NCBI RefSeq assembly: GCF_002159945.1
Contig: NZ_NFJQ01000004.1
Location: 62,001 to 126,000, forward strand
DNA: 64,000 nt
Source: Cloacibacillus sp. An23
Lineage (GTDB): Bacteria; Synergistota; Synergistia; Synergistales; Synergistaceae
Reading direction: 5' to 3'
A program made the position numbers and the translations under genes. Every line of letters begins with the position of its first letter. Within the stretch, counting starts at the first letter, position 1. Below, piece after piece: positions 1 through 64,000 of this stretch. Under the pieces are notes generated by a model, which made no database searches, had not been told where the DNA came from, and saw only the letters and a list, made by a program, of their open reading frames with translations.

Positions 1-167
1 GAACGCAGCGCGTAGTAGCATATATAGCCGCCTATTACGAGAAATCCGCCGTGGGCGAAGTTAGAAAACAGAAGTACAGAATACACAAGCGAATATCCGA
101 CGGCGATAAGAGCGTAGACCGAGCCGAGGGACAATCCGTTGATAAGCTGCTGGATAAAGGTCTCCAA
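1..167 (-). CDS. livH: Branched-chain amino acid ABC transporter permease LivH (partial, 3' end outside window)
   Basis: This is the N-terminal part of a LivH-type inner-membrane permease for leucine, isoleucine and valine uptake; the rest lies beyond the left edge. The visible residues begin METFIQQLINGLSLGSVYAL and continue into the first membrane segments, the usual LivH beginning. I chose the TTG at 167 because TTGAGGTG lies 6 bases upstream; a GTG at 176 overlaps that ribosome binding site. It follows livK (binding protein) on the same strand with a stem-loop between them, so the two are probably one operon. The family call is good even from 55 residues because position and sequence agree. 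Confidence 0.85.
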   Translation of the reverse strand, partial: METFIQQLINGLSLGSVYALIAVGYSLVYSVLLFSNFAHGGFLVIGGYICYYALR

Positions 168-226
168 TAGCAACACCTCAAACTTTCTTGCCTGGATAAA
201 CGGGTAAGCGTGAGCTTATTTAATGA

Positions 227-264
227 GACGTCCAAGGCTCTCGCACCAAAAAGCCTTGGACGTC
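227..264 (-). promoter_or_regulatory. Stem-loop between livK and livH
   Basis: A perfect 13-bp inverted repeat (227-239 with 252-264, 12-base loop) lies just after the livK stop. No run of T follows it in the direction of transcription, so it looks less like a full terminator than like an mRNA-protecting or partially terminating hairpin. Such elements in transporter operons often keep the binding protein more abundant than the permeases (inference). Confidence 0.6.
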
Positions 265-276
265 CGTCGGATGTGC

Positions 277-1425
277 TTATTTAGGTTCGACTTTCTTGTA
301 GAACTTAGCTTTCAGGTCGTCGCCGACTTTAAGGATGATACCGGCCTTGTTCACGGGGTCGTGGGTCGCCGGGTCGATGGTCAGGGTCGCGTGGTTGAGC
401 TTGAGGTCCTTCGTCTCTTCGAGAGCCTTCGCTATCGCGGGGCCTTCGGCCTTTCCGGCGCGGTTGATCGCGTCTACCAGCCACGTCATCGCGTCGTAGG
501 ACATCGTGCCGTTCACGAACTCTTTGCACTCGTCGTTGTATTTTTCTTTATAGCGGGCGAATATCGGAGCCATCGCGGGGTCTTCCATGTAAGTGTGGTT
601 GACCCAGTAGGTTCCGACCATCGCGGGGCCGGCTATCTCGTTCATGAATTCGGCGTATCCGTCGCCGCCGACGATTGTAATGTCAAGCCCCAGCTCCTGA
701 GCCTGCTTGATGGCGAGCGCCATATCTTTTCCCATTCCGGGGAGAAGCATCATTTCGGCGCCGGAGTTCTTGATCTTCGTAAGCTGGGCGCGGAAGTCAA
801 CGTCGGTCTCACGGAAGCCTTCATCGGCGACTATCTTTCCGCCGAGTTCCTCGTAGCGCTTAATGAAGAACTCTCTGAGCCCGTGGGCGTAGTCGGAGCC
901 GACGTTGTAAAGGATGGCGGCTTTGCTCTTCTTGAGGTCGTTGTAGGCGAGATCCGCCGCAAGAGCTCCCTGATAGGGGTCGGTGAAGCATATGCGGAAG
1001 GAATAGGGGCGGACTTTGCCTTTATTGTCTACTGTGACGAACGGGTTGGAGGCGACGGTGCCTATCTGAGGGACCTTGCCGTCGGCGACTATCGGGGCGG
1101 TGGCTATATTGATGCCGCTCGAGTTCGCGCCGACTATCGCGCAGACTTTATCTACTTCTATCATGCGGCGGACGGCGTTGACCGCGTCCTCGTTGCGCGT
1201 CTTGGTGTCATAGGGGACGAGTTCGAGCGGACGTCCGAGCACGCCGCCCTTGGCGTTTACTTCGTCAACAAAAAGCTTGGCCATGTTCACTTCGGTGATG
1301 CCGTACTGGGCATAGTCGCCGGTGAGGGCTGCGAGGTAACCGATCTTGATAGGTTCGGCCGCGAAAGCGGCGCCGGCTGCGAGGACTACGATAACAAGAG
1401 ACAGAATAGCTAGTACCTTTCTCAA
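277..1425 (-). CDS. livK: Branched-chain amino acid ABC transporter substrate-binding protein LivK
   Basis: A 382-residue periplasmic binding protein of the type 1 (Leu/Ile/Val) family. A signal peptide (RKVLAILSLVIVVLAAGAAFA, about residues 2-22) leads into AAEPIKIGYLAALTGDYAQY, the typical start of the mature LivK fold. The core shows VGANSSGINIATAPI and FRICFTDPYQGALAA, as in leucine-binding proteins. I chose TTG 1425 because GGAGGTG lies 7 bases upstream and it removes a non-signal-like extension. It has its own good promoter and is followed by livH, so it feeds amino acids to the ABC importer. The exact amino-acid specificity cannot be read from sequence. Confidence 0.92.
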   Translation of the reverse strand: MRKVLAILSLVIVVLAAGAAFAAEPIKIGYLAALTGDYAQYGITEVNMAKLFVDEVNAKGGVLGRPLELVPYDTKTRNEDAVNAVRRMIEVDKVCAIVGANSSGINIATAPIVADGKVPQIGTVASNPFVTVDNKGKVRPYSFRICFTDPYQGALAADLAYNDLKKSKAAILYNVGSDYAHGLREFFIKRYEELGGKIVADEGFRETDVDFRAQLTKIKNSGAEMMLLPGMGKDMALAIKQAQELGLDITIVGGDGYAEFMNEIAGPAMVGTYWVNHTYMEDPAMAPIFARYKEKYNDECKEFVNGTMSYDAMTWLVDAINRAGKAEGPAIAKALEETKDLKLNHATLTIDPATHDPVNKAGIILKVGDDLKAKFYKKVEPK

Positions 1426-1473
1426 TATAGTGCACCTCCATATTGTGTTGTGTAGCTGTGTGACTCTGGCTCT

Positions 1474-1502
1474 ATTGTATAAGTTGTGAAGGGATATGTA
1501 AA
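1474..1502 (-). promoter_or_regulatory. Sigma-70-type promoter of the liv operon
   Basis: TTTACA (1502-1497), 17-bp spacer, TACAAT (1479-1474). It sits about 50 bp upstream of the livK TTG start and matches 5 of 6 positions in each hexamer. Confidence 0.75.
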
Positions 1503-1575
1503 GAAAAATCGGCATAGTTAATTTAGTTAATTAAAATTTTTGAAATGAACGAGCGGCGGAGTTCAGTTTTTACAT

Positions 1576-1611
1576 AAAAAAACGGCTCCTCCGTTCTGTG
1601 GAGGAGCCGTT
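1576..1611 (-). terminator. Rho-independent terminator of the hrcA-grpE-dnaK-dnaJ operon
   Basis: A 12-bp perfect stem (1581-1592 with 1600-1611, 7-base loop) is followed on the minus strand by seven T. It lies 28 bp beyond the dnaJ stop and insulates the liv promoter. Confidence 0.9.
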
Positions 1612-1638
1612 AGTATTGCCGAAAAACGCGCGGCGCCG

Positions 1639-2766
1639 CTAGGCTTTCACCTGCTGTCCGCTCTCGCGCGCGAGCTGGATGAGAAGCTCTCGCTCTTTTG
1701 CGCTGAGGGATTTCGGAACCTTCACGCGCACGAGTATATTCATGTCGCCGCTGCCTTTGCCGCGGAGCCTCGGCATGCCGCGCCCCTTTATGCGAAGCTT
1801 GGAGCCGGCCTGAGTGCCCGCCGGGATGTCGAGCTTCTCGACGCCGTCGAATGTGTCTACCTTCACCTCGCAGCCGAGAGCGGCCTGCGGGTAGGATATC
1901 TCTATCGTCGTGTTGAGGTCGTCGCCCTTCCTCGTGAACCTGGCGTCGGGCATCACTTCAGTAAGTATGAAGAGGTCGCCTGCCGGGCCGCCGTTGATTC
2001 CGGCCTCGCCTTTGCTCGAGACGCGGAGCCTCGTTCCGTTATCGACGCCCGCGGGGATCTTAACCTCGACGCTCTGCGTCTTCTGAACGCGGCCGTTGCC
2101 GCGGCATACGGTGCACACTCGGTCAACGGTTCTGCCTTTGCCGCCGCATTTGGCGCATGTCACTATCTGCTGCATCTGTCCGAACGGCGTGTTGACGACC
2201 TCGCGCACCTGTCCAGTCCCGTGACAGGCCGGGCAGGTCTCGACCTTGCTGCCAGGCTCGGCTCCGCTGCCGCCGCAGTGCGGGCATGTGTCGAGCCGCG
2301 GTATTTCGAGCTTGCGCTTTGTGCCTTTATATGCTTCCTCGAGCGAGATTTTTACGCTCGCCTCAAGGTCCGCGCCGCGCTTCGGCGCGTTCGGGTTGGA
2401 GCTTCTGCGGCGTCCTCCGCCGAAGCCGCCTCCGAATAAATCGCCGAAGAGGTCGCCGAGATCCTCCTGCGTGAACGTCTGTCCGCCGAAGCCGCCGAAA
2501 CCTCCGCCGGCGCCTCCGAAGCCGTCCGGCGGAACGTCGCCGACATAGCCGAACTGGTCGTACTGCGCGCGCTTTTTGGGATCGCTAAGCACCTCGTTCG
2601 CTTCGTTGATTTCCTTATATTTAGCCTCGGCCTCTTTGTCGCCCGGGTTGGCATCGGGATGATACTTCCGAGTCAGAGCGCGGTAGGCTTTCTTTATCTC
2701 GTCAGCCGATGCTCCCCGGCTAACGCCCAATATTTCGTAATAGTCTTTTTTACCGGGAGCAGCCAT
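1639..2766 (-). CDS. dnaJ: Chaperone protein DnaJ
   Basis: Hsp40 co-chaperone that delivers unfolded clients to DnaK and stimulates its ATPase. The 375-residue protein has the full type I layout: an N-terminal J domain with HPD in [10 protein letters not shown], a Gly/Phe-rich stretch ([14 protein letters not shown]), four zinc-binding CxxCxGxG motifs ([32 protein letters not shown]) and two C-terminal client-binding domains. The ATG at 2766 follows AGAGGTG at 8 bases; an upstream TTG at 2784 lies at the edge of that site. It is the last gene of hrcA-grpE-dnaK-dnaJ, separated from dnaK by a hairpin. Confidence 0.97.
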
Positions 2767-2939
2767 CAGCACTTCACCTCTCAATGGGATTTATTTCCTC
2801 CGCGCCGCGCGCGAGGGAATATTTTTTATTGCGCGCCTGGTTCAGACGCGCGAACTGCTGGGCAGGATTATAACCGTCCGCAGGCATTTGTCAAGATTAG
2901 TAAAAAATTCCGGCTTCAGCCGCAGGTACCGCGGCGCAG

Positions 2940-2984
2940 AAAAATTTGCGGAGCCCAGCGGCATTCCGCGCCGGCTCCGCAAAT
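2940..2984 (-). terminator. Hairpin terminator between dnaK and dnaJ
   Basis: A 12-bp stem (2944-2955 with 2973-2984) is followed on the minus strand by a T-rich tract. It lies about 20 bp after the dnaK stop, in a 237-bp gap, and probably lowers dnaJ transcription relative to dnaK. I see no strong separate dnaJ promoter in the gap. Confidence 0.7.
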
Positions 2985-3003
2985 ACTGTTTCTTCAGTTC
3001 CTC

Positions 3004-4875
<1,872 letters not shown>

Positions 4876-4880
4876 TTAAT

Positions 4881-5450
4881 TTATCCGTTGTACTTGCCTA
4901 CGCGGACCTGCGGCGCCTTGAGTACCCTGCCCGCGAGCTTGTAGCCTCTGCTGACGGCCCCGATGATGTGACCGTCCTTGGACTCGTCGTCCACCGGCTC
5001 CATCGAGACCGCTTCGTGCAGAGCCGGGTCAAACTCTCCTTCGGTCGGAATGAATTCGAGCCCAAGCTTGCACAGCCCGTCCGAGAACTGCTTGATGACC
5101 ATCGCCATGCCTTTCGCCATCCCGCTCTCGGGGTCGTTTATCGCCGCCGCTATCCGCTCGAGGTTCTCGAACACCGGCAGCATCTCGTTCACCGCCTGTT
5201 CGGCGGCGAGCTTAGCGTTGCTCTCGCGGTCGCGCTCCATCCTCGTCCTGAGGTTGAAGTAATCCGCGCGGGCGCGCGCTACCTCTTCTTTCAGCTTCTT
5301 TATCTCTTCCGCCTGCTTCTCAAGCTCGGCGGAGAGGGCTTTCATATCCTCCGCGGTTTCGGAAGAGGCGGCCTCCCGAGCCTTCGCGTCGTTCTGCGCG
5401 GCGTCGTCCTCCCGAACCTCGCCGCGGTTCACGTTTTCCTGTTCGGTCAT
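4881..5450 (-). CDS. grpE: Nucleotide exchange factor GrpE
   Basis: GrpE releases ADP from DnaK. The 189-residue protein has an acidic disordered N-terminus (about 1-45), a long coiled coil rich in E/K (about 45-90, including LEKQAEEIKKLKEEVARARA), and the C-terminal beta domain with LHEAVSMEP and GYKLAGRVLKAPQVRVGK, the GrpE signature. Its ATG overlaps the hrcA stop (ATGA), with GAGGAG 8 bases upstream, so translation of the two is coupled. Confidence 0.96.
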   Translation of the reverse strand: MTEQENVNRGEVREDDAAQNDAKAREAASSETAEDMKALSAELEKQAEEIKKLKEEVARARADYFNLRTRMERDRESNAKLAAEQAVNEMLPVFENLERIAAAINDPESGMAKGMAMVIKQFSDGLCKLGLEFIPTEGEFDPALHEAVSMEPVDDESKDGHIIGAVSRGYKLAGRVLKAPQVRVGKYNG

Positions 5451-6472
5451 TTGTCTATCTCCTCTTTCTCGCCTGATTCGGAGTCGAGCTTACGCAGCAC
5501 TCCGTCTATCGAAGCTATAGCTTTTTCATAGTCCATGCGTTCCGGCCCTATCAGGCCGACGACGGCCTTCTGCCCTCCGGCCTCGCCCGTTGCGGCTACG
5601 AGAGCCGAACGCTCCATGCCCGGCAGCTCGCTTTCGTCGCCTATCATGACGTTGAGTTCGTCTATCGAGCAGCGCCTGACGAGCGCAGCCATGTTCTCTT
5701 CTTCTTCCAGGAAAGAGCAGAGCGCCTGCATGCGCCCGAGATCCTGGAAATCCTGAAGGTTCATCATGTGGCTGAACGAGCCGGTGAATATCTTCGGCTC
5801 GTGAGAGCCCAGCATCGAATCTATCGCCAGTACGGCTTTCTCGCATTCGTCGCGGCAGCGTCCTATGTCGGCGAGAAGCTCCCCTTTCACCGTCTTTTTT
5901 ATGTCGCTCCACGCCATGCCGGAGAAGCGGTTGAGGCGCGAAGCGAGCGCGTCGAGGTCGTCCTGCGTCATGTCCACAGCGATATCTATGAATTTCTGGT
6001 GGACGAGGCCGCCCTGAAGAACGACCAGCAGGAGCACCTTGCGGTCGTCCATGCGGACGAAGTTCACATGATGAAAGCGCACCGTGTCGAGCGGGGTTAT
6101 CGCCGCAATGCCGACGTAGTTCGACACGCGGCTGAGCATGTCGGAGGCCGACGCCAGCATCTTCTCGAGCCCCTGCTTGTGCTCCATCATCTTCTTGAGA
6201 AGCTTCACAGAAGGCCCCGCGTTGTTCACGCGCTGGAGCACCGAATTCACGTAGAGCCGGTAGCCCTGCGTCGTCGGTATCCTGCCTGACGAGGCGTGCG
6301 TCTGGGTGAGGAACCCGAGGTCTTCGAGGTCGGACATCTCGTTGCGTATCGTCGCGGAGCTGCGCCCCGGAAGATAGCGGCGCGAAACAGTGCGCGAGCC
6401 GACCGTCTCGCCGTTCTTGATATATTCGTAGACGACCGAGAGCACGACTTCGAGCTGCCTTTCCGTTATCAT
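5447..6472 (-). CDS. hrcA: Heat-inducible transcription repressor HrcA
   Basis: Repressor of class I heat-shock genes, binding the CIRCE element. The 341-residue protein begins with a winged-helix domain (MITERQLEVVLSVVYEYIKNG, and GRSSATIRNEMSDLEDLGFL) followed by the HrcA dimerisation/insertion domains, and ends with YEKAIASIDGVLRKLD. ATG 6472 follows GTGAGG at 5 bases. A perfect CIRCE lies 30 bp upstream of the start, so the operon is autoregulated. It overlaps grpE by 4 bp. Confidence 0.97.
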   Translation of the reverse strand: MITERQLEVVLSVVYEYIKNGETVGSRTVSRRYLPGRSSATIRNEMSDLEDLGFLTQTHASSGRIPTTQGYRLYVNSVLQRVNNAGPSVKLLKKMMEHKQGLEKMLASASDMLSRVSNYVGIAAITPLDTVRFHHVNFVRMDDRKVLLLVVLQGGLVHQKFIDIAVDMTQDDLDALASRLNRFSGMAWSDIKKTVKGELLADIGRCRDECEKAVLAIDSMLGSHEPKIFTGSFSHMMNLQDFQDLGRMQALCSFLEEEENMAALVRRCSIDELNVMIGDESELPGMERSALVAATGEAGGQKAVVGLIGPERMDYEKAIASIDGVLRKLDSESGEKEEIDK

Positions 6473-6501
6473 CCGAACCTCACCGCCTTTCTCCGCATTT
6501 A

Positions 6502-6528
6502 TTAGCACTCACTCAACCCGAGTGCTAA
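6502..6528. promoter_or_regulatory. CIRCE operator (HrcA binding site)
   Basis: TTAGCACTC (6502-6510), nine bases, GAGTGCTAA (6520-6528): an exact match to the CIRCE consensus. It begins about 18 bp downstream of the -10 box, in the transcribed leader of hrcA. Confidence 0.98.
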
Positions 6529-6546
6529 ATACCTTCAACGCGATAC

Positions 6547-6575
6547 ATGATAATCGTCATATACATATTTGTCAA
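6547..6575 (-). promoter_or_regulatory. Sigma-70-type promoter of the hrcA operon
   Basis: TTGACA (6575-6570), 17-bp spacer, TATCAT (6552-6547). Consensus -35, directly upstream of CIRCE. Confidence 0.88.
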
Positions 6576-6653
6576 TACAGGTCAAAAAAAATTTTTTTGT
6601 AAAAACTGCCTTTCGCGCGCAGCGGCATCATGCGTGAAGCGGCGCGGTTATTG

Positions 6654-6659
6654 TATAAT
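6654..6659 (+). promoter_or_regulatory. Probable -10 box for the histidine phosphatase-fol operon
   Basis: A consensus TATAAT lies 69 bp upstream of the first plus-strand start. No convincing -35 hexamer is seen, so only the -10 is marked. Confidence 0.5.
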
Positions 6660-6728
6660 CGTTAACTGTCCGGCGTTCGCCGCGGCGCGGCGTTAAGTTT
6701 AAGCCGGCGACTGGAGTTTTAGACGGAA

Positions 6729-7376
6729 ATGGAAAAGGACAAGACGACCGTATATCTGATCCGCCACGGCGAGTGCGCGGGCAACAAGGAGAACCGCATA
6801 CGCGGATGCGTGGATTTCCCGCTGAACGAGAACGGCGTGCGCCAGGCGCACGCGCTCGCCGAAGCTATGAAGGACAAGCACATCGACTATATTTATACGA
6901 GCCCGCTGTCGCGCGCGACCGCGACGGCGGCGATACTAGGCGAGACGCTCGGGCTGTCCTACGAGGCGCGTGAGGGGTTCTGCAACATACATCTGGGGCC
7001 GTGGGAGAACCGCCTGAAGGCGGAGCTCGCCGTCGAGGAGCCTGAGAAATGGCAGACGTGGCTCAACCAGCCGGAGGAGCTCGTCATCGAGGGCGGCGAG
7101 ACTCTCGACCAGGTGCGCGACCGCGCGCTGGCCGAGCTCAATAAGGTCATAGAGGAGCACCGCGGCGCGAACATCGCGCTGATCGCGCACCGCGGAGTGC
7201 TGAAGCCGCTGATGGCGGGGGCCATCGGCGTGCAGCGTCCGAGCTACTGGCGGCTGCACGTGGACACGGCGTCGTACAGCGTCCTGACCTTCGACAGCCT
7301 TCACGGCTACTGCCTGATGGGCCTCAACTTCACGGAACATCTGAAAGGCCTTCCTATAATTCAGGAATTCGACTAA
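6729..7376 (+). CDS. Histidine phosphatase family protein (phosphoglycerate mutase-like)
   Basis: Member of the branch 1 histidine phosphatase superfamily (215 residues). The phosphate pocket is visible: LIRHGECAGN near the N-terminus carries the catalytic His, YTSPLSRATATA the second Arg, and IALIAHRGVLKPL the second catalytic His. The group includes cofactor-dependent phosphoglycerate mutases and alpha-ribazole or other small-molecule phosphatases; sequence alone does not fix the substrate. First gene of a plus-strand operon with folP (TAATG overlap) and folK. In that context a role dephosphorylating a folate-pathway intermediate is possible but only inferred. Confidence 0.85.
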   Translation: MEKDKTTVYLIRHGECAGNKENRIRGCVDFPLNENGVRQAHALAEAMKDKHIDYIYTSPLSRATATAAILGETLGLSYEAREGFCNIHLGPWENRLKAELAVEEPEKWQTWLNQPEELVIEGGETLDQVRDRALAELNKVIEEHRGANIALIAHRGVLKPLMAGAIGVQRPSYWRLHVDTASYSVLTFDSLHGYCLMGLNFTEHLKGLPIIQEFD

Positions 7377-8593
7377 TGATGAAGGCTCACCTTATAAAGT
7401 TCACAGGCGAGAAAGAACTCGCAGAGGCGGTCCTGCGCCTCGGGGGCAGCGAGGCATCTCTGCGCTTTTTCGAAGCGCGGCGCGAAACGCTTCAGCTATA
7501 CGTCAGGGACGTGCCGTCGCCGGCCGCCTCGATAATCAAGCAGGAGGCGCTCGCGCGCGGCTGCGACGCGGCAGTCCACGCGCAGGTCATAACATGCGGC
7601 GTCGAGCGCGGCGACGTGATAATCTTCGGCTCCGCGAAGCAGCTGGGACATATCGCCGACAAGCTCGACGAAATGCCGTGGTGGGATCTCCGCGGCCTCG
7701 CTGCGGAGATACGCCGGCTGACGGCGAAGCGTGCGCCGAGGCGCGCGGCTCTGCCCTGCGGCGCGGAGCTGACATTCGGCGAGCGCACTCTGCTGATGGG
7801 CATAATAAACCTGACCGACGACTCGTTCTTCGAGGGGAGCCGCTGCTACGGCGACGCGGAAAAGGCCGCCGCGAGGGCGGTGAAGATGGCGGAGGACGGA
7901 GCCGACATACTCGACCTCGGAGCGGAATCTACGCGCCCCGGCGCGCCGCGCGTCCCTGAGGAGCAGGAGCGCGAAAGAATGGCGGCGGCGGTCGCCGCGA
8001 TACGGCGCGAGCTTCCGCGAATGCCGCTTTCCATCGACACGACGCGCGCATCCGTCGCCGGGGCCGCTCTCGAAAACGGCGCGGACATCATAAACGACGT
8101 GTCCGGCCTCCAGTTCGACAACGGCGTCGCTGAGGCCGCCGCGCGCCACAAGGCTATGCTCGTGCTGATGCACATGCGCGGCACTCCGTCTGACATGCAG
8201 ACGATGTGCCGCTACGACAATCTCATGTCCGAGGTCTGCTCCTTCCTCGACGAGGCGGCGGAGAAGGCCGTTTCTCTCGGCGTCGCACGCGAAAGTATTA
8301 TAATTGACCCGGGGATAGGGTTCGCCAAGGACCACGCGCAGAACCTTTTCCTCCTGCGCCACTGCGAAAGCCTGAAAGCCCTCGGCTATCCGGTGCTCGT
8401 CGGCGCCTCGCGCAAAGGAACGGTAGGAAAGGCGACGGGACGCGCAGACGCGGGTGACAGGCTGTATGGGACTCTCGCCGTCACGTCCGTCTGCTGCTGG
8501 CAGGGCGCAGACATAATAAGAGTCCACGACGTGCGCGAGAACAAGGACGCGCTGATGATGACCGAAGCTATAAGAGGGGCTGAATATGTCTGA
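7376..8593 (+). CDS. folP: Dihydropteroate synthase with N-terminal extension
   Basis: Joins 4-aminobenzoate to 6-hydroxymethyl-dihydropterin diphosphate in folate synthesis. The DHPS TIM barrel occupies about residues 138-400: MGIINLTDDSF (pterin loop), DLGAESTRPGA, PLSIDTTRASVA, IINDVSGLQFD, MHMRGTPSDMQ, IIIDPGIGFAKD and VGASRKGTVG. A 135-residue N-terminal extension precedes it, as in some anaerobes, making 405 residues against the usual 270-280. In the first loop the common Pro of N-x-T-P-D-S is Asp. The start overlaps the upstream stop by one base; a second ATG follows at 7379. It overlaps folK by 8 bp. Confidence 0.93.
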   Translation: MMKAHLIKFTGEKELAEAVLRLGGSEASLRFFEARRETLQLYVRDVPSPAASIIKQEALARGCDAAVHAQVITCGVERGDVIIFGSAKQLGHIADKLDEMPWWDLRGLAAEIRRLTAKRAPRRAALPCGAELTFGERTLLMGIINLTDDSFFEGSRCYGDAEKAAARAVKMAEDGADILDLGAESTRPGAPRVPEEQERERMAAAVAAIRRELPRMPLSIDTTRASVAGAALENGADIINDVSGLQFDNGVAEAAARHKAMLVLMHMRGTPSDMQTMCRYDNLMSEVCSFLDEAAEKAVSLGVARESIIIDPGIGFAKDHAQNLFLLRHCESLKALGYPVLVGASRKGTVGKATGRADAGDRLYGTLAVTSVCCWQGADIIRVHDVRENKDALMMTEAIRGAEYV

Positions 8594-9086
8594 TAAAAGG
8601 ATTTTTCTCGCGTTCGGTTCAAACCTCGGCAACAGGCTGGAGCATCTCAAGGCCGCGCTGAAATATCTCGAGGAGCACGGCGTCCGCATCGAGAGCAAAA
8701 GCCGCGTGTGGGAGACCGCCCCGTGGGGCGAGACCGACCAGCCGGCGTTCCTAAATATGTGCGCATCGGCGCGCACGGACTTGGACCCGTTCGCGCTGCT
8801 GCGTCTGCTTAAGAACGCCGAGGCCGACCTCGGACGCCGTGAGAGCTCGCACTGGGGACCTCGCGAGATAGACATCGACATAATATTCTTCGGCTCGCTC
8901 GTGATGAACGACCAAAAGCTGACGATCCCGCATCCGTATATGCACGAGAGAGGCTTCGTGCTTAAGCCGCTCTCCGAGATAGCTCCCGACGAGGAGCACC
9001 CGGTCTCGCACAAGACCGTGTCGGAGATGCTTTCGGAGCTTCCGAAGGCCGAGCTGGAAAATATGGTATGGATTTCGGAAATATAA
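8586..9086 (+). CDS. folK: 2-amino-4-hydroxy-6-hydroxymethyldihydropteridine diphosphokinase
   Basis: HPPK transfers pyrophosphate from ATP to hydroxymethyl-dihydropterin, making the substrate of FolP. The 166-residue protein has the family signature FGSNLGNRLEHLKAAL at the N-terminus, SRVWETAPWGETDQPAFLN, and the metal/ATP motif WGPREIDIDIIFFG, then IPHPYMHERGFVLKPL. Translation is probably coupled with folP (8-bp overlap) and with the next gene (19-bp overlap). Confidence 0.96.
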   Translation: MSDKRIFLAFGSNLGNRLEHLKAALKYLEEHGVRIESKSRVWETAPWGETDQPAFLNMCASARTDLDPFALLRLLKNAEADLGRRESSHWGPREIDIDIIFFGSLVMNDQKLTIPHPYMHERGFVLKPLSEIAPDEEHPVSHKTVSEMLSELPKAELENMVWISEI

Positions 9087-9871
9087 AACGCGCGGCCGGC
9101 GGGCGCGGCGGGAAAAATCTCGGGATGCTGCTGATCCCGGCCGTTGCGGCGGTGATGGCGCTCGTCCTCTGCCTCGCGCCGTCGCCCGAGGGCGAGGGGC
9201 GCGAGATAAGTATACGTATGCTGGAGCTTCCGGCTTTTCCGATAACTCTGGTGCTGGAGCAGAACGAAGGCGCCGTTACCGACGCGTGGCTGCGCACGCC
9301 CGCCGGCGCGCGGCGGCTCGAGCAGCTCGAGGGGCTGTCGTTCGTTTCGAGCGACCCCGTAATCTCCCGCGTCGACCAGGACAACAGGGACGACCTGCTC
9401 TGGCGGCTCTCCTTCATGAACGTGAAGGGCGAGGGGCTGCACCTGTGGATAGGGATGACTACATGGGCGCCGCGCGTGTATATCGCGACGACTCCGTTCC
9501 GTTATACCAGGTGGCACGCGCTGCCCGCGAAGATAGAGGTGCCGAAGGGCACAAGCCTCTACATATCGCCGGAAGCCCCGCTCTACAGGACGCTCGAGAA
9601 GCAGTTCGGCGGCACGGACAGCTACTCCTTCGTCTATACGATGATGCTGACGCCCGAGGGGCTGACGTTCGTCCCGGTGCCGTCCGTCTACCAACAGCTG
9701 GCGGTACTGCTGCGCGCCGGAATGCACGGCGAGAGTTCGCCGCCGAAGCGTCTCGCCTACGTCCGGATGCTGACGGAGTTCAACCGTCTCGCGGACGGCA
9801 AGGCCCCGCAGGCCGACACTCTGCTCAACCTGCAGATAGAACGCATAGGGACTCTGAGCTGGAAGAAATAG
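9068..9871 (+). CDS. Hypothetical protein with N-terminal membrane anchor
   Basis: Not recognised. The 267-residue product has one hydrophobic segment at about residues 18-37 (LGMLLIPAVAAVMALVLCLA) and then a soluble domain, probably outside the cytoplasm. The soluble part is rich in aromatic and beta-prone stretches (GLHLWIGMTTWAPRVYIATTP) with no motif known to me. It overlaps the folK end by 19 bp, so it is expressed with the folate genes, but nothing ties it to folate chemistry. A later ATG (9125) would start right at the hydrophobic segment. A terminator follows. Confidence 0.7.
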   Translation: MDFGNIKRAAGGRGGKNLGMLLIPAVAAVMALVLCLAPSPEGEGREISIRMLELPAFPITLVLEQNEGAVTDAWLRTPAGARRLEQLEGLSFVSSDPVISRVDQDNRDDLLWRLSFMNVKGEGLHLWIGMTTWAPRVYIATTPFRYTRWHALPAKIEVPKGTSLYISPEAPLYRTLEKQFGGTDSYSFVYTMMLTPEGLTFVPVPSVYQQLAVLLRAGMHGESSPPKRLAYVRMLTEFNRLADGKAPQADTLLNLQIERIGTLSWKK

Positions 9872-9908
9872 CGCGGCGGAAGCGCGAAGCGAAAGGCGTA
9901 AAAAGACG

Positions 9909-9937
9909 AAAGGGGCCTTACGGCCCCTTTTTATTTT
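9909..9937. terminator. Bidirectional terminator between the fol operon and the RpiR gene
   Basis: A 9-bp stem (9909-9917 with 9922-9930) with a 4-base loop is flanked by A-rich and T-rich tracts on both sides. It can serve the plus fol operon and the convergent minus gene. Confidence 0.88.
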
Positions 9938-9964
9938 CGTTCAGTTTCCCAGAAGACCGGGCGT

Positions 9965-10831
9965 TTAATATTTCAGCCCGAAGATGGGATGGAAGATCCT
10001 CTCGTCGTGGAGGAACTGCGCCTGCTCGTCGAACGACTTCTTGGCCTCGTCGCCGAGAGAGACCGCGAGCGACGACGTCAGGACGTGCGTGAGGAATATC
10101 GGCCCGATGATGCTGCTGCCGAAGGTCGGGCTGTTCGCCGAGACGTTTATCTGCAGCTCCGCGAAACGGCAGACCGGGGCGGCGGCGCTGTCCGTCATCG
10201 TTATGACGCGAGCGCCGTTCCTGTGCGCGATCTCGACCGATTCCGTTACCTCGACCGCGTAGCTCGGAAGCTCGCATACGACTACGGCGTCCCCCTCGCG
10301 GACGCTGCGGACCTGCTCCCAGAGCGAGAGCCCGCCGCGGCGGCAGAGCAGCGCGCGGCAGCCCATGACGGTGAGGCGTATCTGCATAAGCTCCATCACG
10401 AGCGACGAGATGCCCCAGCCGACGCAGTAGACGTTGCTGGCGCTTTTGATTATCTCGCAGAACTTGTCTATGTCGGCCGGGACGAGCTGCGCCATCGTGT
10501 CGTCGAGGTTCGCGTGCTCGGCCTTGAATATGCTGTCTGGAAACGAGTCGTTGGAGCTGACGGCGCGCGCGAGAAGCGCGGCTGGATTGATCTGTTCGAG
10601 TATCGTTTTCTGCAGGCAGGCCTTAAGCTCGGCGTAGCCCGAAAACCCCAGCATCTGCGCGACGCGTACAAGCTGCGCCTTCGACACCTTGAGCTCGTCG
10701 GCGATGTCGCCTATTGAACGGAATGAGGCTTCTCTCATGTTGGCGAGGAGATACTCCGCGACACGCCGCGCCTTGTTCGGCATCGTATGCGCTTTCTCCA
10801 TTAAAAGGTTCTGTAACTGAGTACTGTCCAT
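9965..10831 (-). CDS. RpiR family transcriptional regulator (HTH_6 + SIS)
   Basis: A 288-residue regulator. Residues 1-77 form the RpiR helix-turn-helix (IGDIADELKVSKAQLVRVAQMLGFSGYAELK); residues about 125-255 form a SIS sugar-phosphate-binding domain (NVYCVGWGISSLVMEL, DAVVVCELPSY, GARVITMTDSA). RpiR proteins usually sense phosphosugars or related anions, but no sugar operon is adjacent, so the target is unknown. ATG 10831 follows AAGGAG at 9 bases. It has its own promoter with a nearby inverted repeat, suggesting autoregulation. Confidence 0.9.
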   Translation of the reverse strand: MDSTQLQNLLMEKAHTMPNKARRVAEYLLANMREASFRSIGDIADELKVSKAQLVRVAQMLGFSGYAELKACLQKTILEQINPAALLARAVSSNDSFPDSIFKAEHANLDDTMAQLVPADIDKFCEIIKSASNVYCVGWGISSLVMELMQIRLTVMGCRALLCRRGGLSLWEQVRSVREGDAVVVCELPSYAVEVTESVEIAHRNGARVITMTDSAAAPVCRFAELQINVSANSPTFGSSIIGPIFLTHVLTSSLAVSLGDEAKKSFDEQAQFLHDERIFHPIFGLKY

Positions 10832-10901
10832 CTACCTACACTCCTTAAATTTTTCTCTGCTGCGTGTGCTTTCCTAAACTTATGTAGAATTTACTGAGGT
10901 T

Positions 10902-10930
10902 AGTTTAATTTCTATCTTTCCATTTGTCAA
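10902..10930 (-). promoter_or_regulatory. Promoter of the RpiR-type regulator
   Basis: TTGACA (10930-10925), 17-bp spacer, TAAACT (10907-10902). The -10 hexamer is half of an inverted repeat whose other arm (AGTTTA when read on the minus strand) lies about 21 bases downstream, a possible operator. Confidence 0.65.
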
Positions 10931-11044
10931 CACAAGTCTAATTTAATTTATGCAGGTTCACCAATTAGAGCCGTATATTCGGGGAGAATAATATATCTAT
11001 GCACTACTCGAACAAAACGCGGCGGAAAAGCGAGGCCGCGGCCG

Positions 11045-11087
11045 CCGCCGGGCTGCACGGCGCCTGCCGCGGCCCGGCGGAGTTTTT
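11045..11087 (+). terminator. Terminator-like GC-rich hairpin
   Basis: A 9-bp perfect stem (11045-11053 with 11072-11080) is followed on the plus strand by five T. The nearest gene it could serve is the minus-strand flavin oxidoreductase that ends at 11098, for which the T run lies on the wrong side; it may block plus-strand readthrough. Confidence 0.45.
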
Positions 11088-11097
11088 CACGCGCTGA

Positions 11098-12258
11098 TCA
11101 AAGCGGCGCCCATTCTCCCTCTTCCCTGTCGCGCATGACGGGGCAGCTCACAGGGCCGCGCGCGGCCGTCTTGAGGCAGGCGTTGCACGAGACGCAGGCT
11201 GAGGGGCGCGCGTCGTCCTCGGCCCAGCGGTTTACCAGATCCGGCTCCGCTATGAACGGGCGGCAGAGGCCGAACATGTCGGCCGCGCCCTCGTCGAGCA
11301 GGCCGGCTATGACCGGAAGCGAACGCAGGCCGCCGGTCAGTATGACGACGGCGTCCTCCGGCGCGCGTTCCCTTATCATGCGAGCGTACGGCGCGAATGG
11401 AGCCTCTGACTCTCCGGCGGATACGCCGACGACCGACGGTCTATGCGCCGCCGGCGTGTAGTCCGCGCCGGACGAAACTTCAACTGCGTCCGCGCCCGAG
11501 GCCAGCGCCGCGAGCGCAGCGAGCGTCCCGTCGTCGGGGCCGTAGCCCCCGTCCATACCTTCGTTGACGCTGAGCTTCACCCACAGCCGGAAATCGCCGC
11601 CGACAGCCGCACGGACGCCGGCGCATAGTTCACGAAGAAAACGCGCGCGATTTTCGGCGCTTCCTCCGTATTCGTCTGTTCTTTTGTTGAAGAGCGGCGA
11701 GAGGAACTGTGTTACGAGGAAGCCGTGCGCGCCGTGTATTTCAACGCCGTCCGCGCCGCCCTCCTTCGCGCGCAGCGCCGCGGCCGCAAACTCGCCGAGC
11801 ACGCGCTCTATGTCGTCCCTTGTCATCGCGCGGCTGCCCGTATCGCATCCCGGCATCGTCACGCCGCTCGGCGAGACGCCAGCGCCTTCGGCGAAGGCGG
11901 ACGAGAGCAGTCCGCCGGCGTGGCAGATCTGGACTATGAGCCTCGAGCCGTGCGCGTGGACGGCCTGCGCGAGACGGCGGACTTCCTCCGCTCCGCGCTC
12001 TCCGTCGAGCCCCCACTGGCGCGTCGCGGCCCGTCCTTCGCGGCTTACGTAGGCGAACTCGGATACGACGGTCCCCGCTCCTCCGGCGGCTGCCTCGGCG
12101 GCTCGCGAGACGGCGGAGGGCGTCAGAGCGCCGCTCTCGCCGTCGCAGCAGCCGAGCCACGCGGCGGCGCGGACGAAGCGGTTGCGGGCCGAAAATTTTC
12201 CATGCTGAAAGCTTTTGAACAGTCTTTGTATCTTTTCTCTCTCCGATGTTGCGGACAT
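11098..12258 (-). CDS. NADH:flavin oxidoreductase, Old Yellow Enzyme family
   Basis: FMN-dependent TIM-barrel enzyme of 386 residues. Visible family motifs are SARNRFVRAA near the start, LIVQICHAGG, GADGVEIHGAHGFLVTQFLSPLFN with the substrate-binding His pair, NKRTDEYGGSAENRARFL and ILTGGL. The C-terminus carries CVSCNACL plus a later Cys (C-x2-C-x2-C-x10-C), like the 4Fe-4S ligands of 2,4-dienoyl-CoA reductase relatives, but the FAD/NAD domain that follows there is absent. ATG 12258 follows AAGGAA at 7 bases. It lies 38 bp after a radical SAM gene. The substrate is unknown. Confidence 0.88.
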   Translation of the reverse strand: MSATSEREKIQRLFKSFQHGKFSARNRFVRAAAWLGCCDGESGALTPSAVSRAAEAAAGGAGTVVSEFAYVSREGRAATRQWGLDGERGAEEVRRLAQAVHAHGSRLIVQICHAGGLLSSAFAEGAGVSPSGVTMPGCDTGSRAMTRDDIERVLGEFAAAALRAKEGGADGVEIHGAHGFLVTQFLSPLFNKRTDEYGGSAENRARFLRELCAGVRAAVGGDFRLWVKLSVNEGMDGGYGPDDGTLAALAALASGADAVEVSSGADYTPAAHRPSVVGVSAGESEAPFAPYARMIRERAPEDAVVILTGGLRSLPVIAGLLDEGAADMFGLCRPFIAEPDLVNRWAEDDARPSACVSCNACLKTAARGPVSCPVMRDREEGEWAPL

Positions 12259-12296
12259 GTCTATGTTCCTTTCGGCGCGCCGGCGGCGCGCGGATA

Positions 12297-13241
12297 TCAT
12301 ACGAAGCGGAGCAGCCCTGCGGCCTCTTCCTCGACGATGCCGGCGTGGGCGGCTAGGCGCTTTATTCCGAAGCGTCCGTGGCCCGTAAAGCGCGAGATTT
12401 CGCGGCGCGGAACGTTCCACGGTCCTCCGGGGTTCTCGCGTGTGAGACGGCGCGCCGAAGCCTCGGCGAGTATCAGCTCGCCTAGCGCCGGATGGTGCGG
12501 CCCCGCGGCGACGTCCGAGGCGAGCGACTCCGTCTCCTGAAGCCCTATCCTTATCGGCACGAAGCCGTATTCGAGGGCTTCGTCGATAAACTCGCCGCCC
12601 CATAGCGCCGCCTCCTCGACAGAAAGCGGGCGGTACTCGCCGCTCCTGTAGAGGCGGCAGAGCTCCGTCCCCTCGAGGACGAGACACGGATAAAGGCGCA
12701 GCTCCCAAGAGTCCGCGCCCTTGAGCGCTGCGAGGCGGCGAAGGTCGGAGAGGCTGCTTTCGCGTCCCTGTCCCGGCAGCCCTATCATCATCTGCACGCC
12801 TACCGGCAGTCCGTCGGCCATGAGCAGCCGTATGTCCTCGAATATTTTTTCAGGGTCGGCCTCGCGGCGGCAGGCGGCGAGCACGGCGGGGTCGAGCGTC
12901 GGTATGCCGAGCTCTATGCGCGAAACCGGATATTGCTTTATCAGCCCGCGCAGCGCGCCGTCGCGCAGGTCGCCGGGGTAGGTCGAGAAGCGCACGGCGC
13001 TCCCGGCGGGCGCGTACATCGTCACGCAGTCGAGGTATTCCTTCACCCTCTCGGGCGGAAAGCGGCAGAAGGAGCCGCCGAAATAGCATATCTCGCGCGG
13101 CTCGGCAAGGCCGCTCAGCGCGGCGCGCACGTCATCGGGCGAGGGCACGGCGCGCACGCCGGTTATGACGCGCTGGTCGCAGTAGACGCACTGACCGCGG
13201 CAGCCGGCGAGAGGCAGGAAGAACGGAAATTTTTTCAGCAA
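12297..13241 (-). CDS. Radical SAM protein (Elp3/YhcC-like)
   Basis: Radical S-adenosylmethionine enzyme of about 314 residues. The cluster-binding CxxxCxxC is CRGQCVYC near the N-terminus, followed by CYFGGSF (the GGE-like SAM contact), VRFSTYP and RIELGIPTLDPAVL, an arrangement like that of Elp3-type proteins. No C-terminal acetyltransferase is present. I chose TTG 13241 because GAGGAG lies 8 bases upstream; a TTG at 13247 is too close to that site. It overlaps the ImmA-like gene by 7 bp, so the four genes from the XRE regulator down to the flavin enzyme look co-transcribed. Confidence 0.85.
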   Translation of the reverse strand: MLKKFPFFLPLAGCRGQCVYCDQRVITGVRAVPSPDDVRAALSGLAEPREICYFGGSFCRFPPERVKEYLDCVTMYAPAGSAVRFSTYPGDLRDGALRGLIKQYPVSRIELGIPTLDPAVLAACRREADPEKIFEDIRLLMADGLPVGVQMMIGLPGQGRESSLSDLRRLAALKGADSWELRLYPCLVLEGTELCRLYRSGEYRPLSVEEAALWGGEFIDEALEYGFVPIRIGLQETESLASDVAAGPHHPALGELILAEASARRLTRENPGGPWNVPRREISRFTGHGRFGIKRLAAHAGIVEEEAAGLLRFV

Positions 13242-13702
13242 GGCCAAGACTCCTCACCGTCCCAGTCGCGGTACTGCCCCTCCTCCCATTCGGGCCAGAG
13301 CGCGGCCCAGGCGAAGGTGTCGGCGCGGTTTTCAAAGCTCTCCATAGAGACGAAGCTGCGCGACCAGAAGCGCGCGCCTTTCGTGTGATACAGCAGATGG
13401 TAGAGCTCGTGAAAGAGCGCGAAGCGCCGCCACAGCAGCGGCAGCATCGAGTTGATGAAGATGCGTCCGCGTTCGCCGCGCACCAGATGTATCCCCCACA
13501 CGCCGGAGGGCAGCGCGACGCGCTTTATGTCGAGAGAGAGCCCAGTGCGTTCCTCCGCCTTCGCGAGTATGTCGAAATCGTCGAGGAGACGCCACTCCGC
13601 GGCCTCGCTCACCGCCCATTCCGGCAGGCGCGCGGGCGGCTCCGGATACTGCTCCTCGAGCAGGTCTTCAACTTCTTCTTCCCTACTTGTCTTCGGAAGC
13701 AT
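13235..13702 (-). CDS. ImmA/IrrE family metallopeptidase
   Basis: A 155-residue zinc peptidase-like protein. The HExxH motif is in FALFHELYHLLYH, preceded by a beta region (GVWGIHLVRGERGRIFINS) typical of the IrrE/ImmA family. In mobile elements ImmA cleaves its partner repressor ImmR; here the partner is the XRE protein encoded just upstream, overlapping by 20 bp. No integrase or phage genes are nearby, so this seems a chromosomal stress-switch pair. Its trigger is unknown. Confidence 0.85.
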   Translation of the reverse strand: MLPKTSREEEVEDLLEEQYPEPPARLPEWAVSEAAEWRLLDDFDILAKAEERTGLSLDIKRVALPSGVWGIHLVRGERGRIFINSMLPLLWRRFALFHELYHLLYHTKGARFWSRSFVSMESFENRADTFAWAALWPEWEEGQYRDWDGEESWPC

Positions 13703-14051
13703 CCTTCTCGTCCCAATCGTCGAGCGCCGCCTCGATCACTCTGTAGACGCGTCGCAGCTCCTTCTCCGAAAGCTTCTTGCTGCGATACCATATCTCGAGC
13801 TCTCCGTCGTCGAGCATGGACTCAAGCTGGACGCGCCCGGGCTTGTCCGGCGAGGAGAAGTCCTGAAGGAGGTCGGCGACCTCGACGTTGAGGGCCGGAG
13901 CCAGCCTCTGGAGCAGCTTCATGGACGGAAGCCTGCGGTTGCTCTCGAGCGCCTGCACATAGATGCGGCTGACCTCGACTTTGTCCGCGAGCTTCTGCTG
14001 AGTTAAATGCTGCGCTTTGCGCAGCGATTTGATCCTGTTGCCAAGACTCAT
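13683..14051 (-). CDS. XRE family transcriptional regulator (ImmR-like)
   Basis: A 122-residue DNA-binding protein. An N-terminal Cro/C1 helix-turn-helix is clear (IKSLRKAQHLTQQKLADKVE, then VSRIYVQALESNRRLPS), followed by a charged C-terminal part that probably dimerises and may be the target of the adjacent ImmA-like protease. ATG 14051 follows AAGGAG at 9 bases. The promoter upstream carries palindromes with the shared core ACTATATA that could be its operators. Confidence 0.9.
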   Translation of the reverse strand: MSLGNRIKSLRKAQHLTQQKLADKVEVSRIYVQALESNRRLPSMKLLQRLAPALNVEVADLLQDFSSPDKPGRVQLESMLDDGELEIWYRSKKLSEKELRRVYRVIEAALDDWDEKDASEDK

Positions 14052-14105
14052 ACTTATAGTCTCCTTTTCATAGAATCTTGCGAAAAAGCATTACTATATA
14101 TCAAC

Positions 14106-14134
14106 ATAATACTATATAGTCCGTTTGTTGACAA
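14106..14134 (-). promoter_or_regulatory. Promoter of the XRE-ImmA operon with palindromic operator candidate
   Basis: TTGTCA (14134-14129), 17-bp spacer, TATTAT (14111-14106). A perfect palindrome ACTATATAGT (14111-14120) lies in the spacer and a second TACTATATA copy lies downstream (about 14092-14100). The stop codon of the upstream CitG-like gene is inside the palindrome. Confidence 0.75.
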
Positions 14135-15005
14135 CGGAGAGAGTACGAGCGTCAGAGATACTATGCAGGAAATATACGCAGCTCAGAAGGTCGGCGGCGC
14201 CGCCGGGGCTTACGCGGCGTTCCATAAATCTGCGTTCCAGCTCGTAAAGCGGCGCGCGGTCCCACGACGGAGCGCGGAATGCGGCGCGCGCGCGGCGGAC
14301 GAGCTCCATATACCCGCCGCGCCAGTAATCGAAACCCGCGCGGTGTATGACGTTGCTGTCCTCGCACACGAGCATCATCTCAAGAAGGGCCGCAAGTCCA
14401 GCGTCGTTGAAGCTCGCGCCGCCGCCGAGCGCGCGGCGCAGAGCGGGAAGGCCGGCGCATATTGCCGACGGAAAGCCGCGCTCGGCCTCGCCGCGCACCC
14501 CCGTGACTCCGTGCTCGAGATACAGCCGCTCGCCGTTCGTGAGAGCGCGCCGCTGCGATGCGCCGCGCAGGACGCCGAGCTCGCGCTCGACCGAGCCGCG
14601 CACTGCGAGCGCCGCGAACCTCGCCGCCGTCTCTGCGCTGAGCGGCGCGCCGGAAAATATGGCGAAGCCGGCCCCGTAGACGAGCAGAGACATAAGGTAG
14701 ATAAGCCCCTTGTGAGTATTCACCCCGCCGGCAGCCTCGAGCATCGCGCGCTCCATTTCCGCGCCGGCCGGACGCAGCAGCTCCATCGCGCGCTCCGGCG
14801 GCGCGCCGCTTAGGCCGGCGCGCGCCTGACGTATCCAGAAGGGCGCTATGGCGCGCGCGCTTTTCAGAAAAAGCGCGCAGTCCATGTCGTCGTGGCATCC
14901 GCTGCCCTCCGCGTCCACGAGCCCAGGCTTCGGAGAAGTCATGACCTCGCGCACGGAGGCCTCGTAGGCCGCGATTGCGAGAAATTCCGCGCCGCTTGAC
15001 TTCAT
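14112..15005 (-). CDS. Triphosphoribosyl-dephospho-CoA synthase (CitG/MdcB-like)
   Basis: CitG makes the precursor of the prosthetic group of citrate lyase or malonate decarboxylase from ATP and dephospho-CoA. The 297-residue protein shows the family motifs VMTSPKPGLVDAEGSGCHDD at the N-terminus, AAGGVNTHKGLIY in the middle and SPGGAADLLS near the end. No citrate lyase or malonate decarboxylase subunits are in the window, so its client lies elsewhere or it acts on another cofactor. The stop codon is embedded in the promoter of the next gene downstream. Confidence 0.88.
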   Translation of the reverse strand: MKSSGAEFLAIAAYEASVREVMTSPKPGLVDAEGSGCHDDMDCALFLKSARAIAPFWIRQARAGLSGAPPERAMELLRPAGAEMERAMLEAAGGVNTHKGLIYLMSLLVYGAGFAIFSGAPLSAETAARFAALAVRGSVERELGVLRGASQRRALTNGERLYLEHGVTGVRGEAERGFPSAICAGLPALRRALGGGASFNDAGLAALLEMMLVCEDSNVIHRAGFDYWRGGYMELVRRARAAFRAPSWDRAPLYELERRFMERRVSPGGAADLLSCVYFLHSISDARTLSVVNKRTI

Positions 15006-15058
15006 CGTCCTTCTGGCGGATACTTTCTTATATTATCTTGATTGTAAGGAGCCGCTCG

Positions 15059-16057
15059 ATGCATCTTATTCCCTCCGCGGCGAAGTACGCCGCCACTAAA
15101 ATAGCGCAAATGGCCGAACGGGGCAAGACGGCTATATTTTTCCGCCGCTTCGCCGCGCTGTGCCTTATCGCGCTGTGCGCGGCGGCCTTCGGAGAAGCGG
15201 TCTGCCTCGTCTCGGCGTCATGCTGGAACGAGGGGCGCGCGGCGTGGAAGAACGGGGACTGCGAGGCCGCGCTCGAGGCGTGGTCGCGCGGCGCGTGGGC
15301 CCAGCCGTTCGCGATACGCCCGGCGCGCCTATATTACTGGAAGATACGCGCGCTCGAAAGGCTCGGGCGCGACGGAGAGGCGGCCCGTACGGCCGCGCTG
15401 CTCGCGCTGCGCAAGCCGCTCGACTTTTATTCTTTCGTCCTCGCTTACGAGGGCAAATACCCGAAGCTCACGCGCGCGGTGAACGACGCGAAGTCGCGCG
15501 CCGCGGCGGCGCGCCGCTGGGCCGCCGAAGCAGAGGCCGCGGCGTCGAGGACTGGCGTGCGCGAAAACGTGCTTTTCGGCATAATGAAGCGCGAGAGCAA
15601 ATTCAAGCCCGGCGCCGTGAGCGCGCGCGGAGCCGTCGGCCTCATGCAGCTCATGCCGCCGACGGCGCGCGAGGCCGCCGCGCGGCTCAACGATGAAACT
15701 CTCTCCCCCTACGTGCCGGAGCAGAACGTGATGCTCGGAGCGGCGCACTTCGCCTATCTCAGCGCGAAATTCAGCCGCAGGCTGCCGCTCGCGGTCGCGG
15801 CCTACAACGCCGGCGCCTCCGCCGTTTCACGCTGGAGGGCGGACGAGGCCGCCGACTGGGTGGAATGGATAGAGGATATACCGTACCCGCAGACGCGCGA
15901 ATACGTGCGCTCAGTGCTCGAAAACATAGAAATCTACGACTACGGCGGAAAGGGAGCCAAGCAGGGAAGACGCTCTTTCTTCGCGTGGGCGCTGCTGCCG
16001 CCGTCGATAGGCGCGGAGTTCGCGGGCAAACGGGAAAATCCAGCAAGGATGGAGTGA
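15059..16057 (+). CDS. Lytic transglycosylase, SLT (GH23) family
   Basis: Cleaves peptidoglycan glycan strands in the periplasm. The 332-residue protein has a membrane-anchor segment at about residues 30-55 (FAALCLIALCAAAFGEAVC), a helical region with TPR-like character, then the catalytic domain: NVLFGIMKRESKF with the catalytic Glu at about residue 179, SARGAVGLMQLMPPTA, and LAVAAYNAGASAVSRW. ATG 15059 follows AAGGAG at 7 bases. It heads an operon with a YbaK-like deacylase and a SUKH protein. Confidence 0.93.
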   Translation: MHLIPSAAKYAATKIAQMAERGKTAIFFRRFAALCLIALCAAAFGEAVCLVSASCWNEGRAAWKNGDCEAALEAWSRGAWAQPFAIRPARLYYWKIRALERLGRDGEAARTAALLALRKPLDFYSFVLAYEGKYPKLTRAVNDAKSRAAAARRWAAEAEAAASRTGVRENVLFGIMKRESKFKPGAVSARGAVGLMQLMPPTAREAAARLNDETLSPYVPEQNVMLGAAHFAYLSAKFSRRLPLAVAAYNAGASAVSRWRADEAADWVEWIEDIPYPQTREYVRSVLENIEIYDYGGKGAKQGRRSFFAWALLPPSIGAEFAGKRENPARME

Positions 16058-16064
16058 TCGCGCT

Positions 16065-16559
16065 ATGGCGCGTGCTGAAGGAAATTTCGACCCGGTGGAG
16101 GCTGTGCGCGCGTTTCTTGAAGAAGCGCGCTGCGATTCTCAGATAAAACATACGGAGGCGACGATATTCACAGTCTCCGACGCTTCGGCCGCGGTCGGAG
16201 CGCCTGAAGAAGAGATACTCAAAAGCATACTGCTGCGAGTGAACCACGGAAAATACTACGCGCTGGCGCTGATGTCCGGCGTCAACAAGGTCGACGCGAA
16301 AAAAGTCAAAAAGGCGCTCGGCGCTTCGCACGTCTCGTTCGCAGGAGGCGAGGAGTGCGAAGAATGGTCCGGCTTCCGCCCCGGAGGCGTGCCGCCGGTC
16401 GGCTATCCGGAACAGCCGCGCACGCTGCTCGACGAAGACCTCTTCAACTATCAGACAGTGTGGGCAGCCGCAGGCACAGATCACGCCTTCTTTCCGGTCG
16501 CGCCAGAGGAGCTGCTGCGCATAACCGGCGGCGAAAAGAGCGACATAAAGAAAGACTAA
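16065..16559 (+). CDS. YbaK/EbsC family aminoacyl-tRNA deacylase-like protein
   Basis: A 164-residue single-domain protein of the YbaK/ProX superfamily, whose members remove wrongly attached amino acids from tRNA. Family features are IKHTEATIFTVSDASAAVGA, ILKSILLRVNHGKYYALALM with the conserved Lys, VDAKKVKKALGAS and the glycine loop GGVPPVGYP. Seven bases separate it from the upstream stop. Whether it acts on Cys-tRNA(Pro) or another tRNA cannot be told. Confidence 0.88.
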   Translation: MARAEGNFDPVEAVRAFLEEARCDSQIKHTEATIFTVSDASAAVGAPEEEILKSILLRVNHGKYYALALMSGVNKVDAKKVKKALGASHVSFAGGEECEEWSGFRPGGVPPVGYPEQPRTLLDEDLFNYQTVWAAAGTDHAFFPVAPEELLRITGGEKSDIKKD

Positions 16560-16573
16560 AGAGGAAAAGACAA

Positions 16574-17152
16574 ATGGACTGCGCAGAATACCGCGCTTAT
16601 ATGAAAGAATTTTTCGAGCGTCTGTACGCCAGTTATTCGGAGGGAAGCGGCGCCGGCGTCATGCTCCCGTTCGGAGACGAAGGGCGCGAGATGTGGGCCG
16701 ACGGCGCGGAAGAGGACGAAGAATGGAAGAAATGGAAGCTCGTCCCCGCGTCGATAAGCGGCGAGGAGATAGCCGCCTTCGAGGACGAAATAGGGACGAA
16801 GCTGCCGCTCTGCGTCAGGGCCTTCCTCACCACCTATCACCACTGCTTCGAACCGCCCGTCGGACGAAACCCGACTTTCGCGCACTTCGAGGGCATGAGG
16901 GAGGCGTGGAACCCGACTCTCGTCGCGGCCGGCTATCTGCCCGTCGCGTGGGACGAGGAGGGCGGATACATCCGCTGCGTCGATTTGTCGAATATGCCGG
17001 ACGAGGAGAAATGCGGCGTCTTCGAGATAGACCACGAGATACTTTTCTCGCTCGACGAAAACGCCGGACGCGGCGCAATCGAGGCAGAGATGATGCCCGT
17101 CGCCGAAAACTTCATCGCATTTCTCGACGGGATAGCGGGCGGCGAGATTTAG
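16574..17152 (+). CDS. SMI1/KNR4 (SUKH) family protein
   Basis: A 192-residue protein with a SUKH-like fold: a charged N-terminus, then ISGEEIAAFEDEIGTKLPL and VRAFLTTYHHCFEP, the standard first helices, and later VFEIDHEILFSLDE. SUKH proteins are often immunity proteins against secreted nucleases, but no toxin gene is adjacent; other members are housekeeping. ATG 16574 follows GAGGAAAAG. Last gene of the plus operon; only 19 bp separate it from a convergent gene, and I see no clear terminator there. Confidence 0.8.
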   Translation: MDCAEYRAYMKEFFERLYASYSEGSGAGVMLPFGDEGREMWADGAEEDEEWKKWKLVPASISGEEIAAFEDEIGTKLPLCVRAFLTTYHHCFEPPVGRNPTFAHFEGMREAWNPTLVAAGYLPVAWDEEGGYIRCVDLSNMPDEEKCGVFEIDHEILFSLDENAGRGAIEAEMMPVAENFIAFLDGIAGGEI

Positions 17153-17171
17153 AAAACAGGCGGAAGCAGCC

Positions 17172-18551
17172 TCAGAGCGGGAAGAAGAACCGCGCGGCGG
17201 GGACGATCAGCAGGGCCGATACGCCTACCCTTATCGCGTAGACGACCGCCATCTGCCAGAGTTTCAGAGGAATATTCGAGTGCCATACGTGCAGGCCGAC
17301 CTCAGTAAGATTGACGAGGCCGACGACCGAAAGGCAGACGCAGGCGAACCTGTCCGCCTCGGTCAGCAGCGCGTGGCCTGCGGCGGCCGCGAGATACTGA
17401 TCGACGAAGGCGAATACGACGGACTCGGCGGCGAGCCTGCTTTCAAGCGCGCCGAGCGCGTCGAGCAGGGCCGCGAACGGGACGGCGAGGGCCGAAGCAG
17501 CCGGCGTAAATTCCGCAGCGAGCAGCAGAAGCGTGCCGAAAGTCATCATCAGAGGAACGGTGCCGAAAAGCAGCGAAAACATAATATAACGGCTCTCGCG
17601 CATATATGACGAGAGCGTCATGCGGCGCGCCTGAGCCGTGCCCCGGAAAACCGCCCAGCGCAGCGCGGACATACCGCGCCGCCCGTCGCCGCGGCGAGCC
17701 GCGTATAACGAACGGCCGCGCGCATATTCGTCGGGCACGGACGAAAGAGGCGCTATCCTCGGCATCAGCGCCGCGAGCAGGATCATCGAAGAATACGAGA
17801 CGAGCAGTATCTGAGGCATGGCGTATGATATGTCCATGAGTTCCGCGACGGCGTATATGTTGTATATCCCGGCGAGCGAGAAGCCGCAGACGATCGACGC
17901 GGCCTCGCGTCCCGTATAATAGCCGGCGTCGTACATCTTCGCTGTGAATACTACGGCCATCGAGCTGCTGCCGAGCCACGAGGCGACGCAGTCTACGGCG
18001 GCGCGCCCGGGCACGAGAAAGAGCGGACGCATGACGGGGCCGGCGTATACGGCTATGAACTGGACGAGGCCGAAGTCCATCACAAGCGGCGAGAGAAGGC
18101 CGAGGACGACGGAGAGGGCCGCTAGCCTAGACACTATGCTTCCAGCTATAAACGCGGCGTTCTCCGCGAACGCGGACGCCAATCCGCCGGGCTCCACAAG
18201 CTCCGCCGCGCCCGGCAGAGCGCACAGAGCTATAGGCAGCGCCGCGACGCGCGCCCAGAACCACAGAGCGCCGCCGGTGAGATTCTCGTGCAGTATCTCG
18301 TCGCGCAAAATCCAAGCCGGGCGGAAAAATTTCGCCGCGACTGCGAGAACGGCCGCGGCTGCGGATATCGCGGCCGCCGTCTGCGGCCCGCGCCCATCGA
18401 GCAGAGACAGCGCGGCCTCCTTGATATGTCCAAGCAGCGTGTTGACTTCGCCGTGGAGGGAAAAGGGCACGAGAAACACCGCGGCGCCGATGAACGACGG
18501 TACGGCGAATTTCATCAGAGCCGACGGACGAACTTCGGGCGGCCTTTTCAC
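17172..18551 (-). CDS. YjiH-like multispanning membrane protein (GATE/nucleoside-recognition domain)
   Basis: A 459-residue inner-membrane protein with about 10 hydrophobic segments. The N-terminal stretch KFAVPSFIGAAVFLVPF followed by HGEVNTLLGHI, and the DCVASWLGSSSMAVVFTAKM region, resemble YjiH-type nucleoside-recognition (GATE) proteins, whose transport role is not settled. Its GTG start overlaps the stop of the HicB-like gene (GTGA), so it is translationally coupled within the ThiF-dipeptidase-HicB-YjiH operon. It may move a small molecule made or released by the operon (inference). Confidence 0.75.
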   Translation of the reverse strand: MKRPPEVRPSALMKFAVPSFIGAAVFLVPFSLHGEVNTLLGHIKEAALSLLDGRGPQTAAAISAAAAVLAVAAKFFRPAWILRDEILHENLTGGALWFWARVAALPIALCALPGAAELVEPGGLASAFAENAAFIAGSIVSRLAALSVVLGLLSPLVMDFGLVQFIAVYAGPVMRPLFLVPGRAAVDCVASWLGSSSMAVVFTAKMYDAGYYTGREAASIVCGFSLAGIYNIYAVAELMDISYAMPQILLVSYSSMILLAALMPRIAPLSSVPDEYARGRSLYAARRGDGRRGMSALRWAVFRGTAQARRMTLSSYMRESRYIMFSLLFGTVPLMMTFGTLLLLAAEFTPAASALAVPFAALLDALGALESRLAAESVVFAFVDQYLAAAAGHALLTEADRFACVCLSVVGLVNLTEVGLHVWHSNIPLKLWQMAVVYAIRVGVSALLIVPAARFFFPL

Positions 18552-18817
18552 AGCGGTTTCTTAGCCCTCACAACGCACACCTCGCCGGCGCCTGACTCTT
18601 CAAGCCAGCGCACCGGCGGAGCGTGCGGCGGGGTCCAGCCGGTCTCGAAACAGGCTGATGCGTATTCCCAGAGCACCGACGGAGCGAGGCGCAGCACCTC
18701 CTCCTTCGAGGCCGCTTCAAGCCAGCAGCCGTGAAGCCCGGGAAAATTGCCGCGCCAGACCCTTTCGCCGTTCTCCACGTCCTCGTATACGACCATCGGA
18801 TATTCAAAATTTTCCAC
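18548..18817 (-). CDS. HicB-like small protein, no HicA partner
   Basis: An 89-residue protein. FEYPMVVYEDVENGERVW, RGNFPGLHGCWLEAASKEEV and LRLAPSVLWEYA match the partial RNase H-like fold of HicB antitoxins (a YPxxx...FPxLxGC...A... pattern). No HicA-type RNase toxin gene is next to it, so this may be an orphan or a domain with another use. I chose GTG 18817 because GAGGTG lies 6 bases upstream; a GTG at 18826 overlaps the dipeptidase stop and is also possible. Confidence 0.65.
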   Translation of the reverse strand: MENFEYPMVVYEDVENGERVWRGNFPGLHGCWLEAASKEEVLRLAPSVLWEYASACFETGWTPPHAPPVRWLEESGAGEVCVVRAKKPL

Positions 18818-18822
18818 CGGCG

Positions 18823-19821
18823 TCACCTCATCGCCGTTTCAAATACTCGCATGAAGTTCCCGCCTAAAATCGCCGCTGCCTGTTCACGCGGGTAACGCGC
18901 GCGGACAGCCTCGACGAAGCGCGCCGCGTCGGCGTGCCCGGCGAAAATATCTTTCGGCTCCGGGCAAGGGCCGCGCAGCGACTCCACGCAGTCGCAGAGG
19001 TCGAAGCCTATGCCGGCGTGTTCGTATCCGAAATTACCGACGGCGTGCGCGAGATGCGCGAGCAGCGATTCCGCCGTGCGCCCGTGCTCCTTCGTCTCAC
19101 AGAACGGGCCGTAAGCGTTCATGCCTGCGACGCCTCCGGCGCCGGCGAGAATTCCAAGCTGCTCGTCCGTCAGGTTGCGCGGCGAAGGGGTCAGAGCGCG
19201 GCAGTCGGAGTGCGACGCGATGAACGGGCCGCCGATAAGTCTGGCGGCCTCGAAAAAGCCGGCGTCGTTCAGGTGGCTTACGTCTACAACCATGCCGAGG
19301 CGCGCGGCCCTGCGCACAAGCTCGCGCCCGAACGGCGTCAGCCCTCCCTCGCGCGCGTACGGAGGCGCGTCCTCGAAAGAAATCCCGTCGCAGGCGTAGT
19401 TGCGGCGCGACCACGCAAGTCCGAGCAGGCGCACGCCGAGAGAATAAAAAATATCAAGAAGCAGTATGTCTCGCCCGACGGGCTCCGCTCCCTCAAGCGA
19501 GAGAAAAAGAGCGACGCGTCCCCCGGCGGCTGCGGAATAGCAGTCGCCGGCGCCGCGGCACAGACGGAACGACGGAGACTCCTCGAGGTCGCGCTTCAGC
19601 GCCGCTATCTGGTCGAGCGCCATGCGAAGGGAGCCCTCCGGCACGTACTCGTCCGGGATGAAGAGCGAGCAGACTACGGCGTTTATACCGGCGGAGCGCA
19701 GCCCCGGGAGAAAACGTTCCTCAAGCACTGACTTTTCTCCGCGCCGCCGGAGGGCGAGCACGTCGAGCAGTATATCGGAATGAGCGTCGAGAACTATATC
19801 TGGTTTCGCGGTCTCTGTCAT
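18823..19821 (-). CDS. Membrane dipeptidase-like protein (peptidase family M19)
   Basis: Zinc-dependent dipeptidase of 332 residues in the renal dipeptidase family. Metal-site motifs are visible: DAHSDILLDV (HxD) at the start, LSLEGAEPV with the bridging Glu, VVDVSHLNDAGFF and ASHSDCRALTPSPRNLTDEQ. It ends GGNFMRVFE, the usual family end. There is no signal peptide, so it is cytoplasmic. Its start overlaps the ThiF-like stop (ATGA). Probable role: hydrolysis of dipeptides taken up or made in the cell. Confidence 0.9.
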   Translation of the reverse strand: MTETAKPDIVLDAHSDILLDVLALRRRGEKSVLEERFLPGLRSAGINAVVCSLFIPDEYVPEGSLRMALDQIAALKRDLEESPSFRLCRGAGDCYSAAAGGRVALFLSLEGAEPVGRDILLLDIFYSLGVRLLGLAWSRRNYACDGISFEDAPPYAREGGLTPFGRELVRRAARLGMVVDVSHLNDAGFFEAARLIGGPFIASHSDCRALTPSPRNLTDEQLGILAGAGGVAGMNAYGPFCETKEHGRTAESLLAHLAHAVGNFGYEHAGIGFDLCDCVESLRGPCPEPKDIFAGHADAARFVEAVRARYPREQAAAILGGNFMRVFETAMR

Positions 19822-20651
19822 TTAAGCTTCAGCCTCTGCATCGCGCAGCGCGAAAGGTCGAACCAAAAAAGCGTCTTTTCCGGCGTATCCCCCGCGCGCG
19901 CCAAAATTTTTATCGCCGCGGCGGCCTGCGCCGAGGCTATGAACGGCGGAGTGAAAGGAGGATTCCCCGTCTCCGTCTCGCTTCCCTTGTCTCCCGCGCC
20001 GAAGAGCTCCCACGGCGGCGTGTCTCCCGCGCGCAGCACTGCGGTCTCTCCGCAGAAGCCGCCTATAGCGCCGTGGACGAACGGGACGCCGAGCCCTGCG
20101 CATGCGCGGAATACGACGCCGCGTGCCTCGTTGCCGTCGAGCGCGTCGATTACGACGTCCGCGCCCGCGAGCGCGGACTCGCAGTTTTCCTCGTTCAGGA
20201 AAATATTCAGCGCCGCGGCCTCGACCGCCGAGTTCACGCGCCTGACGCGCCGCGCCGCCGCCTCGGCCTTAAACTCGCCGATGTTGTCCTCCGAGGCGTA
20301 AAGCTGCCTGTTCAGATTGCTCTCGCCGAAGCGGTCGCCGTCTATGAGAATCAGCTTGCCCACCCCCGCGCGCGCGAGTATCTCTATTATCCATCCGCCG
20401 AGGCCGCCGCATCCAGCGACCGCGGCGCACGACTCAAGCAGCCTAGCCTGTCCGTCTAGTCCGAGCGTCCCGACGCTGCGCTCGTACCGCGACGGACAGA
20501 GCCCGGCGCGCAGCGCCGCCGCCTCGGCTTCGCGCGGCGAAATGCCGCAGCGTTCCGCCGCCTCGCGGCAGAGCCGGAGCGGCACGGCCTTTACGCCGCC
20601 GCTCTCCGGCGCCCCGGCCTTCATAATTTCAACGGCGTCCTCCAAATCCAC
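19818..20651 (-). CDS. ThiF/MoeB/HesA family E1-like adenylyltransferase
   Basis: E1-like enzymes adenylate the C-terminal glycine of ubiquitin-like sulfur carriers (ThiS, MoaD). The 277-residue protein has a 75-residue N-terminal segment, then the ATP site AVAGCGGLGGWIIEILARAGVGKL, LIDGDRFGESNLNRQL with the catalytic Arg, and VVIDALDGNEAR. The paired CxxC zinc ligands of MoeB are missing, and no ThiS or MoaD gene is near. GTG 20651 follows GGAGGTG at 7 bases. First gene of the minus operon with a dipeptidase; its substrate is unknown. Confidence 0.87.
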   Translation of the reverse strand: MDLEDAVEIMKAGAPESGGVKAVPLRLCREAAERCGISPREAEAAALRAGLCPSRYERSVGTLGLDGQARLLESCAAVAGCGGLGGWIIEILARAGVGKLILIDGDRFGESNLNRQLYASEDNIGEFKAEAAARRVRRVNSAVEAAALNIFLNEENCESALAGADVVIDALDGNEARGVVFRACAGLGVPFVHGAIGGFCGETAVLRAGDTPPWELFGAGDKGSETETGNPPFTPPFIASAQAAAAIKILARAGDTPEKTLFWFDLSRCAMQRLKLK

Positions 20652-20764
20652 CGGACGTCACCTCCGCGACGATATTTCAAAAAACATAATCAAGCGCAAT
20701 GCGCGCTTTTCCCTTTCATTATACATTCATTTGTCCTCTTACGGCACTTCATTGTCTTTACATC

Positions 20765-20792
20765 TTAATTTTTTGTAAAATTCTGCTACAAT
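20765..20792 (+). promoter_or_regulatory. Extended -10 promoter for the sensor-yedF operon
   Basis: TGC-TACAAT (20784-20792) is an extended -10; a weak -35 (TTAATT, 20765-20770) lies 16 bp upstream. It is about 55 bp before the sensor gene start. Confidence 0.6.
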
Positions 20793-20847
20793 ATTGACAG
20801 GACGTAAAATCGCGAAAAATATTCTTGTCCGCCTCGGAGGAGTTCAG

Positions 20848-22509
20848 ATGTCTATCAAAGTAAAGATCCAAATATTCCTGGGAGTAGTTATGCTTTCGGC
20901 GCTTCTGCTGCTCGACGTGATGTTCACCAACTTCCTGATCACTTCGGCGGGCGAGGCCGACCGCGAACGATTGACGCGCGAGCTGTCGCGCACCGTCATG
21001 AGCGTCAAGGGAGAGGAACGTATGCTGTCGGCGATCGCCGGCAACTGGGCCTACTCGGACAAGACGTGGGACTTCGTGAACGGCAAATATCCCGAGTACC
21101 CGTCGGTCTACCTCAACAGGGACGTGCTCACCGAGATCGGAATTTCGTCGATGATATACCTCGACAAGAACTTAGACGTCGTGCTCTTCCGCGACTTCAG
21201 CGCGCCGGACGACGCATCCACCCCGCAGAGCGAATTCAACGCGATATTCAGCTCCGACGACAGCAGCAAAATATTTGAGAGCCTTCCCGACGGCGGCTTC
21301 TGCGGCATCGTCATGAAAAACGGCAACAGGCCGATACTCTTCTCCGTCATGCACATACGGCGCTCCGACATGAGCGGCGAAGGGGCAGGATACCTCATCG
21401 CCACGATGGCCCTCTCGCCGAAGATGGTACAGCGCCTCACACACGGAATAAACTTCTCCTTCGCGATAGAGCCGGTCAAAGAATCCGAAATCAAGGGCGA
21501 CCTCCCAGGCATCGTGATCGAGGGAGGACGCAAGGACAGCTACATAGCGGGGCGCGTGCTCGTCAAGGACTTCAAGGGAGCGCCGGCTTTCTGGATAACG
21601 GGCATAATGCCGAAAGTGGACATTACGGAGGCCGACAGGCAGCTTCAGCGCCTCTTCCTCTACCTCGCGGTCGCGGCCGTCGCCATAGTGCTGCTCTCCG
21701 GGCTCTACCTCAACGAGCAGCTCACGTGGAGGCTCAAACGCCTGCAGCAGGAGATAGCCGGCATACGCGACGAGTCGCGAGAGATACGCCGCATCACGAT
21801 AGACCGCAAAAAGCGTGACGAGATATCGAGCATACAGCGAACTCTGAACGACTTCATGGCCTTCTTCTCGTTCAAGGAGGGCGAAAAGGAGCGCATCGAC
21901 GACATAACGATAGACGTCTACAAGCGCTTCGCCGACGCGGGCAACGACTTGTGCGTGAAGACTCTCGAGGAGATAGCCTCGTCCTTCACGCCAGGCGACG
22001 CGAAATTCCGCTCCGCGATACCGCGCGCCGCGAAGACGGCGAGCGGCTTCGCCAAAGAACTGGGAGTGCTCGACGAGGAACTTCTATACGTCTACCTCGG
22101 CTCGCTGTTCAGCCGCATAGGGATGCTGGCGCTGCCCTTCTCCATCCGCACCAAGACGACGCCGCTGACGCAGACCGAACGCCGCGAGTACGACAGATAC
22201 CCCGTCAAGTCGCGCGACATGATGGAATCGATAGAGCTTCTGCGCCCCGCCTCCGGCATCCCGTACTCGTGGAACGAGAACTGGGACGGCACGGGCTTCC
22301 CGCAGGGCATCTCGGCCGGCGCGATACCCTATCAGGCGAGGATATACGCCGTGGTCGACGCGTGGAACGAGATGACGCGCCCGTGGCCAGGACGCCGCAT
22401 TCCCGACGCGCGGGAGGTCGCGGAAAGACTTCGCTCTATGGCTGGGACTCGTCTTGATCCCCAGCTTGTCGAGAAATTCATAGAGTACATGAAAAAGGAG
22501 AGTTTGTAG
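20848..22509 (+). CDS. CHASE4-like membrane sensor with degenerate HD-GYP domain
   Basis: A 553-residue signalling protein. An N-terminal membrane segment (IQIFLGVVMLSALLLLDVMF) precedes a periplasmic sensor region with CHASE4-like WAYSDKTWDFVNGK, a second segment near residue 275 (LFLYLAVAAVAIVLLSGLYL), a HAMP-like linker and a C-terminal HD-GYP-related domain. In the last, WDGTGFPQGISAGAIPYQARIY matches the GYP half, but the HD half is lost: LFSRIGM stands where LHDIGK is expected, and other metal-binding His are absent. It is therefore unlikely to hydrolyse cyclic di-GMP and may act as a binding or scaffold domain. ATG 20848 follows GGAGGAG. Confidence 0.8.
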   Translation: MSIKVKIQIFLGVVMLSALLLLDVMFTNFLITSAGEADRERLTRELSRTVMSVKGEERMLSAIAGNWAYSDKTWDFVNGKYPEYPSVYLNRDVLTEIGISSMIYLDKNLDVVLFRDFSAPDDASTPQSEFNAIFSSDDSSKIFESLPDGGFCGIVMKNGNRPILFSVMHIRRSDMSGEGAGYLIATMALSPKMVQRLTHGINFSFAIEPVKESEIKGDLPGIVIEGGRKDSYIAGRVLVKDFKGAPAFWITGIMPKVDITEADRQLQRLFLYLAVAAVAIVLLSGLYLNEQLTWRLKRLQQEIAGIRDESREIRRITIDRKKRDEISSIQRTLNDFMAFFSFKEGEKERIDDITIDVYKRFADAGNDLCVKTLEEIASSFTPGDAKFRSAIPRAAKTASGFAKELGVLDEELLYVYLGSLFSRIGMLALPFSIRTKTTPLTQTERREYDRYPVKSRDMMESIELLRPASGIPYSWNENWDGTGFPQGISAGAIPYQARIYAVVDAWNEMTRPWPGRRIPDAREVAERLRSMAGTRLDPQLVEKFIEYMKKESL

Positions 22510-22512
22510 GAA

Positions 22513-23094
22513 ATGGTTGAAATTGATGCGAGAAAGCTGGAGTGTCCGAAGCCTGTGCTTCTGACGAAGGCAGAGACGGACAAGGGGACTGAGGCCGTGC
22601 GCGTCTGCGTGGACAACGAGGTCGCTGTCGGCAACGTGACGCGCTTCTTCGAAAACGCCGGCTACACTGCGCAGCGTGAGGACGGTCCGGACGGCAAGTG
22701 CTTCTACATCACGGGAATAAAGAGCGGCAAGGCCGCGGAGAAAGCCTCCGGCGCTAAGACGACGGCGATACTCTTCGCCTCGGACAAGCTCGGCGCGGAG
22801 TCCGACGGACTCGGCGAGGTGCTCATCAAGGCGTACCTCGGCACGATAGCGCAGTCCGACACGCCTCCCGCGTCGATAGCCCTGATGAACGAAGGCATCA
22901 AGCTCGCGCTTCCTGAGTCGTCCACGCTCGAAACGCTCCAGGAAATCGAAAAGCGCGGCACGAAGATACTCGTCTGCGGCACCTGCACGAACCACTTCGG
23001 CGTCACCGACCAGATAAAAGTCGGCGTGATCTCCAACATGTTCGAGATCGCCGGCTCTCTGATGAACGCAGACAAAGCGATAGTCCACGGCTAA
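22513..23094 (+). CDS. yedF: Sulfurtransferase-like selenium metabolism protein YedF
   Basis: A 193-residue protein with an N-terminal TusA domain (EIDARKLECPKPVLLTKAE, the CPxP motif) and a C-terminal DsrE-like domain (TTAILFASDKLGAESDGLGE, then KILVCGTCTNHFGV). This two-domain layout is that of YedF, which co-occurs with selenium-using genes. It is 3 bp after the sensor gene and 6 bp before a cysteine-desulfurase-like gene, so the three are probably translated together; YedF may accept sulfur or selenium from that enzyme. No selD or selA is in the window. Confidence 0.92.
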   Translation: MVEIDARKLECPKPVLLTKAETDKGTEAVRVCVDNEVAVGNVTRFFENAGYTAQREDGPDGKCFYITGIKSGKAAEKASGAKTTAILFASDKLGAESDGLGEVLIKAYLGTIAQSDTPPASIALMNEGIKLALPESSTLETLQEIEKRGTKILVCGTCTNHFGVTDQIKVGVISNMFEIAGSLMNADKAIVHG

Positions 23095-23100
23095 ACCGTC

Positions 23101-24267
23101 ATGAGAAAAGTCTACATGAACAACGCGGCCACCACGTGGCCCAAGCCTCCGGCAGTCGCGGAGGCCGTGTACGACTTCATGACGCGCGACGGGGCGAACG
23201 CCTCGCGCGGTTCGGCGTCCGAACGTGACATAAAGAGCCTCGACATCCTTTTCACCGCGCGCGCCAAGGCGGCGAAGCTCTTCGGCGGCTACGCGAAGGG
23301 AAATCCGAAATACGTGACGCTCACCATGAACGTGACACACTCGCTCAACGTAGTCATAAAGGGCTTCGTCAAGAGCGGGATGCGCGTCGTTACGACCTCG
23401 ATGGAGCACAACTCCGTCGTGCGCCCGCTGCGCGAGGCGCAGAAGAACGGCGCGACTGTCGAGGTCATCCAGGCCAGCCTGCGCGGCTACGTCGACCCGA
23501 AAAAATTTTCCGAGGCGGCGCTCGAGCATACCGACCTCGCCGTCGTCACCCACTGCAGCAACGTCTCGGGCTCGGTACAGCCGATAGCCGAGATAGCGGA
23601 AATCTGCTCAAAGCGCGGCATCCCGCTCGTCGTCGACTGCGCGCAGACTGCGGGCGTGCTTCCGTTAAACGTCTCGGAGCTCGGCCTCGCTGCGCTCTGC
23701 TTCACGGGACACAAGGGGCTCTTCGGCCCGCAGGGCACGGGCGGCATCGTCTGGAAGCCGGAGTTCGCGGAAGCATGCGCCCCGTTCATAGTCGGAGGCA
23801 CGGGAAGCCTTTCCCACGAGGAGACGCAGCCGCTCATCATGCCGGACAAGTTCGAGGCCGGGACGATGAACCTTCCTGGATTCGCGGGGCTCGACGCGGC
23901 GCTCGGCTGGATAGAGGCGACCGGCGTCGACGCGATAAGGACGCGCGAGGAAGAGCTCGGACGGCGGCTCGAAGAAGGGCTGCTCTCGATAGACGGCCTG
24001 CGCCTGCTCGGCTCGACCGGCGGAGAAGCGCCGCGCCTTCCGGTGTATTCCTTCAACATCGACGGGAAGGACAACGGCGAGTTCGCCAACGACCTGAGCA
24101 TGAACTACGGCATAGAGGGACGCCCGGGGCTGCACTGTTCGCCGTTCGCGCACAGGACGCTGGGGACGTTCCCAGAGGGGGCGCTGAGGCTCTCTCCGGG
24201 CTATTACACGACGGAGGACGAAATCGACTACACGATAGAGTCGATACGGGCCCTCGCCCAGAAGTGA
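23101..24267 (+). CDS. Cysteine desulfurase family protein (class V aminotransferase)
   Basis: PLP enzyme of 388 residues, NifS-like. It begins VYMNNAATTWPKPPAV, has the PLP-contact MEHNSVVRPL, VTHCSNVSGSVQPI and VVDCAQTAGVLP, and the Schiff-base Lys in CFTGHKGLFGPQGTGG. The C-terminal catalytic Cys lies in EGRPGLHCSPFAHRTLGT. This subgroup is the one found beside YedF and selenium genes, so it may release sulfur or selenium from cysteine or selenocysteine. It closes the operon before a hairpin. Confidence 0.9.
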   Translation: MRKVYMNNAATTWPKPPAVAEAVYDFMTRDGANASRGSASERDIKSLDILFTARAKAAKLFGGYAKGNPKYVTLTMNVTHSLNVVIKGFVKSGMRVVTTSMEHNSVVRPLREAQKNGATVEVIQASLRGYVDPKKFSEAALEHTDLAVVTHCSNVSGSVQPIAEIAEICSKRGIPLVVDCAQTAGVLPLNVSELGLAALCFTGHKGLFGPQGTGGIVWKPEFAEACAPFIVGGTGSLSHEETQPLIMPDKFEAGTMNLPGFAGLDAALGWIEATGVDAIRTREEELGRRLEEGLLSIDGLRLLGSTGGEAPRLPVYSFNIDGKDNGEFANDLSMNYGIEGRPGLHCSPFAHRTLGTFPEGALRLSPGYYTTEDEIDYTIESIRALAQK

Positions 24268-24271
24268 TACA

Positions 24272-24296
24272 GAAGCCCCCGCGGCGCGGGGGCTTC
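24272..24296. terminator. Hairpin terminator between the convergent yedF operon and dehydratase gene
   Basis: An 11-bp perfect GC-rich stem (24272-24282 with 24286-24296) with a 3-base loop. The T tract is short on both sides, so strength is uncertain. Confidence 0.65.
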
Positions 24297-24348
24297 GTCG
24301 TATTTACGCGCGGCCGCCTGAAAGCGCACGGCGTTTTTGAGATTTTCC

Positions 24349-26049
24349 CTATTTTCCTAAAATCTGCCCGGCGTCCGTCACTTCGTCGTCGATCATGCCG
24401 CCGAGATGCGCCTGGAGCGCAGTCTTCGCGTATATGCCGAGTATGCCACGCGACTTTTTGAGCGGCGGCCTCCAGCGCGCGAGCCTTTCTTTTATAACTT
24501 CGTCCGGGACTCGCAGATTTGCATAGCGGGCATCGACGTCTATCTCTATCGTGTCGCCGTCCTCGACGGCCGCTATCACGCCGCCGACTGCGGCTTCGGG
24601 CGAGATGTGCCCTATCGCCGCCCCTTCCGTGAAGCCCGAGAAGCGTCCGTCTGTCAGCACGAAGACGTCCTGCCCCATGCCGAGGCCGACGAGGGCGTCG
24701 GTCGTCATCATCATCTCGCGCATACCGGGCGCGCCGCGCGGCCCTTCGTAGCGTATGACGACGACGTCGCCCTTCTTTATCTTCCCCGATACGACGGCGG
24801 CGTGCGCGTCCTCGTCGCAGTGGAAGACGCGCGCTGGCCCAGTGAATTTCCGCGCCTTTTCAGAAATCGTCGTCGTGCGGCAGATCGCTCCGTCGGGCGC
24901 TAGATTGCCGCGTATCACGACGAGGCCGCCGTTTTTGAAAACCGGCTCCTCGACGGTCGTGAGCACGTCGTGGTCGAGCGATTTGCTTACGGCGGCTATT
25001 TCGCCTATCGTGCGCCCCGACACTGTGATGCAGTCCTTATAGAGGAAATCCTTCATCTCCCCCATCACCGCGGGGACTCCTCCGGCGTGGTACAGATCGA
25101 CGACGCTCGCCTTGCCTGTCGGGATGACGCGGCTGATCACAGGGACTGCCTCGGAGAGACGGTCGAAGTCGTCTAGCGTCAGCTCGACGCCGACCTCTCG
25201 CGCGAAGCTCAGAAGGTGCAGCACCGCGTTCGTCGAGCCCGCCAGCGCGAGCGTCAGTATAACGCCGTTGAGCAGCGATTCGCGCGTCAGTATATCCTTC
25301 GGCTTTATATCCTGTTTGACAAGCTCGACGATGCGCCGCCCCGTCTGAGTCGCGCAGCGCTCCTTTTCCGCGTAGACGGCCGGCACAGTGGACGAGCCGG
25401 GCAAAGCCATGCCGAGCCCTTCCATGAGTATCTGCATCGTGTTCGCAGTGCCCATCAGCGAGCAGGCGCCGGGGCCGGGGCATACGTGATCCTCGAGCCA
25501 GCGTATTTTTTCGCGCGCCTCCTCGCTCGCGTAGTCCGCTCCGAATACGAGCTGGTCAAGCTCGCTCATGACGGAGTTGCGCCCCTCGACTTTGCAGACT
25601 TCCTGCGAACCGCCGGTTATTACGATGGCTGGGACGTCCGCGCGTATCGCGCCGATGAGCACGCCGGGGATTATGCTGTCGCACGAGGCGAGCAGCACGA
25701 GGCCGTCGAGGAGCTGCACTCCCGTCATTATCTCGACGGAGCTCGCTATCACGTCGCGTATGACGAGCTCGTAGCGGAAGTGCGGCATCCCTATCGGCAC
25801 GGCTCCGCATGTCGCTATCGTGCCGAACTCGAACGGCGTGCCGCCGGCCTGCAATATCCCCGCGCGCACGCGCTTCGCGAGGCGGTCGAGGTGCGCGTGG
25901 CCGAGCCCCGCGTCGTTCGCCGTGTTCACTATCCCGATGAGCGGACGGCTGAGATCCTCGTCGTCATAGCCGCAGCCCTTATATATCGCCCTTCTTGAAG
26001 AAGAGCCCTTTCCCGAAAAAAGGCCGAGCCTCTTTGAGCGGTAAGTCAT
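24349..26049 (-). CDS. IlvD/Edd family dehydratase
   Basis: Iron-sulfur dehydratase of 566 residues acting on a polyhydroxy or dihydroxy acid. Family motifs are [38 protein letters not shown] and [18 protein letters not shown], whose cysteines are likely cluster ligands, and [19 protein letters not shown] near the C-terminus. It is the only homologue in view and would commonly be labelled ilvD, but no other branched-chain synthesis gene is near; it sits behind a proline-racemase-like gene, so a catabolic substrate is possible. ATG 26049 has better ribosome-binding-site spacing than ATG 26058. Confidence 0.8.
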
Positions 26050-26079
26050 TCTCCCCATCCCCCACTTTTGATGAAAATC

Positions 26080-27093
26080 CTACAGACGGAAGCCCTCGGG
26101 CAGAGGGTCGTCCTCGTCGAGCACGAAGTTGCTGAAGGCCGTGATGTTCGCGCTGCCCGAGACGCGCGGGATTATCGCGCGCCGGCCGCCGACCTCCGTC
26201 TCGCGCACGGCCTCGGCCTCGAATACGGTGTCGATGATGCTGTGGTGCTCGAGCTTCATTCCGGGCTTTATAACGCCCTTCATGTAAAGCTGCGTCAGCC
26301 GCGCGGAAGTCCCCGTGCCGCAGGGAGAGCGGTCTATCTCGCCGTTTGCGAAGACGCACACGTTGCGCGCGCGCACCGTATCGCCGTGCGTCTCCGGCGC
26401 GGAGGTCAGCAGAGTGCCGTAGATTCCGCGCAGCTTCGGGTTCTCCGGGTGGACGACCTCGAACTTGCGCAGCGCGTCGTACTTTAGCTCCATCGCCCGC
26501 GCCGCGAGCACGCGCGCGTTCTCGGGCTTGAGTTCAAGCCCGAGACGCGAAACGTCGGCGAATACGTAAAAGTCGCCGCCGAAGACTATGTCGCACGGAA
26601 TTTCGCCTATTCCCTCGGCCTCGAGCAAAACGTCCGAAAGATATACGAACGTCGGGACGTTCTCGAACGAGACGCGCTTCACGCGCCCGTTTGCCACTTC
26701 GGCGTAAGCCGTTATCCGTCCCGCCGGAGTGTCGAGCTTCAGTATGTTTTCGCCTTCGCGCGATTCCTTCATGCCCGTCTCGAAAATCACCGTCGCCGCC
26801 GCTATGCAGCCGTGGCCGCACATCGTCCCCATTCCCTCGTTATGCATGAAAAGAATCCCGAAATCCCCGTCCTCCGTCGCCGGCGGCAGAAGAACGCCGC
26901 CGTACATGTCGGAGTGTCCGCGCGGTTCGAGCATCAGCATGCGGCGGATGCCGTCAAAGCGCTCGCTGAAATACGCGCGCTTATCCAAAATCGTATCGCC
27001 TGCGAGCGGCGGCACGCCGGACGTGACGACGCGGAAGGGCTCGCCCATCGTATGGGCGTCTATACAGCTTATCATTTTGCGGAAGCGCATCAT
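26080..27093 (-). CDS. Proline racemase / hydroxyproline epimerase family protein
   Basis: Cofactor-independent racemase fold, 337 residues, the family's usual length. Both catalytic cysteines are present: MCGHGCIAAAT (first) and DRSPCGTGTSAR (second), which favours racemase or epimerase over the dehydratase subgroup that has Thr in the first position. Other motifs are CIDAHTMGEPFRVVTSG and the near-terminal GSANITAFSNFVLDEDDPL. ATG 27093 follows GGAGG at 8 bases. It has its own promoter and is followed at 30 bp by the IlvD/Edd gene. The substrate may be proline, 4-hydroxyproline or a related imino acid. Confidence 0.88.
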   Translation of the reverse strand: MMRFRKMISCIDAHTMGEPFRVVTSGVPPLAGDTILDKRAYFSERFDGIRRMLMLEPRGHSDMYGGVLLPPATEDGDFGILFMHNEGMGTMCGHGCIAAATVIFETGMKESREGENILKLDTPAGRITAYAEVANGRVKRVSFENVPTFVYLSDVLLEAEGIGEIPCDIVFGGDFYVFADVSRLGLELKPENARVLAARAMELKYDALRKFEVVHPENPKLRGIYGTLLTSAPETHGDTVRARNVCVFANGEIDRSPCGTGTSARLTQLYMKGVIKPGMKLEHHSIIDTVFEAEAVRETEVGGRRAIIPRVSGSANITAFSNFVLDEDDPLPEGFRL

Positions 27094-27154
27094 CGTCGGT
27101 ACCTCCATTTGACAGTTTGGCTTTTCTCTCGTGAAGTTCACAATTTCCGCCACT

Positions 27155-27182
27155 ATTATATTACGCTCAACAAAATTATCAA
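27155..27182 (-). promoter_or_regulatory. Promoter of the racemase-dehydratase operon
   Basis: TTGATA (27182-27177), 16-bp spacer, consensus TATAAT (27160-27155). Confidence 0.78.
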
Positions 27183-27185
27183 ATA

Positions 27186-27197
27186 AACAAATTTGTT
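27186..27197. promoter_or_regulatory. Palindrome next to the racemase promoter (operator candidate)
   Basis: AACAAATTTGTT is a perfect 12-bp palindrome 4 bp upstream of the -35 box. Its position suits an activator or a repressor; no regulator gene is adjacent. Confidence 0.4.
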
Positions 27198-27215
27198 GAA
27201 TCGGCGGCAAGATAC

Positions 27216-27252
27216 AAAAAATCCCCCGCGTCTTGCGGCGCAGGGGATTTTT
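27216..27252 (-). terminator. Terminator of the small membrane protein gene
   Basis: A 10-bp stem (27217-27226 with 27243-27252) is followed on the minus strand by a long T run. It separates the small membrane protein gene from the racemase promoter. Confidence 0.82.
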
Positions 27253-27268
27253 ACGATCGTCCGGCGTT

Positions 27269-27553
27269 TTATCCCGCGATGTAGCCCTTAGCTACGAGGA
27301 CGGCGCGCGAATACTCGTCGTCTGGGCGGTAGCCCTTGTTCAGCAGCTCGCGGATATAGGTGCCGTTGTAGGTGAAGCTCAGGACAAGCTGCGCGAGAAA
27401 AAGCGTAAGGATGCTCGCGATGAACATGATCACGGCCCACTTCGCGTCGCCGCGGAAGATCGGCACGAGGAAGCCGAAGAAAAATGTCGTCCAGCTGAAG
27501 CCTACTTTCGCTGTGCGGAGCTGCCCGTCGGAGTTTACGAGTCTTACGATCAT
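27269..27553 (-). CDS. Small membrane protein, DUF2628-like
   Basis: A 94-residue protein with two hydrophobic segments: GFSWTTFFFGFLVPIFRGD and WAVIMFIASILTLFLAQLVL. The tract KVGFSWTTFFFGFLVPIFRGD is typical of small DUF2628-type inner-membrane proteins of unknown function. It is monocistronic, with its own extended -10 promoter and terminator. The GC-rich 5' leader of about 70 bases can fold (GGGGC with GCCCC around a CGCG-TA-CGCG core). Confidence 0.72.
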   Translation of the reverse strand: MIVRLVNSDGQLRTAKVGFSWTTFFFGFLVPIFRGDAKWAVIMFIASILTLFLAQLVLSFTYNGTYIRELLNKGYRPDDEYSRAVLVAKGYIAG

Positions 27554-27628
27554 AAGGATTCCCCCCCAAGGAACTCGCCTTCGGGGCCGCCGCGCGTACG
27601 CGGGCCGCCCCGTTGCGTCTCCTTGATA

Positions 27629-27656
27629 AGAATAGCATAGCGGCGCGATTTATCAA
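27629..27656 (-). promoter_or_regulatory. Promoter of the small membrane protein gene
   Basis: TTGATA (27656-27651), 16-bp spacer ending in TGC, TATTCT (27634-27629): an extended -10 promoter. Confidence 0.72.
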
Positions 27657-27736
27657 GCTCGCCGCGTTTTTTACCTGTTTTTTACTCTCGGGTAAGCCGG
27701 ACGCTCCGGAGACGGGGACATAGCCCGCGCTAAATT

Positions 27737-27745
27737 TGCTATAAT
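27737..27745 (+). promoter_or_regulatory. Extended -10 promoter element
   Basis: TGC followed by consensus TATAAT (27740-27745), 43 bp upstream of the small exported protein gene. No good -35 is seen. Confidence 0.65.
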
Positions 27746-27787
27746 CAGCCTTGCCGCGTCTAAACGCGGGGAATCGGGAGGATGCAT

Positions 27788-28312
27788 ATGAAAAAAATAA
27801 TGGCGCTGCTTACTGCGCTCGCGCTCTCCTTCACGGCTCACGGAGCCGAAGCGGCGAGCCTCGGCATGAGCGTCCCCGTATTCACGGCGCACATGGGGAT
27901 GGCCTTTGACCGCGTTAAATGGGGCTTCTCGCCGGAGAGCATAAGAGAGAAGCTCGTCAGAACGAACGACGGGAACTACGCCGCGGAATACAGCCCGGAG
28001 ATATTCCTCTACCTTTTCGTCGAGCCGGGCGACGAGAACATCAACTACATAGCCTTGTCGTTCAGCGTCAACGCAGAGTCTAGCCTGAAGTCCACCGACG
28101 GCGAGTCGCAGTACGAGAGCCTCTGCCGCCAGCTCGTCTTCGCGCTCGAGGAGGGCGCGACGGAGAAAAGCGCCGCAGGGATGCTCTCGAAGCTTGGGCT
28201 TTACGGCCCCGTGCTCGACGGCAGGCAGCGAGCCGAAAGAAGCAAAAAATATATATACATGACGAGATATTGCGAATCTAATATAATGCTCTTAATAATC
28301 CCCGCGCCGTAA
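27788..28312 (+). CDS. Exported hypothetical protein
   Basis: Not recognised. The 174-residue product has a clear signal peptide (MKKIMALLTALALSFTAHGAEA, cleavage near residue 22-24) and a mature region of mixed alpha/beta character with no cysteine pair or lipobox. ATG 27788 follows GGGAGG at 6 bases; an in-frame ATG 6 bases upstream overlaps that site. It is probably periplasmic. The next gene starts 35 bp downstream. Confidence 0.7.
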   Translation: MKKIMALLTALALSFTAHGAEAASLGMSVPVFTAHMGMAFDRVKWGFSPESIREKLVRTNDGNYAAEYSPEIFLYLFVEPGDENINYIALSFSVNAESSLKSTDGESQYESLCRQLVFALEEGATEKSAAGMLSKLGLYGPVLDGRQRAERSKKYIYMTRYCESNIMLLIIPAP

Positions 28313-28347
28313 CAGAGGCGCGGACACATACAGAGAGGATAAAAAAC

Positions 28348-29265
28348 ATGACTAAAGAAGAACTGCTTGCAAAGCTCGACGAGGCGGAAACGAACGAAGA
28401 AATCGCCGAAATAGGAAAAGAGCTGCTCACGCTCGACCCCGAGAGCCCGTACGGGAAGCTCGCGGTATGGGAGACGATGGAGTACGAGGAGGCTATGGAG
28501 AACCTCGGCATGCTGCGCGAAGCTATCGATAAAATCCGCGCCGTCGTCGAGGCGCGCGAGCTGCCGGCGCTCGTAGACGACGACCGCGACGCGCTGGTCT
28601 ACGCTACGGTGATGATGAATCTCGGCTTCTCGCTGCTCTCCGAAGGCGAGACCGAAGAGGCTTACGAGATCGCGAAGGAGCTTGCGAACTTCGACGACGA
28701 AGGGGCCTTCGAGAGCCGCACTCTGCTCTACCGCTGCATGCTCGACCTCGAGCTATACGGAGAGATAATAGATGCGCTCGAGGCCGACCCGATCGAATCC
28801 GTCGTCGGCGAGCACGCTCGCGCGATAGCGCTGCTCGAGACCGGCGCGGAGCACGACGAAGTCTTCGACGCCATCAACTACGCTATATCGCTCTCGCCGA
28901 ACGTGCCGTTCTTCGTCGTAAACATCTGGGACATGCCAGAGAGCGACGAGGACGCCGACGACGAGGAGATGGACGTGCTTAACGACGCCGCCTACCTCGC
29001 GGAGCCGTGGTGCGCGACAGACAAGCGCCTCGCGGCGCTGAGCGCGCAGACCTTCCTCTTCGGCTACCTCACAGACAGACTCGCCGACGAAAAAGAGATG
29101 AAGGTCCTCAGAGAAGGCTACGAAAACGCAGGCATAGCGGACCGCATCGAAGCCGTGAGGAAACATCTCAAGGAAATGGGAGAGTCTGGCCGCGACCCCG
29201 AGGAGATAGACGCAGAGGCTCTCAGCGAGACAGCGAACATACTGAGCGAACTGGAAGAGGAATAG
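28348..29265 (+). CDS. Acidic TPR-like hypothetical protein
   Basis: A 305-residue, strongly acidic, mostly alpha-helical protein with repeated helix pairs reminiscent of tetratricopeptide repeats (AVWETMEYEEAMENLGMLRE; MNLGFSLLSEGETEEAYEIA; ALLETGAEHDEVFDAINYAI). Such repeats act as protein-binding scaffolds. An aspartate-rich loop lies near residue 200 (ESDEDADDEEMD). It has no signal peptide. GAGAGG lies 7 bases before the ATG. A short hairpin (29271-29289) follows the stop. Function unknown. Confidence 0.72.
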   Translation: MTKEELLAKLDEAETNEEIAEIGKELLTLDPESPYGKLAVWETMEYEEAMENLGMLREAIDKIRAVVEARELPALVDDDRDALVYATVMMNLGFSLLSEGETEEAYEIAKELANFDDEGAFESRTLLYRCMLDLELYGEIIDALEADPIESVVGEHARAIALLETGAEHDEVFDAINYAISLSPNVPFFVVNIWDMPESDEDADDEEMDVLNDAAYLAEPWCATDKRLAALSAQTFLFGYLTDRLADEKEMKVLREGYENAGIADRIEAVRKHLKEMGESGRDPEEIDAEALSETANILSELEEE

Positions 29266-29448
29266 CCAGAGCCTCGGAACACACGAGGCCGCGCGGCGGT
29301 TACGCGCAAAAGCCGGCGCTTCGCACGACGGGCGAGGAAGGGATGTTTTCTGCGCCCTTCCGCCGCGCGAAAGCGGAGCATGTCGTTTATGTGCGGCGGA
29401 CGCGGCGCAAAACCGCCGCGCATAATACAAATTCTCATAGAAACACAG

Positions 29449-29478
29449 AAAAGCGCCCTCCGGCTTCGGAGGGCGCTT
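29449..29478 (-). terminator. Terminator of the exported protein gene ending at 29499
   Basis: A 12-bp perfect stem (29451-29462 with 29467-29478), 4-base loop, then TTTT on the minus strand. Confidence 0.88.
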
Positions 29479-29498
29479 CACTTATGACTCCGGCCTAC

Positions 29499-30245
29499 CT
29501 AGTCGACGTCGTAATCCACGTCGCTCGGGTCGAAGACCTTGTAGACGTAACCATGGACGCGGTCCCACGCGTATGGGCCGTTCGGCGCGACTCCGCCGAA
29601 GCCGTCGAGGAACTGGTAGCCTTCGGCTATCGCCTTCTCGCGGCGCACCCAGCCGTTAAAGACCGGCACGAAAGGCCACGGCCCTTCAATACGCGTAGTT
29701 TCCCACGCGCCGGGCATCCCGGTCTCCGCGATGAGGCGGTCGAGCGTCTCACGGAACTGCGCCGGCATGGAGTCGATAAATATCAATTTCGCACGCGACG
29801 TAGAGCCGAAGCGCGTCATCAGCCACGCCGCCGCATACTTTCCGTCTGAGAGCTCAGACAGCGCCGTCACAGCGTTATACAGCGCGTTGACTGCGACTAT
29901 CTGGCGCGGCACGTAGCTGCCTCCGCCGATGAAGCCGCTGACCATCTCCCAGTTCGCCGGGTCTCCGTCCGGGAACAACTTCTTAACGAGCGCGGCTCCG
30001 GCGGCAGCGCGCGTCTCGACCGACGGAGCCTCCGTCGAAAGCCTAAAAAGCTCCGCGTCGCTTCCCTGCGGCGCGAGCAGCGCTATACGCGTATAGGCGG
30101 ACTCCCCCTCTTCCTTTATCTTCATCCTGCTCTCCATCTCCGCGACGAAAGAGTCCCACTCGGCGTCGGCGAACGCCGCGCCGCACGAAAAAACAGACAT
30201 GGCCGCCGCGGCGAACAAGGCCGCGGCAATCGACAGCCGTCTCAT
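29499..30245 (-). CDS. Exported hypothetical protein
   Basis: Not recognised. The 248-residue protein has a signal peptide (MRRLSIAAALFAAAAMSVFS, then CGAAFA, cleavage before DAEWDS) and a mature part with Trp- and Gly-rich stretches near the end (IEGPWPFVPVFNGWV; GYQFLDGFGG). ATG 30245 follows AAGGGGTG at 7 bases. Monocistronic, with promoter and terminator. Probably periplasmic. Confidence 0.75.
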   Translation of the reverse strand: MRRLSIAAALFAAAAMSVFSCGAAFADAEWDSFVAEMESRMKIKEEGESAYTRIALLAPQGSDAELFRLSTEAPSVETRAAAGAALVKKLFPDGDPANWEMVSGFIGGGSYVPRQIVAVNALYNAVTALSELSDGKYAAAWLMTRFGSTSRAKLIFIDSMPAQFRETLDRLIAETGMPGAWETTRIEGPWPFVPVFNGWVRREKAIAEGYQFLDGFGGVAPNGPYAWDRVHGYVYKVFDPSDVDYDVD

Positions 30246-30323
30246 TGCAACACACCCCTTTTGCTGAATATCAAGGCCGCCGTTCCCGGCGGCACGGAAG
30301 GCGAAGCCTCCTTCCATATCCGC

Positions 30324-30351
30324 ATTTTAGTAGCTTCTTCCGCCAAGTCAA
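30324..30351 (-). promoter_or_regulatory. Promoter of the exported protein gene
   Basis: TTGACT (30351-30346), 16-bp spacer, TAAAAT (30329-30324). A short palindrome GCCCTTAGGGC lies just upstream of the -35. The 160 bp beyond it (to the pseudogene) are AT-rich and hold no gene I can support. Confidence 0.72.
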
Positions 30352-30524
30352 CGCCCTTAGGGCTTTAGCCGACAGCATAAACTTCCGCAACTCTTGAGTC
30401 CCATTCAAATATAGTCATAAGTATAAAATAAAATTTATTACTGGCGTATTTATTATGCAAAAACATAAAAACAGCTCCGCCGCTCGCTGCTGGGAGCCTT
30501 GAATCAGCGCATCCGGCCTCGGCG

Positions 30525-30790
30525 TCAGAAATATGTATAGTTGCGCGGCCTCTCGTCCCAGCCGAGCGCGGACTGAACGTCGCGCATATACGAAAGATCG
30601 CTCAGTTCCGCGCCGCCAAGGCGTACGAGCTCCTTCAGCGGCACAGCGCCCACGAAGAACGAGGAAAGGTCGGCGATGTAGGCGCGCAGCCTAACGTCGG
30701 GCGCGCCGTCCCTGACCGGCGACACGCGCGAGCCCTCGGCGCGCAGGAGGAAAGTCCCGTCGTTCGCCGGCATGAAGGTGTCCTCGACAT
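30525..30790 (-). pseudogene. 5'-truncated relic of an Eis-like acetyltransferase (SCP2-like C-terminal domain)
   Basis: The 82 residues from ATG 30773, extended in frame upstream by VEDTF, match the C-terminal sterol-carrier-like domain of Eis-type GNAT acetyltransferases: a V-x-D-x-F-x-P-x-N-x-G start, DLSSFFVGAVPLKELVRLGG, and a terminal NYTYF. The acetyltransferase domains that should precede it are absent; the frame runs back only to a stop at about 30844, just short of the terminator of the next operon. I read it as what remains after a deletion. A stand-alone small protein is less likely. Confidence 0.6.
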
Positions 30791-30850
30791 CGCTTCCCGC
30801 TCCGCTCCGCGGACGCGCCCGGCCCTTCGCCTGCGGCGCGCCGGTTTACG

Positions 30851-30882
30851 AAAAGAGCCCGAAGGCGCAGGCCTTCGGGCTC
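30851..30882 (-). terminator. Terminator of the mcm-mmd operon
   Basis: An 11-bp perfect stem (30855-30865 with 30872-30882), 6-base loop, then TTTT on the minus strand, 29 bp after the beta-subunit stop. Confidence 0.9.
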
Positions 30883-30910
30883 TGTATCGGCTGTCGTCCG
30901 CGCTCGACGG

Positions 30911-32035
30911 CTATTTGCTCAGCAGAGTGAGCATCGCTCCGGCGGCTACGGCTGTGCCTATGACTCCCGCGACGTTCGGGCCCATGGCGTGCATGAGGAT
31001 GTACGAACCGGGGAATTCTTTCTGTACGACTTTCTGGCAGACGCGCGCGGCCATCGGGACGGCGGAGACTCCCGCGGCCCCGATGACGGGGTTGATTTTG
31101 CGTCCCGACATGACTTTCATGACCTGGCCGAAGATGACGCCTCCGGCCGTGCTGAAGATGAAAGCGATGAGTCCAAGCGCGATTATCTTTATCGTCGCGA
31201 CGGTGAGGAAAGTTTCAGCTTTCATCGTAGCGCCGACTGAGATGCCGAGGAATATCGTAGTCGCGTTGAGCACTTCGTTCTGAGCGGCGAGAGAGAGCCG
31301 TTCGGTGCATCCGCACTCGCGAAGCAGGTTTCCGAACATCAGCATACCGATAAGCGGGACGGAAGCCGGAAGGACGAGTCCGCAAGAGATCGTCGCCACT
31401 ATCGGGAAGAGTATCTTCTCTGTGCGCGAGACGGGACGGAGCTGTTCCATCTTAATGGCTCTGTCTTCTTTCGTGGTAAGGAGCTTGATAACCGGCGGCT
31501 GGATGAGCGGTACGAGCGACATGTAGCTGTACGCCGCGACGGCGACCGCCGGGAGTATGTCGCGCGCGAGCTTCGCGCAAAGGTAGATTGCGGTCGGGCC
31601 GTCGGCTCCGCCGATGATTCCGATTCCGGCGGCCTGCTGGATGGTGAAGCCCATGCACATCGCGCCGATGACGGCGACGAAGACGCCGAGCTGCGCGGAG
31701 GCTCCGAGCAGGAAGGTTATCGGGTTCGCAAGCAGCGGGCCGAAGTCGGTGAGCGCACCTATACCCATGAATATGATGACGGGATAGAGCTCATGGTCGA
31801 TGCCGAATTTTACGAAGTAGAGGAAGCCCCCCGGATCGACAATGCCGGAGAGCGGCAGATTGACGAGCAGGCATCCGAATGCTATCGGCATAAGGAGCAG
31901 CGGCTCGAAGCCCTTCGCTATGGCGAGGTAGAGCAGTACAAACGCCACGAGGAGCATGACAAGCGTCGGCCCGTTGAGCGCGACGAAGCCAGACTGCTCG
32001 ATAACGCCTCTCAGCGCTGTCAAGTAGAGTTCCAT
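30911..32035 (-). CDS. mmdB: Sodium-pumping decarboxylase beta subunit (methylmalonyl-CoA decarboxylase type)
   Basis: Integral membrane subunit that decarboxylates carboxybiotin and exports sodium ions. The 374-residue protein has 9-11 hydrophobic segments and the family hallmarks: PIAFGCLLVNLP, the GGADGPTAIYL loop with the Asp (residue 145) implicated in sodium and proton handling, and the NxxxxGxSVGA-like AQNEVLNATTIFLGISVGAT. It ends with the MGPNVAGVIGTAVAAG segment. GGGGAGG lies 9 bases before the ATG. Last gene of the mcm-mmd operon; OadB and GcdB are homologous, and the operon context points to methylmalonyl-CoA. Confidence 0.93.
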   Translation of the reverse strand: MELYLTALRGVIEQSGFVALNGPTLVMLLVAFVLLYLAIAKGFEPLLLMPIAFGCLLVNLPLSGIVDPGGFLYFVKFGIDHELYPVIIFMGIGALTDFGPLLANPITFLLGASAQLGVFVAVIGAMCMGFTIQQAAGIGIIGGADGPTAIYLCAKLARDILPAVAVAAYSYMSLVPLIQPPVIKLLTTKEDRAIKMEQLRPVSRTEKILFPIVATISCGLVLPASVPLIGMLMFGNLLRECGCTERLSLAAQNEVLNATTIFLGISVGATMKAETFLTVATIKIIALGLIAFIFSTAGGVIFGQVMKVMSGRKINPVIGAAGVSAVPMAARVCQKVVQKEFPGSYILMHAMGPNVAGVIGTAVAAGAMLTLLSK

Positions 32036-32105
32036 AAAAGTTTTCCTCCCCAGGAAAAAACTTTAGAACGTTATTTCGTTGTTCGCTGTTAAGCTTATCA
32101 GCTTA

Positions 32106-32537
32106 TTAAGCGACTACGATCAGCGCGTCGCCCGTGCTGACGGTGTCGCCTTCTTTGCAGCAGAGCTGCTGGACGGTGCCAGCGACGGTCGTGTAGATTT
32201 CGTTCTCCATCTTCATGGCTTCGAGGATGAGGACGAGCTGTCCGGCGGTGACGGCGGTGCCGGGCTGGACGAGTATCTTGAGGACCTTACCGGGCATCGG
32301 GGCTGTTATCGTGCCTTCGCCGGCGGGTACCGGCGCGGCGGGCGCAGCGGGAGCGGGAGCCGCCGCGGGCGCAGGGGCCGGGGCGGGCGCAGGAGCCGGA
32401 GCCGCTACAGGGGCAGGGGCCGCTACGGGCGCGGGAGCGGGTACGGGCGCAATCGCGGGGGCCGCGCCGGCTCCGAGTTCTTCAACGTCCACATCGTATG
32501 CTTTGCCGTTTACCGTTACTCTGTATTTGCGTGACAT
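32106..32537 (-). CDS. mmdC: Biotin carboxyl carrier subunit of the decarboxylase
   Basis: A 143-residue biotin carrier (gamma subunit) that shuttles CO2 from the alpha to the beta subunit. A short N-terminal domain (KYRVTVNGKAYDVDVEEL) is joined by an Ala/Pro-rich hinge (about residues 23-72) to the biotinyl domain, where EAMKMENE carries the biotin Lys at residue 109. The flexible hinge explains the strong local repetition. It lies between the delta- and beta-subunit genes. Confidence 0.95.
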   Translation of the reverse strand: MSRKYRVTVNGKAYDVDVEELGAGAAPAIAPVPAPAPVAAPAPVAAPAPAPAPAPAPAAAPAPAAPAAPVPAGEGTITAPMPGKVLKILVQPGTAVTAGQLVLILEAMKMENEIYTTVAGTVQQLCCKEGDTVSTGDALIVVA

Positions 32538-32579
32538 GAAAGAATACCTCCTGATTATTTATCGTATTTGATGAAAGGC

Positions 32580-33005
32580 TTAGTAAAGGCCTTCCGTGTT
32601 CTGGAGCCTGCCGACGCTCTTCCACGCGGAAGCGGCGGGGGCTTTTACCGGGCTGTAGGAAATTACGCGCGCCGTCGGGCCGCACTCTGCGGCTATCGCA
32701 GCCGTTATGACGGCGAGCAGCTCGTCGTCATCTGCCGCAGCCGCTGCGGCCGCCGCCGCGACGGCCACTGCCTGTTCCTGCGCCGGCGCCGGCGCAGCGG
32801 GGGCTGCAGCCGGAGCGGCGGGCGAGGGAGCGGCGGGAGCGGCCGGCTTTTTGCCGATGCCGTCGATCGCGCCGGAGACGTGCTTCATTCCCATCATTAC
32901 GAGCATAAGGCCGATGATGACTATGAAGACTATGCTGAACGCGATAAACGACATTATAAGCCCGCCGGGAACTCCGACGAAGAAGGAGCTGATGGAACCG
33001 TTCAT
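32580..33005 (-). CDS. mmdD: OadG-like delta subunit of the sodium-pumping decarboxylase
   Basis: A 141-residue membrane subunit that assembles the complex. One membrane segment (LIMSFIAFSIVFIVIIGLMLVMM, split by a Gly) is followed by an Ala/Pro-rich linker and a short conserved end (LLAVITAAIAAECGPTARVI, then AWKSVGRLQNTEG) typical of OadG/MmdD proteins. Located between mmdA and the biotin carrier gene, the standard position. Confidence 0.9.
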   Translation of the reverse strand: MNGSISSFFVGVPGGLIMSFIAFSIVFIVIIGLMLVMMGMKHVSGAIDGIGKKPAAPAAPSPAAPAAAPAAPAPAQEQAVAVAAAAAAAAADDDELLAVITAAIAAECGPTARVISYSPVKAPAASAWKSVGRLQNTEGLY

Positions 33006-33023
33006 AGCTCTCAGCCTCCCGCC

Positions 33024-34583
33024 TTAGTTGGGCATTATGCCGTGTTTGCGCTTCGGGCGGAGCTCGCTCTTGCTCTCGGTCATTACAAGGGCCTGGTAGA
33101 GGGCCGGACGCGTCTCTTCGGGAAGTATGACGCGGTCGACGAATCCGCGCTGCGCCGCACGATACGGGTTGGCGAAGGATTCCTTGTATTCCTCTATCTT
33201 TTCGGCGCGCTTGGCGGCTTTGTCCTCGGCGGCTTCAATTTCCTTGCGGAAGATGATGTTCGCGGCGCCTTCGGCTCCCATGACGGCTATCTGGGCCTGC
33301 GGCCAAGCGAGCACGACGTCGGCGCCGAGGTCCTTGCTGCACATGCCGAGGTACGATCCTCCGTAGGCCTTGCGCATGACGATGGTGATCTTCGGAGCGG
33401 TCGCTTCGCTGTAGGCGTAGAGCAGCTTCGCGCCGTGACGGATGATTCCGCCCATTTCCTGGTTGAGTCCGGGGAGGTATCCGGGGACGTCTTCAAACGT
33501 TACGATAGGAATGTTGAAGGAGTCGCAGATGCGGATGTGGCGGCTCGCCTTGTCGGAGGCGTCGATGTCGAGGCATCCGGCCATGAATTTCGCCTGGTTG
33601 GCTATGATTCCGATGACGCGCCCGCCGACTCTCGCGAAGCCCGTTACGATGTTCTTCGCGTAAAGTTCCTGCACTTCGCAGAAGTCGCCGTTGTCAACAA
33701 CCTTTTTGATGACGTCGCGGACGTCGTAGCCGCGGTTCGGATTCGTCGGGACGATCTCGCGAAGGCCCATGTCCGTGCGGTTCGGGTCGTCGCCGGTCTC
33801 GACGAAGGGAGGCTCTTCCATGTTGTTGCTGGGCAGGTAGCTCATGACTTTGCGTACCTGAGCGTAGCACTCGGCCTCGGTCTTCGCAAAGAAGTGGGCG
33901 CAGCCGGAGTGCGCGTTGTGGGCCATCGCTCCGCCTATCTGCTCGGAGGTCACGTCCTCGCCGGTGACGGACTTGATGACCGCCGGTCCGGTGATGTGCA
34001 TGATGCCGATTTTATCGACCATGAAGATGAAGTCTGTAAGCGCCGGGCTGTAGACGGCTCCGCCAGCGCAGGGGCCGGCTATTATCGAGAACTGCGGGAT
34101 GACGCCGCTCGCCTTGACGTTGCGGAAGAATATCTTTCCGTAGCCGGAGAGCGCGTCTACAGCTTCCTGTATACGCGCGCCGCCCGAGTCGTTGATGCCG
34201 ATGCAGGGCGCGCCGTTGGTGAGGGCGAGGTCGAGGACCTTGCATATCTTCTGGGCGTGCATCTCGCCGAGCGAGCCGCCCATGACGGTGAAGTCCTGGC
34301 TGAATACGTAGACGATGCGTCCGTCTATCGTACCGTAGCCCGTCACGACGCCGTCGCCGAGGAACGTCGTCTTGTCAAGTCCGAAGTTGGTGCAGCGGTG
34401 TTCGACGAATTCGTCTATCTCCACGAAGCTGCCGGGGTCAAGAACTGCGTTGATGCGCTCGCGCGCGGTCATCTTGCCTTTGTCGTGCTGTTTGGCGATG
34501 GCCTTCTCGCCTCCGCCGAGAGCCGCTTTCTCTCGTTTTTCGATGAGAGAGGCGCACAGTTCGTCAATCGTTTTTTCCGCCAT
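33024..34583 (-). CDS. mmdA: Methylmalonyl-CoA decarboxylase alpha subunit (carboxyltransferase)
   Basis: Biotin-dependent carboxyltransferase of 519 residues, moving CO2 from methylmalonyl-CoA to biotin. The two crotonase-like halves show MTARERINAVLDPGSF, FSQDFTVMGGSLGEMHAQKI, CIGINDSGGARIQEAVDAL, IAGPCAGGAVYSPALTDF, TGPAVIKSVTGEDV and PGYLPGLNQEMGGIIRHGAKL. The same family includes propionyl-CoA carboxylase beta chains; the neighbouring mutase, epimerase and membrane subunits point to a decarboxylase. It is separated from mce by a 143-bp gap with strong inverted repeats. Confidence 0.94.
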   Translation of the reverse strand: MAEKTIDELCASLIEKREKAALGGGEKAIAKQHDKGKMTARERINAVLDPGSFVEIDEFVEHRCTNFGLDKTTFLGDGVVTGYGTIDGRIVYVFSQDFTVMGGSLGEMHAQKICKVLDLALTNGAPCIGINDSGGARIQEAVDALSGYGKIFFRNVKASGVIPQFSIIAGPCAGGAVYSPALTDFIFMVDKIGIMHITGPAVIKSVTGEDVTSEQIGGAMAHNAHSGCAHFFAKTEAECYAQVRKVMSYLPSNNMEEPPFVETGDDPNRTDMGLREIVPTNPNRGYDVRDVIKKVVDNGDFCEVQELYAKNIVTGFARVGGRVIGIIANQAKFMAGCLDIDASDKASRHIRICDSFNIPIVTFEDVPGYLPGLNQEMGGIIRHGAKLLYAYSEATAPKITIVMRKAYGGSYLGMCSKDLGADVVLAWPQAQIAVMGAEGAANIIFRKEIEAAEDKAAKRAEKIEEYKESFANPYRAAQRGFVDRVILPEETRPALYQALVMTESKSELRPKRKHGIMPN

Positions 34584-34611
34584 TACCTCTTACCTCCTCA
34601 TTATCTGTTAA

Positions 34612-34715
34612 GCGGAGGGTTTCAGCCGTCCCGGGACGTTTTGACGCTCGGGACACAGCAGGCCCTCCGCATACAGTTCGTGTTATAAGGCCGCGCGCCT
34701 ATTTGGCGCGGCGGC
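34612..34715 (-). other. Structured spacer between mce and mmdA
   Basis: The gap holds three sets of inverted repeats: GCGGAGGG/CCCTCCGC (34612-34619 with 34663-34670) enclosing a palindrome GTCCCGGGAC (34628-34637) and a further CGGGAC, and an imperfect stem 34689-34699 with 34705-34715. None has a proper T tract, so they look like RNA-processing or stability elements rather than a full terminator. Confidence 0.5.
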
Positions 34716-34726
34716 TCTTTTGACGC

Positions 34727-35131
34727 TTAGTCGCGCTGGCAGAGCTCGAGGAGCACGCCGCCGGTCGCCTTCGGGTGGAGGAAGGCTATCTTCGCTCCGC
34801 CCGCGCCCCTGCGCGGCTTCTCGTCTATCAGGCGGACGCCCTTCTCTTTGAGCTCGGCGAGCGCCGCTTCGATATCGGCGACGCGTATCGCTATGTGCTG
34901 GATGCCCTGTCCGTTCTTCGCGATGAATTTGCTGACCGGGCTGTCCTCGCTCGTGCCCTCGAGAAGTTCGATCTCGGAGTCGTCTATGGGCAGGAAAGCC
35001 GTCTTGACCTTCTGCTCGGCGACTTCTTCGACGCCGTGGCATTTCACGCCGAGAGCGCCTTCCCAGAACTTCATCGCTTCATCGATGCTGTTTACAGCTA
35101 TGCCGATGTGGTCTATTATTTTTGTTTCCAT
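34727..35131 (-). CDS. mce: Methylmalonyl-CoA epimerase
   Basis: Interconverts (R)- and (S)-methylmalonyl-CoA, linking the mutase to the decarboxylase. The 134-residue protein is a vicinal-oxygen-chelate fold dimer: [20 protein letters not shown] with the metal His 8, [40 protein letters not shown] with the second His, and ELCQRD near the end with the metal Glu. One base separates its start from the stop of the B12-binding subunit gene. Confidence 0.96.
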
Positions 35132-35132
35132 A

Positions 35133-35549
35133 CTACTTCGCCTCTTTCGCTCTCTTTTCGGCTACGGCCTTTTCGAGCCATTCGATGGTCTCGGAAGTCG
35201 GGGTGCCGGGGCCGAAGATGGCCCCCGCGCCGTACCCGAGCAGCGTCGGATAGTCGGTCTCGGGAATGACGCCGCCGCCGAAGACGATGATGTCGTCGGC
35301 GTGCTTCTCCTTGAGGAGATTGATTATCGTCTTGAAGCAGTAGTCGTGAGCGCCGGAAAGGATGCTGATGCCGATGGCGTCTGCGTCTTCCTGAATGGCG
35401 GTGTTGACTATCTGCTCCGGGGTCTGGCGGAGACCGGTGTATATGACTTCCATGCCGGCGTCCCTGAAGGCTCTCGCGATGACCTTCGCGCCGCGGTCGT
35501 GTCCGTCGAGTCCGGGTTTCGCAACAACTACGCGGATTTTACGATCCAT
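35133..35549 (-). CDS. mcmA2: Methylmalonyl-CoA mutase, B12-binding (C-terminal) subunit
   Basis: A 138-residue cobalamin-binding subunit. [15 protein letters not shown] contains the DxHxxG motif with the cobalt-ligand His 17; [11 protein letters not shown] and [10 protein letters not shown] complete the B12 fold. The catalytic domain is encoded separately by the gene upstream (split mutase), as in many archaea and anaerobes. The gap between them is 30 bp. Confidence 0.95.
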
Positions 35550-35579
35550 TTTTCTTCCTCCTTAAAAGCTCTCGCGATT

Positions 35580-37259
<1,680 letters not shown>

Positions 37260-37346
37260 TTACTCCGCCTCCTTGCGAAACTTGTCGGGCCACTTCTGAG
37301 AATGACCGTCAGCACACTGGGATCTTCAAAATTACCACACGCCGCT

Positions 37347-37375
37347 ATTATTGCCCAACTTCCCGCAAATTGCAA
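37347..37375 (-). promoter_or_regulatory. Promoter of the mcm-mmd operon
   Basis: TTGCAA (37375-37370), 17-bp spacer, AATAAT (37352-37347). The leader to the TTG start is about 80 bases, with no room for a cobalamin riboswitch. Confidence 0.65.
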
Positions 37376-37475
37376 CATTTGCGCGTTAATTTCAGACAAG
37401 TCAGTTCATTCTTTTTTAAATACAAGGCCGACGCGGAATCAAAGCGCAGAAATGCGGCGATATAATCGAAGGCGG

Positions 37476-37504
37476 CTCGCAAATCGAAGCCTCTGCTATA
37501 TAAT
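37476..37504 (+). promoter_or_regulatory. Promoter of the flavodiiron protein gene
   Basis: Consensus TATAAT (37499-37504) with a weak -35 (CTCGCA, 37476-37481) at 17 bp; 35 bp before the start. It diverges from the mcm promoter. Confidence 0.6.
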
Positions 37505-37539
37505 AACGTCAAATACATAAAGCACTGGAGGGTGCCACA

Positions 37540-38748
37540 ATGATGCAGAACGCTATAAAAATCACCGATTCGATATACTGGATAGGCGGCAACGACCGTG
37601 AGACGGACCTCTTCGAGGGACTCTGGACTCTGCCGCGCGGCGTCGCCTACAACGCCTACTTCATCAACGACGAGAAGACCGCCGTCATCGACACCATAAA
37701 GGCGGACAAGCTCTCTGACTATATGGAGCGCCTCGTCTCCGGGCTCCCGGAGGGACGGACGATAGATTACCTCATAGTCGACCACATGGAACCCGACCAC
37801 TCCGGCTCCATAAGCATCATGCGCCGCCTCTACCCCGAGATGAAGATAGTCGGCAACAAGAAAACGCTCGAGATGATCGACGCATTCTACGGAATAAAAG
37901 ACGGGACGGTAGAGGTCAAAGAGGGCGACGTGCTCGACCTCGGACATCACAAGCTCACCTTCGCTATGATACCGATGGTCCACTGGCCCGAGAGCATGGT
38001 CACATACGACACGACGGAAAAGGTACTCTTCTCAACCGACGCCTTCGGCGGCTTCTGCGCTCTCGAGGGCGGCATCTTCGACGACGAGCTCGATATGAGC
38101 CTCTACGAAGATGAGACGCTGCGCTATTTCGCGAACATCGTCGGGCGCTACTCCGCACCGACGCAGAAGGCCATCGCCAAGGTGCGCGGCCTCGACCTAA
38201 AGATAATCTGCCCCGCCCACGGCCCGATACTCCGCTCAAACCCGAAGCACATTGTAGACCTTTACGACAAGTGGAGTAAACAGGAGACTGACGAGGGCGT
38301 CGTCGTCGTCTACGGCTCGATGTACGGCAACACGAAGCTGATGACGGACGCGATAGCGCGGGCCGCCTGCGAGGCCGGCGTCAAAGACGTCATAGTACAC
38401 GACGCCTCGCGCTCCAACCTCTCCTGCATCGTGCGCGACGTGTGGAAGTACCGCGGCCTCGTGCTCGGGAGCTGCACCTACAACACGGAGCTTTATCCGC
38501 CGGTTGCGACGCTCTGCCGCACCCTCAAGAACAAGATGATGAAGAACCGCTATCTCGGCATCTGCGGCTCCTACAGTTGGAGCAAAGGCGCGCTCGCGGA
38601 GCTTCAGGTATTCGCGGAGCAGGGCGGCGACTGGAAGCTCGTCGAGCCGACCATCGAAGTCAAGTCCTGCCCGAAGGAGCCTGACCTCGAGCTCTGCCGC
38701 GAGCTCGGCAGAAACATGGCTGCGGCGGTAAAATCCCCGCGGGAATAG
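37540..38748 (+). CDS. fprA: Flavodiiron protein (A-type, FprA)
   Basis: Reduces oxygen to water or nitric oxide to nitrous oxide in anaerobes. The 402-residue protein has an N-terminal metallo-beta-lactamase-like diiron domain: DHMEPDHSG (His 82, Glu 84, Asp 86, His 87), PMVHWPESM, STDAFGGF and CPAHGP supply the iron ligands. A C-terminal flavodoxin domain from about residue 255 starts VVVVYGSMYGNTKLM. There is no rubredoxin extension. GGAGGGTG lies 5 bases before the ATG. The DUF3298 gene follows at 6 bp. Confidence 0.96.
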   Translation: MMQNAIKITDSIYWIGGNDRETDLFEGLWTLPRGVAYNAYFINDEKTAVIDTIKADKLSDYMERLVSGLPEGRTIDYLIVDHMEPDHSGSISIMRRLYPEMKIVGNKKTLEMIDAFYGIKDGTVEVKEGDVLDLGHHKLTFAMIPMVHWPESMVTYDTTEKVLFSTDAFGGFCALEGGIFDDELDMSLYEDETLRYFANIVGRYSAPTQKAIAKVRGLDLKIICPAHGPILRSNPKHIVDLYDKWSKQETDEGVVVVYGSMYGNTKLMTDAIARAACEAGVKDVIVHDASRSNLSCIVRDVWKYRGLVLGSCTYNTELYPPVATLCRTLKNKMMKNRYLGICGSYSWSKGALAELQVFAEQGGDWKLVEPTIEVKSCPKEPDLELCRELGRNMAAAVKSPRE

Positions 38749-38754
38749 CCTCCG

Positions 38755-39486
38755 ATGCGCAAAACTCCCAAATATCTCGCCGCGGCCGCAGCGCTGCTGC
38801 TCGCCGCATCGGCCGGAACCGGCGCCGCCTCCGCGCGCGAGATAAACGTGCAGGTCTCGTCCCTCGGCGTCTACGAATCGAAATACGAGGGATGCGAAGC
38901 GCGCATCGTTACGCCGCTCGTAACCGGCCTCGCTATGGATTCCATACAAAAAGAGGTCAACACCATGCTTGCCGAAAAAGCGCTCGAGATGCAGGAACGC
39001 TACGAGCTCGAGGTAATAGAGCTCATGGACGATCCTTTCGCGGGGCGCGGCGCGCACACCGGCTGGCTGATGGATTACAGGATAATCGACGGAGACCCGC
39101 GATTCCTCACGCTCGACGTGGTGGAGATGAACACCGTCGGCTCATCCTCAACGAAGCGCACGATAATGAACTTCGACCGCGAAACCGGAATGCCGGTGAC
39201 GCTCGGAGAATTCTTCAATCCGCGCGCGAACTACGTGAAGGTCGTGAGCGACGCAGTCAGAGGCGTCATGCGCCGCGCCAACAAGAAACAGAAGGGAACC
39301 TACTGGGTTGCGCCCAAGGACGACGGAGGCTTCTCATCGATAAAGGCCGGCCAGAACTTCTACGTAAACAAGGACGGGCGGATCGTGATATGCTTCGACA
39401 AGTACGAGGTCGCCCCCGGCTCAAGCGGCTGCCCGGAGATAGAGCTCGACATGAAGGAGCTCGCCCCGTGGCTCAAGGCCGAATGA
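38755..39486 (+). CDS. Exported DUF3298 (RsiV-like) domain protein
   Basis: A 243-residue secreted or periplasmic protein. The signal peptide (AAAAALLLAASAGTGAASA) ends near residue 27. The mature part matches DUF3298/DUF4163: a first beta-helical region with VTPLVTGLAMDSIQKEVN, then PRFLTLDVVEMNTVGSSSTK, NFDRETGMPVTLGEFF and CFDKYEVAPGSSGCPEIELD. Such domains occur in anti-sigma factor RsiV and in stand-alone exported proteins that may bind cell-wall ligands. It follows fprA by 6 bp, so they share a transcript, with no obvious functional link. Confidence 0.82.
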   Translation: MRKTPKYLAAAAALLLAASAGTGAASAREINVQVSSLGVYESKYEGCEARIVTPLVTGLAMDSIQKEVNTMLAEKALEMQERYELEVIELMDDPFAGRGAHTGWLMDYRIIDGDPRFLTLDVVEMNTVGSSSTKRTIMNFDRETGMPVTLGEFFNPRANYVKVVSDAVRGVMRRANKKQKGTYWVAPKDDGGFSSIKAGQNFYVNKDGRIVICFDKYEVAPGSSGCPEIELDMKELAPWLKAE

Positions 39487-39510
39487 CGGAAGATTCCGGA
39501 AAAATATGAA

Positions 39511-39543
39511 AAGCCGCCGCGGGTGAGCCGCGGCGGCTTTTTT
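39511..39543. terminator. Bidirectional terminator
   Basis: A 12-bp perfect stem (39511-39522 with 39528-39539), 5-base loop, T run on the plus side and A run on the other. Ends the fprA operon and the convergent nhaC operon. Confidence 0.9.
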
Positions 39544-39556
39544 AGCGTTTACTCCG

Positions 39557-40024
39557 TTATCTCTGCCCCAGTTCCTTGATGACTACCTTCACCTTAGGGG
39601 CGTATTTCTTAAACAGCCCGTCGAGCGCCGCCATGTCGTTGCGCTCAAACAGAAGCTTCCAGCCTATCACGTCCTTTTCGAGAAAGGCCGTCAGCCCCGT
39701 GCCCTTTGTAACGAGCGTGACGTGACGTATCTCGTCCCAGCGCAGCACCTCGCGATGGTGCGAGAACCATGTGTGCGTATCCTTCACAAAGCCCAGCGGC
39801 GAGGCGTAGACCTTTTTCTCGAACTTCAGCACGAGCACTCCGCAGATACATAGGAAGGCGTTGATGACGACCTTCTGATTAACCCCGGAGGCCCGGAACT
39901 CCGTGACGCCCGTGACGAGCAGATACGCCGCGAGCGCCCCGAAGGTGAAGCGCCGCCATCCGTCGATGGTGCGGCTCGACTTGGATTTGAGAAGACATTC
40001 GAGCTGTTCAAGTTCGGCCAACAA
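39557..40024 (-). CDS. Hypothetical membrane protein
   Basis: A 155-residue protein, not recognised. Two hydrophobic segments (RFTFGALAAYLLVTGVTEF; VVINAFLCICGVLVLKF) are followed by a C-terminal soluble part (VLRWDEIRHVTLVTKGTGLT, WKLLFERNDMAALDGLFKKY) that resembles the PH-like tails of small membrane proteins such as YcxB. The TTG at 40024, preceded by AAGGGG, is the likely start; a second TTG follows directly. It is the second gene of the nhaC operon. Confidence 0.7.
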   Translation of the reverse strand: MLAELEQLECLLKSKSSRTIDGWRRFTFGALAAYLLVTGVTEFRASGVNQKVVINAFLCICGVLVLKFEKKVYASPLGFVKDTHTWFSHHREVLRWDEIRHVTLVTKGTGLTAFLEKDVIGWKLLFERNDMAALDGLFKKYAPKVKVVIKELGQR

Positions 40025-40075
40025 ACTATCCCCTTTTCAGAAAAACAGACTTCGACCGATATTATACCATTCCTC

Positions 40076-41617
40076 CTACGCGAGCTCCGGCGGACGCGTC
40101 TTTCCGCCGCGCACCGGCTCGCCGTCCTTGCCGCGCCAGAAGATGCCTATGCCGAGATAGGTCATAAGCACGGCGATCACCGGGTTCATCCAGTTGAGGA
40201 AGGCGTAGGGGCCGAACTCGGCTACGGAGAGATTGAAAAGCTGAGCGTGGTAGGCTCCGCAGGTGTTCCACGGGACGAGCACCGACGTAAGCGTGCCAGA
40301 GTCTTCGAGCGTGCGCGAGAGCATTCTCGGATGCAGCCCCATCTTGTCGAAAGTTTCTTTGTACATCGTGCCGGGCATCGCGATTCCGAGATACTGGTCT
40401 CCGAGGAAGAAGTTGCAGACGAGGCACGAGATCACGACGGAGAGGATGAGCCCTCCGACGGAACGGACGCGAGAGGCCACGGCTTCGAGTATCGCCTTGA
40501 TGAAGCCGCAGACGTTCATCGCCGAGCCGAAGACGAAGGCGCAGATAATGAGAGAGACCGTCCAGTTCATCGACTGGAGGCCGCCCGCAGACATAAGCTC
40601 GACGATGTCGTTGCCGACTTCCTTGGCGATCGAAACGTCGAGCGTCAGCCCGTGCTTAGCGAGAAGCGCCGCCAGCGCGGCCTCGTCGGCGGCTTCGGCG
40701 AGCTCTGCGGATACTGTCGGCGTATAGCCGTTCTGCATAACGTTGAGCACAGCGCCGTAATCGTAGCCTTCAATGAACATGAAAGCAGCGGCAATGAACA
40801 CGCCGGCCCAGAGCGACGGCAGCGCCGGCTTGCGCAGCGCGGAAAGCACGATGACAGCGATAGGCGCGAGCAGAGCGACCGGGCTGACCCAGAACTCCTT
40901 GGAGATGACGTCCTGAATGCCGCCTATCTTTGCGTAATCGAGAGTGCCGCCCGCGTAGTTGAAGCCGAGCACGATAGTGATGATCGCGACGATCAGCCAC
41001 GTCGGCCCCGTAGTCCAGCACATCGCTCGGATATGCTGGAAAAGGTCCGTGCCCGAGACGGCGGGCGCGAGGTTCGTCGTGTCGGAAAGCGGTGACATCT
41101 TATCGCCCGCGTAGGCCCCGGACACTATGACGCCGACAGTGAGCGGCGCTGGGATGCCGAGGCCTATCGCTATGCCGAGCAGCGCGATGCCCACCGTGCC
41201 GGACGTTCCCCACGACGTACCCGTAGCGAGCGAAACAATGGAACAGATGACGAGCGTCGCAAAAAGGAATATGGACGGAGAAAGAATCGACAGCCCGTAA
41301 TAGATCATCGTGGGCACGACGCCGGAGTGAATCCACGTCCCGATGAGCACGCCGACGGTATAGAGGATGAGGCACGCCTGCATCGTCGTCATGATGCCCT
41401 CGATAATGCCCTGTTCGAGCTCCGCGTAAGAATACTTCAGATAAAGAATGCCGACGGCTCCGACGGCGATAGCGCTGAAAATCAGCATTATGTGCACGTC
41501 CTGACCGTAGATGACGACGCCGGAGAGTATGAGGGCGGCGGCTATAGCCAGCATCAGGACGGAAAGCGCCAAAGTCGGTTTTCTCTTTTCGGTCTGTTTC
41601 ACCTCGTTGTTTGGCAT
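40076..41617 (-). CDS. nhaC: Sodium/proton antiporter, NhaC family
   Basis: Inner-membrane antiporter of 513 residues with about 12 hydrophobic segments. Family motifs include SLATGTSWGTSGTVGIALLG, VGVIVSGAYAGDKMSPLSDT, TNLAPAVSGTDLFQHIRAM, LVCNFFLGDQYLGIAMPGTM and SGTLTSVLVPWNTCGAYHA. ATG 41617 follows AAAGGAGAG. In a cell that pumps sodium with the decarboxylase encoded nearby, it can interconvert sodium and proton gradients (inference). It has its own promoter and a 140-base leader. Confidence 0.92.
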   Translation of the reverse strand: MPNNEVKQTEKRKPTLALSVLMLAIAAALILSGVVIYGQDVHIMLIFSAIAVGAVGILYLKYSYAELEQGIIEGIMTTMQACLILYTVGVLIGTWIHSGVVPTMIYYGLSILSPSIFLFATLVICSIVSLATGTSWGTSGTVGIALLGIAIGLGIPAPLTVGVIVSGAYAGDKMSPLSDTTNLAPAVSGTDLFQHIRAMCWTTGPTWLIVAIITIVLGFNYAGGTLDYAKIGGIQDVISKEFWVSPVALLAPIAVIVLSALRKPALPSLWAGVFIAAAFMFIEGYDYGAVLNVMQNGYTPTVSAELAEAADEAALAALLAKHGLTLDVSIAKEVGNDIVELMSAGGLQSMNWTVSLIICAFVFGSAMNVCGFIKAILEAVASRVRSVGGLILSVVISCLVCNFFLGDQYLGIAMPGTMYKETFDKMGLHPRMLSRTLEDSGTLTSVLVPWNTCGAYHAQLFNLSVAEFGPYAFLNWMNPVIAVLMTYLGIGIFWRGKDGEPVRGGKTRPPELA

Positions 41618-41765
41618 GATTGGTGTTTCTCTCCTTTCGTTATACGAGTATGGTCCGATACGCGGCAGGCCACGCCTTCCGTAAAACCGCACCTCCTTCC
41701 GCGAGGGCCCGCTGCTTTTCTTTTTTACACTGTACGTAGAATTGCTTATTGTATCTTATTAAAAC

Positions 41766-41793
41766 ATTATAACCTCATACTGTGTTTTGTCCA
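41766..41793 (-). promoter_or_regulatory. Promoter of the nhaC operon
   Basis: TGGACA (41793-41788), 16-bp spacer, consensus TATAAT (41771-41766). The 332-bp gap between nhaC and the ferredoxin gene holds this and the divergent ferredoxin promoter, and nothing else I can identify. Confidence 0.75.
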
Positions 41794-41854
41794 TACAATA
41801 CGCTCTGATATATCTGCGTGAAGATCGTTATACGAGAAAACGGGCGCAAAAAGC

Positions 41855-41883
41855 TTGAAAGCTTCGCCCGTTAGCGTTAGAAT
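41855..41883 (+). promoter_or_regulatory. Promoter of the ferredoxin gene, overlapping an inverted repeat
   Basis: TTGAAA (41855-41860), 17-bp spacer, TAGAAT (41878-41883). An 8-bp inverted repeat AACGGGCG/CGCCCGTT (41839-41846 with 41865-41872) encloses the -35 box and may be an operator. Confidence 0.68.
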
Positions 41884-41949
41884 ACACGCGTGTGCGGGGG
41901 TACGCGCCCCCAAAGTTGAATCGCATCTTACAAGGAGGAAATTCATATC

Positions 41950-42123
41950 ATGGCTAAAGCTTCTGTCGATCAGTCCGTATGCGTAGGCTGCGAGGCCTGC
42001 GTCGGTGTATGCCCCGTTTCCGCCATCGCCGTTGAGGACGGCAAGGCCCACGTCGACGCCGACACCTGCGTCGAGTGCGGAGCCTGCGTGGCCACCTGCC
42101 CCGTCAGCGCCATCGCTCAGTAA
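41950..42123 (+). CDS. 2[4Fe-4S] ferredoxin
   Basis: A 57-residue clostridial-type ferredoxin, a low-potential electron carrier for anaerobic metabolism. Two cluster motifs are complete: CVGCEACVGVCP and CVECGACVATCP, each followed by VSAIA, in the pseudo-twofold pattern of the family. AAGGAGG lies 11 bases before the ATG. It is monocistronic, with its own promoter and terminator. It may supply electrons to the oxidoreductases encoded in the window, which is not provable from position. Confidence 0.96.
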   Translation: MAKASVDQSVCVGCEACVGVCPVSAIAVEDGKAHVDADTCVECGACVATCPVSAIAQ

Positions 42124-42148
42124 TAACAGAGAAACACGCGATTAAAAC

Positions 42149-42180
42149 CGGGCCGGGACGAGAGTTCCGGCCCGATTTTT
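42149..42180 (+). terminator. Terminator of the ferredoxin gene
   Basis: An 8-bp stem (42149-42156 with 42167-42174), 10-base loop, then ATTTTT. Confidence 0.9.
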
Positions 42181-42191
42181 CGTCTAAAGAC

Positions 42192-42232
42192 AAAAACACG
42201 CCGCACGGCTTTATGCCGTGCGGCGTGTTTTT
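42192..42232 (-). terminator. Terminator of the pan operon
   Basis: An 18-bp perfect stem (42192-42209 with 42215-42232) with a 5-base loop, ending in T on the minus strand, 20 bp after the panC stop. Symmetrical, so it can also back up the ferredoxin terminator. Confidence 0.92.
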
Positions 42233-42252
42233 ACATTATTGCAGAAGCTTCG

Positions 42253-43107
42253 TCAGGCGCGGTCTCTGAATGTGAAGTTGTCGATGAGGCGCGTTTTGCC
42301 GATGTAGACGGCGAGGGCCACGAGGGTGCCGTCTTTGATCTTTTCCGACGGGGCCATCGTTTCTCCGTCCACGGCGGAGACGTAGTCGACGCGCGCGAGC
42401 GGCTCAGCCTCTATGAGCGCGCGCATCGCAGCAGTGACCTTCGCAGCGTCGCGCTCGCCCTCCTCCGTCATTTTTTTGCCGAGCGCGACGGCCTTCGAAA
42501 GCACAAGCGCCGCGCCGCGCTCTTCCCCGTCAAGGTAGGCGTTGCGCGATGATTTCGCGAGGCCGTCTTCCTCGCGCACTATCGGGCAGCCTATCACCTC
42601 GACAGCCATCGAGAGGTCGCGCGCCATGCGCTTGACTATCGCGAGCTGCTGCGCGTCCTTCTCGCCGAAGAACGCCATGTCCGGCTCGGCGATGTTGAAA
42701 AGCTTGCAGACGACCGTGCAGACGCCGCGGAAGTGTATCGGGCGGCTTTTGCCGCAGAGCTGCTTCGGCATGTCGGACTGTATCTCGACATAGGTGGCGA
42801 AGCCTTCGGGATACATTTCCCCAACGCTCGGATGGAACACCATGTCGCAGCCCTCGCGCTCGAGTATCTCACGGTCGCGCTCGAAATCGCGCGGGTATGT
42901 CGCGAGGTCCTCGTTGGGACCGAACTGGGTGGGGTTGACGAAGACGGAGGCGACCGTCCTGTCGCAGCGGCGGACGGATTCGCGCACGAGGCTCGCGTGC
43001 CCTTCGTGCAGGTAGCCCATCGTCGGGACGAGTCCGACCGTCAGCCCCTGTCTTTTCCATTCGCGCACGACGGCGCGGACTTCGGCTATCGTTTCGGCTA
43101 TTATCAT
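42253..43107 (-). CDS. panC: Pantothenate synthetase
   Basis: Joins pantoate and beta-alanine with ATP to make pantothenate. The 284-residue protein has the family hallmarks GLVPTMGYLHEGHASLVRES (HxGH nucleotide motif), VASVFVNPTQFGPNEDLATY, RPIHFRGVCTVVCKLFNI, MAFFGEKDAQQLAIVKRM, and REEDGLAKSSRNAYL. ATG 43107 follows GGAGGAAAG at 5 bases. Third gene of the panG-panB-panC operon, 17 bp after panB. Confidence 0.97.
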   Translation of the reverse strand: MIIAETIAEVRAVVREWKRQGLTVGLVPTMGYLHEGHASLVRESVRRCDRTVASVFVNPTQFGPNEDLATYPRDFERDREILEREGCDMVFHPSVGEMYPEGFATYVEIQSDMPKQLCGKSRPIHFRGVCTVVCKLFNIAEPDMAFFGEKDAQQLAIVKRMARDLSMAVEVIGCPIVREEDGLAKSSRNAYLDGEERGAALVLSKAVALGKKMTEEGERDAAKVTAAMRALIEAEPLARVDYVSAVDGETMAPSEKIKDGTLVALAVYIGKTRLIDNFTFRDRA

Positions 43108-43124
43108 TTTTTCTTTCCTCCGCT

Positions 43125-43970
43125 CTAAAATTCCGCATCGAGTGCCGCGAGGTATTCGTCGGAGCAGTCGGATTTGGCGAAGCTGTGCTCCGGCGCCGGG
43201 AAGGCTCCGCTCTGCACGTCTTCGACGTAGGCGCGGAAGGCCGCCGTCATCGTTTCGCCCACGGCGGCGTATTTCTTGACGAACTTCGGCGTGAAGTCGG
43301 TGTTCATGCCGAGCATGTCCTGATAGACGAGCACCTGCCCGTCGCAGCCCGCGCCGGCGCCTATGCCTATCGTCGGTATCGCGAGCTTTTTCGATATGAG
43401 CGCGGCGAGCTTGGGCGGCACGCACTCGAGGACTACGGAAAAAGCCCCGGCCTCCTGCACTGCGAGCGCATCCTCGAGCAGACGGCGCGCCGCGGCTTCG
43501 CCTTTGCCCTGCACTTTGAATCCGCCGAATACGTTGACGCTCTGCGGAGTCATGCCGATGTGCGCCTGCACCGGGATGCCGGCGTCGGTTATCGCGCATA
43601 TCTGCTCCGTCACAGCCGCGCCGCCCTCAAGCTTGACGGCCTGCCCGCGCCCCTCCTTCATCATCCGCCCTGCGTTCGCCACGGCGTCGTAGACCGACGT
43701 CTGGTAGGACATGAACGGCATGTCCATTATCACCATCGTTTCGGAGCAGGCGCGCGCGACGGCGGCGCTGTATCTTATCATGTCGTCGAGCGTGACCGGC
43801 AGCGTGTCGGAGTAACCGAGCATCGTCATGCCAAGCGAGTCGCCTACAAGTATGGCGTTGACTCCCGCGCGCTCGACGAGCTTCGCCGTCGTGTAGTCGT
43901 AGCAGGTGAGCTCTGCTATACGGCGGCCCTCGCCCTTCATTTTGATAAATTCCGCGACTGTGTTTTTCAT
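43125..43970 (-). CDS. panB: 3-methyl-2-oxobutanoate hydroxymethyltransferase
   Basis: First committed step of pantothenate synthesis, adding a one-carbon unit from methylene-tetrahydrofolate to ketoisovalerate. The 281-residue protein shows ELTCYDYTTAKLVERAGVNA, ILVGDSLGMTMLGYSDTLPV, VIMDMPFMSYQTSVYDAVAN, VQAHIGMTPQSVNVFGGFKV, and the near-terminal IPTIGIGAGAGCDGQVLVYQD. Its ATG overlaps the stop of the upstream reductase gene (ATGA), with CAGGAG 11 bases upstream. A need for folate links it loosely to the fol genes at 7-9 kb. Confidence 0.97.
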   Translation of the reverse strand: MKNTVAEFIKMKGEGRRIAELTCYDYTTAKLVERAGVNAILVGDSLGMTMLGYSDTLPVTLDDMIRYSAAVARACSETMVIMDMPFMSYQTSVYDAVANAGRMMKEGRGQAVKLEGGAAVTEQICAITDAGIPVQAHIGMTPQSVNVFGGFKVQGKGEAAARRLLEDALAVQEAGAFSVVLECVPPKLAALISKKLAIPTIGIGAGAGCDGQVLVYQDMLGMNTDFTPKFVKKYAAVGETMTAAFRAYVEDVQSGAFPAPEHSFAKSDCSDEYLAALDAEF

Positions 43971-44839
43971 CTGTCGTTCAGCTCCTGTTCCGTTATTTTC
44001 GTGAGTTTTTTTATTTCTCCATAGTCCGCACCGGGATGGCGGCGCTCCGCCATTTCGACGAGGCTCGCGCTGAGCGCTTTGTAAAGGAGACGGCGCTTCG
44101 GCTCCGTGATGTTTTCGAGGTGGCGCCGGACCGTGGCCGCGTCGCACCTCTCTACAGGACCGGTGAGCGCCGCCTCGGGACCGTCCGCGATTATGTGTTC
44201 CAGGTTGCTCCGCATGAGCGGCGCGAGAGCGCCTATCGCGCCCTCGGAGGTGAAGCCGCAGGAGACTAGCAGCGCGGCGGCCTCCCGAGCGAGCGCGCAC
44301 ATGAAGTTGCTGGCCATGACGCAGCCGGCGTGGTAGCGCGCTTTGCCCTTCGACGGGATGAGCTGCGTTTTCGCGCCGAGTTTTTCGAGCGCCGAACGAA
44401 AGTACGCGGCAGGTTCGCAGTCGCCTTCGATGCAGAAAAGTGCGTTTTGCAGCTCCTTGTAAGATTCGTACTTCGAGCTGACAGGAAAGAGCGGATGCAG
44501 CGACAGCGCCCCGGCGCCGCGCTCCGCAGCTCCCGGGAAGGCATCCGCAGCAGTGAGCGAGCCGCTGCAATGGCAGAGGAATTTTCCCGATATGCCGAAC
44601 TCCCGCGCGCATACGTATGTTTCGATTATCGCGCCGTCCGGCGTCGTGAAGAAAAGCGCTCCGCAGCCGCGCACGAGGCTTTCCAAATTTTCGTAGGCGC
44701 GCGAGCCGGTGAACTCCGCCGCCTCTCGCGCGCTTTCCTCGCTTCGGCTCCAGTAGCCCGCAAGCTCGAGGCCGCCCACGGCGAAAAATTTCCCAAGCGA
44801 GAAGCCGACCTTGCCGGCTCCGATTATCCCGATTTTCAT
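43967..44839 (-). CDS. panG: Rossmann/DUF2520 oxidoreductase, probable ketopantoate reductase PanG
   Basis: A 290-residue NAD(P)-binding protein. The Rossmann motif MKIGIIGAGKVGFSLGKFF opens the N-terminal domain; ALFFTTPDGAIIE and CHCSGSLTAADAF follow, then the DUF2520 helical domain with GKARYHAGCVMASNFMCALA. This layout is that of PanG, the ketopantoate reductase first described in Francisella that replaces PanE. Its position as first gene of a panB-panC operon, with ATGA overlap to panB and no panE present, supports the assignment. ATG 44839 follows GAGAGG at 8 bases. Confidence 0.8.
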   Translation of the reverse strand: MKIGIIGAGKVGFSLGKFFAVGGLELAGYWSRSEESAREAAEFTGSRAYENLESLVRGCGALFFTTPDGAIIETYVCAREFGISGKFLCHCSGSLTAADAFPGAAERGAGALSLHPLFPVSSKYESYKELQNALFCIEGDCEPAAYFRSALEKLGAKTQLIPSKGKARYHAGCVMASNFMCALAREAAALLVSCGFTSEGAIGALAPLMRSNLEHIIADGPEAALTGPVERCDAATVRRHLENITEPKRRLLYKALSASLVEMAERRHPGADYGEIKKLTKITEQELNDR

Positions 44840-44938
44840 AACATAAACCTCTCCCGCACCCGTTTCGCCTCGGGGCGCGGTTTTCATACACTAACCTTTT
44901 CTTTGCGAAAAGTCCGCGAGTAATGTGCAACGGGTTAC

Positions 44939-44967
44939 ATTTTATACGTTTTTGACTTTTAGGTAAA
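44939..44967 (-). promoter_or_regulatory. Promoter of the pan operon
   Basis: TTTACC (44967-44962), 17-bp spacer, TAAAAT (44944-44939), giving a leader of about 95 bases to panG. Confidence 0.6.
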
Positions 44968-45177
44968 GCATGGGCGATTCAAGCGGACAAAGCACGGCCC
45001 TGTTTGCAAAAAGCAAGTCTGTAACGCGGAAGAGAAACATCAGGACCGTCCGACAGCGCAGCCGGCGCTTGCGGGAAGGAGCCGTGTGTATGGAATTCCG
45101 CACGCATTTTGAAACATTCAGCGAACGTGCGAAACGCCGCCGGCCGCACCTTGCGTCCGCAGTTTCGCGCGGGCGCT

Positions 45178-45212
45178 AAAAAGCCGCCGAGCATATCATG
45201 CGCGGCGGCTTT
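45178..45212 (-). terminator. Terminator of the rhodanese gene
   Basis: A 10-bp stem (45180-45189 with 45203-45212) followed on the minus strand by TTTTT, 32 bp after the stop. Confidence 0.85.
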
Positions 45213-45244
45213 GCGTGTTTCGTCAGTCTCGTTATGCGCGCGGC

Positions 45245-46654
45245 TTACTGCGTCACGAGCGGAAGGTCGGGATTGCCGGCCCAGGCTTGGAAGCCCGCGT
45301 CGTAGCTCTGGCTCTTCTGGAAGCCAGCGTAGCGCAGGAGCATCGTGACGAAGGCGGAGCGGACTCCAGCCGTATCGTAGACGACTATTTCCGTGTCTGT
45401 GGTTATTCCGTAAGGCGCCAGCAGAGCGGCGACTTCCTCCGCGCTCTTGAAGTGTCCCTGCTCGGTGACGAAGTTTTCACGCGATATATTGATCGCTCCG
45501 GGGAGGTGTCCGGCGCGCTTTTCCTGGAACGGGCGTATCTTGCCGTTGTATTCAGGCTGAGTGCGCACGTCGATGATCGCGAGGCCGGGCTTGCCGAGGT
45601 TGTCGTTTATCCACTGGGTCGTCGCCGTGTAATTGGGAACGTATTTCTGTATGGAGAAGGCTACGGTCTGGTTCTTGACCTTGTTCTTCGCAAGCTGTCC
45701 GCCGGCCGCCTTCCACGCGCCTATGCCGCCTTCGAGTATCTTCGCGTTCTTGATTCCGGCCTGGCGGAGTATCCAGAGGGTCCATCCGCTCTGTCCCCAG
45801 CCGCCTGCGTCGCAGTAGGCGACGACGGTTTTCTTGCCGTTTATTCCGAGAGCGCCTATGCGCTTCGCCATCGTCGCCTCGGGCCAGATGACTCCCCACT
45901 GTTCGGATCCCTGCTTCGCGTTCATGTTCGCGAAGTAGGTCCACGGAGCGTTGACGGCTCCGGGGATGTGTCCGCCGAGGTAGAGGCTCTCGGGGCGCGA
46001 GTCTACGAGCACGACGTTCTTGATGTTGGTTTTAAGCCAGTCGGCGCTGACGAGTATGCTCTCTCTCGTCTCTGCCGCTCCGGCCTGCATAGCCGACGGG
46101 TTCAGAGGCCTGCCGGCCGGGACCTCGGCTGTCGCCGCGGCGGGTGCGGCGGGCTGAGCCTCAACGGCCGAAGGTATCTGGACCGTCTTGGCGGGAGCAG
46201 CCGGAGCCTCGGGCTGCGCTTCGCTTTCAGCGGCGGGCTGCGGCGCTTCGTCCCCGGCGTCCGACGCTTCGGTCGCGGCCTCTTCCTGCTGCGTCGCCGC
46301 GACTACGCCTCTATTGTTGCCGGCGTCGCCGGCCGCCTGGGCGGCCTTAGCCGCCTCCTCGCGTACTATCTGGTCGACCGCGGCCGCGGCCGGATTGGGA
46401 GCAGCGGGTTCGGCGGGCTGCTGCTGCGCGGACTGTTCGGGCTGCGCCGCGGGCGCGCTCTCTTCGGCCGCCGGGGCTTTTTCCTCGGCTTTGTCCTCAG
46501 AGACCGCTCCGCCGGTCTTTTCCTGGTTCGTCGCTTTGAACGCGTTTATCTGCGCCATTATCGAGTTCGCGCCGTCGTCCTCGGCCGCGAGCGCGAACTG
46601 CGAGCCTCCGGCTATCATCGACGCGGCGAGCATCAGCGTTAGGAGTTTCTTCAT
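45245..46654 (-). CDS. Exported tandem rhodanese (sulfurtransferase-like) protein
   Basis: A 469-residue exported protein. A signal peptide (MKKLLTLMLAASMIAGGSQF, then ALAA) is followed by about 170 residues rich in Ala, Pro, Glu and Gln (a flexible linker) and two rhodanese domains. The first has a catalytic Cys in VVAYCDAGGWGQSG and VLVDSRPESLYLGGHIPGA; the second has IIDVRTQPEYNGK and GHLPGAINI, but its active loop is VVYDTAGVRSAF with Asp instead of Cys. Usual tandem sulfurtransferases keep the Cys in the second domain, so this is inverted. It is monocistronic, with an extended -10 promoter and a terminator. Confidence 0.9.
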   Translation of the reverse strand: MKKLLTLMLAASMIAGGSQFALAAEDDGANSIMAQINAFKATNQEKTGGAVSEDKAEEKAPAAEESAPAAQPEQSAQQQPAEPAAPNPAAAAVDQIVREEAAKAAQAAGDAGNNRGVVAATQQEEAATEASDAGDEAPQPAAESEAQPEAPAAPAKTVQIPSAVEAQPAAPAAATAEVPAGRPLNPSAMQAGAAETRESILVSADWLKTNIKNVVLVDSRPESLYLGGHIPGAVNAPWTYFANMNAKQGSEQWGVIWPEATMAKRIGALGINGKKTVVAYCDAGGWGQSGWTLWILRQAGIKNAKILEGGIGAWKAAGGQLAKNKVKNQTVAFSIQKYVPNYTATTQWINDNLGKPGLAIIDVRTQPEYNGKIRPFQEKRAGHLPGAINISRENFVTEQGHFKSAEEVAALLAPYGITTDTEIVVYDTAGVRSAFVTMLLRYAGFQKSQSYDAGFQAWAGNPDLPLVTQ

Positions 46655-46719
46655 GTTACCAGTCCTTTCTTTTCATTCCCGGCCTGCGCCGGATTTTTTC
46701 GTTTCCGCCGTACGCGGGG

Positions 46720-46728
46720 ATTATAGCA
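46720..46728 (-). promoter_or_regulatory. Extended -10 promoter of the rhodanese gene
   Basis: TGC followed by consensus TATAAT (46725-46720) on the minus strand, about 65 bp upstream of the ATG, between it and the last gene of the lipid A operon. Confidence 0.65.
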
Positions 46729-46753
46729 CAGTAATTTGTGAGTTTTATGGAAG

Positions 46754-47920
46754 CTACTTCCAGTTGTCGTATATCCACTGCGCCGCGCGGCGCGCCTCGT
46801 TGAACTCCCCGGCTTCTCCGCCGCCGCGGCTTCCGCCGTCGCGTCTGAGCCGGAGCCAGTCGCCGTACTCCACGAGGACGCCGCCGTGCGCGAAGTGGTC
46901 GAAGACGAGGTCGAACTTCGGTATGCCCCAGAGCATGTCCGGGCGTATCGCGCCGGCGCCGACCAGCGCGGATGTGGCACGCTGCAAAAAGCTCTTTATC
47001 CCCTTTTTATGTCCGACGCGGAGGAGCACGGCGCGGTGCCCGCCCGTTATCGTCTCTGACACCATATTGACGGAGTCCTCGGTGCAGAATACTTCCGTAG
47101 AGAATCCGAGCATCGCGGGGATGGGGTTGAAGGCGTCCTCCGACGCTATCAGCAGATATTTGACGCAGGGCGAGTGCGAGGCGAGCGTCTTTACCATTTT
47201 CGACGCCGCGTCGCTCGTGCGGCGCGAGGTCGTTATGAAGACGTCGGCCCCGGCGTGCTGCGCAAGGTTAAGTATCTGTCCGATCTGCTTTTTCACCCAT
47301 TCGGCGCTTATCTCGTAGTTAGCGTCGTCGCCGCCTATCAGCACAGACCATCTTTCCGGCGCGTCGGACGGATGGGCCGCGAGCAGCTCCTCCGCCTCTT
47401 TTTTGAGATTTTCTTTTATGACGTTGTTCGGCGAGCCGAGAGTGACGAAAACGTTCGGCTTGCGCTCGGGGTAGTCGTGTTCCGGCACTATCGCGAAGTC
47501 GAAGGGCTCGGTGCCGAGGACGCTCGGCGTCATTATCGTCGCGCAGGCGCAGCGCCAGATGTAGCCGAGCGCTATGTTATAGGGAGCTGGCGCGCTTCCG
47601 GCGGAGAGTATCAGAGCCGTGCCGGAGCCCTCCTGCACGCCGCGCTCTGCGAACCATTGTCCCACGCGGCGTATCAGCTGCTCGCCTCCGTTAGCGGAGA
47701 GCCAGTCGCGCGCGTCGCGCCTCGTGCCGCCGAGCAAGGCCTTCGACGACGATTTCGCGCGCGCTTTAGCCGCCCCCGTCAGGACAGGGACTTCGGCTTC
47801 AAGGACTTCGGCGCCGGTGAGCTTCGAGAGCCAATAGGCTACGCCGCGGCTCTGGTTGACGTGTCCGCGGATGCCTTCGCTGAGTATGACGATCACCTTG
47901 AGCGCGTCGCCGGGCTTCAT
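46754..47920 (-). CDS. ELM1-family (DUF1022) glycosyltransferase-like protein
   Basis: A 388-residue protein of the mitochondrial fission ELM1 family, a GT-B-like fold of unproven activity found in plants and bacteria. Visible: VIVILSEGIRGHVNQSRGVA at the N-terminus, ALILSAGSAPAPYNIALGY, VLIGGDDANYEISAEWVKKQ and VFITTSRRTSDAASKMV, then FCTEDSVNMVSETITGGHRA. It closes the lipid A-Kdo operon and overlaps kdsB by 4 bp (ATGA), which suggests a role in core or inner-membrane glycolipid assembly (inference). Confidence 0.82.
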   Translation of the reverse strand: MKPGDALKVIVILSEGIRGHVNQSRGVAYWLSKLTGAEVLEAEVPVLTGAAKARAKSSSKALLGGTRRDARDWLSANGGEQLIRRVGQWFAERGVQEGSGTALILSAGSAPAPYNIALGYIWRCACATIMTPSVLGTEPFDFAIVPEHDYPERKPNVFVTLGSPNNVIKENLKKEAEELLAAHPSDAPERWSVLIGGDDANYEISAEWVKKQIGQILNLAQHAGADVFITTSRRTSDAASKMVKTLASHSPCVKYLLIASEDAFNPIPAMLGFSTEVFCTEDSVNMVSETITGGHRAVLLRVGHKKGIKSFLQRATSALVGAGAIRPDMLWGIPKFDLVFDHFAHGGVLVEYGDWLRLRRDGGSRGGGEAGEFNEARRAAQWIYDNWK

Positions 47921-48672
47921 TTTTCTTCGTTCTTCCTCTGCGCGAATATCCTGCGCGCTTCTTCAAGGTCTTCGAGCGTGTTTACGTTCGGCCCTTCCGA
48001 CGGATATTTCGTCGGGATTACCGCCATCGAGTAGCCGTGTTCGAGGATGCGGAGCTGTTCGAGGCTCTCCGTCTGCATCAGCGGCGTCGGCGGCAGCGCG
48101 ACGAATTTGAGCAGAAATTCTTTCGTGAAGGCGTATATGCCGAGGTGTTCCCACACAGGGCAGCCGGCCGAATTTCTCGGATACGGTATCGGCGAGCGGC
48201 TGAAGTAGAGCGCGCGCCCGTTCTGCGCGCGGACTACCTTGACGATGTTCGGATTGCGGAAATCCTCTTCGTTCGTTATCGGCACGCAGACCGTCGCCGA
48301 GTCCGCGTCCGGGTCGGCTATGAGGCCGTGCGCTAGCTCGCCGAGCATTCGCGGGTCGAGCATAGGCTCGTCTCCCTGTATGTTGATTACGTAGTCCGTG
48401 TCGATTTTCGCGGCTATCTCGGCCGCGCGGCTCGAGCCGTCTGGATGGTCCGCGCGCGTCATGGCGACGTCGCCGCCGAATTTTTCCGCGGCGTCGTATA
48501 TCCTGTGGTCGTCGGTCGCGATTATGACGCGGAAGAAGACGCCGGACGCGCATGCGCGGCGGTAGACGTGTTCGAGCATCGTCTTGCCGCCTATTTCGAG
48601 AAGCGGCTTTCCGGGAAGGCGCGACGACGCGTAGCGCGCGGGGATGACTCCGAGTATTTTAGGCTGGGTCAT
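47917..48672 (-). CDS. kdsB: 3-deoxy-manno-octulosonate cytidylyltransferase (CMP-Kdo synthetase)
   Basis: Activates Kdo as CMP-Kdo for transfer to lipid A by WaaA. The 251-residue nucleotidyltransferase shows ILGVIPARYASSRLPGKPLL, MLEHVYRRACASG, VIIATDDHRIYDAAEKFGG, DYVINIQGDEPMLDP, LYFSRSPIPYPR and the late QTESLEQLRILEHGYSMAV. One base separates it from the upstream unknown gene, and it overlaps the ELM1-like gene. Confidence 0.97.
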   Translation of the reverse strand: MTQPKILGVIPARYASSRLPGKPLLEIGGKTMLEHVYRRACASGVFFRVIIATDDHRIYDAAEKFGGDVAMTRADHPDGSSRAAEIAAKIDTDYVINIQGDEPMLDPRMLGELAHGLIADPDADSATVCVPITNEEDFRNPNIVKVVRAQNGRALYFSRSPIPYPRNSAGCPVWEHLGIYAFTKEFLLKFVALPPTPLMQTESLEQLRILEHGYSMAVIPTKYPSEGPNVNTLEDLEEARRIFAQRKNEEK

Positions 48673-48673
48673 C

Positions 48674-49885
48674 TTAGCGCGCGGCTTTCCATTCGCGGAA
48701 CTTCCGCAGCATCTTGTCGCGGTCGAGCGGGCGGACGTTTTTCACTATCCACTCGCGCATCGCTTTGCCGTCCTCCGTCTCCTGCTTGTAGCTCATGAAG
48801 GAGAGCTCTATGCCGAGGGCGTCCGCTATGCGCAGAGCGAAGACGGGCCATATCATGCCGATGTCTCCGATGACCGGCAGGCTCCCTTCGTGGCGCGCGA
48901 AGGCGGACATTTCCATGCGGAACGGGATTTTCGAGATTTTCGTCTTGGGCAGCCCCTTGTCGATGGCCTCCTGTATCATCGCGCTCGACTTCTGGAGGTC
49001 CTGCGCACGGCGCAGGTTCTCGTCGAGGTCGAAGCGGACGAGCGTCTTGTTTTTCAGGCTGTATACGCGCTGTCCCTGCCACCACGACCAGATGCCGTGG
49101 CCGGTGTATGTCTCGAACGGGCCGTCGTGTATCTCCTGCGTGAGCGCGACCGCAGACTCGATTATCACGTCGGCGGAGCCGAGCATGTCCGCGATGCGGC
49201 GTGAGCGCTCCGCTACCGGGATACTGTCGCCGACGGAGAGGCCGATGTGTCCGCCGCCGACCATCTGCGGTATTGTGACGAGCACGGGGACGCCGCGCTC
49301 CGCGCCGGCGCCGAGCATCGTGCGCGGGTCGCAGCCCCAGCCGGCGACGGTCTCGAAGGGCAGGCCGCACTGGCGGCAGAGCGAGAGTATCTCCTCCGCG
49401 AGCTTCTCCGTGCGAAGCCCCATCGGGTAGGCCATGTTCGCCGCGGCCTTGATGACCATGTGCCCCTCCGCGTCGTGACGCTTGGCGAGCAGTTCGCGGT
49501 CGAGTATCATTTCTTTTGAAAGTTCGCCGAGCTCTTCGTCGCTCATATCGGTGAACTCAAAGACGTTGCCGCGCGGCATTTTCTCCTCGTCCATGCCGAG
49601 CTGCGCCGCGCCGCACATCTTGACGCGGTCAAGCGCGCCGCCCATCTCATGGTTTACGACGGCGGAGCTGGTCGTTACGCCGTCGACGACGCCCTTGCTT
49701 ATAAGTTCGGCTATCAGCGTCGTCACGCCCTCGTGGAGGTTCGGGCCGCTGCCCGTGACCACCGCAACTTTGCCGCCTCTTCTCTTGGCTTCGACGACTT
49801 TCTCCACCGCCGCGTCGAGAGCCTCGCGCGAACGTTCGTCAAGTCCGTTGTAAAACTCTTCTATAAGTCCGCGGTTTATCGTCAT
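48674..49885 (-). CDS. Unrecognised conserved-looking protein in the Kdo operon
   Basis: A 403-residue soluble protein I cannot assign. It starts MTINRGLIEEFYNGLDERSR and contains glycine-rich and polar motifs that look like a nucleotide or sugar-phosphate site: VAVVTGSGPNLHEGVTTLIA, VVDGVTTSSAVVNHEMGGAL, ETVAGWGCDPRTMLGAGAER and ETYTGHGIWSWWQGQRVYSL. The VVDGVTTSSA region distantly recalls deoxyhypusine-synthase-like Rossmann folds, but I would not name it so. ATG 49885 follows GGAGGAG at 5 bases. It is embedded between waaA (20 bp upstream) and kdsB (1 bp), so it is likely involved in Kdo or core processing. Confidence 0.8.
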   Translation of the reverse strand: MTINRGLIEEFYNGLDERSREALDAAVEKVVEAKRRGGKVAVVTGSGPNLHEGVTTLIAELISKGVVDGVTTSSAVVNHEMGGALDRVKMCGAAQLGMDEEKMPRGNVFEFTDMSDEELGELSKEMILDRELLAKRHDAEGHMVIKAAANMAYPMGLRTEKLAEEILSLCRQCGLPFETVAGWGCDPRTMLGAGAERGVPVLVTIPQMVGGGHIGLSVGDSIPVAERSRRIADMLGSADVIIESAVALTQEIHDGPFETYTGHGIWSWWQGQRVYSLKNKTLVRFDLDENLRRAQDLQKSSAMIQEAIDKGLPKTKISKIPFRMEMSAFARHEGSLPVIGDIGMIWPVFALRIADALGIELSFMSYKQETEDGKAMREWIVKNVRPLDRDKMLRKFREWKAAR

Positions 49886-49905
49886 TATGTCTCCTCCACT
49901 TCTGC

Positions 49906-51174
49906 TCAGAGATATTTTTTTATGATTTCCCACGTGCGCGCCGAAGCGCCGCGCGATTTGTCAAAGTATTCGCGGCTCAGCGCGAGCCATTTTTCGCGCC
50001 CGCCGTCCCCTTCGCCGGCGATTTCGAGCCAGACGCGCGCGAGGCCGCGCTCGTCCGCCACCTGCGAGGCCGCGCCCATAGCCAGAAAGGCGCGCGACGC
50101 CTGCGCGAAATCCTCCATGTGCGGCCCGTACTGGACGGGCACCCCCCACGAGAAAGGCTCCAGGATGTTCTGCCCGCCTTTGTCGGCGAAGCTGCCGCCG
50201 ACGAACGCGGCGCGCGCCGTGCCGTACAGGTCGAACAGCACGCCTATGCGGTCTATTATCAGCACATCCCAACCGGCGGTCAAGTTTGAGAACATCGCGA
50301 GCTTCAACTCCGGCGGCACGAGCGACGCCACGGCCGCGGCGCGTTCGGGATGGCGCGGCGCTATGACAAGGCGCGCCTCGGGATGATCCTTCCGCAGTTC
50401 CGCGAAGGCGGCTATGACTTTTTCGTCCTCGCCGGTGTGCGTGCTCCCCGCGACGAATACTGGGCGCTCCGGCTCGCCAAGCTCTTCCGCGAGCCTGTCG
50501 CGCGCGGCTTCGTTTCTGCGCGCGAGCAGCGCGTCTACCTTGCCGTCGCCCATGACGAAAAGCTTTTCCTTCTCGACGCCGATGCGCGAAAGGCGTTCTC
50601 GGTCTTCTTCGTCGCGCAGGAAGAGCGAGGTAAAGAGCGAGTATGCGCCGCGAGCGAGCGGGCGTTTCACGCCGCCCTGCACACGCCCCCACGTCCTGTC
50701 CGATATGCGGCCGTTTATGAGGAACGCCGGAATACTGCGGCCGCGGCACTCCCACAGCATATTGGGCCACAGCTCCGTCTCCGCGGCCGCGAAGGCCGCG
50801 GGGCGCAGCGCGTCGAGCGCGCGAGAGACGAAGAGCCGCTTATCCCACGGATAGTAGACATGTACATCGTACAGCCCCCCGCCGAGCCGCTCCGCCATAG
50901 CCTTGCCGGTCTGAGTCGTCGTCGAGATGACGAAGGGGCCGTCCCATCCGTCCTCGCGCGCGGCTTTGATGAAAGGCACGGCGGCCTGCACCTCGCCGAC
51001 CGATACCGCGTGGACCCACACGGGGCGGCGGCCGCGCAGCGCGGCGAGCTTCTCCTCCGGGATGAGCCCCTGACGCTCGTCGTTGCCCTCGGTGTATTTC
51101 GCCTTGAGCTTTTTATGCGAGAGCGCGAAGAATATATCTATCGCGGCTCCGTAGACGCTCCGCAGCAGGGACAG
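49906..51174 (-). CDS. waaA: 3-deoxy-D-manno-octulosonic acid transferase (Kdo transferase), non-standard start
   Basis: Transfers Kdo from CMP-Kdo to lipid A precursor at the inner membrane. Family motifs are PVWVHAVSVGEVQAA, VISTTTQTGKAMAERL, FAAAETELWPNMLWEC, AFLINGRISDRTWGR, VFVAGSTHTGEDEKVIAAF, IAPRHPERAAAV and AAFVGGSFADKGGQNILEP. The N-terminal anchor (LRSVYGAAIDIFFALSHKKL) lies upstream of any ATG, GTG or TTG: the first such codon is GTG 51021, after residue 51. The frame begins with CTG directly after, and in frame with, the kdsD stop, with GGGGGTGG just upstream. I take CTG 51174 as the probable start, giving 422 residues, the usual length. Confidence 0.85.
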   Translation of the reverse strand: MSLLRSVYGAAIDIFFALSHKKLKAKYTEGNDERQGLIPEEKLAALRGRRPVWVHAVSVGEVQAAVPFIKAAREDGWDGPFVISTTTQTGKAMAERLGGGLYDVHVYYPWDKRLFVSRALDALRPAAFAAAETELWPNMLWECRGRSIPAFLINGRISDRTWGRVQGGVKRPLARGAYSLFTSLFLRDEEDRERLSRIGVEKEKLFVMGDGKVDALLARRNEAARDRLAEELGEPERPVFVAGSTHTGEDEKVIAAFAELRKDHPEARLVIAPRHPERAAAVASLVPPELKLAMFSNLTAGWDVLIIDRIGVLFDLYGTARAAFVGGSFADKGGQNILEPFSWGVPVQYGPHMEDFAQASRAFLAMGAASQVADERGLARVWLEIAGEGDGGREKWLALSREYFDKSRGASARTWEIIKKYL

Positions 51175-52182
51175 CTACGCCACCCCCGCCTTGAGTATCT
51201 CGTGGATGTGTACCATGCCGACGGGACGGTTGTCTTTATCAACGACGATGAGGGCCGAGACCTCCCACTGCTCGACGATGCGCACCGCTTCGACAGCGAG
51301 GCTGTCGGGAGATATCACGCGCGGGTGGGTCGTCATAGCCTCGGAGACCGGATGTTCCAGCCCTTCTACGCCGTTTTTCTCAATGAAGCGGCGCAGGTCT
51401 CCGTCTGTGAAGACGCCGACGAGTTCTCCGCCGTCGCCGACGATGGCCGTCGCGCCGTAGCCCTTGCTCGTGATATCGAATATCGCGTCGCGGACGCGCG
51501 CGTGGACGTTCGTGAGCGGCAGCTTGTCGCCGCTGCCCATGAGGTCGCGCACGCGGAGCAGCAGGCGCTTGCCGAGCGAGCCGCCCGGATGGAAGAGAGC
51601 GAAGTCTTCCTTCTGGAGGCCGAGCAGCAGCGTCGCCATGCCCGCGACTGCGTCGCCTATCGCCATCTGGAGCGTCGTGCTGCTCGTCGGGGCGAGGCCG
51701 AGCGGGTCGGCCTCGGCATCGACGTGGCTGTTGAGCACCACGTCCGCCTCGCGTGCGAGCGACGACTCGGGATTGCCGGTGACGGCGATTATCGGCGCGC
51801 CGATCCTTTTGAAATAAGGGATGATGTCTATGAGTTCGTGAGTCTCGCCGCTGTTGCTGAGGAAGTAGCCTACGTCCTCGCGGCAGACCATGCCGAGGTC
51901 GCCGTGCGCGCCTTCGGTCGCGTGCAGGAAGAAGGCCGGGACTCCGAGCGACGCGAAGGTCGCGGCGCTCTTGCGCCCGACGTGCCCCGATTTGCCGAGC
52001 CCGGTCACGACTACGCGCCCTCCGCAGCGGCTGACTAAGTGCGCAGCCTTGACTATCTCGTCGCCGAGACGCCCCGCCGCGGCCTCGAGCGACGCGGCCT
52101 CCTTGCGCAGTATCTCGCGCCCGGTCTTTATCAGCTCTTCGTTGGAAATTTTCTTCTCTTCGCGTTCGTATGGAAGATTCAT
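51175..52182 (-). CDS. kdsD: Arabinose-5-phosphate isomerase (KdsD/KpsF)
   Basis: Converts ribulose-5-phosphate to arabinose-5-phosphate, the Kdo precursor. The 335-residue protein has an N-terminal SIS domain (RVVVTGLGKSGHVGRKSAAT, FFLHATEGAHGDLGMV, YFLSNSGETHELIDIIPY, and TSSTTLQMAIGDAVAGMATL) and a pair of CBS domains (about 210-330; TAIVGDGGELVGVFTDGDLR and ALIVVDKDNRPVGMVHIHEI). It is 3 bp after kdsA. Its TAG stop is in the same frame as waaA. Confidence 0.96.
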   Translation of the reverse strand: MNLPYEREEKKISNEELIKTGREILRKEAASLEAAAGRLGDEIVKAAHLVSRCGGRVVVTGLGKSGHVGRKSAATFASLGVPAFFLHATEGAHGDLGMVCREDVGYFLSNSGETHELIDIIPYFKRIGAPIIAVTGNPESSLAREADVVLNSHVDAEADPLGLAPTSSTTLQMAIGDAVAGMATLLLGLQKEDFALFHPGGSLGKRLLLRVRDLMGSGDKLPLTNVHARVRDAIFDITSKGYGATAIVGDGGELVGVFTDGDLRRFIEKNGVEGLEHPVSEAMTTHPRVISPDSLAVEAVRIVEQWEVSALIVVDKDNRPVGMVHIHEILKAGVA

Positions 52183-52185
52183 CGG

Positions 52186-53061
52186 CTATTCCTCCGCCCA
52201 GTCGAGCCGCGAGAAGCCTAGCTCCCCGCGCGCTGTTTTGTCTATTTCGTATGTCTGGCGCAGAACTTCGCGCACTTTGGCGAGCGGTATCGAGTTCGGC
52301 CCGTCGCACTTGGCGCGGTCCGGCTCCGGATGTACCTCCATGAACAGCGCGTCGATGCCTATCGCAGCCGCCGCGCGTATCAGCGGCAGGACGAACGAAC
52401 GGTCGCCTCCGCTGCACGTCCCTTTGCCTCCGGGCTTCTGCACGCTGTGCGTCGCGTCGAACATGACGGGGACGCCGAGCGAGCGCATGACCGGCAGCGA
52501 GCGGAAGTCCACCGAAAGCTCATGATAGCCGAACTCCGTGCCGCGCTCGCAGAGTATCACGTCCTCGCAGCCGCTCTCGCGGCATTTGCCGAGCACCGAG
52601 GCCATGTCCTCGGGGGCCATGAACTGCGCCTTCTTCACATTGAGCGGCTTCCCCGTGCGGCTCGCCGCCGCGAGCAGGTCCGTCTGGCGGCAGAGGAAGG
52701 CCGGTATCTGGATGAGATCGACGTGCTTCGCGGCGGCCTCGGCCTGCCACGGCTCGTGAACGTCCGTGACGACGGGGACTCCGGCCTCGCGCCCTATCGC
52801 GGAGAGCCACTCGAGCCCCTTCTCTATGCCGGGGCCGCGGTAGCTCTTTATCGAAGTCCGGTTCGCCTTGTCGAAGGAAGCCTTGAATATATAGCCGAAG
52901 CCGAATTCGGCGCAGTATTCCTTCATCGTCTTCGCGATCATGAGCGCCTCTTCGTAGGTGTCGAGCACGCACGGACCAGCGGCGACGGCAAGCGTTCCAC
53001 CTCCGACGGAGACGTTTCCAACCTTAACAACTCTTACGCTATTTGAGTCGGACACCTTCAT
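52186..53061 (-). CDS. kdsA: 3-deoxy-8-phosphooctulonate synthase (Kdo-8-P synthase)
   Basis: Condenses arabinose-5-phosphate and phosphoenolpyruvate to Kdo-8-phosphate. About 291 residues with the DAHP-like barrel: LAVAAGPCVLDTYEEALMIA, YIFKASFDKANRTSIKSYRG, PVVTDVHEPWQAEAAAKHVD, IQIPAFLCRQTDLLAAA, VKKAQFMAPEDM, and DATHSVQKPGGKGTCSGGD. I give ATG 53061; its ribosome binding site is close (AAGGAG, 3 bases), so GTG 53055 is also possible. The 5' end overlaps the upstream gene's stop by 23 bp. Confidence 0.95.
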   Translation of the reverse strand: MKVSDSNSVRVVKVGNVSVGGGTLAVAAGPCVLDTYEEALMIAKTMKEYCAEFGFGYIFKASFDKANRTSIKSYRGPGIEKGLEWLSAIGREAGVPVVTDVHEPWQAEAAAKHVDLIQIPAFLCRQTDLLAAASRTGKPLNVKKAQFMAPEDMASVLGKCRESGCEDVILCERGTEFGYHELSVDFRSLPVMRSLGVPVMFDATHSVQKPGGKGTCSGGDRSFVLPLIRAAAAIGIDALFMEVHPEPDRAKCDGPNSIPLAKVREVLRQTYEIDKTARGELGFSRLDWAEE

Positions 53062-55348
53062 CAGCTCCTTCGCCTTTCGTTTCTTTTTCTCCGAGTGAAT
53101 CGAGATATTTCTTATATTTTTCATAGACGCTGCAGCGGGCGTCCCAGCCCAGCTCCGCCGCGCAGTATTCCACGACGTTGTCGAGCGCGCCCATGCGCCC
53201 GAGGTTCTTTATCCCGGCCTCCTGCATCGAGCGGCGCAGCTCCGGGTCGGTGAGTATGCGCTCCGCGGCCGCCGCGAGCTCCGCCGGTTCAGCGGGCACG
53301 AGTACCTCCGCGTCGCGCAGCAGCTTTTTCTGGCGCAGCTTGCCGCGCTCTATTATCGAGACGACCGGCACGCCGAGCCCGGCGCAGAGCTGATTCGCAG
53401 TACCGCCGAGCCCTATCAGCAGCTCCGCGCCGTAGGCCGCCGCCGCGACCGGCGCGCGGCATATCGCGACCGACGCCGCGACCGACGAAAGTGTGAGGCC
53501 GTCTTCCGACAGCTTCCAGCCGTCAAGGCTTTCCGTCATTTTCTTCAAATCTATCGTCGGCGCGGGCACCATGACGAAGCAGCACTCCATACGGGAGGCG
53601 AGCAGCGTCACTGTGTCGAGCACGAGTTTTATGTCTTCATAGGCGCGCGGGCGGCTGCCGGGCAGCAGCAGTATCTTGAAGCCCTCGCCGTTCCACGCGA
53701 AGGCCGGCTCGTTCGTCTCGTCGAGAAGGTCCATTATCGGATTGCCCTGAAAGACGGCCGGCACGCCGGCGGCGACGAGCTCGCGCGCCGTCTCCTCGTC
53801 GCGCGTCCAGACGAGGATGCAGCGGCGGCGCATGAGCCATTTCTCGATGCGCATGTGGCCGTTAAGGTGGACGGACTTCGCAGTAGCGACGAAGAGCGGC
53901 TTCATGCCCTGCCCCCACAGCACGCTGAGAAGCAGGTAGACGTCGCCGACGCATATAGGAGTGCGGTATTTGCCGTAGAGCTCGCGCATCTTCTTCATCT
54001 GGCGGCGTATCGCGCCGCCGAGCCCGTGGCGCACGTCGCTCACGAGGTCGCGCAGGTGGTACTTCACGACGCCGCCGCTCGGCATCTCCGCCGGCGGCGA
54101 AACGACGTTTATTCCGTTCATCGTGTAAGGCTTGCCCGAGCCGACGAGAGCGAAGGCGTCCACTCTCGCGCTCGGAAAGCGAGCCTTGAGCTTCTTCGCA
54201 AGCACGACACCCATCGCATCCTCGCCGTTGCCGTTCGAGGCGACGAGAAACGCCGGGCGCAGCTTTTCGAGAATTTTCCTGCGGAAGCCGAGCGGGTCGC
54301 GCAGCGAGACCTTTATGCACGGGACGTAAAGCGGAAGGTTCAGGCTCAGCTTCCTCGGCATGTTCGCGAGGTCCTTCTCCGTGCATACGAAGCCGTCCGC
54401 GCCGGTCGCTGCGGCGAGGCGTTCGAGCTCCGCTATCTCGTTTTCCGTGAGTATGTGGTGGTCGCGGTAGGTGCGGCGCTCGGCCACGGCGACGCCGAGC
54501 TCGTCGAGGAACTGATAGAAGCCGCCGGGATTGCCTATCGCGGATAACGCGATATATTTTCCGCGCGGGACGAAGCCCTCTTCATCGACGGCGTGCTCGC
54601 AGCCGCCGGCCTCGCGCGCCATCCACGACTCGAGTTTTATGTCCGCGACGAATATCTTGTCCTCCGTCACGTACGGCGAGATTTTTTCCTTGATTTCGTC
54701 TATCGCCTCGGGACGCGCCTGGTTCGCCTTCGTCAGCACGATTATGTCGGCGCGGCGGAATGCCGACATCGGCTCGCGCATCGACCCGGCCGGCAGCACC
54801 TGTCCGTTGCCGAACGGGCAGGTCGAGTCCACGAGCACGATGTCCACGTCGCGCCCCATCTTCCTGTGCTGAAAGGTGTCGTCCGTAACGGCGACCTCCG
54901 CGCCGAGCGAAGCGAGCAGCTTCACGCCCTCGATGCGCTTGCGCGAGACGACGACCTTCGCGTCGGGCAGACGGCGCGAGAGCATCAGAGGCTCGTCGCC
55001 CGCGAAATCGCGGCGCGTGCTTTTTTTATCCTGTCCTATCCATAGCGGCGGATGTTCCTTCGTCCTGTAGCCGCGGCTCACGAGGCCGGCCTTGATGCCG
55101 GCTTCGGCGAACTGGCGCACGACGTACTCAGCCATCGGAGTCTTGTTGGTGCCGCCGAAGCAGTTGTTGCCGATGCTCACGACGGGAAGCACCGGGTCGG
55201 CGACGGAGAATATCCCGCGCTTGTAAAAGCCTATGCGCAGCCTCATCCAGGCGCGCGTGACGAACTGGCAGGGCCAGAGGAAGCCCCACAGAGGTGAGCC
55301 GCCCTCGCCGCGCGCGTATTTAAGGTAGCTGCGAAGCAACTTAGACAT
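53039..55348 (-). CDS. lpxK: Fusion of LpxK (tetraacyldisaccharide 4'-kinase) and an LpxB-like GT-B domain
   Basis: A 769-residue two-domain protein. Residues 1-362 match LpxK, which phosphorylates the lipid A disaccharide: PVVSIGNNCFGGTNKTPMAE (P-loop), GLVSRGYRTK, FAGDEPLML, AVTDDTFQHRKMGRDVDIVL, LPAGSMREP, and the late YRDHHIL and DGFVCTEKD. The P-loop Gly before Lys is Asn (residue 68), and the usual DDG is DDT (158). Residues 366-745 match lipid-A-disaccharide-synthase-related proteins: VASNGNGEDAMGVVLAKKL, CVGDVYLLL, LLLPGSRPRAYEDIKLV and IGLGGTANQLCAGLGVPVVS. A true lpxB is also in the operon. The second domain may add a sugar to lipid A or the core (inference). Confidence 0.88.
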   Translation of the reverse strand: MSKLLRSYLKYARGEGGSPLWGFLWPCQFVTRAWMRLRIGFYKRGIFSVADPVLPVVSIGNNCFGGTNKTPMAEYVVRQFAEAGIKAGLVSRGYRTKEHPPLWIGQDKKSTRRDFAGDEPLMLSRRLPDAKVVVSRKRIEGVKLLASLGAEVAVTDDTFQHRKMGRDVDIVLVDSTCPFGNGQVLPAGSMREPMSAFRRADIIVLTKANQARPEAIDEIKEKISPYVTEDKIFVADIKLESWMAREAGGCEHAVDEEGFVPRGKYIALSAIGNPGGFYQFLDELGVAVAERRTYRDHHILTENEIAELERLAAATGADGFVCTEKDLANMPRKLSLNLPLYVPCIKVSLRDPLGFRRKILEKLRPAFLVASNGNGEDAMGVVLAKKLKARFPSARVDAFALVGSGKPYTMNGINVVSPPAEMPSGGVVKYHLRDLVSDVRHGLGGAIRRQMKKMRELYGKYRTPICVGDVYLLLSVLWGQGMKPLFVATAKSVHLNGHMRIEKWLMRRRCILVWTRDEETARELVAAGVPAVFQGNPIMDLLDETNEPAFAWNGEGFKILLLPGSRPRAYEDIKLVLDTVTLLASRMECCFVMVPAPTIDLKKMTESLDGWKLSEDGLTLSSVAASVAICRAPVAAAAYGAELLIGLGGTANQLCAGLGVPVVSIIERGKLRQKKLLRDAEVLVPAEPAELAAAAERILTDPELRRSMQEAGIKNLGRMGALDNVVEYCAAELGWDARCSVYEKYKKYLDSLGEKETKGEGADEGVRLK

Positions 55349-55353
55349 TTTTT

Positions 55354-57114
55354 CTATTCCGCTTCCACGTGTTCGCCGGCCGTGAAGAGCCTGTAGTAGT
55401 GTCCGTGGAGCGCCACGAGCTCGTCGTGCGTGCCGGACTCCGTGATGAGGCCGTCGCGCAGCACGAATATCCTGTCCGCGTCGCGAATCGTCGAGAGCCT
55501 GTGAGCTATCACTATCGCGGTGCGCCCTTCCATCGCGTTGCGCATCGCCTCCTGCACCTGCTGCTCGACAAGCGCGTCGAGCGACGAGGTGGCCTCGTCC
55601 ATTATCAGTATGCGCGGGTCGCGCACCACTGCGCGCGCTATCGCCACGCGCTGGCGCTGTCCGCCAGAGAGCGTCACGCCCCGCTCGCCGACCTCGGTGT
55701 CGAAGCCGCGCGGCAAAGAGGCGATGAAGTCGTAGATGCCCGCCATCTTCGCGGCGCGAATCATGTCGTCTTTGGTCGCGCCCTTAAATCCGTAGCAGAT
55801 GTTGTAGGCAAGTGTCCCCTTCATCAGGACCGGGTCCTGCGGCACTACTCCTATCTGGCGGCGGTAAGATTTCAGCTCGAGGCCGCGGAGGTCAATGCCG
55901 TCGATCTTTATCGCGCCGCCCTGAGGGTCGTAGAAACGCATGACGAGGTCGGCGATCGTGGATTTGCCCGCGCCGGTTGGCCCGACTATAGCGATCTTCT
56001 CGCCGGGGCGTATCTCGAAGTTTATATCCCTGAGCACCTGCTTCGACTCGTCGTAGCTGAAACGCACGTCCTCGAACGTCACGCGTCCCTCCATCTTCGG
56101 GTGGACTATCGGATGTTCCGCGAGCGGCACTTCGTTCGCCTCGTCGAGTATTTCAAAGACGCGGTCGGCGGAGGCGACGCCCTGCTGTATCGTGCTGACG
56201 ACTCGGCTGAGGACGCGCACGGGCTGGACGAGCAGGCCGACGTAGGTGCAGAAGGCTATGAGGCCGCCAGCGGTGAGCGAGCCGGCGATGACGCTGCGCC
56301 CGCCTATCCAGAGGATGAGCGCGAGCGCCGCTATGAGTATGACTTCGACGAAGCCCTCGAGTATGCCGCGCACCTGCGTGCCTTTCATCAGGGCTTTGAA
56401 GTGGAGGTTGCTCTCCTCCTCGAAGCGCTTATATTCTTCCTCTTCCGTCGCGAAGGCGCGGACTATGCGTATCGACGAGAGAGCCTCCTGCGCTATCGCC
56501 GCGACCATCGCGAGGCGCTCCTGTATGACGGAGCCGACGCGGCGCAGCTTAGACGCCGCCTTGTCTATGACGAGGACTGCGACCGGGATTATCGTGAAGG
56601 TCGCGAGCGTGAGCTTCCAGTTGAGGAAGAGCAGCAGCCCGATGATGCCGACGAAGGTGACGCCCTGCACGACGAAATCGACGATGACGCTGCCGAGAAT
56701 ATTCTGGAGCGTAGCAACGTCGTTCGTGATGCGCGATAGGAACTCGCCCGAGCGCTTTTTGTAGAGCGTCAGCAGCGAGAGACGCTGCGTGTGGTCGTAG
56801 AGCTCGAGCCTTATGTCTATGACGACCTTCTGCCCGACCCACGTCATCAGGTAGAGGTTGATGTAGGCGAAGACCGCCTTGAGTATATAGAGTACTACTA
56901 CGCCGACGCAGAGGACGTTCAGCATGTAGAGTTTTTTCTGAATGAGCACGTCGTCTACGACGTTCTTGATGAGCCACGGCGGGATGATGCCGAATATCGC
57001 GGAGAGCACCATACACATCACCGCGTAGGCGAGGCGCTTCTTATAAGGCAGGCAGTACTTCAGAAGACGGACGTACGACTGCCATTCTTCTTTCTTCGCA
57101 AGGTTCAGGCTCAT
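55354..57114 (-). CDS. msbA: Lipid A export ABC transporter (MsbA-like)
   Basis: ABC exporter half-transporter of 586 residues that flips lipid A-core across the inner membrane. Six hydrophobic segments fill residues 1-320. The nucleotide-binding domain has Walker A VGPTGAGKSTIADLV near residue 380, the Q-loop VVPQDPVLM, the signature TLSGGQRQRVAIAR, Walker B ILIMDEATSSLD and the switch VIAHRLSTI. The ATG overlaps the lpxB stop (ATGA). Its place between lpxB and lpxK supports the lipid A role over drug export. Confidence 0.93.
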   Translation of the reverse strand: MSLNLAKKEEWQSYVRLLKYCLPYKKRLAYAVMCMVLSAIFGIIPPWLIKNVVDDVLIQKKLYMLNVLCVGVVVLYILKAVFAYINLYLMTWVGQKVVIDIRLELYDHTQRLSLLTLYKKRSGEFLSRITNDVATLQNILGSVIVDFVVQGVTFVGIIGLLLFLNWKLTLATFTIIPVAVLVIDKAASKLRRVGSVIQERLAMVAAIAQEALSSIRIVRAFATEEEEYKRFEEESNLHFKALMKGTQVRGILEGFVEVILIAALALILWIGGRSVIAGSLTAGGLIAFCTYVGLLVQPVRVLSRVVSTIQQGVASADRVFEILDEANEVPLAEHPIVHPKMEGRVTFEDVRFSYDESKQVLRDINFEIRPGEKIAIVGPTGAGKSTIADLVMRFYDPQGGAIKIDGIDLRGLELKSYRRQIGVVPQDPVLMKGTLAYNICYGFKGATKDDMIRAAKMAGIYDFIASLPRGFDTEVGERGVTLSGGQRQRVAIARAVVRDPRILIMDEATSSLDALVEQQVQEAMRNAMEGRTAIVIAHRLSTIRDADRIFVLRDGLITESGTHDELVALHGHYYRLFTAGEHVEAE

Positions 57115-58235
57115 GCCGGGGCCCCCGTTATGCGGGCGCACCAGAAGTCGTATACGCCCTCTTCGCCGAGCGTCGCGCGCGCGCGTTCCATTACCTCGCG
57201 CGTCCTTCCGCGCAGGCCGTTCCTGTCCTCGAGCCACGCGAGCGCCGCGTCGGTAAGGTTGCCGGCGGTCGCCTTCTCCTGCAAAAGCTCGGGGAACAGC
57301 TCGCATCCGGCCAAAATGTTAGCCATCGCGTAATATTTGGTCTTTATCACGCAGCGCGCGACGAAGGCCGAGATCGGGTTGAGCCTGTAGGTCACGACCA
57401 TATAGAGGCGGCGCAGCAGCGCTTCGACCGTTATCGTGCCGCTCGCGCCGACCGCACACTCGGCGGCCTCCATGAGGTCGCCTCCGGGGCCGTCGTAGTA
57501 AAGTATATTTTTTTCTTTGAAGCGCGCTATCACTTCGTCGCGCACGGCGTGGTTCAGCCCGGGCGCGACGGAGAAGACAGGGCGCCATCCGGCGGCGCCG
57601 AGCGCGGCGGCGGACTCTTCCATTATCGGAAGCAGCGTCTTTATCTCGCTTCTGCGGCTTCCGGGAAGGAAGGCGACGAGCCGGCCCGGCTCGTAATCGA
57701 AGCCGAGCTCCGCCCCTTTCGCGCGGTGGTTGTACTCCTCGAGAAGCGGGTGGCCGCGCCATGCGCTCGCGCAGCCGCGCGAAAGCAGATATTCGTGTTC
57801 AAATTTGAACAGCGGCAGGCATTCGTCCACGTCGCGGCGGAGGTCGTCCGCGCGTCCGCTGCGCCATGCCCAGACGGTGGGCGGCGAGATGTAGAATATT
57901 TTTCCGCGGTAGCCGCGCGCGCGGAGCTTCGCTATCAGCCTCATGTGGTAGTCGGGGCTGTCGCATACGACGACCGCCTCGGGCGCGCGTTCCATTATGC
58001 GCTCGACCATCTCGCGGCGCAGCGCGAGTATCGACGGTATCGCGGAGAAGACCTCGGTCAGACCGAGAAGCTGAAGCCGCTCGCCGTCCCATTCGGAGCG
58101 GATGCCGGCCTTCCGCGACTCCATACCGCCCATGCCCCATATATCCCCGGCGTAGCCGCGTTCGCGCAGCCTGATCGCGAGGCGCGCCGTGTAGTGGTCG
58201 CCGGAGGCTTCGCCGGAGCTTATAAAGACCGACAA
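57111..58235 (-). CDS. lpxB: Lipid-A-disaccharide synthase
   Basis: GT-B glycosyltransferase joining UDP-2,3-diacylglucosamine and lipid X. The 374-residue protein shows SVFISSGEASGDHYTARLAI, WGMGGMESRKAGI, VVCDSPDYHMRLIAKL, YISPPTVWAWRSGRADDLRR, LPLFKFEHEYLLSRG, FLPGSRRSEIKTLLPIMEES and ASGTITVEALLRRLYMVVTYR. TTG 58235 is the start, with GGAG 7 bases upstream; the gene overlaps the lpxI stop. Confidence 0.97.
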   Translation of the reverse strand: MSVFISSGEASGDHYTARLAIRLRERGYAGDIWGMGGMESRKAGIRSEWDGERLQLLGLTEVFSAIPSILALRREMVERIMERAPEAVVVCDSPDYHMRLIAKLRARGYRGKIFYISPPTVWAWRSGRADDLRRDVDECLPLFKFEHEYLLSRGCASAWRGHPLLEEYNHRAKGAELGFDYEPGRLVAFLPGSRRSEIKTLLPIMEESAAALGAAGWRPVFSVAPGLNHAVRDEVIARFKEKNILYYDGPGGDLMEAAECAVGASGTITVEALLRRLYMVVTYRLNPISAFVARCVIKTKYYAMANILAGCELFPELLQEKATAGNLTDAALAWLEDRNGLRGRTREVMERARATLGEEGVYDFWCARITGAPA

Positions 58236-59035
58236 ACTTCCACTCCTATCACGGCGATGCGCTCGCGTTCGGCGACGCGCGCGAATTCCTCGGGATTGAG
58301 TATCAGCGTCCAGCCGGCGTGCAGAGCGAGGCAGGTTAGCTTCGCCTCCGCCATGTGCATCAGAGTGTCGGGGCCGACGGTCGGGATGTCGTAGCGTTCG
58401 TCCTGGTCGAGGCGCATCATCTTTGCGACGGTGCCGCCTTTGCAGAGCGAGCCGGCGCGCAGCAGTGTAGCGTCGGTGCCTTCCATCGCCTCCACCGCGA
58501 TGACCGAGCGCTTGTGTACTATGACCGTCTGCCCGAACGAGAGCGGCACGACCTTTTTGCAGATGTCGAAGCCGTACTCCGCGTCGTCGAGCTCCTCGCG
58601 CGTCGGCGCGCGCCCGGCGATGCGCCCTTTCTTCGCGAGAAGGTCGGGGATTATGTCGCGGTAGCTCAGCACGCGGAAGCCCTGCTTTTCCAGAAAATCG
58701 ACGATCGCGCCGAGTATAGAATGGTCGTCGCGGAAAACGAGGCTCGCGAGGAAGCGCTGCGTCATAAGGTCGAAGAGCGACGGCTTGAAGACGAGCGTCT
58801 TCGAGACGGTTCCGGCCATTATGATGTCCTTGACGCCGCGTTTTTTCATATCGTTTATCGTGAAGCCGAAGTCCGGCTTCGTTATATTCACGACGTCGAG
58901 CGCGTACTTCGACAGCTCGCCTATCTGCTCTCTTATCGAGTAGACGACCGGCGGCGTTCCCTGATCCGTCAGCCGGCTTGCGATGACGACGGGAAGAAGT
59001 CCTTCTCCGGCGACTAGAGCTATCTGGTTTTCCAC
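58220..59035 (-). CDS. lpxI: UDP-2,3-diacylglucosamine pyrophosphatase LpxI
   Basis: LpxI (DUF1009) hydrolyses UDP-2,3-diacylglucosamine to lipid X, replacing LpxH in several phyla. The 271-residue protein begins ENQIALVAGEGLLPVVIASR, has IIMAGTVSKTLVFKPSLFDL, DDHSILGAIVDFLEKQGFRV, a central GRAPTREELDDAEYGFDICK and the C-terminal TVGPDTLMHMAEAKLTCLAL and EFARVAERERIAVIGV. GTG 59035 lies 7 bases after GGGAGG; an ATG at 59041 is too close to it. First gene of the ten-gene operon. Confidence 0.95.
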   Translation of the reverse strand: MENQIALVAGEGLLPVVIASRLTDQGTPPVVYSIREQIGELSKYALDVVNITKPDFGFTINDMKKRGVKDIIMAGTVSKTLVFKPSLFDLMTQRFLASLVFRDDHSILGAIVDFLEKQGFRVLSYRDIIPDLLAKKGRIAGRAPTREELDDAEYGFDICKKVVPLSFGQTVIVHKRSVIAVEAMEGTDATLLRAGSLCKGGTVAKMMRLDQDERYDIPTVGPDTLMHMAEAKLTCLALHAGWTLILNPEEFARVAERERIAVIGVEVCRSL

Positions 59036-59058
59036 AATCATACCTCCCGGGCGGTTTG

Positions 59059-59155
59059 CGAAGGAGCTTCCGCTCCTTTTATTATTCTCACGCCGAAACG
59101 TCCGGCGCAGGCATTTTTTTGCAAAATGCCGGATTTACAATAGCTAAGTATAGCA
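59059..59155 (-). promoter_or_regulatory. Promoter and structured leader of the lipid A operon
   Basis: An extended -10 (TGC-TATACT, 59155-59147) starts a leader of about 105 bases. The leader can form a stem of TCCGGC with GCCGGA (59101-59106 with 59128-59133) enclosing an A/T-rich inner helix, and a second 7-bp hairpin (59061-59067 with 59072-59078) 15 bp before the ribosome binding site. Confidence 0.5.
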
Positions 59156-59188
59156 TAAAGCGCGCTCCGGACGCGCGCGGAAGTTTTT

Positions 59189-59995
59189 CTAACCGAGCGA
59201 GACGTCGAGGACCATCATGACGGCGAAGCCGATGAGGAAGCCGGTCGTCGCGAGGTCGCCGTTGCCCGAGGCCTGCGACTCCGGCACAGTCTCCTCGACG
59301 ACGACGAAGATCATAGCCCCGGCCGCGAAGGCGAGCGCGAAGGGCAGCACGGGCCGCGCGGCCCATACGAGCAGAGCGCCAACAAAAGCGAAGACGGGCT
59401 CCACTATCGCGGAGAGCTGTCCGTAGAAGAAGGCGCAGGCGCGCGAAAGCCCCTCGCGGCGCAGCGGCATCGAAACGGCGAGCCCTTCGGGAAAGTTCTG
59501 CAGCCCCATGCCGAGCGCGAGGGCGGCCGCCCCGGCGAGCGTAGATTCCGGCATCGCGCCTATCGAGCCGAAGGCGACGCCGACGGCGAGACCCTCGGGA
59601 ATGTTGTGCAGCGTTATCGCGAGCACAAGCAGAGTCGTGCGGCGCAGCGAAGAGGGCGGGCCGTCCGGCGCGGTCTCGGCCATCGCCGGATGCAGATGCG
59701 GCATAACCATGTCGAGCAGCCGCAGCGCTCCGCCGCCCGCGAGGAAGCCGAGCACGGGCGGGAGCCAGCCGGGATAGCCGAGCTCCTCGGAAATTTCTAT
59801 GGCGGGCGCGAGCAGCGACCAGAAGCTCGCAGCAACCATGACGCCTCCCGCGAAGCCGAGCATCACGTCGAGCGTCCTCTGTCCCGGACGCTTAGCAAGA
59901 AAGACGCCCGCCGCGCCGAGAGCCGTGAAGCCCCACGTGAAGAGCCCGGCTATGAGCGCCCGCACCGGCGGCGACTGTTCCATGAAAAATTCCAT
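59189..59995 (-). CDS. ZIP family metal transporter (ZupT-like)
   Basis: A 268-residue inner-membrane transporter for divalent metals, with eight hydrophobic segments. The two metal-binding helices are diagnostic: LAITLHNIPEGLAVGVAFGS and GMGLQNFPEGLAVSMPLRRE. A His-rich loop (MPHLHPAM) lies between segments 3 and 4. GGAGG lies 6 bases before the ATG. It lies 36 bp after the pdxR-like gene and may be read with it. Zinc, iron or manganese could be transported. Confidence 0.92.
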   Translation of the reverse strand: MEFFMEQSPPVRALIAGLFTWGFTALGAAGVFLAKRPGQRTLDVMLGFAGGVMVAASFWSLLAPAIEISEELGYPGWLPPVLGFLAGGGALRLLDMVMPHLHPAMAETAPDGPPSSLRRTTLLVLAITLHNIPEGLAVGVAFGSIGAMPESTLAGAAALALGMGLQNFPEGLAVSMPLRREGLSRACAFFYGQLSAIVEPVFAFVGALLVWAARPVLPFALAFAAGAMIFVVVEETVPESQASGNGDLATTGFLIGFAVMMVLDVSLG

Positions 59996-60031
59996 CGGAT
60001 ACCTCCGTTCGTCAAAAACGATTTTAGCTGA

Positions 60032-61381
60032 TTATATCGCAGAGCGCGCGCCGCGCGAAGCGGCGGGAAAAAGGCCGGAGCCGAGCCACGCTTCGCGCAG
60101 CGCGGAGACGGCGGCGTGAAGCTCGCCGGACGGCACGCCGGAGAAGACGAGCGCGACGGCGCCGTCCCACACTTCGACCGCCGCACCGCGCGCCGAGGCG
60201 AGGCGCGCCGCCTCGTCTGGATCGGCGCACGGCACGACTGCTGCGGTGTAGCTCTCGAGAATATGGAAATCTATGCCGCCGAAGGCCGAGCGCAGCTCCA
60301 AGGCGAGCATGCGGCTCTTGCGCAGATAGATTTTCCGGCAGCGGCGCAGATGGCGCTCGAGGCCGCCGCTTACGATGTATTCCGCGAGAGCGAGCTGCTC
60401 CGCCTTGCCGGCCGTCGGGTCGTATAGCTTCGCCGCCCCGGCGCAGCGCGCGGCGACAGCGCGCGGCATCGCCATGTAGGCGATGCGCACGGAAGGAAGC
60501 AGCATCTGTGAGAAGCTGCCGATGTAGACGGCGTTGTCCGGCGCCAGAGCCTGCGCCGCCGGAATAGGCCGCGCGCGCCAGCGCAGCTCGCCGTTGTAGT
60601 CGTCCTCAACGAGCAGCCTTCCTTCGCGCGCCCACGAGGCGAGCGCCTTGCGCCTCGCGTCAGCGCGCGCGAAAGACGATGCGGGCCGCTTCGAAGAAAT
60701 TTCAAGAAAAAGCTCCGCTCCGCGCGCCGTCTCCGGCCCTTCGGCGCGCGTCACGCTCCATCCGCAGTCGCGCAGCACGCGCTCGCCCTGCTCGAAGCCC
60801 GGCTCAGCGACCGCGGCGCGCCCGGGGACGCCCAGCGCGCGGCACAAAATAAAAAGAAGCTGCTGTGTGCCCGAGGCGACGGCGATGTCCTCCGCGGAAC
60901 TCTTCACGCCGCGGGCGCGGTAGGCGTAGGCCGCGAGCGCGCGGCGCAGCTCCGGCTCGCCCATCGGGTCGCCGCGCGAAATTATCTCGCCGCGCCGCTT
61001 GAGCGCGGAGCGCACGCACCTGCCCCACGCTTCTGCGTCGGCTGCCTCCGCGTCTATCGTTCCGAAGCGGAAGTCGAAGCGCGGCGCGGCCCCGTCCGCC
61101 TTCGTCCCCTCCTTCGGCTCTTCGGAGCGACGTGCGCGGCGCGCGACGAAGCAGCCGCTCTTCGGCACGCTCTCGGCCAGCCCTTCGACGATCAGCCGCG
61201 CGTAAGCGTTCTCGACAGGCGAACGGCTTACGGAGAGCGCCGCCGCAAGTTCGCGCACAGACGGCAGCTTCGCTCCGGCGGCAAGCGCCCCGCTCTCCGC
61301 CGCCTCCGCGAGCGAGCCGTAGATCTGTTTCCACACCGGCGTTTTTGAATTTTTATCGAGTTCTATAAAATCGGCGACCAT
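60032..61381 (-). CDS. pdxR: MocR/PdxR-like regulator lacking the PLP-binding lysine
   Basis: A 449-residue GntR-type winged helix joined to a fold-type I aminotransferase-like domain. The DNA-binding part shows TPVWKQIYGSLAEAAESGAL, KLPSVRELAAALSVSRSPVE and GLAESVPKSGCFVARR. The aminotransferase part has GDPMGEPELRRALAAYAYRA, AVASGTQQLLFIL and LLVEDDYNGELRW. In YIGSFSQMLLPSVRIAYM the residue that normally forms the Schiff base with PLP (FSK) is Gln, residue 292. It diverges from pdxS, so it likely controls PLP synthesis. ATG 61381 is preceded by GGAG at 7 bases; ATG 61402 is weaker. Confidence 0.85.
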   Translation of the reverse strand: MVADFIELDKNSKTPVWKQIYGSLAEAAESGALAAGAKLPSVRELAAALSVSRSPVENAYARLIVEGLAESVPKSGCFVARRARRSEEPKEGTKADGAAPRFDFRFGTIDAEAADAEAWGRCVRSALKRRGEIISRGDPMGEPELRRALAAYAYRARGVKSSAEDIAVASGTQQLLFILCRALGVPGRAAVAEPGFEQGERVLRDCGWSVTRAEGPETARGAELFLEISSKRPASSFARADARRKALASWAREGRLLVEDDYNGELRWRARPIPAAQALAPDNAVYIGSFSQMLLPSVRIAYMAMPRAVAARCAGAAKLYDPTAGKAEQLALAEYIVSGGLERHLRRCRKIYLRKSRMLALELRSAFGGIDFHILESYTAAVVPCADPDEAARLASARGAAVEVWDGAVALVFSGVPSGELHAAVSALREAWLGSGLFPAASRGARSAI

Positions 61382-61424
61382 TTCAGCGCTCCAATCTGTC
61401 ATTGCAAAATCTTCAATATCTGGC

Positions 61425-61459
61425 CATTGATACAATGACAAGCATATTCTATAACAATG
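61425..61459. promoter_or_regulatory. Candidate PdxR operator: CATTG/CAATG boxes
   Basis: CATTG (61425-61429) and CAATG (61433-61437) form a palindrome with a 3-base centre; a further CAATG lies at 61455-61459 and a CATTG at 61400-61404. They overlap the pdxS promoter. Confidence 0.5.
61427..61455 (+). promoter_or_regulatory. Promoter of the pdxST operon
   Basis: TTGATA (61427-61432), 17-bp spacer, TATAAC (61450-61455), 44 bp before the pdxS ATG. Confidence 0.75.
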
Positions 61460-61498
61460 GCGCACGGCCGTGGAACTTCCACGAAAGGAACATAAACG

Positions 61499-62380
61499 AT
61501 GACGGACTATGAAAACCGAGTGAAGCTGAACAGGGACCTCGCGCGTATGCTGCGCGGGGGCGTGATCATGGACGTGACTACGCCGGAGCAGGCGCGCGTC
61601 GCCGAAGAGGCCGGAGCCTGCGCGGTCATGGCGCTCGAGCGCGTGCCGGCGGACATACGGGCCGCGGGCGGAGTCGCGCGCATGAGCGACCCGAAGATGA
61701 TAAAAGAGATACAGCGCGCCGTGTCCATCCCCGTCATGGCGAAGTGCCGCATCGGCCACATAACGGAGGCGCGCATACTCGAGGCGCTCGACATAGACTA
61801 CATAGACGAGAGCGAAGTCCTGAGCCCCGCCGACGACGTTTACCACATAGACAAACGCGCCTTCCGCGTCCCGTTCGTCTGCGGCGCGCGCAATTTGTCG
61901 GAGGCGCTGCGCCGCATAGAGGAAGGAGCGGCTATGATACGCACGAAGGGCGAGCCGGGGACGGGCGACGTCGTGCAGGCTGTGCGCCACATGCGCGCGA
62001 TGCGCGCGGAGATAGCGCGAGTGCTATCGCTGCGCGAGGACGAGGTATTCGAGGCGGCGAAGGAGATGCAGGTCCCGGCCGCGCGCCTTTTCGAGCTGCG
62101 CGAACTCGGCGGCCTGCCGGTAGTGAACTTCGCGGCCGGCGGCGTCGCGACTCCGGCCGACGCGGCTCTGATGATGACGCTCGGCGCGGAAGGAGTCTTC
62201 GTCGGCAGCGGAATCTTCAAATCCGGCGACCCGGCAAAGCGCGCGGCGGCGATAGTCAAGGCCGTGACGAACTACGAAAATCCGGAAATCCTCGCCGAAA
62301 TATCAGAAGACCTCGGCGAAGCGATGGTGGGCACGAACGCGGACGAAATAGCTCTGCTCATGGCGGAGCGCGGAAAATGA
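61499..62380 (+). CDS. pdxS: Pyridoxal 5'-phosphate synthase subunit PdxS
   Basis: Synthase subunit of the ribose-5-phosphate-dependent PLP pathway, building PLP from ribose-5-phosphate, glyceraldehyde-3-phosphate and ammonia. The 293-residue barrel has catalytic Asp 25 in [20 protein letters not shown], Lys 82 in [13 protein letters not shown], Lys 150 in [20 protein letters not shown], and [26 protein letters not shown] lies 9 bases before the ATG. The stop overlaps pdxT (ATGA). Confidence 0.98.
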
Positions 62381-62952
62381 GCCGTCCGCTCACTGTAGGC
62401 GTGCTCGCCGTGCAGGGGGCCTTCGCCGAGCACTGCGCGGCGCTGCGGCGCGCGGGCGCAAAGCCGCGCGAGATACGCGAAGCGCGCTCGCTCGAAGGGC
62501 TCGACGCCGTGATACTGCCAGGCGGTGAAAGCACCGCGCAGGGCCGCCTCATGCGCGAGTTCGGCATATTCGAGCCGCTGCGCGCCGCGATAGCGGGCGG
62601 CCTGCCCGTCTTCGGAACATGCGCGGGCATGATACTTCTCGCGAAAAACATAGAGAACGACGAACGGCGCCACCTCGCCGTGATGGACATAGCTGTGCGG
62701 CGCAACGGCTACGGACGGCAGCTCGCGAGCTTCGTCGCGCGCGGCGCGTTTGCCGGAATGGAAGATGTCGAGATGGTCTTCATCCGCGCGCCATATATCG
62801 CCTCGGCGGGGCCGAACGTCGAGATACTCGCCGAAACCGGCGGACGCGCCGTCGCCGCGCGCGAAGGGAACATGCTCGCCGCGGCCTTTCACCCGGAAAT
62901 GACGGACGACCCGCGCGTACTCGAATATTTCCTCTCCATGGCGCGCGGATGA
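62377..62952 (+). CDS. pdxT: Pyridoxal 5'-phosphate synthase glutaminase subunit PdxT
   Basis: Class I glutaminase of 191 residues that channels ammonia to PdxS. It begins [20 protein letters not shown], has [18 protein letters not shown], the nucleophile Cys 82 in [30 protein letters not shown], and the His-Glu pair in [18 protein letters not shown]. The HPE completes the catalytic triad. Confidence 0.97.
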
Positions 62953-62965
62953 AATTCCTCCGGAG

Positions 62966-62974
62966 TGCTACAAT
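62966..62974 (+). promoter_or_regulatory. Extended -10 promoter of the PNPOx-like gene
   Basis: TGC followed by TACAAT (62969-62974), 40 bp before the start of the next gene; no good -35. Confidence 0.55.
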
Positions 62975-63013
62975 TTAAGGGCATCGCATAAATCTTAAGG
63001 AGGAATGTTCAGC

Positions 63014-63412
63014 ATGGACGAAGTCTACAAGTTTCTGAAGGAGAACCCGATCTTCTTCGTGGCGACGGAAGAGGGCGACCAGCCGCGCGTGAGGCCCTTC
63101 GGCGTCGTTTCGCAGTTCGAGGGCAGGCTCTACCTCCAGACCGGAAACGTCAAGCCGGTATTCAAGCAGATGATGGCGAACCCGAAGATAGAGCTCTGCG
63201 CGATGGGCAAGGACGGCAAGACGTGGCTCCGCGTAGCCGCCGAAGTCGTGCTCGACCCGAGAGTCGAGGCGCGCCGCCAGATGCTCGACGAGAACCCGAT
63301 GCTGCGCAGCCTCTACTCCGAGGACGACGGGATAGGCGAAGTTCTCTGGCTCAAGAACGCGACGGCGACATTCAGCTCGATGGGCGGCGAGCCGCGCGTC
63401 GTGAAGTTCTAG
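63014..63412 (+). CDS. Pyridoxamine 5'-phosphate oxidase family protein
   Basis: A 132-residue split-barrel flavoprotein-like protein. ENPIFFVATEEGDQPRVRPF, VSQFEGRLYLQTGNVKPVFK and ANPKIELCAMGKDGKTWLRV match the PNPOx-like family, many of which bind FMN or F420 and are not true PdxH. Next to pdxST a link with vitamin B6 is suggestive only, because this small subgroup is widely used as general flavin-binding reductases. ATG 63014 lies 10 bases after AAGGAGG; an upstream ATG at 63005 overlaps that site. Confidence 0.85.
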   Translation: MDEVYKFLKENPIFFVATEEGDQPRVRPFGVVSQFEGRLYLQTGNVKPVFKQMMANPKIELCAMGKDGKTWLRVAAEVVLDPRVEARRQMLDENPMLRSLYSEDDGIGEVLWLKNATATFSSMGGEPRVVKF

Positions 63413-63435
63413 CGAAATTTACGCAAATACGTAAA

Positions 63436-63467
63436 AAAGGGCGGAAGCGCGAAGCTCCGCCCTTTTT
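63436..63467. terminator. Terminator after the PNPOx-like gene
   Basis: A 10-bp stem (63436-63445 with 63456-63465), then TTTTT; an A run on the other side also allows minus-strand use after hcp. Confidence 0.88.
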
Positions 63468-63490
63468 CGCGTATTCCGCGCCGCGCGCGG

Positions 63491-64000
63491 CTAGCCCATG
63501 ATTTTTTTCAAATCTTCGTCGGGCGTTGTGACGGGCGCGACGTTGTAGTTCTCGACGAGGAAGTTCAGCACGTTCGGCGAGACGAAGGCCGGGAGCGACG
63601 GGCCGAGGAGTATGTTCTTTATGCCGAGGTGCAGCAGCGTGAGCAGAATGCAGACGGCCTTCTGCTCGTACCACGAGAGGACGAGCGTCAGCGGCAGGTC
63701 GTTGACTGTGCAGCCGAATGCCTCAGCGAGCGCCGAGGCGACTTTTATCGCGCCGTATGCGTCGTTGCACTGGCCCATGTCCATTATGCGCGGAAAGCCG
63801 CCTATCGTGCCGAGGTCGAGGTCGTTGAAGCGGTATTTGCCGCAGGCGAGAGTCAGCACGATCGTGTCGGCCGGCGTCTTTTTCACGAATTCCGTGTAGT
63901 AGCTGCGCCCCGGCTTCGCGCCGTCGCAGCCGCCGACGAGGAAGAAACGGCGCACCGCACCGCTCTTGACGGCCTCGACTATCTGCGCCGCGTTCGCGAG
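63491..64000 (-). CDS. hcp: Hybrid-cluster protein (hydroxylamine reductase), partial, 5' end outside window
   Basis: C-terminal third of the hybrid-cluster protein, which reduces hydroxylamine or nitric oxide in anaerobes. Cluster-ligand motifs are visible: FFLVGGCDGAKPGRSYYTEF, LACGKYRFND, MGQCNDAYGAIKVA and LSWYEQKAVCILL (Glu and Cys ligands of the hybrid cluster). The stop is at 63491 and the frame is open to the right edge. With the flavodiiron protein it suggests nitrosative-stress defence. Confidence 0.94.
   Translation of the reverse strand, partial: LANAAQIVEAVKSGAVRRFFLVGGCDGAKPGRSYYTEFVKKTPADTIVLTLACGKYRFNDLDLGTIGGFPRIMDMGQCNDAYGAIKVASALAEAFGCTVNDLPLTLVLSWYEQKAVCILLTLLHLGIKNILLGPSLPAFVSPNVLNFLVENYNVAPVTTPDEDLKKIMG

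Follow-up and report, generated by a model that had tools for sequence, protein, structure and literature searches.

A gene of the Synergistota Kdo operon predicted to encode a protein with the deoxyhypusine synthase/ornithine cyclodeaminase fold

A gene lying between waaA and kdsB in the Kdo operon of Cloacibacillus sp. An23, designated X here, most likely tailors Kdo, or supplies it, before KdsB acts, as judged from its gene context and its modelled structure. From its predicted fold, the product would be the first member of a family not yet described within the deoxyhypusine synthase/ornithine cyclodeaminase superfamily. In our preferred reading, to which we assign a probability of about 40%, X is an NAD(P)-binding enzyme that acts on free Kdo, in a redox-neutral manner, just before KdsB. 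The window analyzed was a stretch of 64,000 nt, and its relevant features are listed in Table 1.

Gene X and its relatives

The preliminary description of this DNA had placed an ORF of 403 residues at this site, 1 bp from kdsB and 20 bp from waaA, and had noted three glycine-rich motifs. The ORF was found exactly there, on the minus strand, and the coordinates of the neighbors gave the same spacings. All three motifs, GHGIWSWWQG among them, were present in the translation. On the plus strand, the reading frame was interrupted by stops.

We consider X a genuine gene rather than a chance ORF, because of its conserved relatives, its invariant columns and its presence in 92 of 185 Synergistota genomes (69 of 115 among the high-quality ones). 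One genome per species was scanned for relatives, and 290 were found. The best 80 of these 290 were retained; they were 63–88% identical to the X of the window and came from Synergistota, Bacteroidales, Acidaminococcaceae, Syntrophaceae and one Spirochaetales MAG. Alignment of 50 sequences gave more than 100 invariant columns. No relative was found in viral contigs.

The earlier view that X is not assignable to a known enzyme held, as X fell into no named Pfam or NCBIfam family. Pfam gave no match. NCBIfam gave only two weak matches, both N-terminal and far under the cut-off: NF052581 (GSU2086 family; 25 bits, cut-off 250) and TIGR00300 (ornithine cyclodeaminase; 20.6 bits, cut-off 410.8). X was the sole match to NF052581 in the An23 genome, again under the cut-off. 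Searches of the PDB sequences with X, with the X profile and with a divergent relative produced chance matches only.

Table 1. Positions of gene X, its conserved segments and the neighboring Kdo genes in the window
Feature	Position	Strand	Basis
Gene X	48674..49885	-	ATG at 49885; 403-aa ORF and translation, family alignment, predicted fold
X residues 44-56, codons of TGSGPNLHEGVTT	49718..49756	-	Glycine-rich loop after first strand; putative dinucleotide-binding loop
X residues 73-84, codons of SSAVVNHEMGGA	49634..49669	-	Aligned with GNALATHDLEGA of ornithine cyclodeaminase-like proteins
X residues 319-343, codons of KIPFRMEMSAFARHEGSLPVIGDIG	48857..48931	-	Most conserved C-terminal block
elm1-like gene (Mito_fiss_Elm1; putatively glycosyltransferase-like)	46754..47920	-	PF06258, 154.6 bits; conserved downstream of kdsB
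kdsB, canonical-type CMP-Kdo synthetase (H76, E102, Q206)	47917..48672	-	TIGR00466, 207.6 bits; motif, tree
waaA, Kdo transferase	49906..51021	-	PF04413; NF004388 matched from profile position 52
kdsD/kpsF, arabinose-5-phosphate isomerase	51175..52182	-	TIGR00393, 297.4 bits, over cut-off
kdsA, Kdo-8-phosphate synthase	52186..53124	-	TIGR01362, 357.3 bits, over cut-off

Predicted fold and cofactor

The structure of X was modeled on the 50-sequence alignment with a pLDDT of 88.4 and a pTM of 0.90. The best PDB matches of the model in Foldseek were the deoxyhypusine synthases (1dhs, E 8e-6, probability 1.00) and the LOR/SDH protein 3c2q. In VIA-align, the best match was the cyclodeaminase domain of ArgZ (Z 17.0, 210 residues, rmsd 2.9); the deoxyhypusine synthases scored a Z of about 16, and the superfamily matches overall had Z of 15–17. 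These fold alignments end at about residue 362, and the remainder of X lies outside. On the predicted model, X shares the fold of the deoxyhypusine synthase/ornithine cyclodeaminase-like superfamily. Such a fold makes an NAD-type enzyme likely, and the model suggests that X most likely binds NAD(P).

At the sequence level, the profile alignment of X with cyclodeaminase-like proteins of Synergistota covered only residues 17–87, the Rossmann half, and put H79-E80 opposite H-D. Alignment columns 44–57 of X were invariant or nearly so, and they fell opposite the Rossmann half of the ornithine cyclodeaminase-like proteins. The profile alignment of SSAVVNHEMGGA with GNALATHDLEGA had an E value of 0.0014 and a probability of only 17%. 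Both H79 and E80 were invariant columns, and columns 320–343 were mostly invariant. PF01916 scored 16.2 bits (E 0.0066) with a relative, under its gathering cut-off of 27. A literature search returned no paper linking deoxyhypusine synthase with Synergistetes or with octulosonic.

Linkage of X to kdsB and the Kdo operon

The order of the operon is lpxB, msbA, lpxK-TIGR03492 fusion, kdsA, kdsD, waaA, X, kdsB and elm1. The identities of waaA, kdsB, kdsD, kdsA, lpxK and lpxB were confirmed by Pfam/NCBIfam. The gene that we take to be msbA was named from its translation and its position. The product of lpxK (window 53039-55348) is a fusion protein of 769 aa, whose added domain is TIGR03492 (lipid-A-disaccharide synthase-related). 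As called, the N-terminus of WaaA starts about 50 profile positions late. Upstream of the first ATG/GTG/TTG, the waaA frame is open to the stop of kdsD (window 51021-51175), so that a start at a less common codon may be used.

The order lpxK-kdsA-kdsD-waaA-X-kdsB-elm1 recurred across Synergistaceae and further families. In nearly all the operons inspected from Synergistaceae and family f7, kdsB adjoined X; at loci L050/L131 and L129, waaA was beside X and kdsB was not. Outside Synergistota, where several X loci come from MAGs and are possibly misbinned, X adjoined kdsB at four Desulfobacterota loci, in a Spirochaetales MAG and in an Oscillospiraceae-named MAG. At four Acidaminococcaceae-type loci, X adjoined elm1 and glycosyltransferases instead of kdsB. 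The stop of X and the start of kdsB overlapped by 4 bases (ATGA) at 20 of 30 loci, one of which is a duplicate contig. Two loci, L041 (Phycisphaerales MAG) and L042 (Synergistales MAG), agreed in length, in coordinates and in contig number, and misbinning is likely.

In the trees, X of Syntrophaceae and KdsB of Syntrophaceae both nested within the Synergistaceae clade. This suggested a joint transfer of X and kdsB. More generally, X has probably moved between phyla, at times together with kdsB. The tie of X to Kdo genes, already stated in the preliminary description, was thus strengthened by the ATGA overlap, by the recurrence in Desulfobacterota and Spirochaetales MAGs, and by the apparent transfer of the pair.

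At two MAG loci, L081 (34-8363) and L071 (7020-11507), the X-kdsB pair had genes for a TRAP transporter and a DHDPS-type aldolase as neighbors. L081 further contained a PfkB kinase, an SIS isomerase and an RbsD mutarotase. This setting looks like a possible system by which a Kdo-like acid is taken up and cleaved. It favors free Kdo over Kdo-8-phosphate as what X acts on.

An envelope gene was present within two genes of X at 26/26 Synergistaceae-type, 4/4 Desulfobacterota, 6/7 Negativicutes and 2/2 other loci, but at only 4/20 g37-like and 2/20 Bacteroidales loci. Several lineages thus show a strong link between X and the Kdo genes, and others show none. These envelope neighbors in several phyla, together with the fold, would also suit an enzyme that adds an amine group to the envelope, like deoxyhypusine synthase moving its aminobutyl group. 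A polyamine or an amino acid would be the donor, and Kdo itself would stay unchanged. The closest and most mobile partner of X is, however, kdsB, whose product acts on free Kdo, and we regard this decoration as improbable.

The loci away from envelope genes are the ground for supposing that X is a general metabolic enzyme, for conversion of an amino acid or a sugar acid, placed in the Kdo operon for convenience of expression. There, X adjoined a formate/nitrite-type channel, amino acid binding proteins or an ECF-type component, as judged by eye. Against such a role stand the apparent co-transfer of X with kdsB and its repeated association, in four phyla or more, with kdsB, waaA, elm1 and msbA. 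We therefore hold a general metabolic function to be unlikely.

KdnA and the two types of KdsB

KdnA and KdnB reportedly belong to the 8-amino-Kdo pathway of Shewanella. A set of 18 Kdo regions without X was examined, of which seven were incomplete or otherwise arranged. In nine regions (L161-L165, L167-L169, L172), the Kdo synthesis genes were followed by an Fe-alcohol dehydrogenase and a DegT aminotransferase; in two, neither this pair nor kdsB was at that place. The aminotransferase scored 314.7 bits with the solved KdnA 5k8b, and the next protein 178.3. KdnA is reported to be the 8-amino-Kdo transaminase (PMC5125639). The dehydrogenase scored only 140.9 bits with the solved KdnB (5k8c), under many other Fe-dehydrogenases, and its role as the Kdo 8-oxidase is therefore putative.

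The distributions of X and KdnA were compared over 185 Synergistota genomes. X and KdnA were both present in 24, X only in 68, KdnA only in 67 and neither in 26 (Fisher p 3.6e-10, which ignores shared ancestry). By genus (n = 62), the corresponding numbers were 11, 15, 32 and 4, with a p of 1.7e-4 that likewise ignores shared ancestry. X and KdnA are complementary across Synergistota. On this genomic evidence, X shows both features taken to define a Kdo-tailoring gene, namely linkage to kdsB and complementarity to KdnA.

Where the KdnA region of an X-bearing genome was read, KdnA lay in a separate cassette of kdsB2, Fe-dehydrogenase and kdnA. The An23 genome itself carries both systems. Its stand-alone cassette, on contig C9 (L181:8137-11315), contains a second kdsB, an Fe-alcohol dehydrogenase and KdnA. 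This second kdsB is 41% identical to that of the window and is of the L/D/M type described below.

With the numbering of the window's KdsB, positions 76/102/206 were H/E/Q in 29/29 KdsB linked to X and L/D/M in 18/18 linked to KdnA. The solved E. coli KdsB chains have H/E/Q. Two g37 KdsB copies from X-bearing genomes had L/E/Q. By these residues, the X-linked KdsB is of the ordinary canonical kind, and this speaks against X making 8-amino-Kdo. E. coli KdsB takes 8-azido but not 7-azido Kdo (PMC12409901), and X may therefore make some other change to Kdo. From the KdnA systems, many Synergistota are predicted to make 8-amino-Kdo.

As a single protein, X might be the counterpart of the KdnB-KdnA pair. 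It would turn the C8 alcohol into an aldehyde with bound NAD+, take up an amine (ammonia or another), and reduce the imine with the same NADH to 8-amino-Kdo or an N-substituted form. X fills the slot after waaA that the Fe-alcohol dehydrogenase and KdnA hold in the nine operons without X, and the identification of that KdnA by 5k8b, the complementarity over the phylum and the C-N bond exchange by known enzymes of this superfamily all fit such a counterpart. The KdsB positions, changed in every KdnA-linked copy and canonical in every X-linked one, and the 24 genomes holding both systems speak against it, and we consider it distinctly unlikely. A straight substitution of X for KdnA/KdnB was the explanation first favored; it was weakened by An23 and 23 other genomes with both systems, and by the canonical KdsB pocket.

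KdsC

The preliminary description had offered X as a candidate replacement for KdsC, the HAD-family Kdo-8-phosphate phosphatase, to be checked by structure prediction with a fold search and by a phylogenetic profile. It correctly noted that no kdsC is present in the operon. A KdsC is nevertheless encoded elsewhere in the An23 genome (144.5 bits; TIGR01670 cut-off 106.95). Pfam and NCBIfam scans gave no TIGR01670 or HAD match for X, and the fold search returned a deoxyhypusine synthase-like fold rather than that of a phosphatase.

In the profile of 185 Synergistota genomes, X and a strong kdsC were both present in 45, X only in 47, kdsC only in 55 and neither in 38, showing no association (Fisher p 0.19). 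Genus g37 gave the pattern expected of a replacement, with a strong kdsC in 0/43 genomes and X in 36/43. Several genera had neither kdsC nor X, so X does not account for the loss of kdsC. With a kdsC in its own genome, no association over the phylum and a non-phosphatase fold, X as a replacement of KdsC was rejected, and we leave it hardly any probability. The modification of the core, which had been suggested as another role, does not stand in its broader form; it survives, unproven, when narrowed to tailoring of Kdo itself.

In genera g37 and g38, kdsC was over the cut-off in 0/47 genomes, though most have kdsA. Another Kdo-8-phosphate phosphatase is therefore probably used in these genera.

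Nickel-pincer cofactor

NCBIfam names TIGR00300 as nickel-pincer-dependent, and larC was examined for this reason. X could be a nickel-pincer nucleotide enzyme like the TIGR00300 ornithine cyclodeaminase, which it weakly matches. A full-length larC lay between kdsB and elm1 in 5/5 operons read from family f7 (L121, L122, L123, L128, L133). Both larB and larC are present in the An23 genome. In genus g37, larC and X are mostly present, with little or no strong LarA.

The wider distribution argued the other way. larC was present in 157/185 Synergistota genomes regardless of X, and at least 10 X-bearing Synergistota genomes showed no larC. Outside Synergistota, only 8/33 X-bearing genomes had larC, so that X and larC did not co-occur as a nickel-pincer enzyme would require. 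The ones without it included genomes with an X 80–84% identical to that of the window. With larC missing from 25 of these 33 genomes, this cofactor was largely rejected; nickel-pincer dependence as a trait of the X family is unlikely, and for X itself we hold it very improbable. A literature search found no paper linking the nickel-pincer nucleotide with ornithine cyclodeaminase.

Two side observations concern the lar genes. The larC of An23 (L124:9169-10035) is a LarC1-only ORF of 289 aa beside larB, with no LarC2 match, and is possibly frameshifted or split. In genus g37, larC was near-universal, strong LarA matches were rare, and no TIGR00300 match was listed.

Proposed role of X

In the preferred reading, X would have free Kdo as its substrate, and its step would follow that of the phosphatase KdsC and come immediately ahead of KdsB. 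X would oxidize one carbon of Kdo to a carbonyl or imine and re-reduce it with the same bound cofactor, as in the superfamily. There would be no net redox change, and Kdo would leave epimerized or with an oxygen swapped for nitrogen. KdsB, from the overlapping next gene, would then activate the product with CTP for WaaA. C8 is the end of Kdo where a canonical KdsB tolerates change. We infer the use of NAD, Kdo as the substrate and the order of these steps.

We counted in favor of the preferred reading the fold, the operon, the overlap of X with kdsB, the apparent co-transfer, the KdsB type that goes with each linkage, the complementarity to KdnA, the setting of L081/L071, and the acceptance of C8-modified but not C7-modified Kdo by E. 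coli KdsB. Counted against it were the likeness of the X-linked KdsB to that of E. coli, an ordinary enzyme that works without X; the KdnA also present in 24/92 X-bearing genomes; the position of X away from envelope genes at 16/20 g37-like and 18/20 Bacteroidales loci; and the weak sequence link to the superfamily, in the Rossmann half only.

A wider picture can be drawn, which we hold to be possible but doubtful. Synergistota and their gut neighbors would have two unrelated routes of Kdo tailoring: an Fe-alcohol dehydrogenase and KdnA with their own KdsB, and an NAD-cycling X with a canonical KdsB. The change made by X would be an epimerization or a hydrogen-borrowing amination, and X would be a portable LPS trait among gut anaerobes. 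We know of no precedent in LPS biosynthesis for a redox-neutral sugar change of this kind.

The inner core of LPS was long thought to be nearly invariant, and little is known of the LPS chemistry of rumen, gut and digester anaerobes. If the preferred reading is true, this layer would gain a new enzyme family through X, and perhaps a new sugar as well. A fold of protein modification and proline formation would be extended to cell-envelope sugars. Independently of X, KdnA and a KdsB type of its own occur widely among Synergistota, and 8-amino-Kdo should therefore be predictable from sequence well beyond Shewanella.

Comparison with known systems

Deoxyhypusine synthase (PF01916; PDB 1dhs, 7cmc) is like X in overall fold, with about 250–260 residues aligned at a Z of about 16. 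It differs in sequence, with 10–15% identity and no match over the cut-off, and X is bacterial and lies in a Kdo operon. The ornithine cyclodeaminase domain of ArgZ/AgrE and the TIGR00300 proteins (PDB 6juy, 6lrg, 3c2q) share with X the fold and the Rossmann half. TIGR00300-like proteins with stronger scores are encoded by separate genes in 26/185 Synergistota and are absent from the An23 genome.

KdsC (TIGR01670) would work in the part of the pathway proposed for X, but its gene is separately present in the An23 genome. KdnA, a DegT aminotransferase, and KdnB, an Fe-alcohol dehydrogenase, have no homology to X, and their partner KdsB is of a different type. The KdnB/KdnA pathway of Shewanella nevertheless resembles X in occupying the same place in the Kdo operon, with a distribution complementary to that of X.
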